Of a stretch of DNA of 64,000 nt, positions 1 through 64,000 are shown piece after piece. The notes under the pieces are model-generated. The model had not been told where the DNA came from and searched no databases. It saw only the letters and a program-made list of their open reading frames with translations. Origin of the DNA: Rhizobium sp. SG_E_25_P2 (lineage in GTDB: Bacteria; Pseudomonadota; Alphaproteobacteria; Rhizobiales; Rhizobiaceae); NCBI RefSeq assembly GCF_029892285.1, contig NZ_JARXVM010000007.1, forward strand, positions 1 through 64,000. Direction: 5' to 3'. The translations under genes and the position numbers were made by a program. The first letter of the stretch is position 1. Each line of letters begins with the position of its first letter.

Positions 1-97
1 TGGCCGTAGCATCAGCTACGACCTGCGCCCTTCTCCTTGCGGATCATCCCGGTTTGGACCAACAGAATGAGGCGGATAAGCTGAGACACGCTCTAGC

Positions 98-119
98 GCC
101 GAAGCGATCTCGCTTCGGC
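98..119 (-). terminator. Stem-loop downstream of the SIMPL gene
   Basis: A perfect 10-bp inverted repeat (GCCGAAGCGA / TCGCTTCGGC) with a 2-nt gap lies about 30 nt past the stop of the minus-strand SIMPL gene. There is no T-run, so it may be a weak terminator or an mRNA-stabilising hairpin. Bases 1-97 hold no supportable gene; a small hairpin (CGTAGC-atca-GCTACG, 5-20) sits at the window edge. Confidence 0.4.
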
Positions 120-148
120 TGGAAATGCTTGAGCCGCCCGCCCAGGTC

Positions 149-895
149 TTACGGTTTCGGCTTGATGGCGATCTTCACCGACACGCTCGCCCGGTAGCTG
201 TTCTCACCGGTCGCCACCGGCACGGCGTCGGCGCTTTCCTTGGCGGCCATGGACATGCGCGCCATAGGGACGGGTTCGGCGATTGAGGCGTTGTCGGCGA
301 TCTCGAGCACGTCGCCCAGCGCCACGCCGGCGGCGTCGGCCAGGATCTTGGCTTTCGCCAGCGCGTCGCGAACGGCCTCGGCGCGCGCCGTGTCGATCGC
401 CGCTTCCGGCTTGTCGTTGAGGAAACGGATATCGCCGCCCTGATTGACGCCGAGCGTGACGGCCGTATCGAGCAGCCCGCCGAGCTTGGAGAGATCGCGG
501 AGCCTGACCGTGAGCGTATTGCCGACCTGATAACCCAGGAGTTTCGGCGGCTTGCCGTCATTGTCGCTGGAATAATCATATTGCGGCTGGATAAAGAAGC
601 CGGAGGTCTGCAGGTCCCTCTCCGCCACGCCCGCCTGCTTCATCGCCGCCAGCACATCCGCCATCGCCTTGTTGGAGCCGTCCAACGCAGCGCGCGCCGT
701 GACCTCGGTCCTGACAACGGCCAGGTTGACGAGCGCCATATCGGGCGCGAGCGAGGCCGTGGCTTCGCCGGTGACCGAAATCAACGGCCGATTGGCAAAC
801 GCCTCTTGCGCGAAGGCGACGGCCGGTAGAACGGGCGCGACGGCAAGCGCGCCGAAAGCGGCGAAGCTCAGAATTTTCATGGAAAGACGCGGCAT
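149..895 (-). CDS. SIMPL domain (DUF541) periplasmic protein
   Basis: The 248-residue product starts with a Sec signal peptide (hydrophobic stretch about residues 8-29, ending AFAQE), so it is exported. The rest matches the SIMPL/DUF541 pattern: an early I-S-V-x-G-x-A segment, a central region with SGFFIQPQY and GYQVGNTLTV, and a late block of alternating Ala/Lys helices (ARAEAVRDALAKAKILADAAG). Family members are periplasmic or outer-membrane associated proteins with stress-related but poorly defined roles. The ATG is preceded by GGAGG five bases upstream, which fixes the start. The gene stands alone, reading away from the tRNA gene. Family assignment is firm; the biological role is not. Confidence 0.88.
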   Translation of the reverse strand: MPRLSMKILSFAAFGALAVAPVLPAVAFAQEAFANRPLISVTGEATASLAPDMALVNLAVVRTEVTARAALDGSNKAMADVLAAMKQAGVAERDLQTSGFFIQPQYDYSSDNDGKPPKLLGYQVGNTLTVRLRDLSKLGGLLDTAVTLGVNQGGDIRFLNDKPEAAIDTARAEAVRDALAKAKILADAAGVALGDVLEIADNASIAEPVPMARMSMAAKESADAVPVATGENSYRASVSVKIAIKPKP

Positions 896-1034
896 GTTTC
901 CTCCGTATTTTTAAAACTGTTTCTGCTTGCGCTCAGATTGTGCAGCTTTTGCGACGCCGCTTGCCCCATCGCAAAATTTCCGCTAGACGCAGGCTCGTAA
1001 GGCAAACCATTGCACCGCCGTAACCACCCGGCAA

Positions 1035-1110
1035 GGGCCTGTAGCTCAATGGTTAGAGCCGGCGGCTCATAACCGCTTGGTTGGGGGTTCGAGTCCCTCC
1101 GGGCCCACCA
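1035..1110 (+). tRNA. tRNA-Ile2 (anticodon CAU, lysidine type)
   Basis: A 76-nt cloverleaf folds completely: 7-bp acceptor (GGGCCTG/CGGGCCC with one T-G), D arm GCTC/GAGC, 5-bp anticodon stem with loop CTCATAA, T arm GGGGG/CCCTC with loop TTCGAGT, discriminator A and an encoded CCA. The anticodon reads CAU. The D loop GGTTAGAGC and the segment CTCATAA-CCGCTTGGT resemble E. coli tRNA-Ile2 far more than elongator or initiator tRNA-Met, so the CAU is probably modified to lysidine by TilS and reads AUA. Structure is directly seen; the Ile2 identity is by recalled similarity. Confidence 0.93.
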
Positions 1111-1713
1111 TTTCAATCTTTTGACGTTGTTTTTCCGCAATTGGTCTCATTGGACCGCGAGTTTTGTCAGCGGCGCAGTTTGCGGGCCGCCTGTGGCGTG
1201 CGTATTTCAGAGCCGACATCGATGATCTGCTTGAGGGACTGCGCCTATTTGTCGATGTTTTTCCGGCTTGAACGCGCTGCGGTCATGGATCGGGTTGCGC
1301 CAGCCGAATTCGACGGCGGGTGAGAGCCAGGCGCGCGGTGTCAGCATCATTGCTTTGCGAGGCCCACCATCAAGGCGCAAGACGGCGTCTCGATTTGGGA
1401 CATCTTTGCCGGCTGCCCGGGCGGAATTTTGTTCCGGCAGGAACCGATTTCCGGATGGCGTCATGGCGATTCGCGACCCGGACAACCCTGGCGACGCCTG
1501 GGAACGCGCGAAAAAACCGTCGCGATTACAACCGCTTGCGTAACGACGTCTAATACTCCGAAAATTTACCGAGTCCCTGCCGTCGTGGTCCGTTTCCTAC
1601 GGATTTTTAGGGGCATACCCAAAAATGGTCATGAAAGATTTTGGAGAAAATGGTTACCAAAAATTATCGCTTTGCGGTCTTGGAAATAATCAATCCTTTT
1701 TAAGGGGCATGAC
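1111..1713. other. 603-bp gap with no supported gene
   Basis: Between the tRNA and the large repeat protein I find only short open frames on both strands with no recognisable domain and no convincing ribosome binding site. T-rich patches just after the tRNA (about 1111-1135) could end its transcript. The last 60 bases are AT-richer and carry the start region of the next gene, with AAGGGG before its ATG. A decayed gene or leader RNA cannot be excluded. Confidence 0.5.
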
Positions 1714-4700
1714 ATGACGATCTATGAGGGCGGCGCGGAAACGCGGGTAAACACCACAATTGCCGGCGATCAGTCGGACGCGCAAATCACCATGTTGAAG
1801 GACGGCGGCTGGGTGGTTACCTGGACCGATCCCAATGACGGCAACGACTCCGGCATCTTCCAGCAGGCCTATAACGCCGACGGCTCGACGCTGGGCTCGC
1901 AGACCCAGGTCAACACGATGACCTATGCCCGCCAGCTTCTTTCGAAAGTCGCGGCCCTGTCGGACGGCGGCTGGATCGTCACCTATACCGGCTGGGACGC
2001 CAACGATTATGGCGTCTACAAACAGGTCTACAACGCCGATGGGACGAAGAACGGCGTCGAAACCCTGGTGAACACGACAACGACCTCCGCTCAGGCCGGA
2101 TCGACCATTTCTGTTCTTGCCGATGGCAGCTATGTCATCGCCTGGGCCAGCCTTTCCCAGGACGAAAATGACGGCGGCGCCGGCATCTATCAGCAGCTTT
2201 ACAATGCCGACGGTTCCAAGATCGGCGTGGAAACCGCCGTCAACACCACGACTGCGGGCAATCAGGCTGCGCCGAATATCGCCGTGCTTGCCAATGGCGG
2301 CTATGTCGTCTCCTGGACGCAGGTCAATGGCGACATGACCTCTGGCGTGGTCTATTCGCAGATATTCGACGGCAGCGGCGCCAAGATCGGCTCAGAACAC
2401 AGCCATGCGGTCAGCGGCAAGGGCGCCGTCGACAGCCAGGTGACGGGCCTTGCCGATGGCGGCTATGTCGTGACCTGGGCCAATCAGCAATCCTCCGGCT
2501 CCATCGCCACCGGCGTCTATGCGCAGGCCTATAATGCCGACGGAACCGAGCGCGGCGCGGAAATCACCGTTTCGTCAAATCTCGGCGGCGCCCGCAACGA
2601 CTGGGCGGTGATGCAGCCCGACGTGCTGGGACTGCCGAACGGCGATTTCATCGTCGTCTGGACCCAGAGCGACAGTTCGGGCCGCGGCGTGTTCGGCCAG
2701 GTCTACAATGCAGATGGCACGGTCGACGGCGCGTCCTTCACGGTCACCGCCGATGCGACCTCCGACCAGATGGAGCCGCAGATCGTCTCCACCGGCGACG
2801 GCGGCTTCAAGGTCGTCTGGCGCGAATTTGGTGGGGAAAGCACCACCGATGTGTATGTCCGCACCTTCAGCCCGGCGAACAACGCGCCGACCGGCGCGGA
2901 TACGACCCTGTTTGCCTTCGAAGACGAGGCTTACTACTTCTCGGTCGAGGATTTCGGCTTTGCCGATCCGGATGGCGACGGCTTGGGATCGGTCACCATC
3001 GACAGCCTGCCCGAATCCGGTTCGCTGACGCTGAATGGCGTCGCGGTGACGGCGGGTCAGGTGATCGCCGCCGCCGATATCGAAGCGCTGGTGTGGACGC
3101 CGGCTGTCGACGCCAGCGGCGAAGGCCTCGCCAGCTTCACATTCACCGTCGCCGACACCAAGGGCAAGTCCTCCGACGTCTCGAACACCATCACCTTTGA
3201 TGTCGAGGAAATGGAAGATCCCATCGGTTATGAAGGCGGCGACGAAGTCCGGGTGAACACAACCATCCCGGGCGACCAGTCCGATGCCCAGATCACCATG
3301 CTCGCCGACGGCGGCTGGGTGGTCACCTGGACCGATCCCAATGACGGCAACGACTCCGGCATCTTCCAGCAGGCCTATAACGCCGACGGCTCGACGCTGG
3401 GCTCGCAGACCCAGGTCAACACGATGACCTATGCCCGCCAGCTTCTTTCGAAAGTCGCGGCCCTGTCGGACGGCGGCTGGATCGTCACCTATACCGGCTG
3501 GGACGCCAACGATTATGGCGTCTACAAACAGGTCTACAACGCCGATGGGACGAAGAACGGCGTCGAAACCCTGGTGAACACGACAACGACCTCCGCTCAG
3601 GCCGGATCGACCATTTCTGTTCTTGCCGATGGCAGCTATGTCATCGCCTGGGCCAGCCTTTCCCAGGACGGCGACGACGGCGCCGGCATCTATCAGCAAC
3701 TCTACAATGCCGACGGCTCGAAGATCGGCGTGGAAACCGCCGTCAACACCACGACTGCGGGCAATCAGGCTGCGCCGAACATCGCCATGCTCGCCAATGG
3801 CGGCTATGTCGTCTCCTGGACGCAGGTCAATGGCGACATGACCTCGGGCGTGGTCTATTCGCAGATGTTCGACGACACGGGCGCCAAGATCGGCTCCGAA
3901 CACAGCCATGCCGTCAGCGGCAAGGGCGCCGTCGACAGCCAGGTCACCGGCCTTGCCGATGGCGGCTATGTGGTCACCTGGGCCAATCAGCAGTCCTCCG
4001 GCTCGATCGCCACGGGCGTCTTCGCGCAGGCCTACAACGCTGACGGCACGGAACGCGGCCCCGAAATCACCGTTTCGTCCAATCTCGGCGGCGCCCGCAA
4101 CGACTGGTCGGTGATGCAGCCCGATGTGCTGGGCTTGCCGAACGGCGATTTCATCATCGTCTGGACCCAGAGCGACAGTTCGGGCCGCGGCGTGTTCGGC
4201 CAGGTCTACAATGCCGATGGCACGGTCGACGGCTCGTCCTTCTCGATCACGGCCGATGCGACGTCCGACCAGATGGAGCCGCAGATCACGGCGACCGATG
4301 ACGGCTTCATGGTCGTCTGGCGTGAATTCGGCAGCGAAAGCACGACCGACGTCTATAGCCGCAGGTTCTATGCGGTCTATGAGAGCGACAATGCCGCGCC
4401 GACCGGCTCCGACAGCGTCATCTCGGTGCTCGAGGATGGAAGCCACGCCTTCTCCGAGGAAGACTTCGGCTTCAATGACGACGATGGCGACAGCCTCGCT
4501 TCGGTGATGATCGAAGCCCTGCCGGAACACGGTTCGCTGACCTTGAATGGCGAAGCCGTCGGCGAAGGCGACGAAATCGCCGTCGAAGATCTCGGCGACC
4601 TCGTCTGGACGCCCGAGGCCAACGCCAATGGTGAAAACCTGGCCGAACTCGAATTCTCGGTCACCGACGACGCCGGCTCGAGCTCCGAAGAGACCTATGT

Positions 4701-5769
4701 GATCACCTTCGACGTCGAAGCCGTCAATGATGCGCCCACCAGCGCCAACAAGACGCTGACCACGCTCGAAGACACGACGCTGGCGTTCTCTGCCTCCGAT
4801 TTCGCCTTCAACGACATCGACAGCGACATGCTGGAGTCGATCACCATCGAGGTGCTGCCGGAGAACGGCTCGCTGACCCTGAACGGCGAAGCCGTCAGCG
4901 AAGGCGACGACATCTCGGCTGACGATCTCGGCGATCTCGCCTGGACGCCGGACGCCAACGCCAATGGCGACGAACTGGCGAGTTTCGAATTCACCGTCGC
5001 TGACGATGAAGGCGCATCCTCGGAAGACAGCTACACCATCACGTTCGATGTCGGGGCGGTCAATGATGCGCCGTCGGGAGCCGACAAGACCGTGACCGTC
5101 AAGGAGGACACGAGCTTCAAGCTGAACGCGGCGAATTTTGGCTTCAGCGATGTCGAAGGCGACAAGTTCACCGGCGTCATGATCACCACTCTGCCGGGCT
5201 CGGGCGAACTCATGCTGGCCGGCAAGGCCGTCAAGGCCGGACAGACCATCGAGGCAAGCAAATTGTCGAAGCTGGTCTGGACCCCGGATGAGAACGATGC
5301 CGGCAACGGCCTCGGCGAGATCGGCTTCCAGGTGATCGACAATGGCGGACGCGACAATGGCGGCGCCGACACCGATCCGACCGAGAATGTCCTGACCATC
5401 AATGTCAAGGAAGTGCGCGACGTCTTCACCGGCACCTCCAAGGCCAACAAGCTCATCGGCACCGACTTCGCCGATACGCTGGACGGCAAGGGCGGCAGGG
5501 ATACGCTGACCGGCAAGGGCGGCGCCGACACCTTCGTCTTCGGCGATGGCTACGGCAAGGACAAGATCACCGATTTCGCGGCGGCTGGAAAAGCGCATGA
5601 CATCATCGATCTCGGCAGCTCCGACGTGGTCGACAGCTTCGCCGACCTCAAGGCAGACCACATGTTCCAGAAGGGCGCGAATGCCGTGATCGATCTCGGC
5701 GACGGCGACGTGTTGACGCTGATGAACGTCAGGCTCAAGGCCCTGACGGCCGATCACTTCGACTTCTGA
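1714..5769 (+). CDS. Giant RTX protein: two 7-unit repeat arrays, four cadherin-like domains
   Basis: A 1351-residue secreted-type protein with no Sec signal. Residues 1 to about 388 and about 504 to 887 are two near-identical arrays, each of seven units of about 55 residues built on GGYVVTW...GVYxQxYNADG...VN; seven units suggest a seven-bladed propeller (inference). Each array is followed by cadherin-like (tandem-95 type) domains that open APTGxD and contain FxDxDGD and GSLTLNG: one after array A, three after array B, to about residue 1225. The C-terminus has RTX-like repeats (DTLDGKGGRDTLTGKGGADT), a DKITDF segment and the tail ADHFDF, typical of type I secretion substrates. The ATG at 1714 follows AAGGGG. 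Probably a surface or matrix adhesin, possibly linked to the polysaccharide locus downstream. No type I exporter is in the window. Confidence 0.85.
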   Translation: MTIYEGGAETRVNTTIAGDQSDAQITMLKDGGWVVTWTDPNDGNDSGIFQQAYNADGSTLGSQTQVNTMTYARQLLSKVAALSDGGWIVTYTGWDANDYGVYKQVYNADGTKNGVETLVNTTTTSAQAGSTISVLADGSYVIAWASLSQDENDGGAGIYQQLYNADGSKIGVETAVNTTTAGNQAAPNIAVLANGGYVVSWTQVNGDMTSGVVYSQIFDGSGAKIGSEHSHAVSGKGAVDSQVTGLADGGYVVTWANQQSSGSIATGVYAQAYNADGTERGAEITVSSNLGGARNDWAVMQPDVLGLPNGDFIVVWTQSDSSGRGVFGQVYNADGTVDGASFTVTADATSDQMEPQIVSTGDGGFKVVWREFGGESTTDVYVRTFSPANNAPTGADTTLFAFEDEAYYFSVEDFGFADPDGDGLGSVTIDSLPESGSLTLNGVAVTAGQVIAAADIEALVWTPAVDASGEGLASFTFTVADTKGKSSDVSNTITFDVEEMEDPIGYEGGDEVRVNTTIPGDQSDAQITMLADGGWVVTWTDPNDGNDSGIFQQAYNADGSTLGSQTQVNTMTYARQLLSKVAALSDGGWIVTYTGWDANDYGVYKQVYNADGTKNGVETLVNTTTTSAQAGSTISVLADGSYVIAWASLSQDGDDGAGIYQQLYNADGSKIGVETAVNTTTAGNQAAPNIAMLANGGYVVSWTQVNGDMTSGVVYSQMFDDTGAKIGSEHSHAVSGKGAVDSQVTGLADGGYVVTWANQQSSGSIATGVFAQAYNADGTERGPEITVSSNLGGARNDWSVMQPDVLGLPNGDFIIVWTQSDSSGRGVFGQVYNADGTVDGSSFSITADATSDQMEPQITATDDGFMVVWREFGSESTTDVYSRRFYAVYESDNAAPTGSDSVISVLEDGSHAFSEEDFGFNDDDGDSLASVMIEALPEHGSLTLNGEAVGEGDEIAVEDLGDLVWTPEANANGENLAELEFSVTDDAGSSSEETYVITFDVEAVNDAPTSANKTLTTLEDTTLAFSASDFAFNDIDSDMLESITIEVLPENGSLTLNGEAVSEGDDISADDLGDLAWTPDANANGDELASFEFTVADDEGASSEDSYTITFDVGAVNDAPSGADKTVTVKEDTSFKLNAANFGFSDVEGDKFTGVMITTLPGSGELMLAGKAVKAGQTIEASKLSKLVWTPDENDAGNGLGEIGFQVIDNGGRDNGGADTDPTENVLTINVKEVRDVFTGTSKANKLIGTDFADTLDGKGGRDTLTGKGGADTFVFGDGYGKDKITDFAAAGKAHDIIDLGSSDVVDSFADLKADHMFQKGANAVIDLGDGDVLTLMNVRLKALTADHFDF
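1819..2164. repeat. Perfect 346-bp direct repeat, copy 1
   Basis: This stretch inside the giant RTX gene is identical, base for base by my reading, to 3325-3670 (offset 1506 bp, 502 codons). Identity ends at a T/C change at 1818 and at an insertion/deletion after 2164. The surrounding arrays are similar but clearly diverged. Confidence 0.85.
3325..3670. repeat. Perfect 346-bp direct repeat, copy 2
   Basis: Second copy of the repeat at 1819-2164, in the second seven-unit array. Beyond it the arrays continue in parallel with a 1503-bp offset and scattered substitutions, so this part has been homogenised more recently than the rest. Confidence 0.85.
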
Positions 5770-5796
5770 GATCGACAATCCTGACATGGCCATCAG

Positions 5797-5823
5797 ACCC
5801 CGCCGGCCGCCGGCGGGGTTTTC
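5797..5823 (+). terminator. Intrinsic terminator of the giant RTX gene
   Basis: A 10-bp GC-rich stem (ACCCCGCCGG / CCGGCGGGGT, 3-nt loop) followed by TTTTC, 28 bp after the stop codon. Confidence 0.8.
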
Positions 5824-5921
5824 TATTCGGCGACTGTGTCAAGGCGTCGACGCCTGCCGATTTGGGAACCTTCTGACGCCTCCCCCCGTTCCTTTCCCGT
5901 TCACTCAGGAAAGGAAATATC

Positions 5922-6401
5922 ATGGCCGAATTGGATGACACGGAAAAGGTCTGGTCGTTGATCGACAAGATCGGCTTCTGCATGATGGTGACCAAAATCG
6001 GCGACGACATGCGCGCTCGCCCCATGAGCGCCTACTCCGAACAGATCGACAATGCGATCTATTTCCTCACCGACGTCGCCAGCCACAAGGACGACGAAAT
6101 CGCCCGCTACCCGCATGTCTGCCTGGCCTTCGCCGATACCAAGGGCCAGAAATATGTGTCGCTTTCCGGCACGGCCGAAGTGCTGAACGATCGTGACCGC
6201 ATCCGCGAACTCTGGGCCACACCGGCCAAGGCCTGGTGGGACAGCCCCGATGATCCGTCGATCCGCATCCTCAAGGTCACCCCGGCTTTCGCCGAATATT
6301 GGGATAGTCCCGGCACGGTGATCAGCTATATCAAAATGGCCGCCGCCGCCGTCTCCAACAGCAAACCCGACATGGGCGATAACGCCCAGGTGTCGATGTA
6401 A
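5922..6401 (+). CDS. Pyridoxamine 5'-phosphate oxidase-like general stress protein
   Basis: The 159-residue product matches the COG3871 general stress protein 26 branch of the FMN-binding split-barrel superfamily: start helix KVWSLIDKIGFCMMVT, then the RARPMSAY strand and the pair IYFLTDVASHKDDEI, and KYVSLSGTAEVLNDR. Members bind a flavin cofactor as dimers; a specific substrate is generally unknown and pyridoxamine oxidation is not implied. RBS AAAGGAAA sits five bases before ATG. It stands just upstream of a small DUF2188-type gene (24-bp gap), with which it may be co-transcribed. Confidence 0.85.
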   Translation: MAELDDTEKVWSLIDKIGFCMMVTKIGDDMRARPMSAYSEQIDNAIYFLTDVASHKDDEIARYPHVCLAFADTKGQKYVSLSGTAEVLNDRDRIRELWATPAKAWWDSPDDPSIRILKVTPAFAEYWDSPGTVISYIKMAAAAVSNSKPDMGDNAQVSM

Positions 6402-6425
6402 GCGCCGAACACAGGAGAGCCGATC

Positions 6426-6674
6426 GTGACGACCATATCCTACAACATCGTCGAACATGACGGCGGATGGGCCTATCAGCTTGGCGACGTCTATTCAGAG
6501 ACGTTTCCGGATCACGCATCGGCGCTGGCTGCGGCGCGACTGGTCGCGCTCGAACATCAGGTCGGTGGAGAATCCGCCGAAATTTCCTATCAGGATTCGC
6601 GCGGCCACTGGCACCAGGAACATGCCGATGGCGGCGATCGGCCCGAAGCCGTCGTGCGCGACGCCAAAGCCTGA
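6426..6674 (+). CDS. Small DUF2188-like protein
   Basis: An 82-residue acidic, soluble product with the layout of DUF2188 proteins: an N-terminal strand YNIVEHDGGWAYQLGD, a helix with HASALAAARLVA, then a second strand AEISYQDSRGHWHQE. Function is unknown for the family. It begins at GTG with AGGAG nine bases upstream and lies 24 bp behind the flavoprotein gene, so a two-gene operon is likely. Confidence 0.7.
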   Translation: MTTISYNIVEHDGGWAYQLGDVYSETFPDHASALAAARLVALEHQVGGESAEISYQDSRGHWHQEHADGGDRPEAVVRDAKA

Positions 6675-7056
6675 TCGTAAGCTTCGCCACCCGACAACCA
6701 TCCGCAAGACCTGGACCGCCCCTCGGGGCGGTCGTTGCCGCTGGTTGAAGATTCCACTTGCGCAACGGACAATTCTGCGCTTACTTAGAATTGTAAATCA
6801 TTCGAAAACTCCGGAACAATGCGCCCATGAGGCGCTGAACGGCAACTATAGTTTGCCGACAATACCCGCATGCGCCTTCTTTGCGCCTATCGACTGATAT
6901 TGAAGACTTCGCGTTCTTCCGCCCGGGGCCCGGGCGGGAAGGTATTGTCGCGCCTTCGCTGATGCAATTCATGGAGAGTCATAAGCCGCATGGCGGCAAC
7001 TGCGGGCGCGCGTTGCCCGCAGACCAGCGCCATATGGCCACCGAGGAGAAAATCCC
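6675..7056. other. 382-bp region upstream of the polysaccharide locus
   Basis: No gene seen. It contains the stem-loop at 6715-6732, an AT-rich patch at about 6780-6815 that could hold the promoter of the first glycosyltransferase gene, and a clean RBS (GAGGAG) before 7057. I see no textbook promoter boxes. Confidence 0.5.
6715..6732. terminator. Short GC stem-loop after the DUF2188 gene
   Basis: ACCGCCCC-tc-GGGGCGGT is a perfect 8-bp inverted repeat 40 bp past the stop. The following bases (CGTTGCC) give no T-run, so terminator activity is uncertain. Confidence 0.45.
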
Positions 7057-8316
7057 ATGCGCGTCCTCATGCTGTCACCGCTTTTCCCACCTTACGCGCA
7101 AGGCGGAGCCGAACTGTCGGCCCATGGCCTGGCGCAATGGCTGATCGGCAAAGGACATGACGTCGTCGTGCTCACTGCGGCGAAAGGCGTGTCTGACGAA
7201 ATTCGGGGGGAGCGCCGTGATGGCGTGACGCTATACCGCTTTCACTTTCCCCGGCCCTATTCCATTCACCGTCAGGGGCGCGGCGTGTCTCGCTGGCTCA
7301 AGCCGCTCTGGCATCTCCAGGATCACATCGACCCACGCAATCGGCGAATCCTGGACAACGTTCTCGACGCCGTGCGACCCGACATTGTGACGCTGCATTC
7401 GCTGATCGGACTCGGTCACAGGATCGTTTCGGCGCTGGCCACGCGCGATATTCCCACGCTTTACGTCCTGCCCGATCTCGCACTGGCATGCCTGCGCGCC
7501 ACGATGTTTCGCCAGGGTCGGGCCTGCGTCGCGCCCTGTGTGGAATGCCGGCTGTCCTCCGCATACAAACAGGCGGCGCTCTGTCTGATACCGCGCCTCG
7601 GCTATGTCTCGCCGTCCCAAGCCAATCTAAAGCGTCTGGCGGCGGCGGGCGCGCTCGGCGACCGACCGGCCCGCGTCATCGCCAATGTCAACGCCTATCC
7701 CGAACCGCGGCAGCCGCGGACATCGTCTTCCGCGCCGCGTTTCGTCTATGTCGGGCGGCTCGATGCGCCCAAGGGCGTGCACTGCCTGCTGCGGGCGGCT
7801 GAAGCTGCCAGGCGCGAGGTCGAGTTCACACTTACCCTCGTGGGCTCGGGCGGCGAGGAGACCGCGCTTCGCCGCGCCTTTGTCGATTGCGACTGGCTTG
7901 ATTTCACCGGCTGGCTGCCCTTGCAGGACGCTGTCGAGACGATTCATCAGGCCGATGCGCTCTGCCTGCCGTCGCTGTGGCCCGAAAACCTGCCCGGCTC
8001 GGCAGTCATCGCGCTCAGGCATGGCGTCCCGATCCTGGCGAGTTCCACCGGCGGCCTGCCCGAACTGGTTCGGGACGGGATCGATGGCCGGCTGCTGCCG
8101 CCCGGCGACACCGCCGCCTGGCGAGATGCGCTGATCGAATTGGCGCGACGACCGCAACAACTCGCCGCAATGCGCCCGGCCGCGCGCGAGGCCAGCCGCC
8201 GTTTCGATCCGGACCGGCTGGGTGAAGCCTATCTCGACTTCATGGAGGACATCCGCAACCGGCGAGCGGCGCGGGACGGCAGGCCGGATCTCGGCCTCGT
8301 TATGCGGCAGAGGTGA
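7057..8316 (+). CDS. Glycosyltransferase family 4
   Basis: A 419-residue GT-B glycosyltransferase. The N-terminal half begins MRVLMLSPLFPPYAQGGAE, the classic acceptor-domain start of GT4 enzymes. The C-terminal half has the nucleotide-sugar site: FVYVGRLDAPKGVHCLL, LVGSGGEE, then ALCLPSLWPENLPGSAV with the E-x7-E region and TGGLPELVRDGIDGRLLPPGD. Such enzymes add one sugar from a nucleotide donor to a lipid-linked repeat unit at the inner face of the membrane. RBS GAGGAG with 8-nt spacing. First gene of the polysaccharide locus; followed after 39 bp by a second glycosyltransferase gene. Donor and acceptor cannot be told from sequence. Confidence 0.9.
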   Translation: MRVLMLSPLFPPYAQGGAELSAHGLAQWLIGKGHDVVVLTAAKGVSDEIRGERRDGVTLYRFHFPRPYSIHRQGRGVSRWLKPLWHLQDHIDPRNRRILDNVLDAVRPDIVTLHSLIGLGHRIVSALATRDIPTLYVLPDLALACLRATMFRQGRACVAPCVECRLSSAYKQAALCLIPRLGYVSPSQANLKRLAAAGALGDRPARVIANVNAYPEPRQPRTSSSAPRFVYVGRLDAPKGVHCLLRAAEAARREVEFTLTLVGSGGEETALRRAFVDCDWLDFTGWLPLQDAVETIHQADALCLPSLWPENLPGSAVIALRHGVPILASSTGGLPELVRDGIDGRLLPPGDTAAWRDALIELARRPQQLAAMRPAAREASRRFDPDRLGEAYLDFMEDIRNRRAARDGRPDLGLVMRQR

Positions 8317-8355
8317 CGGCGCAGACGCCGGGGGGCGAACACAACGGGGGCAGCC

Positions 8356-9504
8356 ATGGGAAAGGACGGAAGAGGCGCGTTTCAGCGGGCCGCGTCGGCG
8401 CAAAGCCGACTGTGGTTCGTGGCCAATGTGGACGGGCGGGTCAACGGCCAGGTGCTCGCCAACCGAAAAATGCTGCAGCTTCTCGAAAGTCGGGCGACGG
8501 TCATTCGCTTTCGCCTCGGCGCGACAGCTTGGCAAAAGGTCCTGGCTGCGCTCAGCCTGTTGGGAACAGCGCTCAGGAGCTCGCCGACCGATCGCGTCTA
8601 TCTGTCGCTTCCCGGGCAACGGGGCGCTTGGCTGCTGCTGGCCGCTCTGACAGCTTTTCGCCTGTCGGGCGCTCACCTCTTTCTTCATCATCATTCCTAT
8701 CGCGGCTTGCGGGCGCGGCCGACCTGGCTTGGGCGCGCTCTGGCGCGCGCCGCCGGACCGAACGCGACCCATATTCTGCTGTCGGAAGCCATGGCGACCG
8801 CCTTTGCCGCGCGTTATGGCGCGCCGGGAGCCGTCTTGCCGGTCACGCTCTCCAACGCCGCTCTGCTGCCGCGGCCCCCGGCGCCCGTGAGCCGAAGCGG
8901 GCCGACCACCATCGGCTTTCTCGGCGCCTGGACGCAGCACAAGGGCGTCGGCTACTTTGTAAGGCTCGCCGAGCGCCTGCTGCTGAAAGATGACAGCGTG
9001 CGGATCGCCATAGCCGGGGCCGCCCACCGCCATGACGAAGGGATTGCCGCCGACATCGCCGCTGTCGCCGCACGTTGGCCCGGTCGCGTTGTGGTGCAGG
9101 GCTGGCGAGACGAGCTTGAGAAAGCGGCCTTTTTCGAGAGGCTCGATTGCCTGCTGCTGCCATCGTGTCTGCCTGACGAAGCGGAACCGCTGACGATGCT
9201 GGAAGCCCTCTCAGCCGGTGTGGATGTGCTGGCGACCCCGCTCGGCGCTATTCCGGAACGCATCCGCTCGCCGGAATGTCTGCTAACGCTCGACCTTGAC
9301 GCCGATCTCGACCGGATCTCCCACGTCATTGCGCAACGCCGAACCGACCGCGACGCGGCGACAGCGCAATGCCGGGATCATGCCTTCCGGCTTCACCGCG
9401 CCAGCCTCCCGGCCCGCGACCTGCTGCTGGCGCGCCTGACGGATCTGGAAAAGCCCGGCCTCCGGCCAGGACATGCGACGATTTCCGGGAGCTGCATGAC
9501 ATGA
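8356..9504 (+). CDS. Glycosyltransferase, GT4-like
   Basis: A 382-residue protein with a GT-B layout. The C-terminal half is recognisable: TIGFLGAWTQHKGVGYFVRL, VRIAIAGAAH, VVVQGWRD, then LDCLLLPSCLPDEAEPLTMLEALSAG with the donor-site glutamates. The N-terminal half is more diverged but has the expected early strand RLWFVANVDGRVNGQ and a histidine-rich LFLHHHSYRGLR. Probably adds a sugar to the repeat unit of the exopolysaccharide. Its TGA overlaps the ATG of the next gene in ATGA at 9501-9504, which implies translational coupling. Confidence 0.82.
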   Translation: MGKDGRGAFQRAASAQSRLWFVANVDGRVNGQVLANRKMLQLLESRATVIRFRLGATAWQKVLAALSLLGTALRSSPTDRVYLSLPGQRGAWLLLAALTAFRLSGAHLFLHHHSYRGLRARPTWLGRALARAAGPNATHILLSEAMATAFAARYGAPGAVLPVTLSNAALLPRPPAPVSRSGPTTIGFLGAWTQHKGVGYFVRLAERLLLKDDSVRIAIAGAAHRHDEGIAADIAAVAARWPGRVVVQGWRDELEKAAFFERLDCLLLPSCLPDEAEPLTMLEALSAGVDVLATPLGAIPERIRSPECLLTLDLDADLDRISHVIAQRRTDRDAATAQCRDHAFRLHRASLPARDLLLARLTDLEKPGLRPGHATISGSCMT

Positions 9505-10297
9505 ACGCCCCTGCCGACCTTGATGTCGTGATCGTCAACTACCGCTCGACCGAAGCCTGCTTGCGGTTGCTCCGCTCGCTTTTCGAGCACAACGTCGCCT
9601 GTCGGGACCACATTATCGTCGTTGATCACAGCGAGACGCTGGACGCCTCGCTCACCGCAATAACAGACGCTGGCTGCCAACTGGTCCGGCCAGCGCGCAA
9701 TGGCGGCTTCGGCGCGGGCGTCAACGCCGGGGCGACGGCCAGCGTCTCCCCCTATATTCTCATTCTCAACGCCGATGTGGTGTTTGTCGACAACGCGCCG
9801 GCGCTCGCGCTCGACATGCTGAGGACAAGGAAGGAAATCGGCGCTGTCGGCCTCGATCTCCAATCGCCGGAGGGTGAGCGGCAATTCGCCGGACGTCGCT
9901 TCTACAGCCTCGCCGATATCGCCGCCCGGCGCCTACCGGGCCTCGGGTCGCTGTGCAGAGACCGCATCGATCGCCACCTCATGCGCCGGGAATGGGCGGC
10001 GGGGCGGCCCTTTTGCGTTGGCTGGACGCTAGGCGGCGGATTTCTTGTTCGCCGCCGCGCTTTTGACGCCGTGGGTGGAATGGATCCCGGCTTCTTCCTC
10101 TATATGGAGGATGTCGACTTCTGTCTGCGTCTGGCGGAAGCCGGTTTTCTGACCATCGCCCTGCCCGGCGCCCGGCTGATCCATGAACACCGTCGCGCGA
10201 GCGCCGGTCGCGTCCTGGGACGCGCCTGCAGGCTGCATCTCAGGAGCCTGGCCCGCTTCGTGAGCAAGCACGGCCTGCCCCTGTTTCGCGCGCCTGA
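9501..10297 (+). CDS. Glycosyltransferase family 2 (stop codon missing as sequenced)
   Basis: GT-A fold family 2 enzyme: DLDVVIVNYRSTEACLRLL start, NGGFGAGVNAG, the donor motif ILNADV, then GGGFLVRRRAFDAVGGMD and FLYMEDVDFCLRLAEAG, typical of rhamnosyltransferase-like GT2 proteins. The family-like sequence ends near HGLPLFRA. As given, the frame has no stop until 11558 and runs antisense through the epimerase gene. If one C is added to the CCCC at 10278-10281, the frame ends at TGA 10295-10297 as HGLPPVSRA; I list that end, about 265 residues. The start overlaps the previous stop (ATGA). Literal coordinates would be 9501-11558 (685 residues). Confidence 0.75.
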
Positions 10298-11333
10298 GCA
10301 TCTCCACATGCTCGACGCCCAGACTGTCGAACGTGCCCAGCGTGTCGGCGCTCCAGCGTTCGAAGGCGGAAGCCAGCATGCCGCGCCGCACGGCGCCGTG
10401 GTTGAGAAGCCAGAGCGGCAGAACATCGGTCGAGCGGACGAGCTTGAGCACGCGGTCGGGATGAATGCCGAGATTGAACAGCGCCAGCGGTCGCAGCAAA
10501 CGCGCGGCCGTCATGACCACCCAGCGCGGCACGAGGACTTCGCGCGCCTGCGGGAAATGCGCGGCCTTAAAGGTCCTGACGATCTCTTCGATCGTGTAGT
10601 GATCGGGATAGGCGGCGTTGAACAGGATCGACCGCTCATTGAGGGAGCGTGCGTAAAACAGCGCGTCGAGAAGGTCTTCGACATAGAAGCAGGCCTTCAC
10701 CGTATCCTTGCGACCGGGATAGACGAACAGGCCGCCGCGCATCAGCTTGGCGAGACGCGTGAAATTGCCGCCTTCGGCATGGCCGAAAATCACGGCGGGA
10801 CGGGCGATGATCAGCCGTCGCGACGGCTGTTCCGACAACCAGCTGCGATGGACGCCCTCCGCCAGCCATTTCGACCAGCCATAAGCGCTTTCGGGCTCTG
10901 GCGACGTATCCTCGGTCTTCACATCCTCGCTCGGCCCATAGACGGAAATCGAGCTGGTGAAGACGATGGAGTCGACGCCGGCGCGTCGGGCATAGGCCGT
11001 CACCTCCGTCGCGCCCTGAATATTGGTCTCGTAATATTCATGGTTGGCGTGACCGGGCGTGGTGTGGACGGCGGCGAAATTGTAAATGGCGCCGACCGGC
11101 TCCGGCACCGAAAAAGCGGCGAGATTGCGCACATCGCCAAACACATAGTTGACGCCCGGCACGCGGATCTTCGGATTGCGGATATCGATCGAATAAAGCT
11201 TGCCGACGCCTTCCGACGCCAGCCGCCGCAACAGATGCGAGCCGATGAAGCCTGCGCCGCCAAACACGATCACCGCCTTACCGGCGGGATGAACCTCGCG
11301 TCCGGGAATGGATCTGTTCGTCGTCTCGGTCAT
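10240..11333 (-). CDS. NAD-dependent sugar epimerase/dehydratase (3' end uncertain)
   Basis: Extended SDR family. The cofactor site is VIVFGGAGFIGSHLLRRL (GxxGxxG), followed by VYNFAAVHT-like IYNFAAVHTTPG, the serine region FTSSISVYG and the catalytic pair YGWSK. ARPAVIFGHAEGGNFTR and the ACFYVEDLLDAL segment are typical of nucleotide-sugar epimerases. It probably makes a sugar donor for this polysaccharide. The start at 11333 has AGGAAGAG 11 nt upstream; an upstream start at 11399 is possible. The literal frame is open to 10029 (434 residues). With one extra base in the CCCC run at 10278-10281, it would end at TGA 10242-10240, the end listed here. It reads opposite to its neighbours. Confidence 0.78.
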
Positions 11334-11554
11334 GGCGCAGCCGTCTCTTCCTGGGACAACCGGATCGGACGGACACCCGAATCCAGTCTCTTCGCGCAAC
11401 GATTGTCCGCTGCGTTCGGCAGGACGCTACGGGCGGGGCGATTAACATTCGGTTCTTTCGAGGCCTCCAACGCCGCCGCATGCGGAGTTGTGGTGAACAA
11501 ATCTTTTCCGCCCGCGCGCGTCAGCTGCGGCGGTCGGCAAGTCCTCAGGGCGTC

Positions 11555-12811
11555 ATGATCCGCAACTACGCGCTCTTCGGCCTGATCCTGTTCGCCTGCC
11601 GCGACGCTTGCACCGGCGCGCTTCGAAGCGGCCTTGATCATCTCGGTCTTTGGTTTTTGTGGTATTTAGCCGATCTCGTCGCGCTTGGAGCCGCAGGGAT
11701 CTTCATCGTCGTTCAAGCGCAGCGCCGCCAGAGTTTCGGCATGCTTATCGTCGCCGGCCTCGCTTTCTCCGTCGCTGTCGCCGTGGATTTCACGCAGGCC
11801 GAGCCGCAAATGGCGCTGGCGGCGATCAAGATGATCCTTCCCGTCTTCTCGGGCCTGCTTTTCCTCAATCAGACGGCGCATGACAGCCCCGTGACCGTCG
11901 TCGTCCTTGCGGTCCTGCTGATGGTGGTCTGCCTGTCGGTTTTCGCCGAGCCCTTGGTCGATTTCCCCTGGGCTGAAACCGATTATCAGAGCTTTTCGGG
12001 ATCCAAGGCGGCGGTGAAGCGCTGGTGGCAACAGGGTGTGGAGCGATATGGCGGTCTCTCCGGGGATAGCGCCCTGACGGCGGCGATGATCGTATTTCTG
12101 AGCGCGCTCATCGCGCCTCGCCTGCCATCCGCCCTTTTCTGGATCATTGCGCCGCTCTGCTGCGGCGCGCTGTGGCTGACGACGAGCAAGACCGGACTGG
12201 CGGTCTTCGTCATTCTCTGCGCGCTCCGGCCGATGACAGCGTCGCCCGCTCCCGCGTTTCGAGCCCATGCCGTCCTGCGTCTTGTGGCTCTGGCGTCATT
12301 CGGAACGATCCTCGCGCCGCCGGTCTTGATGCTGCTGGTCTCGACGCTCGACAAGGAGACCATCCCGCCGATATTGGCCAGTCTCGCCGACCGGGCGGCC
12401 AACACCTGGCCCGCCCCTTTCCTGACAATCGCCGACGTCTATCCTGTGGGGCTCGCGACCGGTTGCGGCCTGGGCTGTTTCTCCTCGCCGATGGCGTTCA
12501 GCGACAAAGCGGGACTGCTGGCGCCGCTCGACAATTTCCATCTCACGGGTCTGGCGATGTTTGGTCCGGCCTATCTGGTGTTCGTCGGTGCGGCGATGAT
12601 CGGTCTCGTCCGCGAACCCTCGCGCGGCAAACTCGTCCTGGTCATCCTGTTCAATCTCTATGCGCTGACGGTGCAGGCCTATGCGCCCAGTTTCCTGACC
12701 ATGATGTCAGGCTATATGCTGAGCGGCGTTTTTGCGCGCGCCGGAGCGCGGCCGGCGCAATCCCGGCCACGCTCCGGTCCCGCCGGCATGGTCAGATCAG
12801 GGCCGACCTGA
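11555..12811 (+). CDS. Wzy-like polysaccharide polymerase (O-antigen ligase-type membrane protein)
   Basis: A 418-residue polytopic membrane protein with about ten hydrophobic segments and one larger extracytoplasmic loop (about residues 130-175, SFSGSKAAVKRWWQQGVERYGGLSG). That loop and the late loop LGCFSSPMAFSDKAG...LDNFHL follow the pattern of O-antigen polymerase/ligase proteins, which join repeat units in the periplasm. Primary sequence conservation in this family is low, so the call depends on topology and on the flippase, co-polymerase and glycosyltransferase genes around it. The ATG at 11555 is preceded by CAGGG. Its 3' end overlaps the convergent SGNH gene by 20 bp. Confidence 0.7.
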   Translation: MIRNYALFGLILFACRDACTGALRSGLDHLGLWFLWYLADLVALGAAGIFIVVQAQRRQSFGMLIVAGLAFSVAVAVDFTQAEPQMALAAIKMILPVFSGLLFLNQTAHDSPVTVVVLAVLLMVVCLSVFAEPLVDFPWAETDYQSFSGSKAAVKRWWQQGVERYGGLSGDSALTAAMIVFLSALIAPRLPSALFWIIAPLCCGALWLTTSKTGLAVFVILCALRPMTASPAPAFRAHAVLRLVALASFGTILAPPVLMLLVSTLDKETIPPILASLADRAANTWPAPFLTIADVYPVGLATGCGLGCFSSPMAFSDKAGLLAPLDNFHLTGLAMFGPAYLVFVGAAMIGLVREPSRGKLVLVILFNLYALTVQAYAPSFLTMMSGYMLSGVFARAGARPAQSRPRSGPAGMVRSGPT

Positions 12812-14210
12812 CATCCAGATGCGGCATGCTGAGCCTGACAACGCCGGAACCGGGCGCTGCGCAGGTGAGACCCAGCGCCTTGAAGCTGAGATAGCCCTTC
12901 GTGTCATAGACGGGAACGGCGATCGGTTCGGTGGCGTCTTCGAGCACGAAGCTTTCGGTGGAGGGAAAGACGCCATGCGCCGTGTCGCTCATTGCGCCCG
13001 AGGCCATGATCGTGGTGCTGACGCCGCCGCTGACGCCATTGATCTCGATATAGGGCCGCGCGCAGGCAAGCCCGGTCGAACCGGACGCCACCGCCACCGT
13101 CGCAAAGCCTTGCAGCACATCGCCGGCCTGCCAGAAAGACGAGGAGCCGGCGAGATCCTGATAGACCCGCACGCCGCCGCCGGCGACGCTGACGCTATAG
13201 GCGATCACCAGATCGTTGCCGCCATCCGCATTGGCTTCCACACCAAGCTGGAACGCCGTGGTCGTATCGCCGGAATTGCGCGCCGCCGTCCATTCATAGG
13301 GCATGGCGCTGGTTCCCGCTGCAAGTGATCCGCCCGCGCCGAGCACGCCGGCATTGCCGGACATTGCGTTGAACAGCGGATTGAGCGCCAGTTGCAGACG
13401 ATTGTCGGCGGAGCGCTGGTTCGCCCTGGAAATGTGGCTGCGGGGCAGCGGTCGCATGACATCGCGGAGAATGTCGGCAAAGGCTTTGGCGACGAAATAG
13501 GCGCCGGTGACGCTCTCATGCGCCAGCACCGTGTCGCCGCTGTGCAGATAGCCGGAGCGGAAAGCAAGCGTGTCAGGCGTCGACGCAGCGTCATGCAACA
13601 GGGCCGGCATGTCAAGAAGCCACAGATTGGGCCTCAATTCCGCCGCCCTGCGGAGCGCCTGATTGTAGATCCACATCTGCCCGATCATGGCGGCGGAAAA
13701 ATTGCTGGCGCCGCCGCAAAGCGCGACGATGACCTTGAGCCCGGAAGCGAGCGCGGCGTCGATCTTGGCGAGCGTGTCGACAAAGGCCTGCGCGCCAGTC
13801 TCGGCCAGCGTCACAACGGCGCCGCTGACCGCATGCGTATAGGGAGCCTGCGAGAAATTGTTGATGCTCTCGCTAATGTAAAGCGTGCCGGCCCCCGAGG
13901 CCAGAGCGGCTGACAGCCGCGCCGCCGTCTGGTCCGTCCTTTCGCCCGACTTGCCGAAATTACCGGTGAGGATAACCCTGCAGCCGGCCATGGCGGCGCC
14001 GAGGAAGACATGGTTATAGGCCGAGCGATTGCGTCGCTGGGAATCGAGATGAATCTGCTCGGCGGTGCTGTCGCCGATCACGGCGAGAAGGTTCGGCGAT
14101 CGCGGAGCAAGGCAGGCGCCGATCGGCGCGCGGCCGAACAGCCCCCCTGCGTCATGGCCGATCAGATGGGTGAGCGCGCGCAGATCAGCGGTTTCGATTT
14201 CTCCGGTCAT
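12792..14210 (-). CDS. SGNH/GDSL-type hydrolase-like protein
   Basis: A 472-residue protein. Residues about 35-250 resemble an SGNH hydrolase: LLAVIGDSTAEQ carries the GDS nucleophile block, GNFGKSGERTDQT the glycine block, and LHSGDTVLAHESV then GAYFVAKAFADIL fits the end of the fold. The rest (about 260-472) is beta-rich and Ser/Gly/Ala-rich, probably a carbohydrate-binding-type module. It may remove or add acyl groups on the polysaccharide. No signal peptide is evident. The start at 14210 has GGAAAGG seven bases before it and is preferred to the longer frame from 14345. It reads opposite to the polymerase gene. Confidence 0.6.
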   Translation of the reverse strand: MTGEIETADLRALTHLIGHDAGGLFGRAPIGACLAPRSPNLLAVIGDSTAEQIHLDSQRRNRSAYNHVFLGAAMAGCRVILTGNFGKSGERTDQTAARLSAALASGAGTLYISESINNFSQAPYTHAVSGAVVTLAETGAQAFVDTLAKIDAALASGLKVIVALCGGASNFSAAMIGQMWIYNQALRRAAELRPNLWLLDMPALLHDAASTPDTLAFRSGYLHSGDTVLAHESVTGAYFVAKAFADILRDVMRPLPRSHISRANQRSADNRLQLALNPLFNAMSGNAGVLGAGGSLAAGTSAMPYEWTAARNSGDTTTAFQLGVEANADGGNDLVIAYSVSVAGGGVRVYQDLAGSSSFWQAGDVLQGFATVAVASGSTGLACARPYIEINGVSGGVSTTIMASGAMSDTAHGVFPSTESFVLEDATEPIAVPVYDTKGYLSFKALGLTCAAPGSGVVRLSMPHLDVRSALI

Positions 14211-14430
14211 TGGAACACCTTTCCGAACAACGGCGTGCGCACGGCATTGGCGGCGAAGGTGAGCGTGACGCGGCGCCCATCGGCGCCAAGGCCGGTGAGC
14301 GCATGACGCCGCGCCGGCGGCGAGATTCTTCCGATCGAGAGGCAAAGTAGCGATGCAAGTATCATGATGCGGTCTCCTGTTTGGACCGCTCCAGTGTAAG
14401 ACCGCGTTTCCGGTGGGGGATGAAATCGCC

Positions 14431-14970
14431 TCAGACGCCCTTCGGCGGCAGGATGCGCGCCGGATTTCCGACCGCCGTCGCTCCAGCGGGAATATCGATC
14501 AGCACCACCGCATTGGAGCCAATCACCGCGCCCTCGCCGATGGCGACGCCGCCGAGGATCACCGCGCCCGCCGAGACAAGAACGCCGTCTGCGATCGCCG
14601 GCCCCTCGGACAGCCCCGGTCGCCGGGCTCCGAGCGTGACGTTCTGCATGATCGTGACGTTTTTACCGATCCGGCAGGCGCCGATGACGACGCCATGCGG
14701 ATGCGGCAGATAGAGGCCGCCGCCGATCTCCGCCGCGATGGCGATATCCGAGGCGAAGAGATAGGTGCTCAAAAGCCAGACCAGCCGTCGAAGCGGTCGT
14801 CCAAACACCGGAACGATGGCGAGCGCCTCCTGCAGGCGTCGCAACAAAACGCAGGCGAAACCGGGCCGACTGAGCGCGCGGATCGCCGCCCGCCGCCCGC
14901 TACCGCCCCCCCCGGCTCTGGCGGCGTCGAAATCGGCGCGGATCTTGCCACAGACACCTTCGTTTCGCAT
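14431..14970 (-). CDS. Serine acetyltransferase-like left-handed beta-helix acetyltransferase
   Basis: A 179-residue hexapeptide-repeat protein. The core shows the CysE-type active site LPHPHGVVIGACRIGKNVTI followed by MQNVTLGARR, then repeats GVLVSAGAVILGGVAIGEG and GSNAVVLIDIPAGATAVG. It lacks the long N-terminal domain of true CysE (about 270 residues), and its place in the polysaccharide locus favours O-acetylation of a sugar from acetyl-CoA. The start at 14970 has GGGGAAA just upstream; a longer frame from 15024 would overlap the divergent flippase promoter. Confidence 0.8.
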   Translation of the reverse strand: MRNEGVCGKIRADFDAARAGGGGSGRRAAIRALSRPGFACVLLRRLQEALAIVPVFGRPLRRLVWLLSTYLFASDIAIAAEIGGGLYLPHPHGVVIGACRIGKNVTIMQNVTLGARRPGLSEGPAIADGVLVSAGAVILGGVAIGEGAVIGSNAVVLIDIPAGATAVGNPARILPPKGV

Positions 14971-15068
14971 TGATTTCCCCGTGACCGCACTTCCACTTTG
15001 CGGCGTCTTTGCTAGCCTGTCCACAACCGGATTCAGGGTCTGGGGAAGGTAGAGGCGGAAACAGCGGC

Positions 15069-16301
15069 TTGGACGAGGAACTGACGACCGGCGCCTTTGC
15101 TTTTCTGTTGCGCGCGTCTGCGCTGGCTTTGCGTTTCGCTTTACCGCTGGCGCTGATCCGCCTGCTCGGCCTGGAAGCGACGGGGCTGTTCGCGCTGATT
15201 ACGGCAAGCGCGGCGATCGCCCCGGCGGCGATGGGCTGGGGCCTTAACAACAGACTGACCCGCGATCTCGTTCTTCAGCCAGACGATGCGCCACGGCTGA
15301 TCGCCACGCGGCTCGCGGTGACCGCGTCGTCGATCATGCTGGCCATGATCGCGGCCATGGTCATTCCGGGTTTCATCGCGATAGACCCGACTTGGCCGGT
15401 CGCGCCTGCACTCGCGCTTATCGCCCTGGAGACATTGGCGCTCGACATTCATGTGATCCTGATCGCGCTGGGACGCGCCCGCCGGGCGAACCTGCTGCTG
15501 TTCTTGCGCTCGGCGGCCTGGATCCCGATTTTCCTGATCGCCGCATGGCGGTTTGAAGCCTTGCGGTCTCTCGATCTCGCGCTGGGATGCTGGATCGCGG
15601 GCCATCTCCTCGCTCTGGCGACGTTTTCTCCGCTCTTGCTTGCCAAGTCCTGGAGAAATTTCGGCATTGACGCCGCCTGGCTACGGCGGGGTGCGCGCGA
15701 TTCGGCCTGGATCTACGCCGCAGATCTCGGCCTTGTCGGCCAGCTCCATGCCGACCGCTATCTCGTCGGCGCGCTCATGGGGCTTGAGGCGACCGCCGTC
15801 TACAGTATTTGCGCGGCGGTCGGGCAATCCTTGCAAATCCTCGCTTCATCGGCCTTTGTCCAACCGGCGCTGCCGCGACTGATCGCGGCGGCCGGGCAGC
15901 ACGAAGCCTGGCCGCAGTTTCTGAGGGCGGCCTGCGCCCGCCTTGCCCTGTTGTTTATTCTCCTGCTGGCCATCGCGATCGCGGCGATGATGGTTCTCGC
16001 GCAAACTGTTGCGATCCGGATGGAAGGCGCGACAACCGCCGCGCTCCTGCTGCTGTCGCTTGCCTCAGGCGTCCGCAGCCTGTCGGATGCGGTCAATGCT
16101 GTACTGATCGGACAGGGCCGCCACCGGATCTATTCGGCATTGTCGCTGACGGGCGCGGCTCTCTCGCTCGCTCTGTGTTGGATGCTTCTGCCGATCCTCG
16201 GCCTTGCGGGCGCGGGCTTCGCCGCGCTCGGTTCGGCCACAGCGGCGCTTGCCGGGCGCGCCTTGGCCCTTGCGACCTTCAAGAGCCGCCTCAGCAAATG
16301 A
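15069..16301 (+). CDS. Wzx-type polysaccharide flippase
   Basis: An integral membrane protein of about 410 residues with about 12 hydrophobic segments, in the MOP (polysaccharide transporter) superfamily pattern: an N-terminal segment ALRFALPLALIRLLGLEATG, a middle HADRYLVGALMGLEATAVYSI motif common in these flippases, and paired C-terminal helices. It would move undecaprenyl-linked repeat units across the inner membrane to the Wzy polymerase. Start codon is uncertain: both candidates are TTG (15009 and 15069); 15069 has GAGGCGG ten bases upstream and avoids a non-hydrophobic Gly/Ser-rich extension. Divergent from the acetyltransferase gene. Confidence 0.8.
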   Translation: MDEELTTGAFAFLLRASALALRFALPLALIRLLGLEATGLFALITASAAIAPAAMGWGLNNRLTRDLVLQPDDAPRLIATRLAVTASSIMLAMIAAMVIPGFIAIDPTWPVAPALALIALETLALDIHVILIALGRARRANLLLFLRSAAWIPIFLIAAWRFEALRSLDLALGCWIAGHLLALATFSPLLLAKSWRNFGIDAAWLRRGARDSAWIYAADLGLVGQLHADRYLVGALMGLEATAVYSICAAVGQSLQILASSAFVQPALPRLIAAAGQHEAWPQFLRAACARLALLFILLLAIAIAAMMVLAQTVAIRMEGATTAALLLLSLASGVRSLSDAVNAVLIGQGRHRIYSALSLTGAALSLALCWMLLPILGLAGAGFAALGSATAALAGRALALATFKSRLSK

Positions 16302-16405
16302 AGATGTCATTGTTCTCAGGCAAAGCACAGGCTAAAAGTCCGTCGTTCAAAACGAGACTCGCGATCCATTCAACTGGTCGCCATCGAGACTGACTGGAGA
16401 AATAT

Positions 16406-17719
16406 ATGCGCATCGTCATGATTGGGTCTGGCTATGTTGGTCTCGTATCCGGCGCCTGCCTAGCTGATTTTGGTCATCACATCACCTGTGTGGACAAATC
16501 GGAAGCCAAGATCGAGGCGCTGAAGGCCGGCAAATCGCCGATCTATGAGCCGGGCCTCGAAGCGCTGATCGCCAACAACGCCGCCGCTGGGCGACTTGAT
16601 TTCACCCTTGATCTCGCCAGCGCGGTCGCCGAAGCCGATGTCGTGTTCATCGCGGTGGGCACGCCGTCGCGTCGCGGCGATGGCCATGCCGATCTGAGCT
16701 ATGTCTACGCCGCCGCCCGCGAAATCGCCGCTTCCGTCACCGGCTTCACCGTCATCGTCACCAAATCCACCGTGCCCGTCGGCACCGGCGACGAAGTCGA
16801 GCGCATCTTCCGCGAAGAATTTCCGGACAAGGATGTCGCCGTGGTCTCCAACCCTGAATTCCTGCGCGAAGGCGCAGCCATTTCGGATTTCAAGCGTCCC
16901 GACCGCATCGTGGTCGGCGCCGAGGATCCGCGCGCCGTGGACGCCATGCGCGAGGTCTACCGGCCGCTCTATCTCAATGAAGCGCCGCTGTTCTTCTGTG
17001 AACGCCGCACCTCGGAACTGATCAAATACGCCGCCAACGCCTTTCTTGCGATGAAGATCACCTTCATCAACGAGATCGCCGATCTCTGCGAAACCATCGG
17101 CGCAGATGTGCAGAAGGTCGCCAAGGGCATCGGCATGGACAAGCGTATCGGCGACAAGTTCCTGCATGCCGGCCCCGGTTACGGCGGCTCCTGCTTCCCC
17201 AAGGACACGCTGGCGCTGGTCAAGACGGCGCAGGACTTCGACAGCCCCGTCAGGTTGATCGAGACGACAGTGGCCGTCAACGAGAACCGCAAGCGCGCCA
17301 TGGGCCGCAAGGTCATCGCCGCCTGCGACGGCTCGGTGCGCGGCAAGAAGATCGCCATTCTCGGTCTGACCTTCAAGCCCAACACCGACGACATGCGCGA
17401 CGCCCCCTCCATCGCCATCATCCAGGCGCTGCAGGACGCCGGCGCATCCGTCCGCGCCTATGATCCAGAAGGCATGGATGCCGCCAAGCCCATGCTGGGC
17501 GACGTGACCTATGGCAATGATCCTTACGAGATCGCCGAGGGCGCCGACGCCGTGGTGCTGATCACCGAATGGGACGCCTTCCGCGCGCTGGATTTCAGGA
17601 AACTGAAGACAGCCATGGCCGGCGACGTGGTGGTGGACCTGCGCAATGTCTACAACGCCGCCGAACTCGCCAAACACGGCTTCCGCTATACGGCGATCGG
17701 CAAGGCCCGGAAGGGCTGA
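16406..17719 (+). CDS. ugd: UDP-glucose 6-dehydrogenase
   Basis: A 437-residue enzyme converting UDP-glucose plus 2 NAD+ to UDP-glucuronate. Visible are the N-terminal Rossmann motif MRIVMIGSGYVGLVSGACLA, the central TSELIKYAANAFLAMKITF helix, the active-site cysteine in GPGYGGSCFPKDT (about residue 263) and the second Rossmann domain with ILGLTFKPNTDDMRDAPS. Full family length. RBS GGAGAAAT before ATG. It is convergent with the UDP-glucuronate 4-epimerase gene and shares a bidirectional terminator with it; together they would supply UDP-GlcA and UDP-GalA. Confidence 0.96.
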   Translation: MRIVMIGSGYVGLVSGACLADFGHHITCVDKSEAKIEALKAGKSPIYEPGLEALIANNAAAGRLDFTLDLASAVAEADVVFIAVGTPSRRGDGHADLSYVYAAAREIAASVTGFTVIVTKSTVPVGTGDEVERIFREEFPDKDVAVVSNPEFLREGAAISDFKRPDRIVVGAEDPRAVDAMREVYRPLYLNEAPLFFCERRTSELIKYAANAFLAMKITFINEIADLCETIGADVQKVAKGIGMDKRIGDKFLHAGPGYGGSCFPKDTLALVKTAQDFDSPVRLIETTVAVNENRKRAMGRKVIAACDGSVRGKKIAILGLTFKPNTDDMRDAPSIAIIQALQDAGASVRAYDPEGMDAAKPMLGDVTYGNDPYEIAEGADAVVLITEWDAFRALDFRKLKTAMAGDVVVDLRNVYNAAELAKHGFRYTAIGKARKG

Positions 17720-17741
17720 AGCGTACCGTTACGCTAAACGA

Positions 17742-17774
17742 AAAAGCCGCTGGGTCGCCCCGGCGGCTTTTCTA
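17742..17774. terminator. Bidirectional terminator between ugd and the epimerase gene
   Basis: AAAAGCCGC...GCGGCTTTT forms a stem of about 13 bp including one T-G pair. A-run and T-run flank it, so it can serve both convergent genes. Confidence 0.85.
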
Positions 17775-17794
17775 TTTCGACATTCAGCGGCGTC

Positions 17795-18805
17795 TCACCG
17801 CGCATAATGCTCGCCAAACCACTCCACGAAACGCTTTACCCCTTCTTCCAGCTCGATTTCCGGCTTGAAGCCGGTCAGCGCCATGAGCAGATCGGGAGCG
17901 GCATAGGTGCGCGGCACGTCGCCCTGTTGCATCGGCAGCATGTTGCGGATCGCCGGCGTTCCCAACGCCGCCTCGACTGTCTCGACGAAGCGCATCAGTT
18001 CCACCGGCTGGCCGCCGCCGATATTGACCACGCGGAACGGCGCCTGCGGCGACAATGTGTCGATCACGCCCTCGACCGTCACGCGATTGTCTTCAGAGGG
18101 CGCGACATCCGTCAGCTTGACAATGGCTTCAATGAGATCGTCGATATAGGTGAAGTCGCGGCTCATCTGGCCTTCGCCATAGACATCGATGGGCTTTCCC
18201 TTGCGGATCGCATCCACGAACTTGAACAGCGCCATGTCGGGCCGGCCCCAGGGACCGTAAACCGTGAAGAAGCGGAAGGCGGTGGTCGGGATCTTGTGGA
18301 GATGCGCGTAGGAATGCGCCATCAGCTCCATGCTCTTCTTGGTCGCCGCATAGATGGTCATCGGCTCGTCGGCGCGGTCGGCTTCGGCAAAGGGGATCTT
18401 GTCATTGGAGCCATAGACCGACGAGGTCGAGGCCAGCATGAGATGTCGGGGCGAAATCTCGCGCGCCAGCTCCAGCACGTTGAACGAACCCGTCAGATTG
18501 CTGTCGACATAGGAGCGCGGATTTTCCAGACTGTAGCGCACGCCGGCCTGGGCGGCGAGATGGATGATGATCTCGGGTTCGGCGAGTTCGGCCGCGCGTT
18601 CAAGCGCCGTCATATCCTCCAGCATGCCGATGACGGGGGTGAAGGCGTTCGAGCGCGCCAGGATCGCGTGCCGCTCCTCCTTCATGGCCACATCGTAATA
18701 GGGCGTCATGCCATCGAAACCGACGACGAAATGCCCTTCATCCAACAGCCGCTTGGCCAGATGAAACCCGATGAAGCCGGCCGTCCCCGTGATGAGATAA
18801 CGCAT
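17795..18805 (-). CDS. lspL: UDP-glucuronate 4-epimerase
   Basis: A 336-residue extended SDR. It begins [20 protein letters not shown] (GxxGxxG), has the serine region STSSVYG and the catalytic pair Tyr152/Lys156 in YAATKKSME. The segments [12 protein letters not shown] and [20 protein letters not shown] are hallmarks of the LspL/CapI group, which interconverts UDP-GlcA and UDP-GalA. The start at 18805 has AAGGA seven bases upstream; the frame extends to 18862 without a better site. Together with ugd it predicts galacturonic acid in the polymer. The lspL name follows rhizobial usage and is by similarity. Confidence 0.9.
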
Positions 18806-19114
18806 TCGAAATCCTTCTCGCATTGACGAGCCTTCTGTGCGCGAACGAGGCGGCGATGTCAAAGCCGAGGGACGCGGGAGCTGGAGAATTCAATGTCATG
18901 CACACTATTTGCGATTTTTGTGACGGGGCCGCGCCTCCCCTCTGAAGAGCAAGCGGGGTCTCGACCGGAACAGCCACTTGCAGTTTGACGGATTCCATCG
19001 TTAGCTGCGACCTATCGTTGCATTTATCGATATTGTTCAGCTTCATCCGTTTCCACAGCCCTTGTTCCCGGCGAGACGCGCCGGCGTCAAAGCCACAATC
19101 GAGGTCGGCCGATC
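18806..19114. other. 309-bp divergent promoter region
   Basis: It separates the minus-strand epimerase gene from the plus-strand co-polymerase gene, so it should hold promoters for both. I see no strong consensus boxes and no gene. AT-rich patches lie at about 18895-18920 and 19005-19045. Confidence 0.5.
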
Positions 19115-21358
19115 ATGCAGCAGGCAGAACAACAGGCGCATGCTCATCCCGCCATGGAAACGGAGGAGGAACCGGAGCCGCTCTGGATGCTCTGGCTGGC
19201 CTGTCGCCGGCAATGGCGGCTGGCCGCCGCCGCGATGGTCGTCAGCCTGCTTGGCTGGCAGGTCCATCTGGCGATCGCCCCGCCCCTGTTCCAGTCCAGC
19301 GCCAGCATTCACGTCCTCGCCGAAGAGCCGGATTACTGGCGCAAGACGGCGGACGCCGGCTCCGCCCCGGGCCTCGACGAACGATTGGCCAGCCAGATGG
19401 AACTGATCAGATCCGGCGAGACGCTGCGACGAATGATCAAAGACGCCCGCCTCCTGACACAAGCGGACTTTGTCCAGGAACTCGCAGAGGAGCGCCCATC
19501 GGCGCTTGTCGAATGGATGCGGGCCGCGCTCGGGAGGACGACGCAGCATGATCCGGTCGCGGACGCTCTTTCCATCATCGAGACGCGGCTGACCGTCAAG
19601 CGCCTTGGCGACTCGTCCGTGTTGTCTGTCGGCTATCTCGCCCGCAGTCCGGAAACCGCGGCGGCGATGACCGAACGTCTGGTGCAAGCCTATTTCTCAG
19701 CGCGGCGCAGCGCCCAGGCCGAAACCGCGCGACGGGCCACAGCCTGGCTCTCAGGCAAGGTCGATGAGCTCCGCCGCCAGGCGCTTGCGGAAGACGCCAC
19801 CGTCGAAGCCTTCCGTCGGCAAAACGGCCTGCTTGCTATCGAAGGACGTTTGATCGGCGACCAGCGCCTGACGCAAATGACCGAGCAACTGGTTCTCGCT
19901 CAAGCAGAACTGGGCCAGGCCGAAGCGCGCAGCCGCAAGCTTGATTCCATTGTCGCCTCGGGCGACATGAACGCCGCCGTCGCCCAGAGCCTTCAAAGTC
20001 CGGTGATCGCCGATCTTCGGCAGCTTTATCTCGAAGCCTCGCGCCGGCGCGCCGAACTCGAGGCGAAATTCGGCTCTGATCATCAACAGGTTCGCCGGTT
20101 GAAAGGCGAAACCGAAGAATACCGGCGCCAGATGTTCGAGGAGTTGTCGCGGGTCGCGGACGCCTATCGCTCTGAGGCCGACATGGGGCGCAGCCGTGTC
20201 GAGGCGCTGAAAGCGGATATCCGCCAGGCCGGCATGGAGAAATCGGATCTCGACGTGGTCCAGGTCACCCTGCGCGATCTCGAACGCCGCGCCGATAACG
20301 CCCGCCGCCTCTATCTCGATCATTTCGCGCGGCTCGAGGACGCCCGCCAGCAGGAAAGCCTGCCGGAAATCTCCGCCTCGATCATATCGCCGCCGACGCT
20401 CCCGACCCAGCCTTCTTCCCCTCGGAAACTGCTGTCGCTGTTTGCTGCTCTCAGCCTCGGCCTCGGGCTGGGGCTTGCCGCAGCCGTGTTGCGGGATTTC
20501 TCGGACCGGACGATGCGCAGGCCGGACCAGCTGCGACGGACGAGCGGCGCGCCCGTGCTCGGCCTGATCCCCATGATCGAACGGTCAGCAGCTTTCCATC
20601 CAGATTTCACGGGCTTTCCACTCAGCCGGCCGGATGCGATCCGGATGACGGACCCGGTGGACCGGCTGGCCTTCGACAATCCTCGCTCCCGCATGACCGA
20701 TGTGATGAGGCGCGCCCTCGCCCATCATCCGCCGGCGAAGGAGGATCAGACCGCGCGCGTCATCGGCGTCATCTCCTGCGGAGCCGGAGAGGGCAAGACG
20801 ACCATCGCGGCCAATCTGGCAGGCCTGAACGCTGTCAAGGGCAGGCTCACGCTGCTTGTCGACGCCGATCGCGTCAATCCCGCAGCCTCGCGTCGCCTCG
20901 CCGGCCATGTGCTGGACGCTGTGACGAAACAGAGCCCGTCGCCGACGTCGTTCTTGCCGATAATGCGGCATCCCTCCGCGCCCCTGTCCCTCCTGGCTCA
21001 TCCAGGGCCTGTGATAAACGGGAAAGATCGCGATCGCGGCGCCGATCTCGATCTCGATATCGAGATCGACAGGGCGAAAAGCGAATTCGATCTGATCGTG
21101 ATCGACTTGCCGCCCTTTGCCGCAGGCCATGTCGCGGAGGAAGCGGCCCGGCAGGCCGACATCATACTTCTCGTCGTCGAATGGGGCCGGATCACGGAGG
21201 CGATGCTGTCTGAGGCCTTGCGCGGCGCGCCTTCGGTCGCGGCAAAGATCACTGGCGCGATGTTCAACAAAGTCAACTATGACAGGCTGACGCTCTACAT
21301 GGATAGCGCGGCGACCTCGGCCGGCTCGACGGCTGACAGCGGCTATTTTTCCAGTTGA
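19115..21358 (+). CDS. Wzz/Wzc-type polysaccharide co-polymerase with P-loop kinase-like domain
   Basis: A 747-residue protein of the GumC/ExoP group that controls polymer length. A cytoplasmic start is followed by one membrane segment (about 35-55), a long periplasmic coiled-coil Wzz part (about 60-420, ending with the ISPPTLPTQPSSPRKLL proline motif), a second membrane segment (about 430-450), and a cytoplasmic ATPase domain: Walker A CGAGEGKTT, Walker A' LLVDADR and Walker B FDLIVIDLPPF. The stretch between A' and B is short, and the C-terminus (NYDRLTLYMD...SGYFSS) has only three tyrosines instead of the dense tyrosine cluster of classical BY-kinases, so autophosphorylation is uncertain. 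ATG follows GAGG ten bases upstream. Last gene of the polysaccharide locus. Confidence 0.88.
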   Translation: MQQAEQQAHAHPAMETEEEPEPLWMLWLACRRQWRLAAAAMVVSLLGWQVHLAIAPPLFQSSASIHVLAEEPDYWRKTADAGSAPGLDERLASQMELIRSGETLRRMIKDARLLTQADFVQELAEERPSALVEWMRAALGRTTQHDPVADALSIIETRLTVKRLGDSSVLSVGYLARSPETAAAMTERLVQAYFSARRSAQAETARRATAWLSGKVDELRRQALAEDATVEAFRRQNGLLAIEGRLIGDQRLTQMTEQLVLAQAELGQAEARSRKLDSIVASGDMNAAVAQSLQSPVIADLRQLYLEASRRRAELEAKFGSDHQQVRRLKGETEEYRRQMFEELSRVADAYRSEADMGRSRVEALKADIRQAGMEKSDLDVVQVTLRDLERRADNARRLYLDHFARLEDARQQESLPEISASIISPPTLPTQPSSPRKLLSLFAALSLGLGLGLAAAVLRDFSDRTMRRPDQLRRTSGAPVLGLIPMIERSAAFHPDFTGFPLSRPDAIRMTDPVDRLAFDNPRSRMTDVMRRALAHHPPAKEDQTARVIGVISCGAGEGKTTIAANLAGLNAVKGRLTLLVDADRVNPAASRRLAGHVLDAVTKQSPSPTSFLPIMRHPSAPLSLLAHPGPVINGKDRDRGADLDLDIEIDRAKSEFDLIVIDLPPFAAGHVAEEAARQADIILLVVEWGRITEAMLSEALRGAPSVAAKITGAMFNKVNYDRLTLYMDSAATSAGSTADSGYFSS

Positions 21359-21373
21359 TCAGAAAAGCAAGGC

Positions 21374-21610
21374 TCAGGCGAACGGAATGGCGGCGTCGAG
21401 ATGGGCGGCCACGAAGGCTTCGCGCGCCTTGCCTGCCTTTTCCGGCGCAGCCAGCGCGGAGCGGCAAATATCGCGGGCGTGGCGATAGAACCGTCCCTTG
21501 CCGCCGCGCCAATCATCGAGGCATTCAAGCGCCTGCAATGGGCCGTGCACGGTGCGATAGCCGCGCCCGGTGGCGACCTTGACCGGCTTCGTCCAGAAAA
21601 TCTCGGCCAT
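21374..21610 (-). CDS. DUF982 domain protein
   Basis: A 78-residue protein fitting DUF982: a start FWTKPVKVATGRGYRTVHGP, then ALECLDDWRGGKGRFYRHARDICRSAL and a C-terminal helix ending AREAFVAAHLDAAIPF. The family is small, largely restricted to Rhizobiales and of unknown function. The ATG at 21610 has AGGAGG at ideal spacing. Convergent with the co-polymerase gene, only 15 bp apart. Confidence 0.85.
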   Translation of the reverse strand: MAEIFWTKPVKVATGRGYRTVHGPLQALECLDDWRGGKGRFYRHARDICRSALAAPEKAGKAREAFVAAHLDAAIPFA

Positions 21611-21753
21611 CAAAACCTCCTGATCGGCAAACGCAGGTCCGCGCCAGTCGCGCGACCTTCGGCTTCAACAACGATGTCGGGAGAGTTCGGTTCCGCGAGG
21701 CGCGCATGGCCCGCGATGTCAGCGGGCCAAGACGGCCCGGCAGGCGTCGGGCG

Positions 21754-21867
21754 TCAGTTGCAGAGCGTCAGCGTGCAGGCGCTGGCTTCGCGGGTGGTGA
21801 GTTCCAGGGCGGACGCGCCGAAGGTGGTGGCGACGAGGGCGAACAGGATGAAATAGATGATCTTCAT
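21754..21867 (-). CDS. Predicted 37-residue exported or membrane peptide
   Basis: A short frame translating to a product that starts MKIIYFILFALVATTFGASA and continues to a polar tail with two cysteines (ACTLTLCN). The first half is a good signal-peptide-like hydrophobic helix ending in ASA. The ribosome binding site is weak (GAAAGCCG). It belongs to no family I recognise. The case for it being real is the similar short gene immediately upstream on the same strand. Confidence 0.4.
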   Translation of the reverse strand: MKIIYFILFALVATTFGASALELTTREASACTLTLCN

Positions 21868-21879
21868 GGCAGGCGGCTT

Positions 21880-21999
21880 TCAACGGACGGCTTGGATTGC
21901 GGCGACGCGCGCCGCGCTGTGTTCAGTGGCGCTGATGACGGACGCGCATGTCGAAAATGTGACGAGCCCGAGCAGCAAAAAGGCGAACAGCTTCAACAT
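21880..21999 (-). CDS. Predicted 39-residue exported or membrane peptide
   Basis: Starts MLKLFAFLLLGLVTFSTCAS, a hydrophobic signal-type helix with a possible lipobox-like cysteine (FSTCAS), then a short polar tail ending AAIQAVR. The ATG has GAGGTG seven bases upstream, a good site. Twelve bases separate its stop from the start of the second small frame, so the two may form a bicistron. No family recognised. Confidence 0.45.
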   Translation of the reverse strand: MLKLFAFLLLGLVTFSTCASVISATEHSAARVAAIQAVR

Positions 22000-22131
22000 G
22001 GTTAACACCTCGTAAATCCATCGTGACAGCGACGTTTTTGCCACGATCTGAAGAGGCGCGCTGTCACCTGGGTGACATGAAAAAGGCCGGCATGGCGGCC
22101 GGCCTTTCCGCAGGGTCAGAAGGCGCGGCGC

Positions 22132-23169
22132 TCACGCCCAGTCCATCACCACCTTGCCGGAATTGCCCGAGCGCATGGCTTCGAAACCGTCGCGGAACTC
22201 GTCGATCCCGATGCGATGGGTGATGATCTGGCTGAGATCGAGGCCGCCCTGGACGAAGGCGATCATCTTGTACCAGGTTTCGAACATTTCCCGGCCATAG
22301 ATGCCCTTGAGCGTCAGCATCTTGAAAATCACTTTGTTCCAGTCGATGCCGAAGCCTTCGGGCGCGATGCCCAGGATGGCGATCTTGCCGCCATTGTTCA
22401 TCGTGTCGATCATCGAGCGGAAGGCGGGCGGCGCGCCCGACATTTCCAGGCCGACATCGAAGCCTTCCTTCATGCCGATCTCGCGCATAACCTCTTTCAG
22501 ATCCTGACGGGAAGCGTCGACGACGTAATCGACGCCGCATTTCTGCGCGAGTTCGAGCCGGACGGGGTTGATGTCGGTGATGACGACCTTGCGCGCGCCC
22601 GATCGCTTGGCGACCATGGCGCCCATGATGCCGATGGGACCGGCGCCGGTGACCAGCACATCCTCGCCGACGAGATCGAAGGACAGCGCCGTATGCACGG
22701 CATTGCCGAACGGGTCGAAAATGGCCGCCACTTCATCGGGCACGTCGTCGGGGATCGGCACGACATTGTATTCGGGAATGCAGACATATTCGCCGAACGA
22801 GCCGGGACGGTTGACGCCGACGCCCAGCGTATTGCGGCACAGATGTCCGCGGCCGGCGCGGCAATTGCGGCATTTGCCGCAGACGATATGACCCTCGCCC
22901 GACACGCGCTCGCCGACCTTGTATTTGGTCACTGACGAGCCGATCTCGGCGATCTCGCCGACGAATTCATGTCCCACCACCATCGGCACGGGAATAGTTT
23001 TCTCGGCCCATTGGTCCCAGTTCCAGATATGCACATCGGTGCCGCAGATCGCCGATTTCTTGACCCGGATAAGCACGTCGTTCGGGCCCGGCTCGGGAAC
23101 CGGCACATGCTCCATCCACAGCCCCATCTCGGGCTTGGCCTTCACCAGCGCGCGCATCATGTTGGACAT
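22132..23169 (-). CDS. tdh: L-threonine 3-dehydrogenase
   Basis: A 345-residue zinc-dependent medium-chain dehydrogenase oxidising L-threonine to 2-amino-3-oxobutanoate with NAD+. Catalytic zinc site: Cys42 ([11 protein letters not shown]) and His67-Glu68 (VGHEFVGE). Structural zinc: Cys97, Cys100, Cys103 and Cys111. NAD site: [13 protein letters not shown]. Length and the HIWNWDQWA segment are diagnostic for Tdh. Start at 23169 with GAGGAA upstream. It lies downstream of kbl on the same strand, 210 bp apart, with a large inverted repeat in the gap. Confidence 0.96.
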
Positions 23170-23206
23170 TGGTTTTTCCTCATATCAGCTGTCTCATATT
23201 TAGAGG

Positions 23207-23360
23207 CCCCTCCCGGCCTGCCGGCCACCCTCCCCACAAGGGGGAGGGAGACTCGCCGCCTGCCCCCTGCCCACTCCACCAACAGCGAACCGCGGGAATG
23301 AACGGGCGCCGCCTGCTTCCCTCCCCCCTGTGGGGAGGGTGGCCGGCAGGCCGGGAGGGG
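23207..23360. repeat. Large imperfect inverted repeat between kbl and tdh
   Basis: Arm 1 (23207-23250) begins CCCCTCCCGGCCTGCCGGCC; arm 2 (23316-23360) is its near-exact reverse complement, about 44 bp each with only one or two differences, separated by about 65 bp. Each arm also holds smaller palindromes (GGCCTGCCGGCC-type). It looks like the palindromic intergenic elements known in rhizobial genomes. In mRNA it would form a long hairpin between the two cistrons. Confidence 0.85.
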
Positions 23361-23379
23361 AAGCCCCCAGTCACAACCC

Positions 23380-24567
23380 TCAGATCACGCCCAATTCCCT
23401 GCCCACCTCGGCGAACACCGAAATCGCCTTCTCGACATCGGCGCGGCTATGCGCCGCCGACATCTGGGTGCGGATGCGGGCCTGGCCGCGCGGCACCACC
23501 GGGAAGGCGAAGCCGACGACATAGACGCCCTTCTCCAGCATGCGCGCCGCCATTTCCTGCGCCAGCGTCGCCTCGCCCAGCATCACCGGAATGATCGGAT
23601 GCCCCTCGCCGGCGAGCGTAAAGCCGAGCTTGGTCATCTCCGAGCGGAACAGCGCGGCATTGTCATAGAGCCGGGCGCGCAACGCGTCGCCGCCCTCGAT
23701 GATGTCGAAGACTTTGAGCGACGCTGCTGCGATGACAGGCGCGAGCGTGTTGGAAAACAGATAGGGCCGCGAGCGCTGCCTGAGCCAATCGACCATCTCG
23801 GCCTTGCCGGACGTATAGCCGCCGGAAGCGCCGCCCAGCGCCTTGCCGAGCGTGCCGGTGATGATGTCCACCCTGCCCTCGACGCCGCAATGTTCGGCGG
23901 AGCCCCGACCATGCTGGCCGACGAAGCCGACGGCGTGGCTGTCATCCACCATCACCATCGCGCCGTATTGTTCGGCGAGATCGCAGACGCCGCCGAGATT
24001 GGCGATGATGCCGTCCATCGAGAAGACGCCGTCGGTGGCGATCAGCTTGAAGCGGCTGCCCTCGGCCTTCTTCAGCTCTTCTTCAAGCGCCGCCATGTCA
24101 TTGTTGGCGTAGCGGAAACGCTTGGCCTTGGAGAGCCTGACGCCGTCGATGATCGAGGCGTGATTGAGCGCATCGGAGATAATCGCATCCTCTTCGCCGA
24201 GCAGCGTTTCGAACAACCCGCCATTGGCGTCGAAGCAGGAGGAATAGAGGATCGTGTCTTCCATGCCGAGGAAGCTGGAAATCCGCGCCTCCAACTGTTT
24301 GTGCTCTTCCTGCGTGCCGCAGATGAAGCGTACCGAGGCCATGCCGTAGCCGTAGCGATCGAGCGCCTGTTTGGCGGATTCCGTGATCTCGTCATTATCG
24401 GCGAGGCCGAGATAATTATTGGCGCAGAAGTTGAGCACATGCGCGCCGGAGGCGACTTCGATTTCGCCCGATTGCTTGGAGGTGATCACCCGCTCGGCCT
24501 TGTAGAGACCGGAGGTCTTCAGCCCATCAAGCTCGGTTCTGAGATGGTCGAGAAAGGCCGTCGTCAT
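23380..24567 (-). CDS. kbl: Glycine C-acetyltransferase (2-amino-3-ketobutyrate CoA ligase)
   Basis: A 395-residue PLP enzyme of the alpha-oxoamine synthase family. Visible are [12 protein letters not shown], the [15 protein letters not shown] loop, the [13 protein letters not shown] strand with the PLP-contacting Asp/His, and the PLP lysine Lys242 in [17 protein letters not shown]. It cleaves 2-amino-3-oxobutanoate from Tdh with CoA to glycine and acetyl-CoA. The ATG at 24567 has GGAG eight bases upstream. First gene of the kbl-tdh pair. Confidence 0.96.
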
Positions 24568-24715
24568 GCTTGTATCTCCGCGCTGCAACCGATGAAACGG
24601 TGATAGCATGCTTCATCGCGGCGTACAGCGGAGGGCGCGGCGAAATCGCGCCGCAGACGGAACAGGGGCTTTCCCCTGCGCGACGCGGAGCCTGCGCCGC
24701 GTCAAGGCTGAGGGA

Positions 24716-25951
24716 TCAGCGATCGGCGCGGAACGGCGCGGCCTCGACCGGCGGCTTGGCGCCCTCGATCATCGCGCCGAGCAGCTGCGCGGAGGCCGGG
24801 CCGAGCGTAAAGCCCTGATGGCCATGGCCGAAATTGAGCCAGAGATTGCGATGCCGGGGCGCTGGCCCGATCACCGGCAGCATGTCGGGCATGCAGGGCC
24901 GCGTGCCGGACCAGGGCGTGTCCTCGACGCGGGTCCCGAGCGCCATCAATTTGCCCGCCGCTCTCTCTGCCCGCTCGAGCTGGCGATAGACAGGCGGCTT
25001 GCCCGGCAGCGTCAGATGCGCGCCGGTGGTGATGCGCGTGCCGGCCTGCATGGGGGCGAGCACATAGCCGTTTTCGGTGTCCATCGTGGTGTGGCCGAGC
25101 GGGCGCGGCGAGGCGTAATGGGCGTGATAGCCGCGCTTCAGCACCATCGGAAAATTTAGGCCCAAAGGCTTCAGCGCGCCACTGGCCCAGACGCCGAGCG
25201 CGATCACCACATGCCGCGCATTGAGAAGACCCGCGCTGGTGCGCACCAGCCATTCCTCGCCCGACACGCTCTGGCGCAACTCCTCCACCGATGCCTCGAC
25301 AAAAGTCCCGCCTTCGCGTGCAAACAGCGCCGCATAGGCGGAGACGAGATCGCCCGGGCTCGCCACCGTCCAGGGCTCCACCCAATGGATGGAGCCGGCG
25401 CCGGCGGACGTCAGCCCCGGCTCCTCGGCGAGCGTCTCGTCGGTCGTCAGCGCCCGGAATTTCGTGCCGAAGGCGGCGCGGATCTCCTCGGCCTTGCGCA
25501 GGCCTTCCTCGAATTTTGCAGCTGACCGATAGAGCGTGCGATAGCCGGAGCGCTGGATGAGATTGTCCGCGCCGGCCCGCCGGATCAGCTGATCATGCGT
25601 GCCGGCCGCCTGGGCGATCAGGCTGGCATAGGATGTCGAGATGGCGCGATGGCGGCCCTTTTCGGAATGCCACCAATAGCGCAATAGCGGCCCGAGATGG
25701 CCGGGCAATTCGCGCATGGCGTAGACCACGTCATTGCTGCGGCCAGTGGCGATATCGAACAGTTCGCGAATGCCGCGCGGCATGGCGTAGGGCTCGACCG
25801 ATTCCGACTGGATGATGCCGGCATTGCCGAAACTCGTCTCGCGCCCCGGCGGCCGGCGATCCACCAGCGTCACCTTGAAGCCGCGATCCTGAAGGTCGAG
25901 CGCGGTGGCCACGCCCACCATGCCCGCGCCAAGTACGATTGCCGTTTTCAT
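24716..25951 (-). CDS. D-amino-acid dehydrogenase-like FAD oxidoreductase
   Basis: A 411-residue DAO-superfamily flavoprotein. N-terminal FAD-binding motif AIVLGAGMVGVATALDLQDRG is followed by LVDRRPPGRETSFGNAGIIQ, closely matching DadA proteins (GxETSxxNAG). The C-terminal part has TRPCMPDMLPVIGPA and LNFGHGHQGFTLGPAS, which close the FAD site. DadA-type enzymes oxidise D-amino acids at the membrane to 2-oxo acids, passing electrons to quinone. Substrate is not certain because related subgroups act on other amines. Start has AGGGG about 9 bases upstream. Confidence 0.85.
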   Translation of the reverse strand: MKTAIVLGAGMVGVATALDLQDRGFKVTLVDRRPPGRETSFGNAGIIQSESVEPYAMPRGIRELFDIATGRSNDVVYAMRELPGHLGPLLRYWWHSEKGRHRAISTSYASLIAQAAGTHDQLIRRAGADNLIQRSGYRTLYRSAAKFEEGLRKAEEIRAAFGTKFRALTTDETLAEEPGLTSAGAGSIHWVEPWTVASPGDLVSAYAALFAREGGTFVEASVEELRQSVSGEEWLVRTSAGLLNARHVVIALGVWASGALKPLGLNFPMVLKRGYHAHYASPRPLGHTTMDTENGYVLAPMQAGTRITTGAHLTLPGKPPVYRQLERAERAAGKLMALGTRVEDTPWSGTRPCMPDMLPVIGPAPRHRNLWLNFGHGHQGFTLGPASAQLLGAMIEGAKPPVEAAPFRADR

Positions 25952-26147
25952 GCTGAATCACCCCTGAATGACGAGGCGCAAAAAACGCCATTCGGAGGGG
26001 GAGGTCAATGAGAGCAGACAAACGGCGAGAGACGACCAGGTACAACCCTATATCAATGCAACCTAATAAATATCACCCTTGCTTGCAGGATGCAGCAAAT
26101 CACCTTACGCCTCTGATCGGGGCATTCATGCAAGCAAGGAGCGTAGG

Positions 26148-27188
26148 ATGGCGCAAAGAGTGGGGACTTTGGGCGATGACGAGAGCATCATCGGTTCAAA
26201 TCTCGATGACCGGATGGCGGGCCTAAGCGGCCGGGATATGCTCGATGGGAACGATGGAGACGATCTGATCAGCGGCGGCTCCGGACGCGATTTTATCTAC
26301 GGGAACAATGGCTCAGACACGATCCTCGGCGATGCTGGCAACGATGTCATTTATGGCGAAGGCTCGAGCGAGACATTCCGGCTGAAGTCGTCCCAAACAC
26401 ATGACGACTGGATTTCGGCTGGCTCCGGCAATGACCGGGTCTATGGCGGGATCGGCAGTGACACCTTGTTCGGTCGCATCGGCAACGACATAATCTGGGG
26501 CGAAGACGACGACGACAAGCTGTATGGCGGGAATGGCGATGACCGACTGTTGGGCGGCGTCGGCAGCGATACGATCTATGGCGATAACGGACGTGACGAA
26601 CTGCGCGGTAGTGAGGGCGCAGACATGGCGCTGGGCGGCCTCGGTCGAGATAAGCTCATAGGCGGAGACGGCAATGATAGCCTCTATGGCGACGCTGGAA
26701 ATGACCAACTTAGCGGTGACGGAGATAATGACTATCTCGATGGCGGCGACGGCGACGACGGCCTGAGCGGGGGGCAAGGAAAGGACACGCTCCTAGGCGG
26801 CGCGGGAGACGACATTTCTTCCGGCGGAACTAACAATGACTTCTATGTTGATTATCTTGGCGACAATTACTTTGCCGACTATGGAGGCGGCAACGATCGC
26901 TTTGCCTTTGGCGATACGAGCAACACCATGATCAACGATCTTCGGGGCACGGATACCTTCAGTTTTCATGACCTGACAATCCAAGAGATCAATTTTACTC
27001 GGAAAAACCAAGACTTGATCATCAGTTACGCACACACAGACAACACAACAGAAGTTGTGGATTTCTTCGACGGCGGCTACATCGAAAAGTCCAGCATTTC
27101 CATCGACGGCACACGCAAAACCCTGTCGAACGACGACCTCCTCGATCTCGCTAACAACAAATCCATCGAAGCCGCCGATCTCTGGTAA
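26148..27188 (+). CDS. RTX calcium-binding repeat protein ending ADLW
   Basis: A 346-residue acidic protein almost wholly made of RTX nonapeptides (GGxGxDxLx-type) from about residue 25 to 250, such as LYGDAGNDQLSGDGDNDYLDG. A non-repeat tail (about 255-346) follows with LRGTDTFSFHDL and DLLDLANNKSIEAADLW. No Sec signal, so type I secretion is expected. No enzymatic domain is visible. The ATG at 26148 has AAGGAG upstream; the longer frame from 26079 has no RBS. It is 18 bp upstream of a second RTX gene with the same last residues, and the two are probably one operon. Confidence 0.82.
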   Translation: MAQRVGTLGDDESIIGSNLDDRMAGLSGRDMLDGNDGDDLISGGSGRDFIYGNNGSDTILGDAGNDVIYGEGSSETFRLKSSQTHDDWISAGSGNDRVYGGIGSDTLFGRIGNDIIWGEDDDDKLYGGNGDDRLLGGVGSDTIYGDNGRDELRGSEGADMALGGLGRDKLIGGDGNDSLYGDAGNDQLSGDGDNDYLDGGDGDDGLSGGQGKDTLLGGAGDDISSGGTNNDFYVDYLGDNYFADYGGGNDRFAFGDTSNTMINDLRGTDTFSFHDLTIQEINFTRKNQDLIISYAHTDNTTEVVDFFDGGYIEKSSISIDGTRKTLSNDDLLDLANNKSIEAADLW

Positions 27189-27206
27189 GCCGAGAAAGAT
27201 AGAGAC

Positions 27207-27950
27207 ATGACCAACAAGATCTCCAAATATTTCACTTCCGCCACCGACGAACTGTTCGACAAGATCTCGACGGACGACGACGCAGCCCAAAGCTATACCG
27301 TGTCGGGACGCTTCGACTGGCGGCTGTCCGCCGCCGGCGGCAATGATGTCGTGACCGTGGCCATCGGCAAGGCCAATTCCGACAGCATCTTCGCGCTCGA
27401 TCTCGGTGCAGGAAACGACACGCTGTATGGCGGCCGCGAGCATGACTATGTTCTGGCCGGCAAGGGCGACGACACGTTACTTTCAGGCGGCGGCGGCGAC
27501 AAGCTCTATGGACAGGCGGGCGACGATCTGCTCGCTGGCGGCGAGGGCCGCAACCTGTTGAATGGGGGAAAGGGCGATGACGCCTATCTCGCCAGCGGCA
27601 ACGACACCATCGTCGACAATGGCGGCGACAATCTGATTACGGTCGCCGACAACTCCGACGTAACAATATCACTGACAAAAGGGGCGGAAGCGACGCTCCT
27701 CTTCAACAGCGATATTGATGACTTTATGTTCTTCAAATCAGACGGCAATCTGCTGATACGCTTGCACGAAGAAGTATATGATGAATCTACCGGGGAAACT
27801 CACAGAGAAAGCATTGTATCTGTCGAGGTGACCGACTTCTTCGACAAGGGTTCTCAGCCGATCACGGTCTTTTCCGACGGAAAACACACCTATACCGGCC
27901 CGCTCTCCTTGACCGAAGGACTTGGAGTTTCGGGCGCCGATCTCTGGTAA
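27207..27950 (+). CDS. RTX repeat protein ending ADLW (second of pair)
   Basis: A 247-residue acidic RTX protein. An N-terminal non-repeat part (1-45) is followed by repeats ALDLGAGNDTLYGGREHDYV, GKGDDTLLSGGGGDKLYG and AGDDLLAGGEGRN up to about residue 130. The rest is a non-repeat tail (ATLLFNSDIDDFMFFKSDG, then VEVTDFFDKGSQ) ending SGADLW. It shares the tail motif VxDFFD...ADLW with the preceding gene, so both may use the same type I exporter. No other function is visible. Confidence 0.8.
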   Translation: MTNKISKYFTSATDELFDKISTDDDAAQSYTVSGRFDWRLSAAGGNDVVTVAIGKANSDSIFALDLGAGNDTLYGGREHDYVLAGKGDDTLLSGGGGDKLYGQAGDDLLAGGEGRNLLNGGKGDDAYLASGNDTIVDNGGDNLITVADNSDVTISLTKGAEATLLFNSDIDDFMFFKSDGNLLIRLHEEVYDESTGETHRESIVSVEVTDFFDKGSQPITVFSDGKHTYTGPLSLTEGLGVSGADLW

Positions 27951-27961
27951 CCCATCTCACC

Positions 27962-27990
27962 GGCGCGGCCTCACCCGCCGCGCCGTCTTG
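27962..27990. terminator. Stem-loop after the RTX pair
   Basis: GGCGCGGC-ctcaccc-GCCGCGCC is a perfect 8-bp stem, 12 bp past the stop, followed by GTCTTG. It is a probable terminator between the convergent RTX and oxidoreductase genes, though T-poor. Confidence 0.5.
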
Positions 27991-28005
27991 AGCATCCCGT
28001 CAGGC

Positions 28006-29379
28006 TCACTGCACCCGCACGCCCTGCCGCGTCAGCTCCGCCTGCACCGCCGCGATCTCCACCGCATCGACATCCCGCCCGCTCTTGACCGCCAGCGCGG
28101 CCGCGACGCCCGCGCCCTGCCCTGCCACCGCGCAGCAGGCCATGTTGCGGGTGGCGGCATGAGCGATGCGATCCCCACCGATGGCGCGCCCGGCTATGAG
28201 CAGGTTCTTCACCCCCTTGGGCAGCATGGCGCGATAGGGGATATGCATGTAACGCCCGGTCGTGGGCAGGATCAGCACGCCATAGCCGTCGATGAATTCG
28301 GGATAAATGCCGATCGTGTCCTCGAAGCGCGCCTCGTGGCGCACGTCGCTTTCGGTCATGTTGTAGACCGCGTCGATCTTGCGCGTGTCGCGGATGCCGA
28401 TCGTCATGCCGAAATTCCTGAGCCGCGCGCCGGCGCAGCCCGGCGTGTAGCGCTTCAGCGCCTCGATCGCCAGCATCGCCTGCTTGCGGCCCTCGATCTC
28501 GAACCTCGTCATCGAATCCGGATCGGTGCCGTCGCAGCCGGCCAGATGGACGAGGTTCATGTAAGTGAGTTCGCCCGTGTCATGCGCCACGCCCCAGGTG
28601 CCGGCGATGGTGTTGAGATGGCGGGGAATGACGCCGTCCTTGATGGCCTGCGCAAACGGCTTGGCGAGAAAGGGCGAGAACATCTGGTCTTCCTTGCCCG
28701 AGGTCTCGATCTGCCATTCGCCGGTCGACCAGTCGCCATAGGTCTGCGGATCGGCCTTGACACCCGCCATGAAAGCGCGCTTGTCGACGCCGGCGAGATG
28801 AAACATCACCGAAGCCGCCTGCATCTCCTCGACCGGCGTCTTGCGGGTCACGGCCCCTGCCCGCTCAGCGATGTCGGCGTCGCCGGTGGCGTCGATCACC
28901 ACTTTACCGAGGATCGCCTCGCGACCCGCCTTGGATTCGGTGATCACGCCGATGATGCGGTCGCCATCCATGATCGGGGCGACGAATTGCCGGTGCAGCA
29001 TGCCGCGCACGCCGGCTTCTTCCACCAGGGCATCGGCCACCAGCTTGAAGCCTTCGGAATCCAGTTCATAAGACAGCGACTGGCTTTCCGGATAGGCCGC
29101 GCCCATGGCTTTCGCCCGCTCCTCGAATTCCCAACCGATGCCGCCGGCCTCCACCGTCTGCTCATGCCGATACCAGGCGAAGCCCTCGACGCCGACCGTG
29201 GTGATATTGCCGCCGAAACAGCCGAAGCGCTCGACCAGCGCCACATCCACCCCCGCCCGCGCCGCAGCCAGCGCTGCAGCCAGCCCGCCGGGGCCGGAGC
29301 CGATCACCAGCACATCGGTCTTGTGGATCACCTCGATCTGGCGAGGCGGCTCAGTGATATAGGCTGCGGTGGCGGTCAT
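28006..29379 (-). CDS. FAD-dependent oxidoreductase (FAD_oxidored type)
   Basis: A 457-residue flavoprotein. FAD motif TDVLVIGSGPGGLAAALAAARAG is followed by LVERFGCFGGNITTVG, the signature of the PF12831-type FAD oxidoreductases. Other matching parts are KVVIDATGDADIAERAGA and the C-terminal LLIAGRAIGGDRIAHAATRNM with a GxGAGVAAALA end. Members act on varied small molecules and the substrate cannot be deduced. Start has AGGAGA seven bases upstream. It faces the RTX pair and is divergent from the cold-shock gene. Confidence 0.85.
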   Translation of the reverse strand: MTATAAYITEPPRQIEVIHKTDVLVIGSGPGGLAAALAAARAGVDVALVERFGCFGGNITTVGVEGFAWYRHEQTVEAGGIGWEFEERAKAMGAAYPESQSLSYELDSEGFKLVADALVEEAGVRGMLHRQFVAPIMDGDRIIGVITESKAGREAILGKVVIDATGDADIAERAGAVTRKTPVEEMQAASVMFHLAGVDKRAFMAGVKADPQTYGDWSTGEWQIETSGKEDQMFSPFLAKPFAQAIKDGVIPRHLNTIAGTWGVAHDTGELTYMNLVHLAGCDGTDPDSMTRFEIEGRKQAMLAIEALKRYTPGCAGARLRNFGMTIGIRDTRKIDAVYNMTESDVRHEARFEDTIGIYPEFIDGYGVLILPTTGRYMHIPYRAMLPKGVKNLLIAGRAIGGDRIAHAATRNMACCAVAGQGAGVAAALAVKSGRDVDAVEIAAVQAELTRQGVRVQ

Positions 29380-29534
29380 GGCTGTCTCCTGGTCAGGCCT
29401 CGTCGGTTCAGGCTAGTGCGGCCGCGCGACATCCGATAGGCTGAAAACGGCGCCGGCGGCGCGACGCGCGGCGCCCCGCAACGGCGAAAAAGCCGGCCGC
29501 GGCTGCGAAAATTCCCGAAAGTGAAAACTAATGG

Positions 29535-29563
29535 TTGACGAATCCAGCCAAAACCTCTACTTA
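29535..29563 (+). promoter_or_regulatory. Promoter of the cold-shock gene
   Basis: TTGACG and TACTTA are separated by exactly 17 bp, a near-consensus sigma-70-type promoter. Transcription would start at about 29570. Confidence 0.75.
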
Positions 29564-29569
29564 AAGGCC

Positions 29570-29699
29570 ACGATATTTGCTGCTAGACTTTGTTTTCGCG
29601 CTTCGCGCTGTCGACGAACTCCCCTTCAAAAATCGATCACCAAGACCGTTGCGCGATTTCCGCGCCGCGGCGACGCAATTTGCTAAGAAAGGGTTCGTC
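29570..29699 (+). other. Long 5' leader of the cold-shock mRNA
   Basis: About 130 nt separate the predicted start of transcription from the ATG. Cold-shock genes of the cspA type often carry long leaders whose fold changes with temperature. I have not modelled the fold. Confidence 0.5.
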
Positions 29700-29909
29700 A
29701 TGACCACTGGCACAGTTAAATGGTTCAACGCCACCAAGGGCTTCGGCTTCATTCAGCCTGACGACGGCAGCCAGGACGTTTTCGTCCACATCTCCGCCGT
29801 CGAACGCGCCGGCATGCGCTCCATCGTCGAAGGCCAGAAGCTTTCGTTCGAACTGGAACGCGACCACAAGTCGGGCAAGATGTCCGCGGGCCAGCTTCGC
29901 GCTGCCTGA
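29700..29909 (+). CDS. cspA: Cold-shock protein
   Basis: A 69-residue single cold-shock domain. It shows the opening [16 protein letters not shown] (RNP1 KGFGFI) and VFVHIS (RNP2), followed by [11 protein letters not shown]. It binds single-stranded nucleic acid and acts as an RNA chaperone. The ATG at 29700 has AAAGGG seven bases upstream; the longer in-frame extension is the leader. An intrinsic terminator follows. The cspA symbol is generic for the family; paralogues are usual. Confidence 0.93.
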
Positions 29910-29964
29910 TGAATTTTAGCGACGCGATGACCACGGATGTACTGGCATCGTTTAGCTGACCTCG

Positions 29965-29994
29965 AAAGCCAGGCCCCGCCTGGCTTTTTTGTTT
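29965..29994 (+). terminator. Intrinsic terminator of the cold-shock gene
   Basis: AAAGCCAGG-ccccg-CCTGGCTTT, a 9-bp stem followed by TTTGTTTT. Confidence 0.9.
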
Positions 29995-30064
29995 TCGGCG
30001 GCAAGCGCCGCGAACCACCGGCCCGGCCGGGCCCAACCGGGATGTTTCCCGCAAGGACATTCTC

Positions 30065-30271
30065 TTGAGCGATTTCAGCAAGTCACGCCAACGCGCCGAA
30101 CAGGCCTTCGTCAAGACGCAATCGCAATCGCTTGCGCGCAATCGCCTGATCACCGAAAACCAGGGGATCGAGGCGGCGCGCAATGAAAAGACCAACCGCC
30201 TGCGCGAATTGCGCAAGGCCAAGGAAGCCGCCGCACTCGCCGCCGTCGAGCAGCCAGACGGCGAAATCTGA
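30065..30271 (+). CDS. Small charged helical protein, unknown function
   Basis: A 68-residue hydrophilic product, SDFSKSRQRAEQAFVKTQSQ at the start and rich in Lys, Arg, Glu and Ala, predicted all helical. It starts at TTG with AAGGAC six bases upstream. Similar small proteins are common beside cold-shock genes in Rhizobiales, but I recognise no named family. It sits after the csp terminator and 56 bp before another charged protein of similar type. Confidence 0.65.
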   Translation: MSDFSKSRQRAEQAFVKTQSQSLARNRLITENQGIEAARNEKTNRLRELRKAKEAAALAAVEQPDGEI

Positions 30272-30327
30272 CACTCCGCCGCAGCCTAGACCGCGCGGCG
30301 CATCCATCCTACGAAACGGAACCGAGT

Positions 30328-30708
30328 TTGAGACACGACAAGAACCACGATCTGAACGACCGCCGCAACGGAGCCGCCGCCGCCCGCAAGGCGCTGCTGG
30401 ACAATTTCCGCGCCGCCCGCGAAACCGGGGGAGCGGTGCTGGCGGAAAAGCTGGCCGAACGCGAAGCCATCGCCGCCGCCCGCGATGAGCGCCGCGCCGA
30501 ACGCGAACGCGTCAAGGCTGAAGAGCGCGACCGCGAACGCCTCGCCGAAGAAGCCCGCCTCGCCGAAATCGCCGCCGCCGCCCGGCAGGAAACCGAAGCC
30601 CGCGAAGCCGCCGAAAAGGACCGCATCGCCCGCGTCGTCGGCGACGAAGCCGCCCGCAAGGCCGAGCGCGACCGCCGCTACGCAGCCCGCAAAGCCCGCC
30701 AGCGCTGA
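30328..30708 (+). CDS. DUF6481 family protein
   Basis: A 126-residue, extremely charged helical protein. The N-terminus DLNDRRNGAAAARKALLDNF fits the DUF6481 pattern (xAAxARKALLxxFR), and the rest is a long Glu/Arg/Ala coiled-coil-like helix with REAIAAARDERRAERERVK. Function is unknown. It starts at TTG. It may form an operon with the preceding small protein, ending at the terminator at 30736-30762. Confidence 0.75.
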   Translation: MRHDKNHDLNDRRNGAAAARKALLDNFRAARETGGAVLAEKLAEREAIAAARDERRAERERVKAEERDRERLAEEARLAEIAAAARQETEAREAAEKDRIARVVGDEAARKAERDRRYAARKARQR

Positions 30709-30735
30709 TCCCGCATCATTCGATTGCGATTGCCC

Positions 30736-30762
30736 AACGCCGCGATTTTCGCGGCGTTTTTG
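30736..30762 (+). terminator. Intrinsic terminator after the DUF6481 gene
   Basis: AACGCCGCG-atttt-CGCGGCGTT stem directly followed by TTTG, 28 bp past the stop. Confidence 0.85.
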
Positions 30763-31006
30763 CGTCTATGGGAAGGATGGCAGCCATTCGCCGCAGGCTT
30801 GCGCCAATATCCTTGGCAAGGCGGATTTTTTGGCCAGAGACGCCTTTATAAACACTCGGCTCAGGAAGCAAAAAACAATCGACCGCTTCCGTAGGGCACC
30901 GATATTCCGATAGTGTGTCATATCGTCGGTCAGGCCAAAAGATGATTTCGCTTTCGAGCGATATCAGCCGGGAGACCAGCGACGCTATGGTAATTTTGGT
31001 CCCTTG

Positions 31007-32095
31007 ATGCCTGCTATCCCCATACCCTTTGTCGTCGCCCTGTTGCTTTGCATCCTTTTCATTCGGATGGTCATGGACAATGGGAACCTCTTTCGACCGG
31101 CCCCTGTTTTCATCGGGGCCTGCATCCTTCTGTCTCTAACCGTCGGTTTGAGATGGTCTATCGATCCCCCATCGATACGCTTCATTCGACCGATTATCGC
31201 CGCACTGCTTCCACCCATTGCCTGGCTTTGCTTCACAAACTTACAGGGCTGGCCTTCGACCAGGGCCTGGCCGCATTTTCTTGCCCCGTTCGCCGTGGCA
31301 GTCATGTCCTACTTCTGGCAGATATGGCGACTGCCGATCGATCCCATTCTCGCGATGCTCTACTTTGCATATGGCGTGCAGCTGCTTCGTAGCGCGAATT
31401 CCGGTCCAGACGACCTGGAGAACATGCGCCTGACCGATGCGGATGGCGTGCGCCGGTCAATGTTCACCGTGGCTGGGCTGATGATCTTCTCCGGCGTCAT
31501 TGATCTGATGATATTCGCAGATTTCAGCTTCAATCGGGGGACCCATGTGACCTCCATAGTCGCGACCGCCAACCTCGCAGCGCTTCCGATAATCTGCTAT
31601 GCGATTGCGATCATTGGCCGAAGCGTACCGGAAAGCGAGAGCGAAGCAGACGTTTTGCCTGCCTTCGTCCGCAGCCATGACCCGGAGACGACCACGAACG
31701 CCAATCCAGCCGATAGCAATGCGACGGCGGAAGATTTTGTCGTCATGGACACCCTCGACGCGGCCATGAAGCTCAAGAAGCTCTATCGGGATCCAGACCT
31801 TACTTTAGACCGGCTGTCGCGACGTCTGGCTATTCCTTCCCGCAAAATCTCGTCCGCGATCAACCGGATCAACGGTCACAACGTGTCGCAAGTCGTCAAC
31901 GGATACCGGATCCGGGAATGCATGCGCTTGCTAACAGACACCGATTTGCCCATCACGGACGTGATGTTCGAATGCGGCTTCCGCACGAAGTCAAACTTCA
32001 ACAAGGAGTTTGCAAGAGTATCCGGCACAACGCCGAGCGACTATCGCCGCTCGGCCAGACGGCAGGCGGACGATAGCCGAGACCCTATGGCTTAA
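31007..32095 (+). CDS. AraC-family regulator with N-terminal membrane domain
   Basis: A 362-residue protein with two parts. Residues 1 to about 205 hold about six or seven hydrophobic segments (for example PFVVALLLCILFIRMV and FTVAGLMIFSGVIDLMI). Residues about 255-350 are an AraC-type double helix-turn-helix: DPDLTLDRLSRRLAIPSRKISSAI, then the conserved VNGYRIRECMRLLTDTDLPI and GFRTKSNFNKEFARVSGTTPSDYR. It probably senses a signal in or across the membrane and acts directly on DNA. The ATG at 31007 immediately follows an alternative TTG. It overlaps the convergent hydrolase gene by 11 bp, and that gene is a candidate target. Confidence 0.87.
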   Translation: MPAIPIPFVVALLLCILFIRMVMDNGNLFRPAPVFIGACILLSLTVGLRWSIDPPSIRFIRPIIAALLPPIAWLCFTNLQGWPSTRAWPHFLAPFAVAVMSYFWQIWRLPIDPILAMLYFAYGVQLLRSANSGPDDLENMRLTDADGVRRSMFTVAGLMIFSGVIDLMIFADFSFNRGTHVTSIVATANLAALPIICYAIAIIGRSVPESESEADVLPAFVRSHDPETTTNANPADSNATAEDFVVMDTLDAAMKLKKLYRDPDLTLDRLSRRLAIPSRKISSAINRINGHNVSQVVNGYRIRECMRLLTDTDLPITDVMFECGFRTKSNFNKEFARVSGTTPSDYRRSARRQADDSRDPMA

Positions 32096-33116
32096 CCTGC
32101 AATGCTTGGGTCAAAAACCGGGTCACGCGATCTGAGATTTCCCGATGGATCGCGGCGCGACCGCGCGTACCACCATCCTTGCAGACGATGCCGTCGCCCG
32201 GCGTTTCCGCTTCGATCAGTTCCGCCGCGCCCGGCTTGCAGAGCTGCATGAAGGTGAAATGCATGGCGTCCGGAATTTCGACATAGGTCGCAATCGATTT
32301 CGGCAGGTTCTCCGCCAGATATCCGCTTTCGAGCCTTGCCGGCATGTCGCCGATATCCACGCCTGCCGAGAGAACAAGAAACGGTTTTTGGACGCCTGCC
32401 AGGCTCTCCGGCGAGAATCCGCGCGCCGCCCCGAGATCGAGAGACACGAAAGCATCGACGCGTGGATCCGCCATCGTCTTCTCGATCTGCTTGTTTCCGA
32501 GCCCGAGTTCCGCCGACAGAGCGCAGGCGCGTGGGCTGGAATTCAATTGGCAATCGCCTTGGAACCTTTGGGTGTCAAACCGCGCTCCGGCCAGAGCCGT
32601 CACGGTCCAGCCGCCCAACGAATGACCGATTGCCGCGATCTTGCCGGCATCCACCTCGCCGGCAAGGCCGCCATCGGCGATCAGCGCGTCTATCACACGG
32701 CTGAGATCATGCGGACGCTCCCAAAGCCTTGCGGCCTGGCGCGGGTCCTTGTTGAAGGTGGTCGTGCCCGGATGATCGGGCGCTGCGACGATGAAGCCCT
32801 GGGCCGCCAGATCGCTCGCCAGCCAACTCAGGTTTCGCCAACTGCCGCCATAGCCATGCGACAGGATCACCAGGCCATGCGCGCCCTTGGCCGGCGCGGC
32901 GTCCCGGATGGCTTCAAGGCCGTGGAAAACCGGATTTTCCGCCACGACTTCCGCTGCTTTGGACTGATCCTCGGTGGGATACCAGAGAGCGACATGCAGC
33001 GGCCTTTCGCCGCCGTCTCCAAAGGCGGCGTCGCGAAATCCGATGGATTCGGCGCCATGAGCGATTGATGAGAAAGACAGGCAGAGAACGCCGATCAAGG
33101 ATGAAATTTTAGACAT
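32085..33116 (-). CDS. Exported alpha/beta hydrolase, dienelactone hydrolase-like
   Basis: A 343-residue protein with a Sec signal (SSLIGVLCLSFSSIAHGAE). The alpha/beta hydrolase fold shows the oxyanion strand GLVILSHGYGGSWRNLSWLA, the nucleophile elbow IGHSLGGW (GxSxGG) and a C-terminal PDAMHFTF with the likely catalytic histidine. Several cysteines (QGDCQL, PRACAL, LCKPG, IVCKDG) may form disulfides in the periplasm. Resembles lipoprotein-signal-peptide-bearing dienelactone hydrolases; substrate unknown. The ATG at 33116 has GAGGG just upstream; the frame is open to 33185 without a better site. Confidence 0.82.
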   Translation of the reverse strand: MSKISSLIGVLCLSFSSIAHGAESIGFRDAAFGDGGERPLHVALWYPTEDQSKAAEVVAENPVFHGLEAIRDAAPAKGAHGLVILSHGYGGSWRNLSWLASDLAAQGFIVAAPDHPGTTTFNKDPRQAARLWERPHDLSRVIDALIADGGLAGEVDAGKIAAIGHSLGGWTVTALAGARFDTQRFQGDCQLNSSPRACALSAELGLGNKQIEKTMADPRVDAFVSLDLGAARGFSPESLAGVQKPFLVLSAGVDIGDMPARLESGYLAENLPKSIATYVEIPDAMHFTFMQLCKPGAAELIEAETPGDGIVCKDGGTRGRAAIHREISDRVTRFLTQALQVKP

Positions 33117-33248
33117 GAAAACCCTCGCGTTTAAAGGTGCGGGAGCGTCATGTGGCGATTTGCGGATCCTGGCGACCTCTATCACGATTTAGGTCGCGCC
33201 GGGCCTGGGTCTACGGCGCGTTCATCTCGATCAAGCGGGTCTCGCAAA

Positions 33249-33277
33249 CAAAAAGCGCGGGGCCTGAACCCCGCGCT
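33249..33277 (-). terminator. Terminator of the RND efflux operon
   Basis: Read on the minus strand, AGCGCGGGG-ttcagg-CCCCGCGCT is a 9-bp stem followed by TTTTTGTTT, about 30 bp past the RND stop. Confidence 0.88.
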
Positions 33278-33308
33278 CGTCTTTACGTTCTCCTGCGTGA
33301 GAGGACTG

Positions 33309-36300
33309 TCAGGATGCCGCTTCCGCCGGCGCGTCCGTCGCATCGTCCGCGCCGTCTGCCGGCTTCTTCCTGAACAGCGCCCGAACGCTGATGAACAGCA
33401 GCGGCACGAAGAACACGCCGAGCAACGTCGCGGCGATCATGCCGCCCATCACGCCGGTGCCGATGGCGTTCTGCGCGCCAGATCCTGCGCCGCTGGCGAT
33501 GGCGAGCGGCGTCACGCCAAGGATGAATGCGAAAGACGTCATCAAGATCGGTCGAAGCCGTTGGCGCGCGGCCTCCAGCGTCGCCTCCACCAGCCCCATT
33601 CCAGCTGCCTGCCTCTCGAGCGCGAACTCGACGATGAGAATGGCGTTCTTGGCCGACAGTCCGATGGTGGTCAAAAGCCCGACCTTGAAATAGACGTCAT
33701 TGCTCTGGTCGAACAACATGGCGGCCGCAAGCGCGCCGAACACGCCGATCGGCACCGACAACAACACCGCCAGCGGCACCGACCAGCTTTCATAAAGGGC
33801 GACAAGGCAAAGAAACACGACAAGCACGGAAATCGCGTAGAGCGCCGACGCCTGGTTACCTGAAAGCTGCTCCTGATAGGACAGACCCGTCCATTCATGC
33901 GAGAAGCCGGGCGGCAATTTCGCCACCAGCTGGTTGATTTCCTCCATCGCCGAACCGGAGCTGACGCCGGCCGCCGCCTCGCCCTGGATTTCCACGGCGG
34001 ACGATCCGTTGTAGCGCTCTAGCCGCGGCGAACCGAACGTCCAGTGGCTGGACGAGAAGCTCGAGAACGGCACCATTGTGCTTTCCGAATTGCGCACCCG
34101 CCACTTGTTGAGATCGAGGGGCTGCATGCGGAAATCAGCATCGGACTGCATGTAGACCGACTTGATGCGGCCGCGATCGATGAAGTCGTTGATATAGGCG
34201 CTACCCCAGGCATAGGACAGTGTAGAATTGATGTCGGAGAGCCCGACGCCCAGAGCGCTGGCCTTTTCCTGATCAATGTCGATATTCAATTGCGGCGTGT
34301 CTTCCTGGCCATTCGGCCTCGTGTTGGCCAGAAGCTTGCTCTGCGCCGCCATGCCGAGCAACTGATTGCGCGCTTCGATCAGCTTTTCATGGCCTGCGCC
34401 ATTGGAGTCCTTGAGATAGAAGTCAAAGCCGTTGGAATTGCCCATCCCCTGGATCGCCGGCGGAGCGAGCGCGAAGACACGGGCGTCGCGGATCTTGAAG
34501 AAAGCGCCCATCGCGCGTCCGGCGACCGCACTTGCCGAGAGATTGGGGCTTTTGCGTTCGTCAAAGCTCTTCAGGCGCACGAAGGCTATGCCGACATTCT
34601 GGCCCTGGCCGCCGAAGCCGAAGCCGACCACGCCCATGACGCCTTCGACAGCGTCTTTCTCATTGGTGAGATAATGGTCGACCACCTGCTTCATCACCCG
34701 CTGGGTGCGGTCCCGCGTGGCGCCGACCGGAAGCTGGACGCTGGTGATCAGGATGCCCTGGTCTTCCTGTGGCAGGAAGGACGACGGCAGTTTCACGAAC
34801 ATGTAGCACATCGCCGCAACGATGATCGCAAACGCCGCTAGAAAACGCTTTCTCCGCGTCAGGACGCCGCCGGCGCCTTTGTGATAGGCGTCGTTGGTCT
34901 TGTCGAAAGCCCGGTTGAACAGGCCGAAAAGGCCGCGCTTGTCGGCATGCGCGGTCGGCCGCTGCAGCAGCGTGGCGCACAGCGCGGGCGTGAAGATCAA
35001 CGCCACCAGCACGGACAAAAGCATGGCTGAAACGATGGTGACCGAAAACTGGCGATAGATCACCCCGGTCGAGCCGCCGAAAAACGCCATCGGCACGAAC
35101 ACCGCCGACAGAACGATCGCAATCCCGATCAGGGCGCCGGTGATCTCCTTCATGGATTTGCGTGTGGCCTCGCGCGGAGACAAGCCCTCCTCCTGCATCA
35201 CCCGCTCGACATTTTCCACCACGACGATGGCGTCGTCGACCAAGAGGCCGATGGCGAGCACCATGGCGAACATGGTCAGCATGTTGATGGAGTAGCCGAA
35301 CAGGGCCAAGACGCCAAACGTGCCGAGCAACACAACAGGCACGGCAAGCGTCGGAATGATCGTCGCGCGGATATTCTGCAGGAAGATCAGCATCACGAAG
35401 AACACCAGCACGATGGCTTCGATCAGCGTCTTGACGACTTCTTCGATGGAGAGCTGCACGAACGGCGTCGTATCATATGGATAGACGACTTCTACGCCCT
35501 CTGGGAATGTAGCAGACAGCGCCTTGATCGCGCTCTGGACGGCTTCCGCGGTCGAGATGGCGTTTGCCCCGGTCGCGAGCTTGATCGCCAGACCCGCCGC
35601 CGGCATATTGTTGTAGGTCGATACAGACGTATAGCTCTCTGCGCCAAGCTCCACGCGCGCCACATCGTTGAGCCGCACCAGAGACCCGTCCGATGTGCTT
35701 TTCAGGATGATGTTGCGGAATTGCTCGGGTGTCTGGAGGCGGCTGGCGGCGGTGACGGTGGCGTTGAGTTGCTGCCCCTTGACCGCAGGAACGGCTCCCA
35801 CCTGCCCCGCCGACACCTGCGTGTTCTGGGCTTCGACGGAAGTCACGATATCACTCGGCATCAGCGAATATTTCGCCAGCTTGTCGGGATCCAGCCAGAT
35901 GCGCATCGCATAGCTGGAGCCGAACAGCTGCGTGTCGCCGACCCCTGGCAGACGCTTGAGCGTGTCGTTCAGCGAGCTTTCGACATAGTCCGCCAGATCC
36001 GTCGCCGATAATTTTCCGTCGGTGGAGACGAAAGCCGCCACCATCAAAAAGCTGTCGGACGACTTGGAGACGGTGATCCCGTAATTCTGGACCGCTGAGG
36101 GCAGGCTGGATTCGACCAATTGCAGCTTGTTCTGCACCTGCATCTGCGCAACATCCGGATCGGCGGCGCTGGTGAAGGTCAGCGTCAGCGACGCCTGCCC
36201 AGTCGATGTGGATGTCGCGGTCATGTAATCGAGATTGTCGATCCCGGTCATGCCCTGTTCGATGACCTTGGTGACCGAGTTCTCAACCGTCGCCGCATCG

Positions 36301-36455
36301 GCGCCGGTATAGGTGGTGGAAATACTGACCGTTGTGGGCGCGATCTGCGGATATTGCGAAATCGACAGGCTGTTGATGGCCAAAAGCCCACCCAGCATGA
36401 TGACGATCGCAATGACCCAGGCGAAGTTGGGCCGCTTGATGAAAAATTCCGACAT
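33309..36455 (-). CDS. RND multidrug efflux transporter, AcrB/MexB type
   Basis: A 1048-residue HAE1-family inner-membrane pump. It begins [20 protein letters not shown], has porter-domain motifs such as GIDNLDYM and [11 protein letters not shown], and proton-relay residues in [16 protein letters not shown] (TM4) and [18 protein letters not shown] (TM10). Length and the two-fold repeat are complete. It exports hydrophobic and amphiphilic compounds using proton flow, with the adaptor encoded 7 bp upstream. No outer-membrane TolC-type gene is in the window, so it must recruit one from elsewhere. Confidence 0.95.
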
Positions 36456-36462
36456 GGCGACC

Positions 36463-37782
36463 TCAGTTCTCCATCACGGAGGAGGCGGCGCCATTGCTGG
36501 CGACGTCCTGCTCGGTGTGCGGCTGAGCCTGGCTCTGCTTGACTTCCTTCACTTCGCCGGTCGCCTCGTCGATGGTGACTTCGACCGGCTGCACCTCCTG
36601 GCCTGCCCTCACCAATTGCGAACCTTCGACGATGACGCGGTCGCCATCGGCGATGCCTTTGCCGACCAACCAGTTGTTGCCGACATTCTGGCCCACAGTG
36701 AGAACGCGCTGCTCCACCTTGTTGTCAGCTGTGATGAACCAGGCGATCGGCTCGCCCTTGGTGTTGCGTGAGACGGCGCGCTGCGGCACCAGGAAACTGT
36801 TGTCCGCCACGCCCTCCTCGACCAAGGCGCGGACATACATGCCCGGCAGCAGCAGCCGCTCGGGATTGGGGAATTCGGCCCGCAGCACGAATGTGCCTGT
36901 GCTTTCACTGACGGCGGATTCGGCGAACTCCAGCTTGCCGTGCAACGGATAGATCGACCCGTTTTCGAGCTTAAGGCTCACCTTGATATTCGCGCCGGAA
37001 AACTTAATGCGGCCCGCGTCGATCGCTTCGCGCAGATTGAGCAGATTGGTGCTCGATTGGGTCACGTCGACATTGATGGGATCCAGCGTGCGAATGGTGG
37101 TCAGAGCAGTATCCTGGCTGGCGGTCACCAACGCGCCCGGGGTCAGCGCCGACTTGTCGATGCGCCCCGAGATCGGCGCGCGGATCGTGGTGTAATCAAG
37201 ATTGATGCGGGCGGTTTCCACAGCGGCTTTGGCTGAGGCCACTTCTGCCAGCGCCTGTTTCAAGGATGCGTCTGCATCGTCCAGATCCTGCTTGCTGATC
37301 GCATTTTGGCCGATCAGGCCTTTGTAGCGGTCGACCTTGGATTGGGCGCTCGGCACTGCCGCGTCCGCCTTTTGCAGATCGGCGAGCGCGCTGTCATAGG
37401 ACGCCTGGTAAGGCGCGGGATCGATTTGATAAAGCGCATCGCCCTGCTTTACCTCCGAGCCTTCCTTGAATGTCCGGTCCTTGATGATGCCGCCAACCTG
37501 AGGCCTGACCACCGCTTCGAGGGAGGCCGTGGTGCGACCGGGCAATTCGGCGGTGATCGCCACCGACTGCGGATGCAACGAAACCACGCTCACCTGCGTT
37601 TTCATGGCTGCGCCGGCGGGCGGGCCTGCATTCTTGTCCTGCGCCTCGCAAGCCGTGAGCGCGGTTGCGCAGGCGAGCGCGGCGGCGAGAGCAGCCCAAC
37701 GAGACGAAACCCTTTCGCGCTTGGCGGCGTTGGCGGCGTTGGCGCCGAGAGCGGGCAGGAATTGCTTCACACGCGAAAACAT
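36463..37782 (-). CDS. RND efflux periplasmic adaptor (MFP) lipoprotein, AcrA type
   Basis: A 439-residue adaptor. The N-terminus has a hydrophobic stretch with a lipobox ([10 protein letters not shown]), so it should be a lipoprotein. Then [20 protein letters not shown] and [20 protein letters not shown] form the lipoyl half, followed by a coiled-coil hairpin with [20 protein letters not shown], the second lipoyl half [20 protein letters not shown] and the beta-barrel. The C-terminal tail is long and Gln/Ala-rich. The ATG at 37782 has GGAG seven bases upstream. First gene of the operon, divergent from a TetR gene. Confidence 0.93.
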
Positions 37783-37836
37783 CGTAGTCTCCAAATTAAG
37801 ATACGCTTATGTACCAGTATTCGCGAGAACGTCAGG

Positions 37837-37848
37837 TGTCAATTGACA
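37837..37848. promoter_or_regulatory. Palindromic operator TGTCAATTGACA
   Basis: A perfect 12-bp palindrome in the gap between the adaptor gene and the TetR gene. It contains TTGACA on both strands, so it may overlap the -35 elements of both divergent promoters. That position suits autoregulation by the TetR protein and repression of the pump operon. Confidence 0.55.
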
Positions 37849-37865
37849 AAAGGAAATCACAACCC

Positions 37866-38561
37866 TTGAGGGAGATGGTCGATACGGCGCATGAACGGGG
37901 CGATGCGGCGCCCGACGGCGAGCCGCGCAGGCGTCCTGGGCGCCCCAAGGTCGCGCCGGACGCCGCTCAGGCGACGGCGATCGCCCGCAAGGCCGCTGAA
38001 CTGTTCATGACCAGGGGCTATGGCCAGACGACCATGGAAGATATCGTTGCGGCATGCCGGATTTCCAAACGCACCCTCTATCGCCTGTTTCCCAGCAAGG
38101 CTGACGTGTTCGGCGCAGTGATCTCCGAACATCGCCAAAGTATGCTGGCATTGCCGGGCGATTATGACGACTGTTCGATCCAGGAGGCTTTGGAACGGAT
38201 CTTCCGCATCGACATTGATGATCAAGCCAATGCTGAAAGATTGGCTTTGCTCCGCTTCGCTATCGTCGAAGCGCGACATTTTCCCGAATTGCACGCGCTG
38301 TTGATCAAACACGGCCCGGAGCTGTCGAGAAGCGACCTCTCTCAATGGCTCGCCGCCCAGGCAAGCCGCGGCAGGATCGCATGCGACAATCCCTATGATA
38401 CCGCGAAAGCCATCATGGATATGATGTTCGGGGTGTCCGTGCGGAATATCGACGGCACGATGGAATGGCCTGGATTCGAGGAAAGAGCGCGATATCTGCG
38501 CAATTGCATCGATCTCGTGACGAAAGGCCTGACGCCCAGACAATCCGAAGCCCAGCGCTGA
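37866..38561 (+). CDS. TetR-family repressor, probably of the RND pump
   Basis: The helix-turn-helix is clear: ARKAAELFMTRGYGQTTMED, IVAACRISKRTLYRLFPSKAD. The N-terminal arm is basic and proline-rich (EPRRRPGRPKVAPD). The C-terminal ligand/dimer domain is helical with WLAAQASRGRIACDNPYDTA, the TetR_C pattern. The start is ambiguous: ATG 37809 has no RBS and would place the operator palindrome inside the gene; TTG 37866 follows AAGGAA by ten bases; ATG 37875 is too close to GAGGGAG. I list 37866. Divergence from the pump operon argues for local repression. Confidence 0.88.
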   Translation: MREMVDTAHERGDAAPDGEPRRRPGRPKVAPDAAQATAIARKAAELFMTRGYGQTTMEDIVAACRISKRTLYRLFPSKADVFGAVISEHRQSMLALPGDYDDCSIQEALERIFRIDIDDQANAERLALLRFAIVEARHFPELHALLIKHGPELSRSDLSQWLAAQASRGRIACDNPYDTAKAIMDMMFGVSVRNIDGTMEWPGFEERARYLRNCIDLVTKGLTPRQSEAQR

Positions 38562-38583
38562 TGCTCGCCGACGCCGATGCGCC

Positions 38584-40554
38584 TCAATGTCCGGTCGCCG
38601 GTCCCTTCACACGGCCGGACATCACGCCGAAACCGTCGATCAGCGCTTCCTGACTTTCCAGTCTGAGCGATTCCAGCTGGTTTTCATTGAGCGCCGACAG
38701 CAATTGTTCGACTTCCAACTCAGCGCCGCGCTCGATGGCGTCGGCGATTTCGCGTTCGAGCTCGTGGCGGTAGCGGATCAGCGCGCGGGCGCGGGTATGC
38801 AGCGCATGCGCTTGCCGATAGCCTTCGCGGGCGTCCTCGATCGCGGCCTTCTCCGTGGCGATCCACACGCGCGCGTATCTGATCTGCTGTTCGAGCGACG
38901 CCAGAAGACTATCAAATCCTTGCACTTCCAGCGCCGTGATCAGTTCCTCGCGCGTCAACCCAGGACCGCTGGCGGCCGCAACAGACATCACCGCCTGCCA
39001 GAAGCGCTGCATATCCCTATTCTCGAATTCGAGATGGGCGATTTCGTCGTAATCCTCGAAAAACAGACCGGGATGGTTGACGATGGTCATCGCCAGCACG
39101 CCTTCCCTGAGCGATGGCAACGCCCTAAAACCGGATACCATGCCGGATTTTGCCAGCCGATCCGACACCGGCGCCTGGCGAGATGGACTGTTGTTCTCTC
39201 GCTGCGGGCCCCCTCGCCCGCCGCCCTGGCCGCGCTTGAAATTGGCGCGCGCCTGCCCTTGCGGCGACGATGCGGAGAAGAATGCGTAGAGCCGGTCGCG
39301 CATATCCTGTTGGTAATGTCGGCGCACGCTTTCGTCGGCGATCACCTGCGTCACCGTTTTCAGCCGCGCTTCGAGCTCGGCGCGCTTTTCCGGCGTGTCG
39401 AAACTGGCCCCGGTTGTCTCGCGCAGCCAGACCATTTCGGCAAGCGGGCGGGATTCCGAAATCACCTTGTCAAACGGCGCGCGTCCCTCCGTCTTGACGA
39501 GGTCGTCAGGGTCTTTTCCATCAGGCAGAAGCGCGATCTTCAGCGACTGGCCGGGCTTCAGATGCGGCAGAGCGATATCGACCGTGCGGGAGGCGGCGCG
39601 CAAGCCTGCGCCGTCGCCATCGAAGCAGAGCACGGGCACCGGCGTCATTTTCCACAGCAGTTCCAGCTGGTTTTCGGTCAGCGCCGTACCGAGCGGCGCC
39701 ACCGCATTGTCGACGCCGGCCTGGGCGAGCGCGATGACGTCCATATAGCCTTCGACGGCGATCACCGTGTCGGCGCCCTGGACGGCGCGGCGGGCGCGGG
39801 CATGGTTGAACAGCACCTGGCCCTTGGAGAACAGCTCGGTCTCGTTGGAATTGAGATATTTGGCCGGCGCATCCGGCGACAGCGCGCGTCCGCCAAACGC
39901 GATCACCTTTTCCCGCACCGACAGGATCGGGAACATGATGCGGTCGCGGAACCGGTCATAAGACACCGGAATGTCAGGTCCGTGGACGACGAGGCCGCAG
40001 GCCTCGATCTGTTCGCGGTCGACGCCCTTGCCGGCGAGGTATTCTTTCAGCGCGTTACGGCTGTCGGGCGAATAGCCGAGCCGGAAGGCCTCGATCGTCC
40101 GGCCCGTCAGTCCGCGATCGCGCAGATAGGCGCGCGCCTTGGCGCCCACAGACGTCTGCAACTGATCCTGGAAGAATTGGGTGGCGAGCTCCATCACGTC
40201 GAATAAATTGTGCCGTTCGCGCTCGCGCCGCGCCATTTCCGGATCGGGCGCGGGCATGGAGACGCCGGCGATATCGGCGATCGATTGGACCGCATCCTGG
40301 AAGCTCACACCGTCGAGCTCCATCAGGAAACGGAAATGATCCCCCGACACGCCGCAACCGAAACAGTGATAGCGCCCCTTGCGATCCTCGCAGTGAAAGC
40401 TCGGCGACTTCTCGCCATGAAACGGGCAGCAGGCCCAATAATCGCCGCGGCCGGTATTGGTCTTCTTCCTGTCCCAGGTCACGCGCCGACCGATCACGTC
40501 CGAAATCGGAACGCGGTCGCGCAGTTCATCGAGGAAGGAGTTGGAAAATCGCAT
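38584..40554 (-). CDS. dnaG: DNA primase
   Basis: A 656-residue primase that makes RNA primers at the replication fork. Order: the CHC2 zinc finger (Cys43, His46, Cys64, Cys67 in CCPFHGEKSP and RYHCFGCGVSG), the catalytic core with FPILSVREKVIAFGGRAL, the Toprim motif VIAVEGYMDVIALAQAG and LCFDGDGAG, then a C-terminal DnaB-interacting part. RBS AGGGCG upstream of ATG. In many proteobacteria rpoD follows dnaG; here the next gene downstream is the TetR gene, so rpoD is elsewhere. Confidence 0.97.
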   Translation of the reverse strand: MRFSNSFLDELRDRVPISDVIGRRVTWDRKKTNTGRGDYWACCPFHGEKSPSFHCEDRKGRYHCFGCGVSGDHFRFLMELDGVSFQDAVQSIADIAGVSMPAPDPEMARRERERHNLFDVMELATQFFQDQLQTSVGAKARAYLRDRGLTGRTIEAFRLGYSPDSRNALKEYLAGKGVDREQIEACGLVVHGPDIPVSYDRFRDRIMFPILSVREKVIAFGGRALSPDAPAKYLNSNETELFSKGQVLFNHARARRAVQGADTVIAVEGYMDVIALAQAGVDNAVAPLGTALTENQLELLWKMTPVPVLCFDGDGAGLRAASRTVDIALPHLKPGQSLKIALLPDGKDPDDLVKTEGRAPFDKVISESRPLAEMVWLRETTGASFDTPEKRAELEARLKTVTQVIADESVRRHYQQDMRDRLYAFFSASSPQGQARANFKRGQGGGRGGPQRENNSPSRQAPVSDRLAKSGMVSGFRALPSLREGVLAMTIVNHPGLFFEDYDEIAHLEFENRDMQRFWQAVMSVAAASGPGLTREELITALEVQGFDSLLASLEQQIRYARVWIATEKAAIEDAREGYRQAHALHTRARALIRYRHELEREIADAIERGAELEVEQLLSALNENQLESLRLESQEALIDGFGVMSGRVKGPATGH

Positions 40555-40642
40555 CTGATCGCCCTGAGAATGATCCTTCGATATAGTCGGTTGGAGGCGG
40601 AAGCGCCATCGCTTTGATCAGCTGCGGCGCCGTCACAGGAGA

Positions 40643-40672
40643 TTGACTAAAACATACAAACGTATATACAAT
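40643..40672 (+). promoter_or_regulatory. Promoter/operator of brnTA
   Basis: TTGACT at 40643 and overlapping -10 candidates TATACA (40665) or TACAAT (40667) with 16- or 18-bp spacing. Between them ATACAAACGTAT is an imperfect palindrome, a fair site for autorepression by the BrnTA complex. Confidence 0.6.
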
Positions 40673-40686
40673 AAGGGTCCACAGCG

Positions 40687-40974
40687 ATGAGCGGGGAAGC
40701 CGAGTTCCATTCGTTTGATTGGGATGAAAACAAGAACGAAATCAACCAGCGAAAGCATGGAATTGATTTCCTGCAGGCAGCAAAAGCGCTCCAAAAGCCG
40801 CGTTTGGATCTTCCCTCAAACCGCAGCGGCGAAGCGAGAACGCTGGCGATCTGCCCTGACTCGTCGCGGCTGATCGCTGTCGTCTACACAATGCGGGGCG
40901 ACATCTGTCGGATCATTTCAGCAAGGGCTGCACGCAAAAATGAGCAAAGAGCGTATCGTCAGATATACATTTAA
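40687..40974 (+). CDS. brnT: BrnT-family toxin
   Basis: A 95-residue type II toxin. It has the BrnT features FDWDENKNEINQRKHGIDFL, then a strand with SNRSGEARTLAICPDSSRLI, and the ending RIISARAARKNEQRAYR. BrnT is a RelE-fold ribonuclease; the conserved His-Gly of KHGIDF and the Arg-rich ARxxRKNEQRAY are kept. The RBS AAGGG is ten bases upstream. It overlaps the antitoxin gene by 35 bp, as usual for this pair (toxin gene first). Confidence 0.93.
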   Translation: MSGEAEFHSFDWDENKNEINQRKHGIDFLQAAKALQKPRLDLPSNRSGEARTLAICPDSSRLIAVVYTMRGDICRIISARAARKNEQRAYRQIYI

Positions 40975-41272
40975 AGAGATCGAGGAAAAGATCGCGCGCG
41001 GCGAGAGCAAGACCGATTGGGCGCGTGTCGACGCCAAGACCGACGAGGATATCGAGCGCGACATGCGCGACGATCCCGACTGGCAGGAATTCCTGAATAT
41101 CGACTGGTCCAAGGCCGTAATGGTCATTCCAAAAAAGAAAAAGGCTGTGTCGATCCGTCTGGACGAGGATGTGCTGGATTATTTCCAGTCATCCGGCAAG
41201 GGCTACCAGACACGGATTAACGCCGTTCTCCGGCATTTCATCAACGACCAGAAGCAGCAAAAAAGCGGCTGA
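40940..41272 (+). CDS. brnA: BrnA-family antitoxin
   Basis: A 110-residue antitoxin. The N-terminal part is acidic and charged (KTDEDIERDMRDDPDWQEFL), and the C-terminal part is a ribbon-helix-helix domain: KKKAVSIRLDEDVLDYFQSS, GKGYQTRINAVLRHFI. It should bind BrnT and repress the shared promoter. The tail ends NDQKQQKSG. Confidence 0.93.
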   Translation: MSKERIVRYTFKEIEEKIARGESKTDWARVDAKTDEDIERDMRDDPDWQEFLNIDWSKAVMVIPKKKKAVSIRLDEDVLDYFQSSGKGYQTRINAVLRHFINDQKQQKSG

Positions 41273-41290
41273 CCCGCGCCGCAAGAGACG

Positions 41291-41316
41291 AAAAGATCAG
41301 CGCCGAAGCGCTGATC
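41291..41316 (-). terminator. Terminator of the yqeY-like gene
   Basis: On the minus strand GATCAGCGC-ttcg-GCGCTGATC is a 9-bp stem capped by a TTCG tetraloop and followed by TTTTCG. Confidence 0.8.
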
Positions 41317-41335
41317 CAACTCAGTCAGAAACAAC

Positions 41336-41785
41336 TCACCCCAGCAGCGCCTTGATCTGCCCAGAAGCCTTGGCGAAGTCCATCTGGCCGGGGAAGCGAT
41401 CCTTGAGCACGGCCATGACCTTACCCATGTCCTTGATGCTGGCGGCGCCGATTTCTGCGATCGCCGCCTTGATGGCCTCGGTCACTTCGTCGTCGGAGAG
41501 CTGCTTGGGCATGAAGCCGGTGATGATGCCGATTTCTTCGCGCTCCTTGGCGGCGAGCTCGGGGCGGCCGCCTTCGTCATAAACCTTGGCGGACTCCTCG
41601 CGCTGCTTGACGAGCTTGGAGAGAAGCTGGGCGATGTCGCCATCGGTCACCGTCGCATCCGGTTTGGTGCGGTTGGCGATTTCGAGGTCCTTAATCGCCG
41701 ATTGCACCATGCGGATCGTGTTGACGCGGGTGGTTTCCTTGCTCTTCATCGCCTCTTTGAGGGCGGTCATCAGTTTTTCGCGCAT
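41336..41785 (-). CDS. GatB/YqeY domain protein
   Basis: A 149-residue helical protein fitting the YqeY family: MREKLMTALKEAMKSKETTR start, TIRMVQSAIKDLEI, a middle KQREESAKVYDEGGRPELAA, and the C-terminal GIITGFMPKQLSDDE and KDMGKVMAVLKDRFPGQMDF. The domain is shared with the tail of GatB, which contacts tRNA in the amidotransferase, but the role of the free protein is not settled. It is divergent from carA, an arrangement common in Rhizobiales. Confidence 0.93.
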   Translation of the reverse strand: MREKLMTALKEAMKSKETTRVNTIRMVQSAIKDLEIANRTKPDATVTDGDIAQLLSKLVKQREESAKVYDEGGRPELAAKEREEIGIITGFMPKQLSDDEVTEAIKAAIAEIGAASIKDMGKVMAVLKDRFPGQMDFAKASGQIKALLG

Positions 41786-42036
41786 GGCGGATTCTCCTTA
41801 AGAAAGTGAGCCGCTTATGGGGCCTTGAGGCGAAAAATGCAACGCGAAGACCCATCCCCTTGAAATTTCGATAGAAATAATTGGAGGGAAAACCTGTCCA
41901 AGCATTGACCGCAATGGGCCGCCTCACTATTTTCCGCCAAACACCATGACAAGGGGAAAGCGCGGCAACACGGGGTAAGAACCGTGCGCGTTTTTCTGCG
42001 AGCACGAGGCAGGCCCGCCTGCCGGAACGGAGCACC

Positions 42037-43239
<1,203 letters not shown>

Positions 43240-43261
43240 GACGGACATCCCGATCCCATGA

Positions 43262-43297
43262 AAAACGCCGCGTCGGGCGCCCCCGACGCGGCGTTTT
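43262..43297. terminator. Bidirectional terminator between carA and the MATE gene
   Basis: A 16-bp perfect stem (AAAACGCCGCGTCGGG / CCCGACGCGGCGTTTT, 4-nt loop) flanked by A-run and T-run, serving both convergent genes. Confidence 0.95.
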
Positions 43298-43317
43298 CGC
43301 GTTCATGCTCTCATGCG

Positions 43318-44715
43318 TCAGATAGCCGGCGCCATGCGCCTGACCATCTTCACATAGCGGCCGAGCAGCAGCACCGAGGCCGCCACCAAGCCGACAAGAA
43401 AGCCGATCCACACGCCGGTTCCGCCCATGCCGGCCGGAAACGCCAGCACATAGGCGAGCAGGAAGCCGATCGGCCAATAGGAGATCAGCGCCAGCCACAT
43501 CGGCGCGCGCGTGTCCTTGACGCCACGCAGCAGGCCGGCGGCGATCGCCTGCAACCCGTCGGCCATCTGGAACAGGCCGGCGATCACCACGAGGCCTGAG
43601 GCATAGGCCAGCACAGCCTCCGCTTCAGGTTTGCTGGCGTCGAGATAGAGCGCGGCCAGTTCGCGCGGATAGAAGAAGAACAACAACCCGCCGATGGCCG
43701 CAAACACCACCGACAGGCCCACAACCACCCAGGAGGCGCGCGTCAGCGCCAGATGATCGCCCGCCCCCACCGCAAGCCCGATGCGCACGGTGGCGGCCTG
43801 CGACAGGCCGAGCGGGATCATGAAGGCGACGGAGGCCCATTGCAGCGCGATGCCATGGGCGGCAAGCTCGACCGTGCCGATCCAGCCCATCAGCAGCGAT
43901 GCCCCGGTGAACAGGCTGACTTCGGCGAGAATGGTGAAGCTGATCGGCAGGCCGAGATGAACGACTTCCCACAGCATGCGCCAGTCCGGCCGCCAGAAGC
44001 GCACGAACAGTTCATAAGCGCTGAGATCCGGCCGCCACTGAATATAGGCGATGGTGAGCACGAGACCGAGAATATTGGCGGCCAGCGCCACGGCCGAGGC
44101 GCCGAACATGCCGAGCGCCGGCATGCCGAAATGGCCGAGCACCAGGCCATAGGCGAAGAAACCGTTGAAGATCAGGATGACGATGGTGACATAGAGAATG
44201 ATCCCGGCATGGCCGACCGCGCTGAGAAAAGAGCGCAACACCATGAAGAACAGCGCCGGCAGCACGCCCCAGCCGGCCACCAGCAGATAATCGCCGGCCA
44301 GCTTGGCGAGATGCGGGTTCTGCCCCGCCGCAATCAGCGCCGTCTCGGCATGCAGGATTGCCGGCACCACCACCACGCCATAGGCGATGGCGGTCCACAG
44401 GCCCATGCGCACCGAACGGCGCAGCGCCACGCCATCGCCGCGCGCGAAAGCCTGGGCGGCCAGCGGCACCACCGCGGCGGCGAAACCGGTGCCGAAGATG
44501 AACAGCGTGAAGAAATACTGCCCGGCCAGCACGATCGAGGCGAGCTCCTCTGTGCCCAATCGGCCGATCACGAAGACGTCGGTTAGGTGAATGCCGAGCT
44601 GGGCGAGCTGCGCGCCGACCAAGGGCACGCCGAGCATCACTGTGGCCCTGACATGGCCGAGCCAGCTGTTATTGCCGAAATCCGTCTGCGGCGCGCGGGT
44701 GATCGCCTGTTCCAT
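43318..44715 (-). CDS. MATE-family efflux transporter (NorM-like)
   Basis: A 465-residue, 12-helix membrane protein. MATE features include GVPLVGAQLAQLGIHLTDVF near the start, the LPALFFMVLRSFLSAVGHAG segment, GLPISFTILAEVSLFTGASL at the start of the second half and AAATVRIGLAVGAGD-like QAATVRIGLAVGAGDHLAL. It would expel cationic drugs or metabolites using Na+ or H+. It is 91 bp downstream of an MFS transporter gene on the same strand, perhaps co-transcribed. Confidence 0.92.
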   Translation of the reverse strand: MEQAITRAPQTDFGNNSWLGHVRATVMLGVPLVGAQLAQLGIHLTDVFVIGRLGTEELASIVLAGQYFFTLFIFGTGFAAAVVPLAAQAFARGDGVALRRSVRMGLWTAIAYGVVVVPAILHAETALIAAGQNPHLAKLAGDYLLVAGWGVLPALFFMVLRSFLSAVGHAGIILYVTIVILIFNGFFAYGLVLGHFGMPALGMFGASAVALAANILGLVLTIAYIQWRPDLSAYELFVRFWRPDWRMLWEVVHLGLPISFTILAEVSLFTGASLLMGWIGTVELAAHGIALQWASVAFMIPLGLSQAATVRIGLAVGAGDHLALTRASWVVVGLSVVFAAIGGLLFFFYPRELAALYLDASKPEAEAVLAYASGLVVIAGLFQMADGLQAIAAGLLRGVKDTRAPMWLALISYWPIGFLLAYVLAFPAGMGGTGVWIGFLVGLVAASVLLLGRYVKMVRRMAPAI

Positions 44716-44806
44716 GATCCATCTCCTTGACGCGTCGCTAGCTAGCGGAAAACGCCGCCGCAGGCCAGCGCCACAGCCGATGCGTCACGAGAAAGAATGA
44801 GTGCCC

Positions 44807-46057
44807 TCAATGCGCGTGAAGCGTAGGCGCAACAGCGCCGGCCTGCGGCGGCCGCACATAGAGCATGAAGATGACCAGCCCCGCCACGCACATCAGCCCC
44901 GCCGCCGCATAGGGCGCGCCGGGAAACTCGATCGGGGCCGAAGGCCCGGTGAAGGCGCTGAACAGGCTGGAGAAGATATAGGGGCCGATGATCGAGGTGA
45001 CGCTCGACAGGCTGGTCAGCGTGCCCTGCAACTCGCCCTGCATGGACGGGTGCACGCCCGCCGCCGAAATCGACCGGAGCACCGGATCGGTGATGCTTTC
45101 CAGGCAGCAGAGGAAGATGATCACGAACACCATCCAGCCTTCCCAGGCGAAGGCGTAGCCGAAAAAGCCGGCCATGCAGAAGAACAGACCGATGACGCCG
45201 GCCCGCCAGTCGCCATAGCGCTTGACGATGCGCGGCAGCACAAGCCCCATCACCAGCGCGCTCATCACCCCGAAGGCGCCGAGCGACAGGCCGATCATGC
45301 CCTGGCTCCAGCCATAGCGGTAATCGGCGACGAAGGGCCAGGCGATCGGGTAGACGACATGGGCGAGCCAGAACAGCACCATCACCGTGGCGATCCAGCC
45401 GATGCCCTTGTAATGGCGCATTTGCAGGAGCCCGCCGAGCGGATTGGCGCGCCTGAAATCGAAGGGTCGCCGCATGGCGGCCGGCAGCGTCTCGGGCAGC
45501 GCGAAGAGAGCAATCGCAAAGTTGAGAAAGGCGATGCCGGCTGCGGCGTAGAACGGCACGCGCGGGCCGAATTCGCCGAGAAAGCCGCCGATGACGGGAC
45601 CGAGCGTAAAGCCGACCCCGAAGGAAATGCCGACAAGGCCGAAATTGCGCGAGCGGTTCTCGTCATTGGAGATATCGGCGATATAGGCCGAGGCCGTGGC
45701 GTAGCTGGCGCCGGAAATGCCGGCGAGAATGCGGCCCACGAACAGCATGCCATAGCTGCCGGCCAGCGCGCAGATGAGATTGTCGACGGCGAAAGTGAAG
45801 ACCGAGGCGAGCAGCACCGGGCGCCGGCCGAATCGGTCGCTGAGATTGCCGATAAAGGCGCCGAACAGGAATTGCATGCCGGAATAGGCGATGAACAGCC
45901 AGCTGCCTTCGAGCACGGCATGGCTGGCGTCGGCGCCGGTCAGTTCCTTCAGGAAGGCCGGCATCACCGGCATGATCAGCGCGATGCCCATCATGTCCAT
46001 CAGCAGGATGAAGAACACCAGCCACAGCCCGAGCCGGGCCTTTTTTTCGTCGAGCAT
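44807..46057 (-). CDS. MFS transporter, TetA/TCR-like
   Basis: A 416-residue, 12-helix drug:H+ antiporter-type protein. It has DMMGIALIMPVMPAFLKEL, the motif A loop GNLSDRFGRRPVLLAS between TM2 and TM3, and the motif C-like GISFGVGFTLGPVIGGFLGE in TM5, as in tetracycline-type exporters. Its native substrate is not clear. It is divergent from the HasA-RTX cluster, and the TGA-N9-TCA box at 46200-46214 lies 143 bp upstream of its ATG, so iron control is possible. Confidence 0.88.
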   Translation of the reverse strand: MLDEKKARLGLWLVFFILLMDMMGIALIMPVMPAFLKELTGADASHAVLEGSWLFIAYSGMQFLFGAFIGNLSDRFGRRPVLLASVFTFAVDNLICALAGSYGMLFVGRILAGISGASYATASAYIADISNDENRSRNFGLVGISFGVGFTLGPVIGGFLGEFGPRVPFYAAAGIAFLNFAIALFALPETLPAAMRRPFDFRRANPLGGLLQMRHYKGIGWIATVMVLFWLAHVVYPIAWPFVADYRYGWSQGMIGLSLGAFGVMSALVMGLVLPRIVKRYGDWRAGVIGLFFCMAGFFGYAFAWEGWMVFVIIFLCCLESITDPVLRSISAAGVHPSMQGELQGTLTSLSSVTSIIGPYIFSSLFSAFTGPSAPIEFPGAPYAAAGLMCVAGLVIFMLYVRPPQAGAVAPTLHAH

Positions 46058-46543
46058 ATGGCCTCCGGAGCGGGGTGATTCGCGGCTTCAGGAACATAAG
46101 TGGAACGAGTTTTATTTTCAAACACGCTTTTATGGTAGCGACATCAATCCGTTGCGCGCGAACCAAGCAAAATGCGCAATCTTTGTGCGATTTTTTAGTT
46201 GACTCCAAAAGTCATGTTAGTTTAGTTAACCCGCAGAGGTTGAGCCAGCCAAATTCGAACGCCGATGCTTCCCAGGAAGCCAGCGACGCGTTCATACGCC
46301 AGCGAGCCTATCCGTCATAGTGCAGTTCCTGCTTTGCGTCGCGGCCCGCCGCGCGTGAAAGCGCGTCGACGCGCCGGCGCCCGAAAGGGATCGCCAGTGC
46401 GAACGGAGGGTTTTTGTGTCTATATTACAGATATTTACGGACCACGGCGTCGGGCCGGATCAATGCGAGCCGAGACAATTCCGCTGTCGGCTCCGCACGG
46501 AAGCGAAAGCCGAGCAATTTAAAAACACCAAGGAGATATGACT
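46058..46543. other. Intergenic region between the MFS gene and the HasA-RTX cluster
   Basis: About 480 bp. It holds the iron box at 46200-46214, with TTGACT at 46199-46204 as a possible -35 element reading toward the HasA-RTX genes. TTTAGTTGAC and TTTAGTTAAC form a loose direct repeat around it. A leader of about 300 nt would follow. It is GC-rich in the middle (about 46330-46400) and ends with a good RBS. I see no gene in it. Confidence 0.55.
46200..46214. promoter_or_regulatory. Iron-responsive operator (RirA type, TGA-N9-TCA)
   Basis: TGACTCCAAAAGTCA matches the rhizobial IRO consensus TGA-N9-TCA exactly, and its inner bases are close to palindromic. It overlaps a TTGACT -35-like element, fitting repression by RirA when iron is plentiful. 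Consensus is from established knowledge; binding here is inferred. Confidence 0.65.
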
Positions 46544-47425
46544 ATGGTCACTGCGACAGTGAACAACACGTCGGGCGTCAACTTCAACTACGGCGCTAGC
46601 AACTATCTCGACACGGTCGGCGACGGCTTCAATTCGGCCACCGGCCAGTTCGGCTATTTCAACGTGGCTCCGTCGTCCACGGGCGCTTACATCGGCGCAA
46701 CCGAATATTCGATCGCCACCGCCGACAATGACGGCGACGGCGTCTATGACGACGGCTCCGCCTGGATCGTCAACGGCAACTTCAACTATAGCCGCGGCGC
46801 CTTCACCGGCACCGTCGATTCGCTGGCCTTCGGCACCGGCCTCAGCGGCATCACCGCCGCCGGCACCGGCTATTCGTCCTCCGACGTCTCGCTCGTCTCC
46901 AGTGACGTAACGTTCACCAATCTCAACATGAGCGGCGCGGACGCGACCACCGTGCTCTACGGCCTGATGAACGGCGAAGAGGCAGCGCTGGAGACATGGC
47001 TCTCCAACAACGCCGTCACCTTCAACGGCGGCGCGGGCGCCGACGCCTATCAGGGCGGCAGCCAGGCCGACACGCTGAACGGCCTTGCCGGCGCCGACAC
47101 CCTGGCCGGCGGCGGCGGCGCGGATGCGCTGACCGGCGGCGCAGGCAATGACACCTTCGTCTTCGCCGCAGTCTCCGACAGCACCGTGAGCGCGTTTGAC
47201 ACGATCAGCGACTTCAGCGCGTCCACCCTGGGCAACAGGGACGTTCTGGATGTCAGCGCGCTCGGCCTGAGCGGCGGCTATAGCGGCTCCACCGCCGCCG
47301 CCGACAGCCTGTGGTACAGCAGCGGCAAGTTCTACGCCGACACCGATGGCGACGCTGCGGCCGACCTCGCCGTGGCGGCAACGGTTTCCGGCACACTATC
47401 CGCGAGCAATTTCGACTTCGCGTGA
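46544..47425 (+). CDS. HasA-like hemophore domain fused to RTX repeats (first of three)
   Basis: A 293-residue protein. Residues 1 to about 158 resemble the hemophore HasA: an early beta-rich part, GNFNYS with the tyrosine (about residue 82) at the place of heme ligand Tyr75, then GTVDSLAFGTGLSG, DVTFTNLNM and VLYGLMNGEEAALE, which parallel HasA segments in the same order. The His32 loop is shorter and lacks histidine. After this come RTX repeats (GGSQADTLNGLAGADTLAGG, GGADALTGGAGNDTFVF), a DTISDF segment and the tail SNFDFA for type I secretion. The ATG at 46544 is 8 nt after AGGAG; the ATG at 46538 is only 2 nt from it. An RirA-type box lies upstream and a strong terminator downstream. The HasA call is from recalled sequences. 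Confidence 0.72.
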   Translation: MVTATVNNTSGVNFNYGASNYLDTVGDGFNSATGQFGYFNVAPSSTGAYIGATEYSIATADNDGDGVYDDGSAWIVNGNFNYSRGAFTGTVDSLAFGTGLSGITAAGTGYSSSDVSLVSSDVTFTNLNMSGADATTVLYGLMNGEEAALETWLSNNAVTFNGGAGADAYQGGSQADTLNGLAGADTLAGGGGADALTGGAGNDTFVFAAVSDSTVSAFDTISDFSASTLGNRDVLDVSALGLSGGYSGSTAAADSLWYSSGKFYADTDGDAAADLAVAATVSGTLSASNFDFA

Positions 47426-47439
47426 GTTGGCTACGAACA

Positions 47440-47471
47440 GAGGCGCGGGATTTCCCGCGCCTCACTTTTTT
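47440..47471 (+). terminator. Intrinsic terminator inside the HasA-RTX cluster
   Basis: GAGGCGCGGG-attt-CCCGCGCCTC (10-bp stem) followed by ACTTTTTTC, 14 bp after the first HasA-RTX gene. It would make the first gene the most abundant transcript unless read-through feeds the other two. Confidence 0.9.
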
Positions 47472-47512
47472 CAATTGCATTCAAGACGTCTACAGACGCA
47501 TGGGAGTTTCCG

Positions 47513-49945
47513 ATGGCCATCATCGCCGAAGGCGCCAATTTCAGCATTAGCACAGACGACGACATGATCTGGGGAGAAACGCTCGCCGCAGGCACGGTCC
47601 TTTCGTTGACGGTGACAGCGGACTTCGCTCTCGGCGCGCTCATCATCGCCGGGAATTCTGGCGCCACAGGCGCTGCCGTCGGCAACAGCTTCAGCTATGT
47701 CTACAATGGACAGACCTACACCTACGAAGAAGTCGTCAACGCCGGTTATCTTGCGCTAAATGGCGAAACTTCGGTAACGATCCAGCTCATCGTTGAAGAA
47801 GACTTCGACCTGTCGTCTCTCGACGCGCTCAATTTAACCCTCACGGTCGCCGATACCACATTCGAGATTGTTGAGGATGCGAGCTTTGATATCACCGTCA
47901 ACGAAGCGCCCGAGGATATTGCCCTCTCCGCCTCCTCCGTGGATGAAACCGCCGCAATCGACACGATCATCGGCGCCCTTTCCGCCACCGATGCCGAAGG
48001 CGATGCGCTGACCTATACGCTTGAAGACGACGCCAATGGTCTGTTCAAGCTGGTGACGACCAATGGCGTGACCTCCGTGGCGCTCAATGGCAGCCTGGAA
48101 GACTCCGACGCTACATCCTATGACATTGTCGTCAACGTGTCGGACGGCGAAAACAATGTTGAGCAGACCTTCACGATCGACGTCGCCCAGAACACCGCCC
48201 CCACCGACATCGCCATTTCCAACGCCACGATGAAGGAATCCGCCCGCGTCGGCTTCGTGGTTGGCACGCTTTCGGCCACCGACGCCGAGGGCGATGCGAT
48301 CACCTGGTCGCTGGAAAGCGGCCAGGGCGACAATGATGACAAATTCAGCCTGGTCGAAAATGACGACGGAACGGTCAGCGTCGTGCTCAAGTCGACGTTG
48401 GATGTGGAACTCCCCGGTGAAACCTACGATCTGGTGGTGACGGCAACGGATTCCAACGGCGCAGCGACCACCGAGACCATCACAATCACCGCTGAAGACG
48501 AATATTTCAAGCTCAGCTCCTCGCCGACCGGCTATAACTATCTCTCCGTCACCGAAGCGGCGGAGAAAGGCCAGGAACTCGGCTATGTGATGAAGTTCGA
48601 CGCCTCCTTCGTCCCGGTCAGCGCCGAACTCACTGATGACGCCGATGGCGCCTTCTCGCTCAAGACCCGCGTGGTCGATGGCGAGACCCGCTATTATCTC
48701 GTCACCAACACGGCGCTCGATTACGAAAAGCAGGACAGCTATTCCGTCACCATCGAAGTCGCGAACGCCGAAGGCGAGACCCAGGAAAAGACCTTCGAAG
48801 TGCAGGTGCTCGACGCTGCAGAGACGGGCGACACCGCGCGCGGCAACATCACCATCGACGCCAATACGCTCACTGCCAGCGAAAATGGCGGTGTCAACTG
48901 GAACACCTATCTCGACGATTACTGGGCTGATCTGGGTTACGCGATCCCGAACTTCTCTCCCTCCGGCACCGGCGGGAGCCTCGAAAATGCCTCGTCGGCC
49001 TTCTATTACAGCAATGGCGTCTCGGCGCTCTCCATGGAGGGAGAGCTGGCCTATATCTGGAACGACCCTGTAACCGGCGAGGATGTGCATGTCGTGGCCG
49101 GCACGATTACCGATCTCGTCTTCGGCGAAGGGTCCTACACCGACGGCGTGACCGACGCTGAAGTGTCGATCAGCGGCCTCGACCTCGAAAGCGGCACGAC
49201 GCCGGACAATCGCCTCTCCGGCGAGGTCAATCTCGTCGCCTCCGCCTTCATGCACGGCCCCGACGAGGCGACGCCGGCGGAATTCGCCTATGTCAAGGCG
49301 CTGCTCGCCTCCTACGCCCAGACCTTCCTCGGCTCCTCGGGCGCCGACACCTATACCGGCACGATCTTCGGCGACACGGTGAAGGGCAATGGCGGCAATG
49401 ACACGTTCAAGGGCGGCGCCGGCAATGACGCGCTGACCGGCGGCGCCGGCGACGACAAGCTCTACGGCCAGACGGGCGTCGACAAACTGAACGGCGGCGC
49501 GGGCGGCGATCTCCTGCAGGGCGCGGCGGGCAATGACACGCTCGCAGGCGGCGCCGGCAACGACACGCTGCAGGGCGGCGATGGCGTCGACCAACTGACC
49601 GGCGGCGCGGGCGCCGACAAGCTCACCGGCGGCAAGGGCGCGGATATGTTCATCTTCTCCGCCGTCTCGGACTCCGCCGGCAAGACCTATGACACGATCT
49701 ACGACTTCGCCGCCGCTGACACGATCGACCTCTCGGCCATCGACGCCAACAGCAAGAAGAACGGCAACCAGGCCTTCTCCTTCATCGGCAATGAGGACTT
49801 CTCGAACCACGCCGGCGAGTTGCGCTTCGAAAAGGTCAAGGGCGACACGATCATCGAAGCCGACCGCAATGGCGACGGCAAGGCCGACTTCATCCTGCAC
49901 TTGGATGACGCCATGACCATGAAGGCGGCCTATTTCGACCTTTGA
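47513..49945 (+). CDS. Large RTX protein with cadherin-like domains and an internal HasA-like domain
   Basis: An 810-residue secreted-type protein in four parts. Residues 1 to about 130 are beta-rich and unrecognised. About 130-440 are three cadherin-like repeats (ALSATDAEGDALTYTLED, TLSATDAEGDAITWSLES, then a diverged one). About 443-605 resemble HasA: WNTYLDDYWADLGYAI like the HasA DYLGQW start, then GELAYIW with a tyrosine in the ligand position, HVVAGTITDLVFGEG and AEVSISGLDLESG. About 606-710 are RTX repeats (GNGGNDTFKGGAGNDALTGG), ending in a peptidase M10 C-type tail and AAYFDL. Probably a longer, surface-reaching hemophore or adhesin. RBS GGGAG before ATG. Second of three tandem genes. 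Confidence 0.7.
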   Translation: MAIIAEGANFSISTDDDMIWGETLAAGTVLSLTVTADFALGALIIAGNSGATGAAVGNSFSYVYNGQTYTYEEVVNAGYLALNGETSVTIQLIVEEDFDLSSLDALNLTLTVADTTFEIVEDASFDITVNEAPEDIALSASSVDETAAIDTIIGALSATDAEGDALTYTLEDDANGLFKLVTTNGVTSVALNGSLEDSDATSYDIVVNVSDGENNVEQTFTIDVAQNTAPTDIAISNATMKESARVGFVVGTLSATDAEGDAITWSLESGQGDNDDKFSLVENDDGTVSVVLKSTLDVELPGETYDLVVTATDSNGAATTETITITAEDEYFKLSSSPTGYNYLSVTEAAEKGQELGYVMKFDASFVPVSAELTDDADGAFSLKTRVVDGETRYYLVTNTALDYEKQDSYSVTIEVANAEGETQEKTFEVQVLDAAETGDTARGNITIDANTLTASENGGVNWNTYLDDYWADLGYAIPNFSPSGTGGSLENASSAFYYSNGVSALSMEGELAYIWNDPVTGEDVHVVAGTITDLVFGEGSYTDGVTDAEVSISGLDLESGTTPDNRLSGEVNLVASAFMHGPDEATPAEFAYVKALLASYAQTFLGSSGADTYTGTIFGDTVKGNGGNDTFKGGAGNDALTGGAGDDKLYGQTGVDKLNGGAGGDLLQGAAGNDTLAGGAGNDTLQGGDGVDQLTGGAGADKLTGGKGADMFIFSAVSDSAGKTYDTIYDFAAADTIDLSAIDANSKKNGNQAFSFIGNEDFSNHAGELRFEKVKGDTIIEADRNGDGKADFILHLDDAMTMKAAYFDL

Positions 49946-50009
49946 TCCCAACACGACCCGGCGGCGGGCCGCGCCCGCCGCCCAACAATCCTGATCAGGA
50001 GACGAGATC

Positions 50010-50996
50010 ATGGCGATTGCCATCACGGTCGGCTCATCCGCCGGCGTCAATGTGAATGTCGGATCGAGCGGCTATTTTTCCACGCTGCCGGCGATGTTCG
50101 ATCTGCAGAACATGAATTTCGGCTATTTCTACAACAATATGAACAGCGCCTCGGAATATGGCCTGGCCGAAACCAAGGAAGACACGGCCTTTACCGGCGG
50201 CGCGGCGATGAAGGCCACCGGCAATCTCAGCTACAGTCTCACCACGCATAACGTGACCGGACGGCTGGACACGGTCGCCTTCGGCGCCGAACTCGAGGGC
50301 GTGACCGCCGGCTATGGCACGACTTCCACCAAGATGAGCCTCGGGACCACCGATCTCACCTTCAAGAATCTCGGCCTCGACGCCGCTGACGGCGACGCCG
50401 TGCATGAGATTCTCTACGGCCTGATGACCGGCGACGCTTCCGACTTTCTCGCTTATCTCAAGACCCAATCCGTCAACTTTACCGGCGGCGCCGGGTCCGA
50501 CAGCTATCAGGGCGGCGGCAAGGCCGATACGCTGTCCGGCTTGGGCGGCAAGGACACGCTGATCGGCGGCGGCGGCAACGACACGCTGATCGGCGGCGTG
50601 GGCGCCGATCAGCTGACAGGCGGCGCCGGCAAGGATAGCCTCACAGGCGGCGGCGGCGCGGACAACCTGACCGGCGGCGCAGGCGCCGACAGCTTCGTGT
50701 TCAAGGCGCTGAGCGACTCGCGCGGCGCGTCATTCGACACGATCACCGACTTCTCGGCTTCATCAGGCGATCGGATCAATCTTTCGGCCATCGACGCAAA
50801 TTCCACCAGCGCCAAGAACCAGAGCTTCGATTTCATCGGCACAGCGGCGTTTTCCGGCGACGCCGGCGAATTGCGCACTGTGAAATCCTCGACGGGCACG
50901 GATGTCTATGCCGACACGAATGGCGACAAGACTGCCGATTTCGCCCTGCATTTCGACGATTCCCTGACGCTCAAGGCCTCATATTTCGATCTGTGA
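50010..50996 (+). CDS. HasA-like hemophore domain fused to RTX repeats (third of three)
   Basis: A 328-residue protein with the clearest HasA similarity. Residues 1-158: GNLSYSL places a tyrosine at position 75, the same number as HasA heme ligand Tyr75; TTHNVTGRLDTVAFGAELEG follows with His80 near HasA His83; then DLTFKNLGLD and AVHEILYGLMTGDASDF match HasA VVHQVVYGLMSGD. The position of HasA His32 (FGDVNH) reads FGYFYN, with no histidine. RTX repeats (GLGGKDTLIGGGGNDTLIGG onward) occupy about 160-235, then a DTITDF segment and the ending ASYFDL. RBS AGGAG with 8-nt spacing. It lies 64 bp after the second gene, with no terminator between. Confidence 0.75.
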   Translation: MAIAITVGSSAGVNVNVGSSGYFSTLPAMFDLQNMNFGYFYNNMNSASEYGLAETKEDTAFTGGAAMKATGNLSYSLTTHNVTGRLDTVAFGAELEGVTAGYGTTSTKMSLGTTDLTFKNLGLDAADGDAVHEILYGLMTGDASDFLAYLKTQSVNFTGGAGSDSYQGGGKADTLSGLGGKDTLIGGGGNDTLIGGVGADQLTGGAGKDSLTGGGGADNLTGGAGADSFVFKALSDSRGASFDTITDFSASSGDRINLSAIDANSTSAKNQSFDFIGTAAFSGDAGELRTVKSSTGTDVYADTNGDKTADFALHFDDSLTLKASYFDL

Positions 50997-51030
50997 TCCA
51001 CACTTTGTCCGGGCGCTCTCTTCCGGACAT

Positions 51031-51083
51031 GACGACCGCCTCTTGCCCCCTGCCAGACGTCTCGCGGCGGTCGTCACTTTTCT
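51031..51083 (+). terminator. Stem-loop after the HasA-RTX cluster
   Basis: GACGACCGCC and GGCGGTCGTC form a perfect 10-bp stem around a 25-nt loop, followed by ACTTTTCTC. A smaller GTCCGG/CCGGAC hairpin precedes it. A likely terminator between convergent genes. Confidence 0.55.
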
Positions 51084-51095
51084 CCCGCCACGGCT

Positions 51096-52004
51096 TCAGA
51101 CGCCGCCCGAAAACGTGTCGCAGGCGCTCATCTTGCCGCTGTCGAAACCGCGTCGGAACCATTTGGCGCGCTGCGCCGACGTGCCATGGGTGAAACTGTC
51201 GGGCACGACATAACCCTGCGCCTGTCTCTGCAGCGCGTCGTCGCCGATCTGATGAGCGGCGTTGAGCGCCTCGTCGATGTCTCCGGCTTCGAGCAGCCCG
51301 CGCTGATCGGTGAATCTGGCCCAGATGCCGGCGAAGCAATCCGCCTGCAATTCGACCCGGACCGACATGGCGTTGGCTTCCGTCTCGCTCATCGACTGGC
51401 GGGCGCGGTTGAATTTTGGCAGCACGCCAATCAGATTCTGCACGTGATGGCCGACTTCATGGGCGATGACATAGGCCTGGGCGAAATCGCCCGACGCGCC
51501 GAACCGGTCCGACATTTCCCGGAAGAAATCGGTGTCGAGATAGACCTTCTGGTCCGGCGGGCAATAGAATGGTCCGGTGGCGGAACTGGCCGCGCCGCAA
51601 GCCGATGGGAACGAGCCTGAATAGAGCACGAGGCGCGGCTCGGTATATTGCCGGCCAGCGGCGGCGAAAATGCCGTTCCAGGCGTCCTCGGTCTCGGCGA
51701 GCACCGTGCCGACAAAGGCCTTCATCTCGTCATTGGCGCCCGGTTGCGCGCTCTGGCTGTCGCTATAGCTGGAACTGGAGGTCTGGCTGGAGCCGCCGCC
51801 GAGCAATTGGCCGACATCGACGCCCATGAAATGCAGAATGACGATGACGATGACGAAAAACACCACCGAACCGATCGAGCCGCCTCGACCGATGGGCAGA
51901 TTGATCCCGCGACGGCCGCCGAACGGATCGCCGCCCGGACCGCCGGAATTCTGGCCGCGATGATCCTCGATATTGTCAGACTGACGGCGACCTTTCCATT
52001 CCAT
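51096..52004 (-). CDS. Neutral zinc metallopeptidase (YpfJ family)
   Basis: A 302-residue protein of the PF04228 family. A charged, glycine-rich cytoplasmic start (QNSGGPGGDPFGGRRG) is followed by one membrane anchor (about 45-61), a Ser/Gln linker, then the catalytic domain with the zinc motif AHEVGHHVQN (His182, Glu183, His186) and downstream VELQADCFAGIWA, which supplies a further ligand. The RGINLPIGRGGSIG start is typical. Physiological substrate is unknown. The ATG at 52004 has AAGGGG seven bases upstream. Convergent with the HasA-RTX genes. Confidence 0.93.
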   Translation of the reverse strand: MEWKGRRQSDNIEDHRGQNSGGPGGDPFGGRRGINLPIGRGGSIGSVVFFVIVIVILHFMGVDVGQLLGGGSSQTSSSSYSDSQSAQPGANDEMKAFVGTVLAETEDAWNGIFAAAGRQYTEPRLVLYSGSFPSACGAASSATGPFYCPPDQKVYLDTDFFREMSDRFGASGDFAQAYVIAHEVGHHVQNLIGVLPKFNRARQSMSETEANAMSVRVELQADCFAGIWARFTDQRGLLEAGDIDEALNAAHQIGDDALQRQAQGYVVPDSFTHGTSAQRAKWFRRGFDSGKMSACDTFSGGV

Positions 52005-52087
52005 GCGTAACCCCTTGCAGACCTTGCTGAACCCTCGCATGGAATGCGCCGCTGTTCAATCGGTTCCCCGACGGCGAACGGTCTCCG

Positions 52088-53401
52088 TCAAAGATCGAAA
52101 TTCGCCGCGACGGGATCGTGGCCGTTGGCCAGCCGGACCCGAAAATCGGCGAGTTTGTCGCCATCGAGATCCGCCTCGACGAAAACCACGTCAGCTTGAC
52201 GCCGAAGACGGATTTCGCCGGAATCGCCACTGAAGCCCTTGTCTCCGACGAATGTCAGATCGCGATCGATGTCTGAACCGAACGCGGTGAAGTCCAATAC
52301 GTCCCGCGTTCCGAAATCGGTGATTATGTCGGCGGCGGCCATCTTGGCCGACGACCCCGAGGCCTTGAAAACAAAAATATCCGCCCCGCTTCCGCCGGAA
52401 AGCCTGTCCTGGCCGCGTCCGCCCTGCAGCGTATCGCCGCCGCCAAGCCCGCTCAGCGTGTTGGCCAGACCATTGCCGATGAGAATATCGGCCTTGGACC
52501 CGCCGGTCGCCTTTTCAATCGAGACGCCATTGGCGATGGTGTAGCCGCCGGTGAGCGTTTCGGAGGTGGACACCCAGCCGCCGCCGCCGATTTCCGCCTT
52601 CAGCGTCGCCGCCCGGAGATCGATTTTCGCGCGGCTTGATCCGACATAACGGATTTCATCGACGCCGCCCGTATCCCAGATCGTCGTATAGCCATTGTTG
52701 AAATCCACGTCATCGCTGAAGCGGTAGACGGTGTCGGCGGCGTTATGCGCGGTCTTCCCATACATATATTGAAGAGCGGCGATATCGATCGCGCCGAAGG
52801 ACCCCGGCTGCGCGTTCAATTCCGCGCCGACATCCACCGCGACCGTGAATGGATTGTCTTCGCCGAGATAGGGTGTGGTGTAGCCCATGACGGTGGAGAT
52901 CTGCGAGTTGATCTCACCGGTTCCATGGCTGGCGGGATCGTCGACGCCGGGCATGGCGGGGCCCGTTTCCGTATCATGAGGATGCTTGAAGCCGAGCGCA
53001 TGCCCGAACTCATGGATCCAGGTGAGGGAAAACGTGCCGAGTTTCACCGCGTCGGCAGCCCCCGCGACATCGCTGTTGATGCCGACGCTGGAGGTAACCG
53101 AGGTGGCGCCGGGCCCCGGCACGCCAGACTCGCCGCCGCCGCCCTCAAACAGCAGGAAATTGATGTTGCCGGACGATGCGACTTCGGTGAAACGCAGTTT
53201 GGTGAAGCTTTCGACATTGTCGAGGATCTGCCGGTAGAACGGCTTCCAATCGCCCTCGTCCATATCCGGGACACCGTTCGAATTGATGTCGCTGGCCCCG
53301 AAACTATAGGTCAGCTTGGTCTTGCTCCACGCCGCGCCGTTGAGCAGTCCGTCAATGACAGCGTTTCCGGATAGGGCGACGACTTTGTAGGGATCCGCCA
53401 T
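52088..53401 (-). CDS. Serralysin-like secreted metalloprotease (M10B) with RTX repeats
   Basis: A 437-residue metzincin. The catalytic zinc motif is TWIHEFGHALGFKHPH (His130, Glu131, His134, His140), and the Met-turn is STVMGYT (Met172) with a downstream tyrosine. AAIDIAALQYMYG is the usual serralysin segment after it. RTX repeats (ANTLSGLGGGDTLQGGRGQD) begin at about 305, followed by a peptidase M10 C-terminal domain and ANFDL. No Sec signal and no long propeptide, so type I secretion is expected. It shares its last 75 residues in pattern with the HasA-RTX proteins, suggesting a common exporter. Serralysins can degrade hemoproteins. Confidence 0.92.
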   Translation of the reverse strand: MADPYKVVALSGNAVIDGLLNGAAWSKTKLTYSFGASDINSNGVPDMDEGDWKPFYRQILDNVESFTKLRFTEVASSGNINFLLFEGGGGESGVPGPGATSVTSSVGINSDVAGAADAVKLGTFSLTWIHEFGHALGFKHPHDTETGPAMPGVDDPASHGTGEINSQISTVMGYTTPYLGEDNPFTVAVDVGAELNAQPGSFGAIDIAALQYMYGKTAHNAADTVYRFSDDVDFNNGYTTIWDTGGVDEIRYVGSSRAKIDLRAATLKAEIGGGGWVSTSETLTGGYTIANGVSIEKATGGSKADILIGNGLANTLSGLGGGDTLQGGRGQDRLSGGSGADIFVFKASGSSAKMAAADIITDFGTRDVLDFTAFGSDIDRDLTFVGDKGFSGDSGEIRLRRQADVVFVEADLDGDKLADFRVRLANGHDPVAANFDL

Positions 53402-53536
53402 CTTCCGTCACTCCTGAACATCGGCCCTCGAGGACCGCAGCGCTGCCGCTTGCTTTGCATGACATCAAACAATCTTGACCGACATAGCATGCGGCAGGGG
53501 CGCATCCAAGCAACCTCCAGCCGAGTTTCCGAATGT

Positions 53537-54085
53537 TCAACGGATGCGCGGCAGGCCTGACGTCACACCTTCGGATTTAATCGTCCTCAGCGTCCCGCGC
53601 CTGCCCGTCCATTTCTGCGCGAGGTGAAACAGCAGCCAGGGTCCGAACACCAGCGCCGCCAGTGAAACAAGTTGACCGGGCGTGCTGCCCTCGATCAGCG
53701 CGCGGTTCATGATGCGGTAAGGCGCGAAGGTGAAGCCGCCGGCGATGACGATGCCGCCGACATAGATCTGCGTCATCGCCAACCGATGGGCGCGGATGTT
53801 GCCGCGCATCGCCGCCCGCACCGCGTAGCAACATCCGACGATGGTCAGAAGCGACAGGATGTGGATCGGGCTGAAGCCCCGCCACATATTCAATTCGTGA
53901 ATGAACAGGCTCGACACCGACGTGGCGATCATCAGCGCAAACCAGATCCGGCCGAGAATACGATGCGCAAGCGTGCCCTTTCGTCTCCACAGAAGAAGGA
54001 AGGCGCCGATCACGGCCGAAGGCAGCACGGTCGCGACATGGATCTGAACGGCAAGGGGAGCAGCGAGAAGCGGTTCTAGCGTCAT
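53537..54085 (-). CDS. DUF2306-type membrane protein
   Basis: A 182-residue membrane protein with about five hydrophobic segments. Features seen in DUF2306 proteins are HVATVLPSAVIGAFLLLWRR, the following KGTLAHRILGRIWFALM, and the conserved NIRAHRLAMTQIYVGGIVIA. Function unknown. The ATG at 54085 has GAGGT seven bases upstream; the frame extends to 54214 but without a site. It is divergent from a LytTR regulator gene (87-bp gap), and DUF2306 or similar small membrane genes often sit beside their LytTR regulator. Confidence 0.8.
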   Translation of the reverse strand: MTLEPLLAAPLAVQIHVATVLPSAVIGAFLLLWRRKGTLAHRILGRIWFALMIATSVSSLFIHELNMWRGFSPIHILSLLTIVGCCYAVRAAMRGNIRAHRLAMTQIYVGGIVIAGGFTFAPYRIMNRALIEGSTPGQLVSLAALVFGPWLLFHLAQKWTGRRGTLRTIKSEGVTSGLPRIR

Positions 54086-54172
54086 GGGAAAGACCTCGAT
54101 TGAATTTCGTTCCGTTCTTCGGCAGAAGAGGAAAATCGAGAAGCTGAACTGCGTGAAGGTGGAGAAAACTTC

Positions 54173-55006
54173 GTGAGTGACGGGGAGCCGCAATCCACGC
54201 TTCGTGAACTGCACGCCACCCTGTTGTCGCCGCGTTACTGGCTGACCGTGGGCATCGTTGTGCTCGTCTTCTGGATCACCGGTCCGTTCGGCACGCTGGA
54301 GGCGATGGGCGCTGTCAAGCGGCTGGCCTTCTGGCTTCTCCTGCAGGGCGCCGCCTTCGCGATCGCCACCATCGCCTCCGCCGTCGCCGACCGGGCGCTG
54401 GCCGGCCTGCTGAAAAACAAGCTCGCACGGATGATGATCGGCTCAGCGCTCGCCGCTGCGCCGATCGGCGCCTGGATCGTCGTTCTGCAGGCAGGATTGA
54501 TGGGCGATCCCGTCACCCTGGACGAATTCATCCAGCAAACGGCGGTGTCGCTGCCCCTTTGCATTCTCTTTTGTCTGCTGATCTATCTCACCGCGAGCTG
54601 GACCGAGTCAGCCCCGATTCAGCCGACGGAACAGTCATCGCCAACAGCCCCTCCGCCCAACGAAGCCGTAAACTCCGAGCCCCAGGAACCGCCGGCGATC
54701 CTGGCGCGGCTGAAGCCGGAGACGCGGGGGCGGCTGCTCAGGCTGTCGGTGCAGGATCATTATACGGAAGTGGTGACCAGCCGCGGCCGCGACCTGATCC
54801 TGCTGCGCTTCTCCGACGCCATCAAGGAGACGGGCGCGACGCCCGGACTGCGGGTGCATCGCTCGCATTGGGTGGCAGACGACATCGTCCGCCGCCTGTC
54901 ACGCGGACCAAACCGGCTGGTGCTGGAACTGGCGGATGGCTCGGAAATTCCGGTCAGCCGGACCTATGCGGCTGAAGTCCGCGACCGGTTCGGCGATCGC
55001 GGTTGA
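54173..55006 (+). CDS. LytTR-family regulator with N-terminal membrane domain
   Basis: A 277-residue protein. Residues about 20-145 hold four hydrophobic segments (for example YWLTVGIVVLVFWITGPFG). A proline-rich linker (about 150-180) leads to a LytTR DNA-binding domain: LLRLSVQDHYTEVVTSRGRD, LLRFSDAI, then GLRVHRSHWVADDIV and GSEIPVSRTYAAEVR. Membrane-bound LytTR proteins typically control an adjacent gene, here the divergent DUF2306 gene. Starts at GTG with GGAG nine bases upstream. Ends 6 bp from the convergent GST gene. Confidence 0.88.
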   Translation: MSDGEPQSTLRELHATLLSPRYWLTVGIVVLVFWITGPFGTLEAMGAVKRLAFWLLLQGAAFAIATIASAVADRALAGLLKNKLARMMIGSALAAAPIGAWIVVLQAGLMGDPVTLDEFIQQTAVSLPLCILFCLLIYLTASWTESAPIQPTEQSSPTAPPPNEAVNSEPQEPPAILARLKPETRGRLLRLSVQDHYTEVVTSRGRDLILLRFSDAIKETGATPGLRVHRSHWVADDIVRRLSRGPNRLVLELADGSEIPVSRTYAAEVRDRFGDRG

Positions 55007-55012
55007 CGTTTC

Positions 55013-55681
55013 TCAGGACGGAACGCCGGCTGCATCGCCCACCTTGGCTTCGGCCCGGCGATAGGCAGGACGCGCCTTGATCGCCTCGGAAAAAGCGAGG
55101 AGCTGCGGCTTGGCCTTGGCCTCTGGCAGACGCGACAGCGCCGCCTCGACCGGATAGCTCATGGCGATGTCGGCGGCGGTGAAGTGATCGCCCGCGAACC
55201 AGCCGCCGCGCGCCAACTCACGGCTCCAATAGTCGATCTGCATGCGCAATTGCGGATCGATGAAGCTGCTGATCGCGCCCTTCGAGATCATCTTCGCCAC
55301 CGGGCGGATGAAGAAAGGCACGCGCTTGGGGATCGAGGCGAAGACCAGCCGCATGACCAGCGGCGGCATGGCCGACCCCTCGGCCGCATGCAGCCAATAG
55401 AGATAGCGCACCCATTCCGGCGTCCCACCCGTTGGCTTGAACCGCCCCTCCCCGTATGTTTCCAGCAGATATTCGAGGATCGCGCCGCTTTCGGCGACAA
55501 CCAGGCCGTTGTCTTCGAGCACCGGCGACTTGCCGAGCGGATGAACCTTCTTGAGGGAATCCGGCGCGCGGTAATCGGAGCCGCGACGATAGGTTTCCAC
55601 CCGGTAGTCAAGCCCCAGTTCTTCCAACAGCCAGACAATGCGGTGCGCGCGCGATTTTTCGAGATAGTGAACAGTGAGCAT
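55013..55681 (-). CDS. Glutathione S-transferase family protein
   Basis: A 222-residue protein. The N-terminal thioredoxin-like half has MLTVHYLEKSRAHRIVWLLE, then VHPLGKSPVLEDNGLVVAES, where the cis-proline (SPV) and the ES pair bind glutathione. The C-terminal helical half has GDHFTAADIAMSYPVEAA, the usual N-capping box region. The catalytic Ser/Cys is not obvious: position SRAH replaces the common Ser/Cys-Pro. Likely a detoxification enzyme; substrate unknown. RBS weak. Confidence 0.88.
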   Translation of the reverse strand: MLTVHYLEKSRAHRIVWLLEELGLDYRVETYRRGSDYRAPDSLKKVHPLGKSPVLEDNGLVVAESGAILEYLLETYGEGRFKPTGGTPEWVRYLYWLHAAEGSAMPPLVMRLVFASIPKRVPFFIRPVAKMISKGAISSFIDPQLRMQIDYWSRELARGGWFAGDHFTAADIAMSYPVEAALSRLPEAKAKPQLLAFSEAIKARPAYRRAEAKVGDAAGVPS

Positions 55682-56036
55682 TTGAATAGTCTTTCACATC
55701 GGAGGCAAGTGGGCCAGAGCTCCGGCAAACCCTAAACAGCGGTCATGCCGCATGTCGCAAGCCGAAATAATCATCCAACGCGATCAAGGCGGGATTCGGC
55801 CTATCCACAGGCATTATTTTCGCCCCCGCCTCCATCCGAACTGTTCAAAGCTGATGACGTCGCACACCGTGACAGCATCCCCAACTTTCCGTCTTCCCGG
55901 CCAATTTATGGGGTTCCGTTTCCGGGAACTATTCCCTATAAGCCGCTTCTAGCCTTTAAAGACCCAAGCTCCTGCGCCCCGGCCGGTAATTTACCGCAGC
56001 CGGCGATTGCCGCAGGCTAAAATGATGGAAAGCTCT
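55682..56036. other. 355-bp gap upstream of carB
   Basis: No gene is seen. It contains a 13-bp palindrome GGGAACTATTCCC (55924-55936) and an AT-richer stretch with CTATAAG nearby, which may belong to the carB promoter. An RBS-like GGAAAG precedes the ATG at 56037. Confidence 0.5.
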
Positions 56037-59525
<3,489 letters not shown>

Positions 59526-59554
59526 TATCGGTCGCGCGCCGAAGCCCGAACGAC

Positions 59555-59590
59555 AAACGGCGCCGGATCTCTCCGGCGCCGTTTCCTTTT
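59555..59590. terminator. Terminator between carB and the ABC operon
   Basis: AAACGGCGCCGGA-tctc-TCCGGCGCCGTTT is a perfect 13-bp stem followed by CCTTTT. Usable from both sides. Confidence 0.88.
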
Positions 59591-59604
59591 GACCATCGTT
59601 GTGA

Positions 59605-60948
59605 TCAGCCGCGCAGCGCAGCCGCCGGCGACTGCCGATAGGCGAGCACTGCGGGGATAGCCGCGAGCGCGGCCGACGTCGCCAGCAGAATTGCCGCCAG
59701 CCAAAAATCCTCGCGCAGGAACTCAACCGGCATCGCGACTCCGCTTTCGCCTTCCAGCCGCGCAGAAATGGCATGCGCCCCGAGATAACCGAGACCGAAG
59801 CCTGCGGCGACGCCGAGCGCGATCAGGCCAAACAGTTCGATCCAGACGATGCCGAACAGCGCGCCGCGCGGGGCGCCGAAAGCCCGCAGCGCGCCGATCT
59901 GCCGGCGGCGCTGCGTCACATGCATCAGGGTGACAAGGAGCAGAGCGGCGGCGACCAGCGCCTGCGAACCCGCCGCGACCGCCACCAGCACCGCCTTGGC
60001 GTCGCCGAGCGTCGCATAGAGCCGCGTCAGCACTTCGGCAGGAAAGACCGCTTGTGTCGCGCCCTGGCGATAATCCTGCCTGAGCTTATAGGCGTCGGCA
60101 ATCGTCTTGGGCTTGACCAGCAGCGCCGGCAGACCCGGCGGCTCTTCGCTCCAGCTTTCATCGACGGAAGCATCGGCATGGGCGGCGTGTTCATGATCAT
60201 CGTCATGATGATCGGCTGCGGCCTCTCCTTCAGCATGAGCAGCCTCTGCATGGCCCGCTTCCTCGGCGGCGTGCTCGTGGCCCGCTTCCTCGGCGGCATG
60301 GTCATGAGCCGGCTCTTCTCCGGCGTGTTCATGGTCGTGATCTTCGCCCATGCCGTGAATGTGCCAGACCGCCTGGATCGGCACCAGGATCGCCCGGTCC
60401 CAGGCGGTTCCAGTCGGCTTCAGCCGACCCGTGATCGTGTAAGCGAGTTCGGTATGCGTGTGTCCGCCTTCTTCCGCGAGGCCATGCGTCGGCTTGACGG
60501 TCGAACCCAGCGGCAGATCGACGGCCGCGCCGACAACGGCGTCGCCCTCATGGACGAAATTTCCGCCTTCAGCGAAGCCGCCCGCGACATTCTCGACCAG
60601 CACCCGCGTCGACCCGACGATCGGATAATGCTGATAGCTGTCTCCGAAACCGATGGGCGCAACCCAGGCCACTCGCGGATCCTTTGCGAGTTTTTGCAAC
60701 ACGCCGCCGTCCATCAGCGGCAGGGCTGACGCCTGGAGGAAGACACTGGAGAGAACCAACTGGTTTTCGCTGCCGGCGGCGCCGATCACCAGATCGAACT
60801 TGTCGGCGGCGCGCGCGCTGCCAAGCCGGAGCGCGCGCTCCTGCAGCGTCACCGTCACGCCCAGCGCAACGGCCAGCGCCACAATCAGCGCGATGGCGAA
60901 AGAGCCTAGCCACAGGCGGCGAAGATCGGCGAAAATGAAGCGGATCAT
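59605..60948 (-). CDS. FtsX/MacB-type ABC permease with a histidine-rich periplasmic segment
   Basis: A 447-residue permease with four membrane helices: one at the start (SFAIALIVALAVALGVTVTL) and three at the end (AVLVAVAAGSQALVAAALLL, GIVWIELFGLIALGVAAGFG, LAAILLATSAALAAIPAVLA), the MacB/FtsX plan with a large periplasmic domain between. Within that domain (about residues 195-262) is a dense His/Asp/Glu/Ala stretch, for example GEDHDHEHAGEEPAHDHAAE, which should bind metal ions such as Zn2+. Its start overlaps the ATPase stop by 4 bp. With the ATPase and the Tat-type protein it forms a three-gene operon resembling, from memory, the Zur-linked PA4063-PA4066 operon of Pseudomonas. Confidence 0.85.
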   Translation of the reverse strand: MIRFIFADLRRLWLGSFAIALIVALAVALGVTVTLQERALRLGSARAADKFDLVIGAAGSENQLVLSSVFLQASALPLMDGGVLQKLAKDPRVAWVAPIGFGDSYQHYPIVGSTRVLVENVAGGFAEGGNFVHEGDAVVGAAVDLPLGSTVKPTHGLAEEGGHTHTELAYTITGRLKPTGTAWDRAILVPIQAVWHIHGMGEDHDHEHAGEEPAHDHAAEEAGHEHAAEEAGHAEAAHAEGEAAADHHDDDHEHAAHADASVDESWSEEPPGLPALLVKPKTIADAYKLRQDYRQGATQAVFPAEVLTRLYATLGDAKAVLVAVAAGSQALVAAALLLVTLMHVTQRRRQIGALRAFGAPRGALFGIVWIELFGLIALGVAAGFGLGYLGAHAISARLEGESGVAMPVEFLREDFWLAAILLATSAALAAIPAVLAYRQSPAAALRG

Positions 60949-61628
60949 GCCCCGGCCCCCGCGTTGTCGTAAACGATGCGTCCGGCTTCCAGGGAGATAC
61001 GGCGGTCGAGCCGCTCGGTGAGCCTGGAATCATGCGACACCACGATGAGCGTCGCGCCTTCGTCGCGGGCGATGTCGATCAGCAAGCTTGCCACCTGCGC
61101 GCCGGCGTCTGGATCGAGACTGGCCGTCGGTTCGTCCGCGACGAGAATGCCGGGCTTGCGCAAAACAGCGCGAGCAACGGCGACCCGCTGCATTTCCCCG
61201 CGCGACATGGTTTCGATTGGCTGATCTGGCCGGCCGAGCCCGACGCGAGCGATCAGATCGCGGGCGCGGACGACGAGAGCGGCGTCAGCGGCGCGGGCGA
61301 GCCGCGCGGGCAACAGCACGTTGTCGACAGCCGAAAGGCCGGCAAACAGATGGAAATCCTGCATTACCAGTCCGATACTGGCGCCCCGCCAGCGGTCGCG
61401 TCCGCTTTCGGACAGCCGGGCGATATCAACCTCGCCCCAGATGATCCGCCCCTGCGACAGCCGTTCGAGTCCGGTGACGAGATTGACAAGCGTGCTCTTG
61501 CCTGAGCCAGACGGGCCGGTAATCGCCACGCGTTCGCCGGGCGCAAGGCGCAATCTCTCGATCGCCAGCACCGGCGCGGCGAGACCGGGATAGGTCATCG
61601 CTAAATTCTCTATTGTCAGCGCAAGCAT
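60945..61628 (-). CDS. ABC transporter ATPase, MacB/LolD type
   Basis: A 227-residue ATPase with Walker A GPSGSGKSTL, a Q-loop, signature MSRGEMQRVAVARAV (the usual LSGGQ reads MSRGE), Walker B GILVADEPTAS and the H-loop VVSHD. It drives the neighbouring four-helix permease, whose gene overlaps it by 4 bp. The Tat-type protein gene ends 2 bp upstream of its ATG. This class usually powers mechanotransmission across the periplasm rather than classical import. Confidence 0.93.
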   Translation of the reverse strand: MLALTIENLAMTYPGLAAPVLAIERLRLAPGERVAITGPSGSGKSTLVNLVTGLERLSQGRIIWGEVDIARLSESGRDRWRGASIGLVMQDFHLFAGLSAVDNVLLPARLARAADAALVVRARDLIARVGLGRPDQPIETMSRGEMQRVAVARAVLRKPGILVADEPTASLDPDAGAQVASLLIDIARDEGATLIVVSHDSRLTERLDRRISLEAGRIVYDNAGAGA

Positions 61629-61630
61629 TG

Positions 61631-62101
61631 TCAGACCGTCCAGTAATTGGCGTCGCGGATGCGCAGACGGCTGAGGAAACCCGTATCCTGGTCAATCCAG
61701 GTGCCGACATCCAGCCGGCCGGAGACCATGATCTTGGAGCCGCCCTGCACAAAGGTCTGCTTCTCGGCGAGATAGATGACGACGATATTGTCCGGCCAAT
61801 CCGAATCCGTCGAGCAGAAGGGGCAGATCGACATGGGGATTTCGGTGAGGACGAAGAACTGCGCCTCCGCCTTCAGCGGTGGAGCCATGAACCCGCCCAT
61901 CTGCACCTCCTGGCCGGCGAGCGCCAGGACCTTCTTGGAAAATTCGAGCCCGAGCACGCTGATCTTGCCGTAGAGTTCGTCAAACGTCAGTTCGGCGGTC
62001 TCGGCTGGCGCGGCGCGCGCAATAGTCAGGGCGGGAAAAAGCGCGAGGCCGCCGATCACGGCGCGGCGGCTGAACGATGGAGACGAACGAACTGGCGTCA
62101 T
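61631..62101 (-). CDS. Tat-type exported protein of the metal-linked ABC operon
   Basis: A 156-residue protein. The N-terminus PSFSRRAVIGGLALFPALTI carries a twin-arginine motif (SRRAV) followed by a hydrophobic stretch, so Tat export is likely. The mature part has ELYGKISVLGLEFSKKVLAL, GGFMAPPLKAEAQFFVLTEI and a CPFC motif (MSICPFCSTDSDW) that could bind metal or act as a redox pair. Similar proteins stand beside MacB-like ABC genes in gammaproteobacteria. The ATG at 62101 has GAGGAGG five bases upstream; the longer frame from 62125 is less likely. First gene of the operon. Confidence 0.75.
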   Translation of the reverse strand: MTPVRSSPSFSRRAVIGGLALFPALTIARAAPAETAELTFDELYGKISVLGLEFSKKVLALAGQEVQMGGFMAPPLKAEAQFFVLTEIPMSICPFCSTDSDWPDNIVVIYLAEKQTFVQGGSKIMVSGRLDVGTWIDQDTGFLSRLRIRDANYWTV

Positions 62102-62131
62102 GGCGTCCTCCTCAAAATGGATCAATGAATT

Positions 62132-62158
62132 GGCCCGGGCGACAGGATCGCCCGAGCC
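62132..62158 (-). terminator. Stem-loop between phoA and the ABC operon
   Basis: Read on the minus strand, GGCTCGGGCGA and TCGCCCGGGCC pair as an 11-bp stem with one T-G, loop TCCTG. The following AATTCATT has few T residues, so it is a moderate terminator for the phosphatase gene. Confidence 0.55.
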
Positions 62159-62177
62159 TGGATCACGTCAAGCGAAA

Positions 62178-63926
62178 TTACTTGGCTGCGCCGAGAGCGA
62201 AAGCGTCAACGAGCACCTTGTAGATGTCGCTTTCTTCCATGTAGCCCTTGAAGCCTTCCGCGCCGGGGCCGGCGGCCTGGAGCACGACATCGTCGACCGC
62301 ATGGACTGCGGTGTCGTTGTCGCGCGGCAGGTTGCCGATGCGGAGCACCGCGCCGGGAACATCCTTATAGGCGGGGTTGGCGACATATTCCTTCTTTTCG
62401 TTCTCGATCGCGGGCTCGAACGGACCATCCATCTTGGGGCGGAAGGTTTCGTAGTAGTCCGGGAAGTTGCTCGAGAAGACGGCGAGACGGCGGCTCACGT
62501 CGACCTTGTCCGGGAAGCCGTCGCCATTGTTGTCTTCATAGTTCGGGAAACCGGCGCCGGCATAGACGCCGACCTTTTCGCGCATGTCCGTGCCCGGCTT
62601 CTCGTCATCGATCGTGCCGATGATGGAGACGCCATGGGTGTGGTCGCCGGTGACGACGATCAGCGTGTCCGGATGGGTCTTTGCGAATTCGCGGGCGAGA
62701 CCGACGACATGGTCGAGTTCGATGGTTTCATAAAGCGCACGATCCCAGTCCATCGGATGCGACATCTTGTCGACCGAAGCGCCTTCGACCATCAGGAAGA
62801 AGCCCTCAGGATTCTTCGACAGTTTTTCAAGCGCGACCTTGGCCATGTCGACGAGACCCGGCTGGTTCGGGAACTTCTCGACTGTGCCCTTCTTGAGGAA
62901 TTCGCGGTCGAGCGTCACGTCCATGTTGCCGGTGTGGAACAGGCCGAGCAGTTTGCCGTCCTTGCCGGCGGCGTCGGCGAGCTGGGCCTTGTCGGTGGCC
63001 AGCGCGTAGCCGTTAGCCTGGAAGGACTTGATGAGGTCCTTGTCGTCCTTGCGCTTGGAGCCTGGAACATCCTTGGAAAGGAAATAGGCCGAGCCGCCGC
63101 CGAGAATGACGTCGGGCTTGGTGGTCTCGAACATGGCGGCGATATCAGCCTTGTCGCCACGCTTGCGGGTATGGGCCACGACGGCGGCCGGGGTGGCGTC
63201 TTCGATTTCGGCGGTGGAGACGACGCCGATCGACTTCTTGGTCATGCGGCGGACGGCTTCGGCGATGGTCTCGACCCGCGGGTCGTCCAGCGTGTCGGGC
63301 GTGCGGTCGGCATAAACGCCGAGCGCATTGATCGCGGTCTTGTGGCCGGTCATGTAGGCCGACATCGTATTGGCCGAATCGGTGGCGATCGAGTTGGTGG
63401 CGGAGGTGCCGACGAACGCCATGTGATCAAGGTCGTCCATGTTCAGGCGGCCGTTCGCCTTACCCTCGGTCATGCCCTTGGACATGATGCGGGCGCCGGT
63501 GCGGTGGGCGACCGACAGGCCGTCGCCGAGGATGAAGATGATGTTCTTGGCTTTCGGCGCGGAACCGGTGGCGTAAACGTCCCAGGTGACCGACTTCTTG
63601 TCGTTGCCTGCGGTCACTTCGACCGTATAGGCGCCGGCGGCGGCGATCTTGGCGTTGCGCAGGATGAGCGCGGAACCGAGGCTCTTGTCTTCCTTGCCTT
63701 TTTCATCGGCGGTGAACTCGGCGTCGGCTCCGAGAGCGGCCTTGTAGTCCTGGCCGTTGATCGTCACTTTGACGTCGTCTGGGTTGACGACGGAGTCGAA
63801 CTCGACCTTGAAATCGAAAGGCGAATTGACGAGAATCGTGGCGCGGCTGAGCGGATAGATCTCGGCGGCCTGGGCGGCGCCGCCGAGAAATGTCGCGGCT
63901 GCAAGCATTGCAATAAGCTTACGCAT
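62178..63926 (-). CDS. Alkaline phosphatase, PhoA-like
   Basis: A 582-residue exported enzyme. A Sec signal (LIAMLAAATFLGGAAQA) precedes an N-terminal beta-rich domain of about 100 residues not present in E. coli PhoA. The catalytic domain has IIFILGDGLS (first metal site), the nucleophile Ser184 in ATDSANTMSAYMTGHKT, VEGASVDKMSHPMDWDRA and VVTGDHTHG (zinc histidines). It hydrolyses phosphate monoesters in the periplasm or outside. RBS AGGAGAGGG before ATG. A Pho-box-like repeat upstream fits induction by phosphate shortage. Confidence 0.9.
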   Translation of the reverse strand: MRKLIAMLAAATFLGGAAQAAEIYPLSRATILVNSPFDFKVEFDSVVNPDDVKVTINGQDYKAALGADAEFTADEKGKEDKSLGSALILRNAKIAAAGAYTVEVTAGNDKKSVTWDVYATGSAPKAKNIIFILGDGLSVAHRTGARIMSKGMTEGKANGRLNMDDLDHMAFVGTSATNSIATDSANTMSAYMTGHKTAINALGVYADRTPDTLDDPRVETIAEAVRRMTKKSIGVVSTAEIEDATPAAVVAHTRKRGDKADIAAMFETTKPDVILGGGSAYFLSKDVPGSKRKDDKDLIKSFQANGYALATDKAQLADAAGKDGKLLGLFHTGNMDVTLDREFLKKGTVEKFPNQPGLVDMAKVALEKLSKNPEGFFLMVEGASVDKMSHPMDWDRALYETIELDHVVGLAREFAKTHPDTLIVVTGDHTHGVSIIGTIDDEKPGTDMREKVGVYAGAGFPNYEDNNGDGFPDKVDVSRRLAVFSSNFPDYYETFRPKMDGPFEPAIENEKKEYVANPAYKDVPGAVLRIGNLPRDNDTAVHAVDDVVLQAAGPGAEGFKGYMEESDIYKVLVDAFALGAAK

Positions 63927-63979
63927 GGTGTCCCTCTCCTAGAAAGCATTAACGGAAACAGCCTCCCGTTAAAGCCTCC

Positions 63980-64000
63980 ACATGACAGAGACATGACCAT
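63980..64000 (-). promoter_or_regulatory. Pho-box-like direct repeat upstream of the phosphatase
   Basis: On the minus strand GTCAT occurs twice with an 11-bp period (GTCATGTCTCTGTCAT), the spacing of PhoB half-sites (consensus CTGTCAT-N4-CTGTCAT). The second half-site is CTGTCAT exactly. It lies about 55 bp before the ATG and may continue past the window edge. Confidence 0.55.

Follow-up and report, generated by a model that had tools for sequence, protein, structure and literature searches.

Candidate hemophores in a Rhizobium gene cluster: HasA-type domains joined to RTX repeats

Introduction

What would a HasA-type hemophore domain be doing on a protein with RTX calcium-binding repeats? 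The question arises from a stretch of Rhizobium sp. SG_E_25_P2 DNA, the first 64,000 nucleotides of contig NZ_JARXVM010000007.1 (the window). An earlier note on this stretch described three consecutive genes, here called A, B and C, whose products join a HasA-like segment to an RTX block, and interpreted them as hemophores of an unusual design, known HasA proteins being devoid of RTX repeats. In the excerpts of the open literature on hemophores and HasA that were searched, we found no account of HasA-RTX fusions as a class. We analysed the domains, their heme-ligand positions, their relatives and the genes and promoter elements around them.

Results

Layout of the cluster

Open reading frames on the forward strand place A, B and C one after the other as the earlier note had them (Table 1). 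The products have 293-295, 810 and 328 residues, respectively, and are free of cysteine, with pI values of 4.05-4.18. The HasA-type domain is N-terminal in A and C, and occupies residues 444-608 of B, behind a cadherin-like region. The C-terminal tail of A resembles those of type I secretion substrates. The start of A chosen in the earlier note is preferred here as well, because the ATG at 46538, which would give a longer protein, is missing in the aligned sequence of the relative Rhizobium sp. FKL33, and because the spacing to the AAGGAG ribosome-binding site is good only from 46544. A terminator-like hairpin separates A from B. Such sites number five in the region against 4.8 in shuffled sequence; as a guess, the hairpin may set the ratio of the products and make A the most abundant.

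The order A-B-C is kept in FKL33 and in Rhizobium sp. G21, whose C domains are 99% and 86% identical to that of the window, and also, at another place, in the genome G005, where B has 1816 residues. The middle part of gene C of G21 (L039:8393-9376) is out of frame, perhaps as a sequencing artefact. The window also holds a gene for a serralysin-like metalloprotease ending in NFDL (B and C end in YFDL). This gene is found near the cluster in FKL33 as well, and was not found in the G21 and G005 loci. It might, as a guess, release heme from hemoproteins.

Table 1. Positions of the features discussed (window coordinates unless a contig or locus is named).
Feature	Position	Strand	Description
Promoter-like element	46199..46218	+	TTGAC-N8-TCATGTT; contains TGA-N9-TCA (46200-46214)
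Leader of gene A	46219..46537		about 320 bases, conserved
Ribosome-binding site of gene A	46530..46535	+	AAGGAG; upstream alignment of relatives
Gene A	46544..47425	+	HasA domain ~46544-47032; short RTX block ~47024-47170; C-terminal tail ending FDFA
Tyr75-equivalent codon, gene A	46787..46789	+	alignment; His83-equivalent absent
Terminator-like hairpin between A and B	47440..47463	+	10 pairs, then T run; consensus scan only
Gene B	47513..49945	+	cadherin-like region ~47933-48808; internal HasA-type domain 48842-49336
Gene B, 3' part		+	long RTX block ~49313-49747; tail ending AYFDL
Tyr75-equivalent codon, gene B	49052..49054	+	His83-equivalent codon 49088-49090
Gene C	50010..50996	+	HasA domain 50010-50489; RTX block ~50481-50705; tail ending SYFDL
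Tyr75 codon, gene C	50232..50234	+	His83-equivalent is His80 of C, codon 50247-50249
Serralysin-like metalloprotease gene	52088..53401	-	HEFGHALGFKH motif; RTX block
Gene D	C1:126218-127195 (L111:6218-7195)		HasA-RTX; convergent to HmuV-U-T-S
Gene E	contig C17 (L152:8832-10316)		HasA-RTX; 494 aa

HasA and RTX identity of the three proteins

The Pfam profile for HasA (PF06438, cut-off 26.3 bits) matched gene C (8.8e-14, 52.1 bits) and the isolated domain of A (6.9e-8, 32.8 bits) above the cut-off. In a six-frame search of the genome A reached 29.7 bits, and the full-length protein was not listed in a scan of whole proteins. B gave no match, either as a whole protein or as an isolated domain. 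The profile comparison that the earlier note had proposed thus came out for C and for the A domain but not for B. The four HasA-order motifs that it quoted are present in A and C, and in B as the looser GELAY, GTITDLVFG, EVSISGL and FMHG. B was connected to HasA by a profile of seven B-type domains. Among 177,635 distinct PDB sequences its matches below an E-value of 0.01 were two HasA chains only (0.0034 and 0.0035), both of them redesigned Serratia HasA, and the third match was an adhesin at 0.66. Aligned with four canonical HasA proteins, the B-type profile gave 76% and an E-value of 2.2e-5 over 53 columns in hhalign.

For C, a phmmer search of the PDB with its domain alone returned 18 sequences up to an E-value of 0.1, all of them HasA (best 1.9e-11), and its predicted model superposed on HasA in a structure aligner, in agreement with a HasA fold. 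The model of the B domain failed (pLDDT 34). RTX repeats were found in all three proteins, with PF00353 scores of 35.7 (A), 98.4 (B) and 58.1 bits (C) over a cut-off of 23. At the level of sequence, these results confirm that A, B and C carry a HasA-type domain joined to RTX. SMc04171 (NF046115) was considered as a known HasA-RTX protein and rejected: scores were 24.8-110.3 bits against a cut-off of 625, mostly covering mainly the RTX part.

Spread of RTX-fused HasA

The Pfam model found HasA in six of 61 relatives, in 15 of 397 genomes of the window's order (12 of them over the cut-off), in one of 385 of the class, the window's own, and in six of 398 of the phylum: the window's genome itself, another from the same family, and four from beyond the class. 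The latter four are canonical HasA proteins of 205-228 residues, and in the genomes searched canonical HasA was seen only outside Alphaproteobacteria. With a wider profile, built from 22 fused domains and one canonical domain, the count in the order rose from 15 to at least 25 of 397 genomes at E-values up to 1e-6, all matches lying in open frames of at least 254 residues; PF06438 misses RTX-fused domains such as those of B and of genes D and E, described below. The wider search scored up to nine candidates per genome, which makes its counts lower bounds.

In all, 61 HasA-domain genes, with 72 domains, were read in 43 of 46 loci, 42 from the window's order (Hyphomicrobiales, going by the names of FKL33, G21 and Shinella) or from Shinella and one from a Rhodobacterales plasmid. 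Two genomes with matches in the Pfam search (G019 and G204) had no HasA gene over threshold in the loci read, one of which lies at a contig end (L041, L079). A strict RTX repeat is present in 57 of the 61 genes; in three others the repeats, judged by eye, are degenerate, and the remaining one is the frame-broken gene C of G21. The shortest of the 61 proteins has 258 residues. The longest forms are strings of domains: 3698 residues with four HasA domains, 2049 with three and 1262 with two. A Shinella sp. HZN7 protein annotated as 'cadherin domain-containing protein' combines two HasA domains with 20 strict RTX repeats. The fusion is therefore not unique to this genome. The statement of the earlier note that known HasA lacks RTX repeats agrees with a passage of the review PMC8277102, but the Alphaproteobacteria examined here do not bear it out. 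In a domain tree with midpoint root, the four canonical HasA domains group together (95/90), and their group is nested within one of the two large fused-domain sets. With the root placed by midpoint, RTX loss and RTX gain are both possible.

Heme-ligand residues

If these domains are hemophores, are the heme ligands retained? The comparison was made on 75 aligned domains, of which 71 are RTX-fused and four canonical; short fragments had been dropped from the set, as had gene C of G21 with its broken frame. Tyr75 is kept in all 71 fused domains, including A, B and C, and in all four canonical ones, with the qualification that the fused domains were gathered with a profile, which favours sequences keeping its conserved positions. 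Only two columns are invariant, and Tyr75 is one of them; His83 comes next at 95%, equal with a Gly. His83 is kept in the four canonical domains and in 67 of the 71 fused ones, the exceptions being three gene A orthologues and gene E. It is present in B and C. Replacement of Tyr75 or His83 in HasAp reportedly affects hemin uptake minimally, according to the title of a study, so that the conservation of these residues is support rather than proof.

The His32 position falls in a gap in all 71 fused domains, where the loop is absent. In the canonical rows His occupies this column in two of four cases in the 75-row alignment, and in four of four when the canonical proteins are aligned by themselves. 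Heme is bound via His32 and Tyr75 in Serratia HasA and via Tyr75 alone in Yersinia pestis HasA, as stated in an excerpt of PMC9627568. The loss of His32 is thus no argument against heme binding.

Further HasA-RTX and heme genes in the window's genome

Two more HasA-RTX genes were found in the same genome. Gene D, missed by Pfam, occupies the same place at HmuV-U-T-S in all seven of the nine genus members that were examined; G359, of the same family, lacks it there. Gene E keeps the Tyr and has no His83. A 342-residue RTX protein of Pararhizobium qamdonense plasmid p4 (L112:8001-9029), a 'calcium-binding protein' with 34% identity to D along its entire length, was tried as a relative of D and set aside, the HasA profile rejecting it and Val standing where Tyr75 is expected; it is possibly a relative of D that has lost the heme ligand.

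The genome encodes a TonB-hemin receptor on contig C8, HmuS on contig C1, and three PrtD/HlyD pairs on contigs C20, C23 and C1. Identity between the C20 ATPase and those of two has-type loci is 44% and 46%. No match to heme oxygenase was found in the seven genus members and G359, so HmuS would have to serve instead. A search for a dedicated HasR-like receptor gave the C8 receptor as best match, at 30% identity. Receptors scoring like C8 also occur in three genus members with no Pfam HasA match (G001, G003, G007), so that C8 is a candidate partner, though not necessarily a dedicated one. A FecI-FecR-receptor locus on contig C25 was rejected as a partner: it contains a siderophore-interacting-protein gene and looks like siderophore uptake.

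A shared promoter element

Upstream of A lies a promoter-like element, TTGAC-N8-TCATGTT, which contains TGA-N9-TCA, the consensus of the RirA iron-responsive operator according to excerpts of PMC8822346 and PMC6386902. Its distance from the start of A, about 345 bases, implies a long leader. The leader is conserved, the whole upstream region having 82% mean column identity, and Rfam gave no match at the gathering threshold between 45900 and 51200. The element is identical in FKL33 and G21, and a similar one precedes A', the non-syntenic gene A of G005. At up to one mismatch it is the only match in the window (0.13 expected; 13 of 100 shuffles had one). The plain TGA-N9-TCA box was rejected as evidence in its own right. 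It occurs 20 times in the window against 12 expected, within 400 bases of 28 of 160 genes and within 100 bases of six of 165, and also before the PrtD genes of C20 and C23. Since the plain box is too common, the longer element was relied on, with controls.

Across 334 kb of genus sequence there are 11 copies of TTGAC-N8-TCATG, always upstream of a HasA-RTX gene or of the C8 heme receptor: before A in three orthologues, before A' of G005, before D in five of seven genomes, before E (about 206 bases upstream) and before the C8 receptor. Simulated sequences gave a mean of 0.6 and a maximum of 2 in 30 runs, permuted motifs a mean of 0.4 and a maximum of 3 in 60, and ten other spacings from 4 to 14 gave 0-5 occurrences. 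The motif was derived in hindsight from A and D, and HasA or heme genes were the reason for including most of the 334 kb; the independent part of this result is the finds before E, the C8 receptor and A'. Plain boxes precede D at -34 to -38 in six of seven genomes and at -60 to -66 in five, with both in four (the start of D was moved by 13 codons in G004 and G005), and another lies between hmuS and a tonB-like gene. B and C have no box within 400 bases upstream. A, D, E and the C8 receptor thus share, at the sequence level, a promoter element with a candidate RirA box, which suggests that RirA may control all four.

Gene neighbourhoods of the relatives

A gene for a TonB receptor, heme oxygenase or HmuTUV lies within 5 kb in 29 of the 43 HasA-RTX loci, or in 22 of 36 without the seven gene D loci, which had been fetched for hmuS. 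The remaining 14 have no heme gene near, and several of these stop at or near a contig end. Counted by genome, neighbourhoods were read in 21 of the 25 genomes detected with the wider profile, and in every one of the 21 a heme gene lies no more than 5 kb from at least one HasA-RTX gene; four genomes with weak matches (G272, G336, G402, G405) stand outside this count.

Several arrangements recur. Sigma factor and FecR, receptor, HasA-RTX and heme oxygenase follow one another in three genomes (G206, G178, G288). The pattern of receptor, HasA-RTX and heme oxygenase is seen with FecR only in G112, and without the sigma factor/FecR pair in five more (G410, G271, G362, G251, G398). In six genomes of one family (G100, G195, G219, G242, G262, G281) a receptor lies between two HasA-RTX genes. 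In G051 the order is HmuTUV, a two-domain HasA-RTX gene, receptor, HasA-RTX and heme oxygenase, and in G156 receptor, PrtD and HlyD genes adjoin two HasA-RTX genes. Whole has-type operons, in the order sigma factor, FecR, receptor, HasA with RTX tail, type I ATPase and HlyD, are found on two Shinella plasmids (Shinella sp. H4-D48 and S. zoogloeoides) and on one Pseudosulfitobacter plasmid. On the Shinella sp. H4-D48 and Pseudosulfitobacter pseudonitzschiae plasmids RefSeq names the RTX-tailed gene 'heme acquisition protein HasA'. Nine of the 22 neighbouring receptors and the lone C8 receptor were compared with NCBIfam, and all ten exceeded the TonB-hemin cut-off (TIGR01785, 316.85), with 345-516 bits.

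Discussion

Taken together, the domain make-up, the conserved ligands, the neighbourhoods of relatives and the shared promoter element argue for the hemophore interpretation of the earlier note. It is probable, in our judgement, that A, B and C are secreted, calcium-folded hemophores of an alphaproteobacterial HasA subfamily with C-terminal RTX that supply a TonB heme receptor. When iron is short, a repressor of the RirA type would leave the box before gene A, and the proteins, still unfolded, would be exported by a type I secretion system of the PrtD/HlyD kind whose genes lie elsewhere. Outside the cell, calcium would fold the RTX block and the HasA domain would fold along with it. The domain would then take up heme, with Tyr75 binding the iron axially and, in B and C, the His83 equivalent assisting it; as the His32 loop of Serratia HasA is missing, binding may follow the one-ligand mode reported for Y. 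pestis HasA. The loaded protein would pass its heme to a TonB heme receptor, for which C8 is the best candidate in this genome, HmuTUV would import it, and HmuS would handle it in the cytosol. Heme binding, secretion route, delivery, receptor pairing and RirA control are what we infer from sequence comparison for A-B-C.

Could the three proteins have kept the HasA fold but turned to a different role, for instance in adhesion at the surface or in building a matrix, with D, beside hmuTUV, as the true hemophore? In the window, FKL33, G21 and G005, A-B-C has no receptor, heme oxygenase or secretion gene within 5 kb; A has lost His83; B carries cadherin repeats, and B-type domains recur in giant proteins of G005, G195 and G242. 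A (for want of His83) and B (a distant member with cadherin-like repeats) are indeed the weakest candidates, and another use of the fold is possible for them. Against this stand the retention of Tyr75 in all three and of His83 in B and C, the promoter element that A shares with D, E and the C8 receptor, even in G005 with its cluster elsewhere, and the two-domain HasA-RTX protein of G051, with 618 residues, which lies inside a heme operon. We regard this alternative as rather unlikely.

It is considerably less likely still that heme is bound for storage, detoxification or surface signalling instead of delivery, with the multi-domain forms acting as a heme sponge. The giant secreted-type proteins at L067:7576-18672 and L068:3470-13529, which have between two and four HasA domains together with 10-16 strict RTX repeats, would fit a sponge, and no heme gene was found in their flanks as read, one flank of each being shorter than 5 kb; a FecI/FecR pair adjoins several relatives. 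Uptake is favoured instead by the iron-box type of control and by the proximity of receptor, heme oxygenase and HmuTUV genes. Finally, that the likeness to HasA arose by chance, from secreted sequences rich in glycine and aspartate, can practically be dismissed: the shared motifs are short and RTX tails are of low complexity, but the A domain exceeds the Pfam cut-off without its RTX part, and for C, where the PDB matches are all HasA and the model superposes, chance is already refuted, as it is by profile for A.

As relatives in other bacteria are often linked to heme-uptake genes, the fusion looks like a widespread, little-described variant of a known heme-scavenging protein, and it points to the scavenging of heme through secreted proteins in Rhizobiaceae and their kin. 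It would also give a likely function to vaguely annotated proteins such as the cadherin-named one of Shinella sp. HZN7. It is tempting to speculate further that the RTX-fused HasA proteins make up a separate class of hemophores across Alphaproteobacteria, with single-domain members in has operons at one end and, at the other, giant strings of as many as four domains. In this class calcium-triggered folding would replace SecB dependence and heme would be held via Tyr(-His) only, canonical HasA being a branch that lost the RTX tail. We put this forward tentatively, as somewhat short of an even chance. If true, loss of RTX would explain why canonical HasA is an odd type I substrate. The fusion makes it directly testable whether folding of the RTX block does away with the need for SecB, and which form is older.

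How do these proteins compare with known systems? HasA, RTX substrates and has operons are already known, and automatic annotation extends the HasA name to some RTX-tailed proteins. In the has operon the genes are HasI-HasS-HasR-HasA-HasD-HasE, and this gene order recurs in the plasmid loci of Shinella sp. H4-D48, S. zoogloeoides and Pseudosulfitobacter. Those operons are complete, whereas in the window the hemophore genes stand alone, with the receptor and PrtD/HlyD pairs elsewhere. With serralysin-type RTX proteins (PF00353, PF08548), A-B-C share nonapeptide repeats, the lack of cysteine and the low pI range, but there the cargo is a protease and here it is HasA-like. A filamentous haemagglutinin with a hasA-like domain has been predicted in a single genome paper on Dechloromonas aromatica (PMC2907700), the available excerpt of which mentions no RTX block, unlike A-B-C. 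According to an excerpt of PMC8277102, HasA has no RTX domain and its productive secretion needs SecB. An RTX block may, on our reading, remove this need. The HasA proteins of Serratia, Pseudomonas and Yersinia (PF06438) are small stand-alone domains. A, B and C resemble them in domain fold, in Tyr75 and mostly in His83, and presumably in type I secretion and iron-linked expression; they differ in the RTX block, the missing His32 loop and the number of paralogues, and fused relatives also have tandem domains in one chain. Being larger and RTX-bearing, A, B and C are best described as a variant of HasA rather than as plain members of the family.
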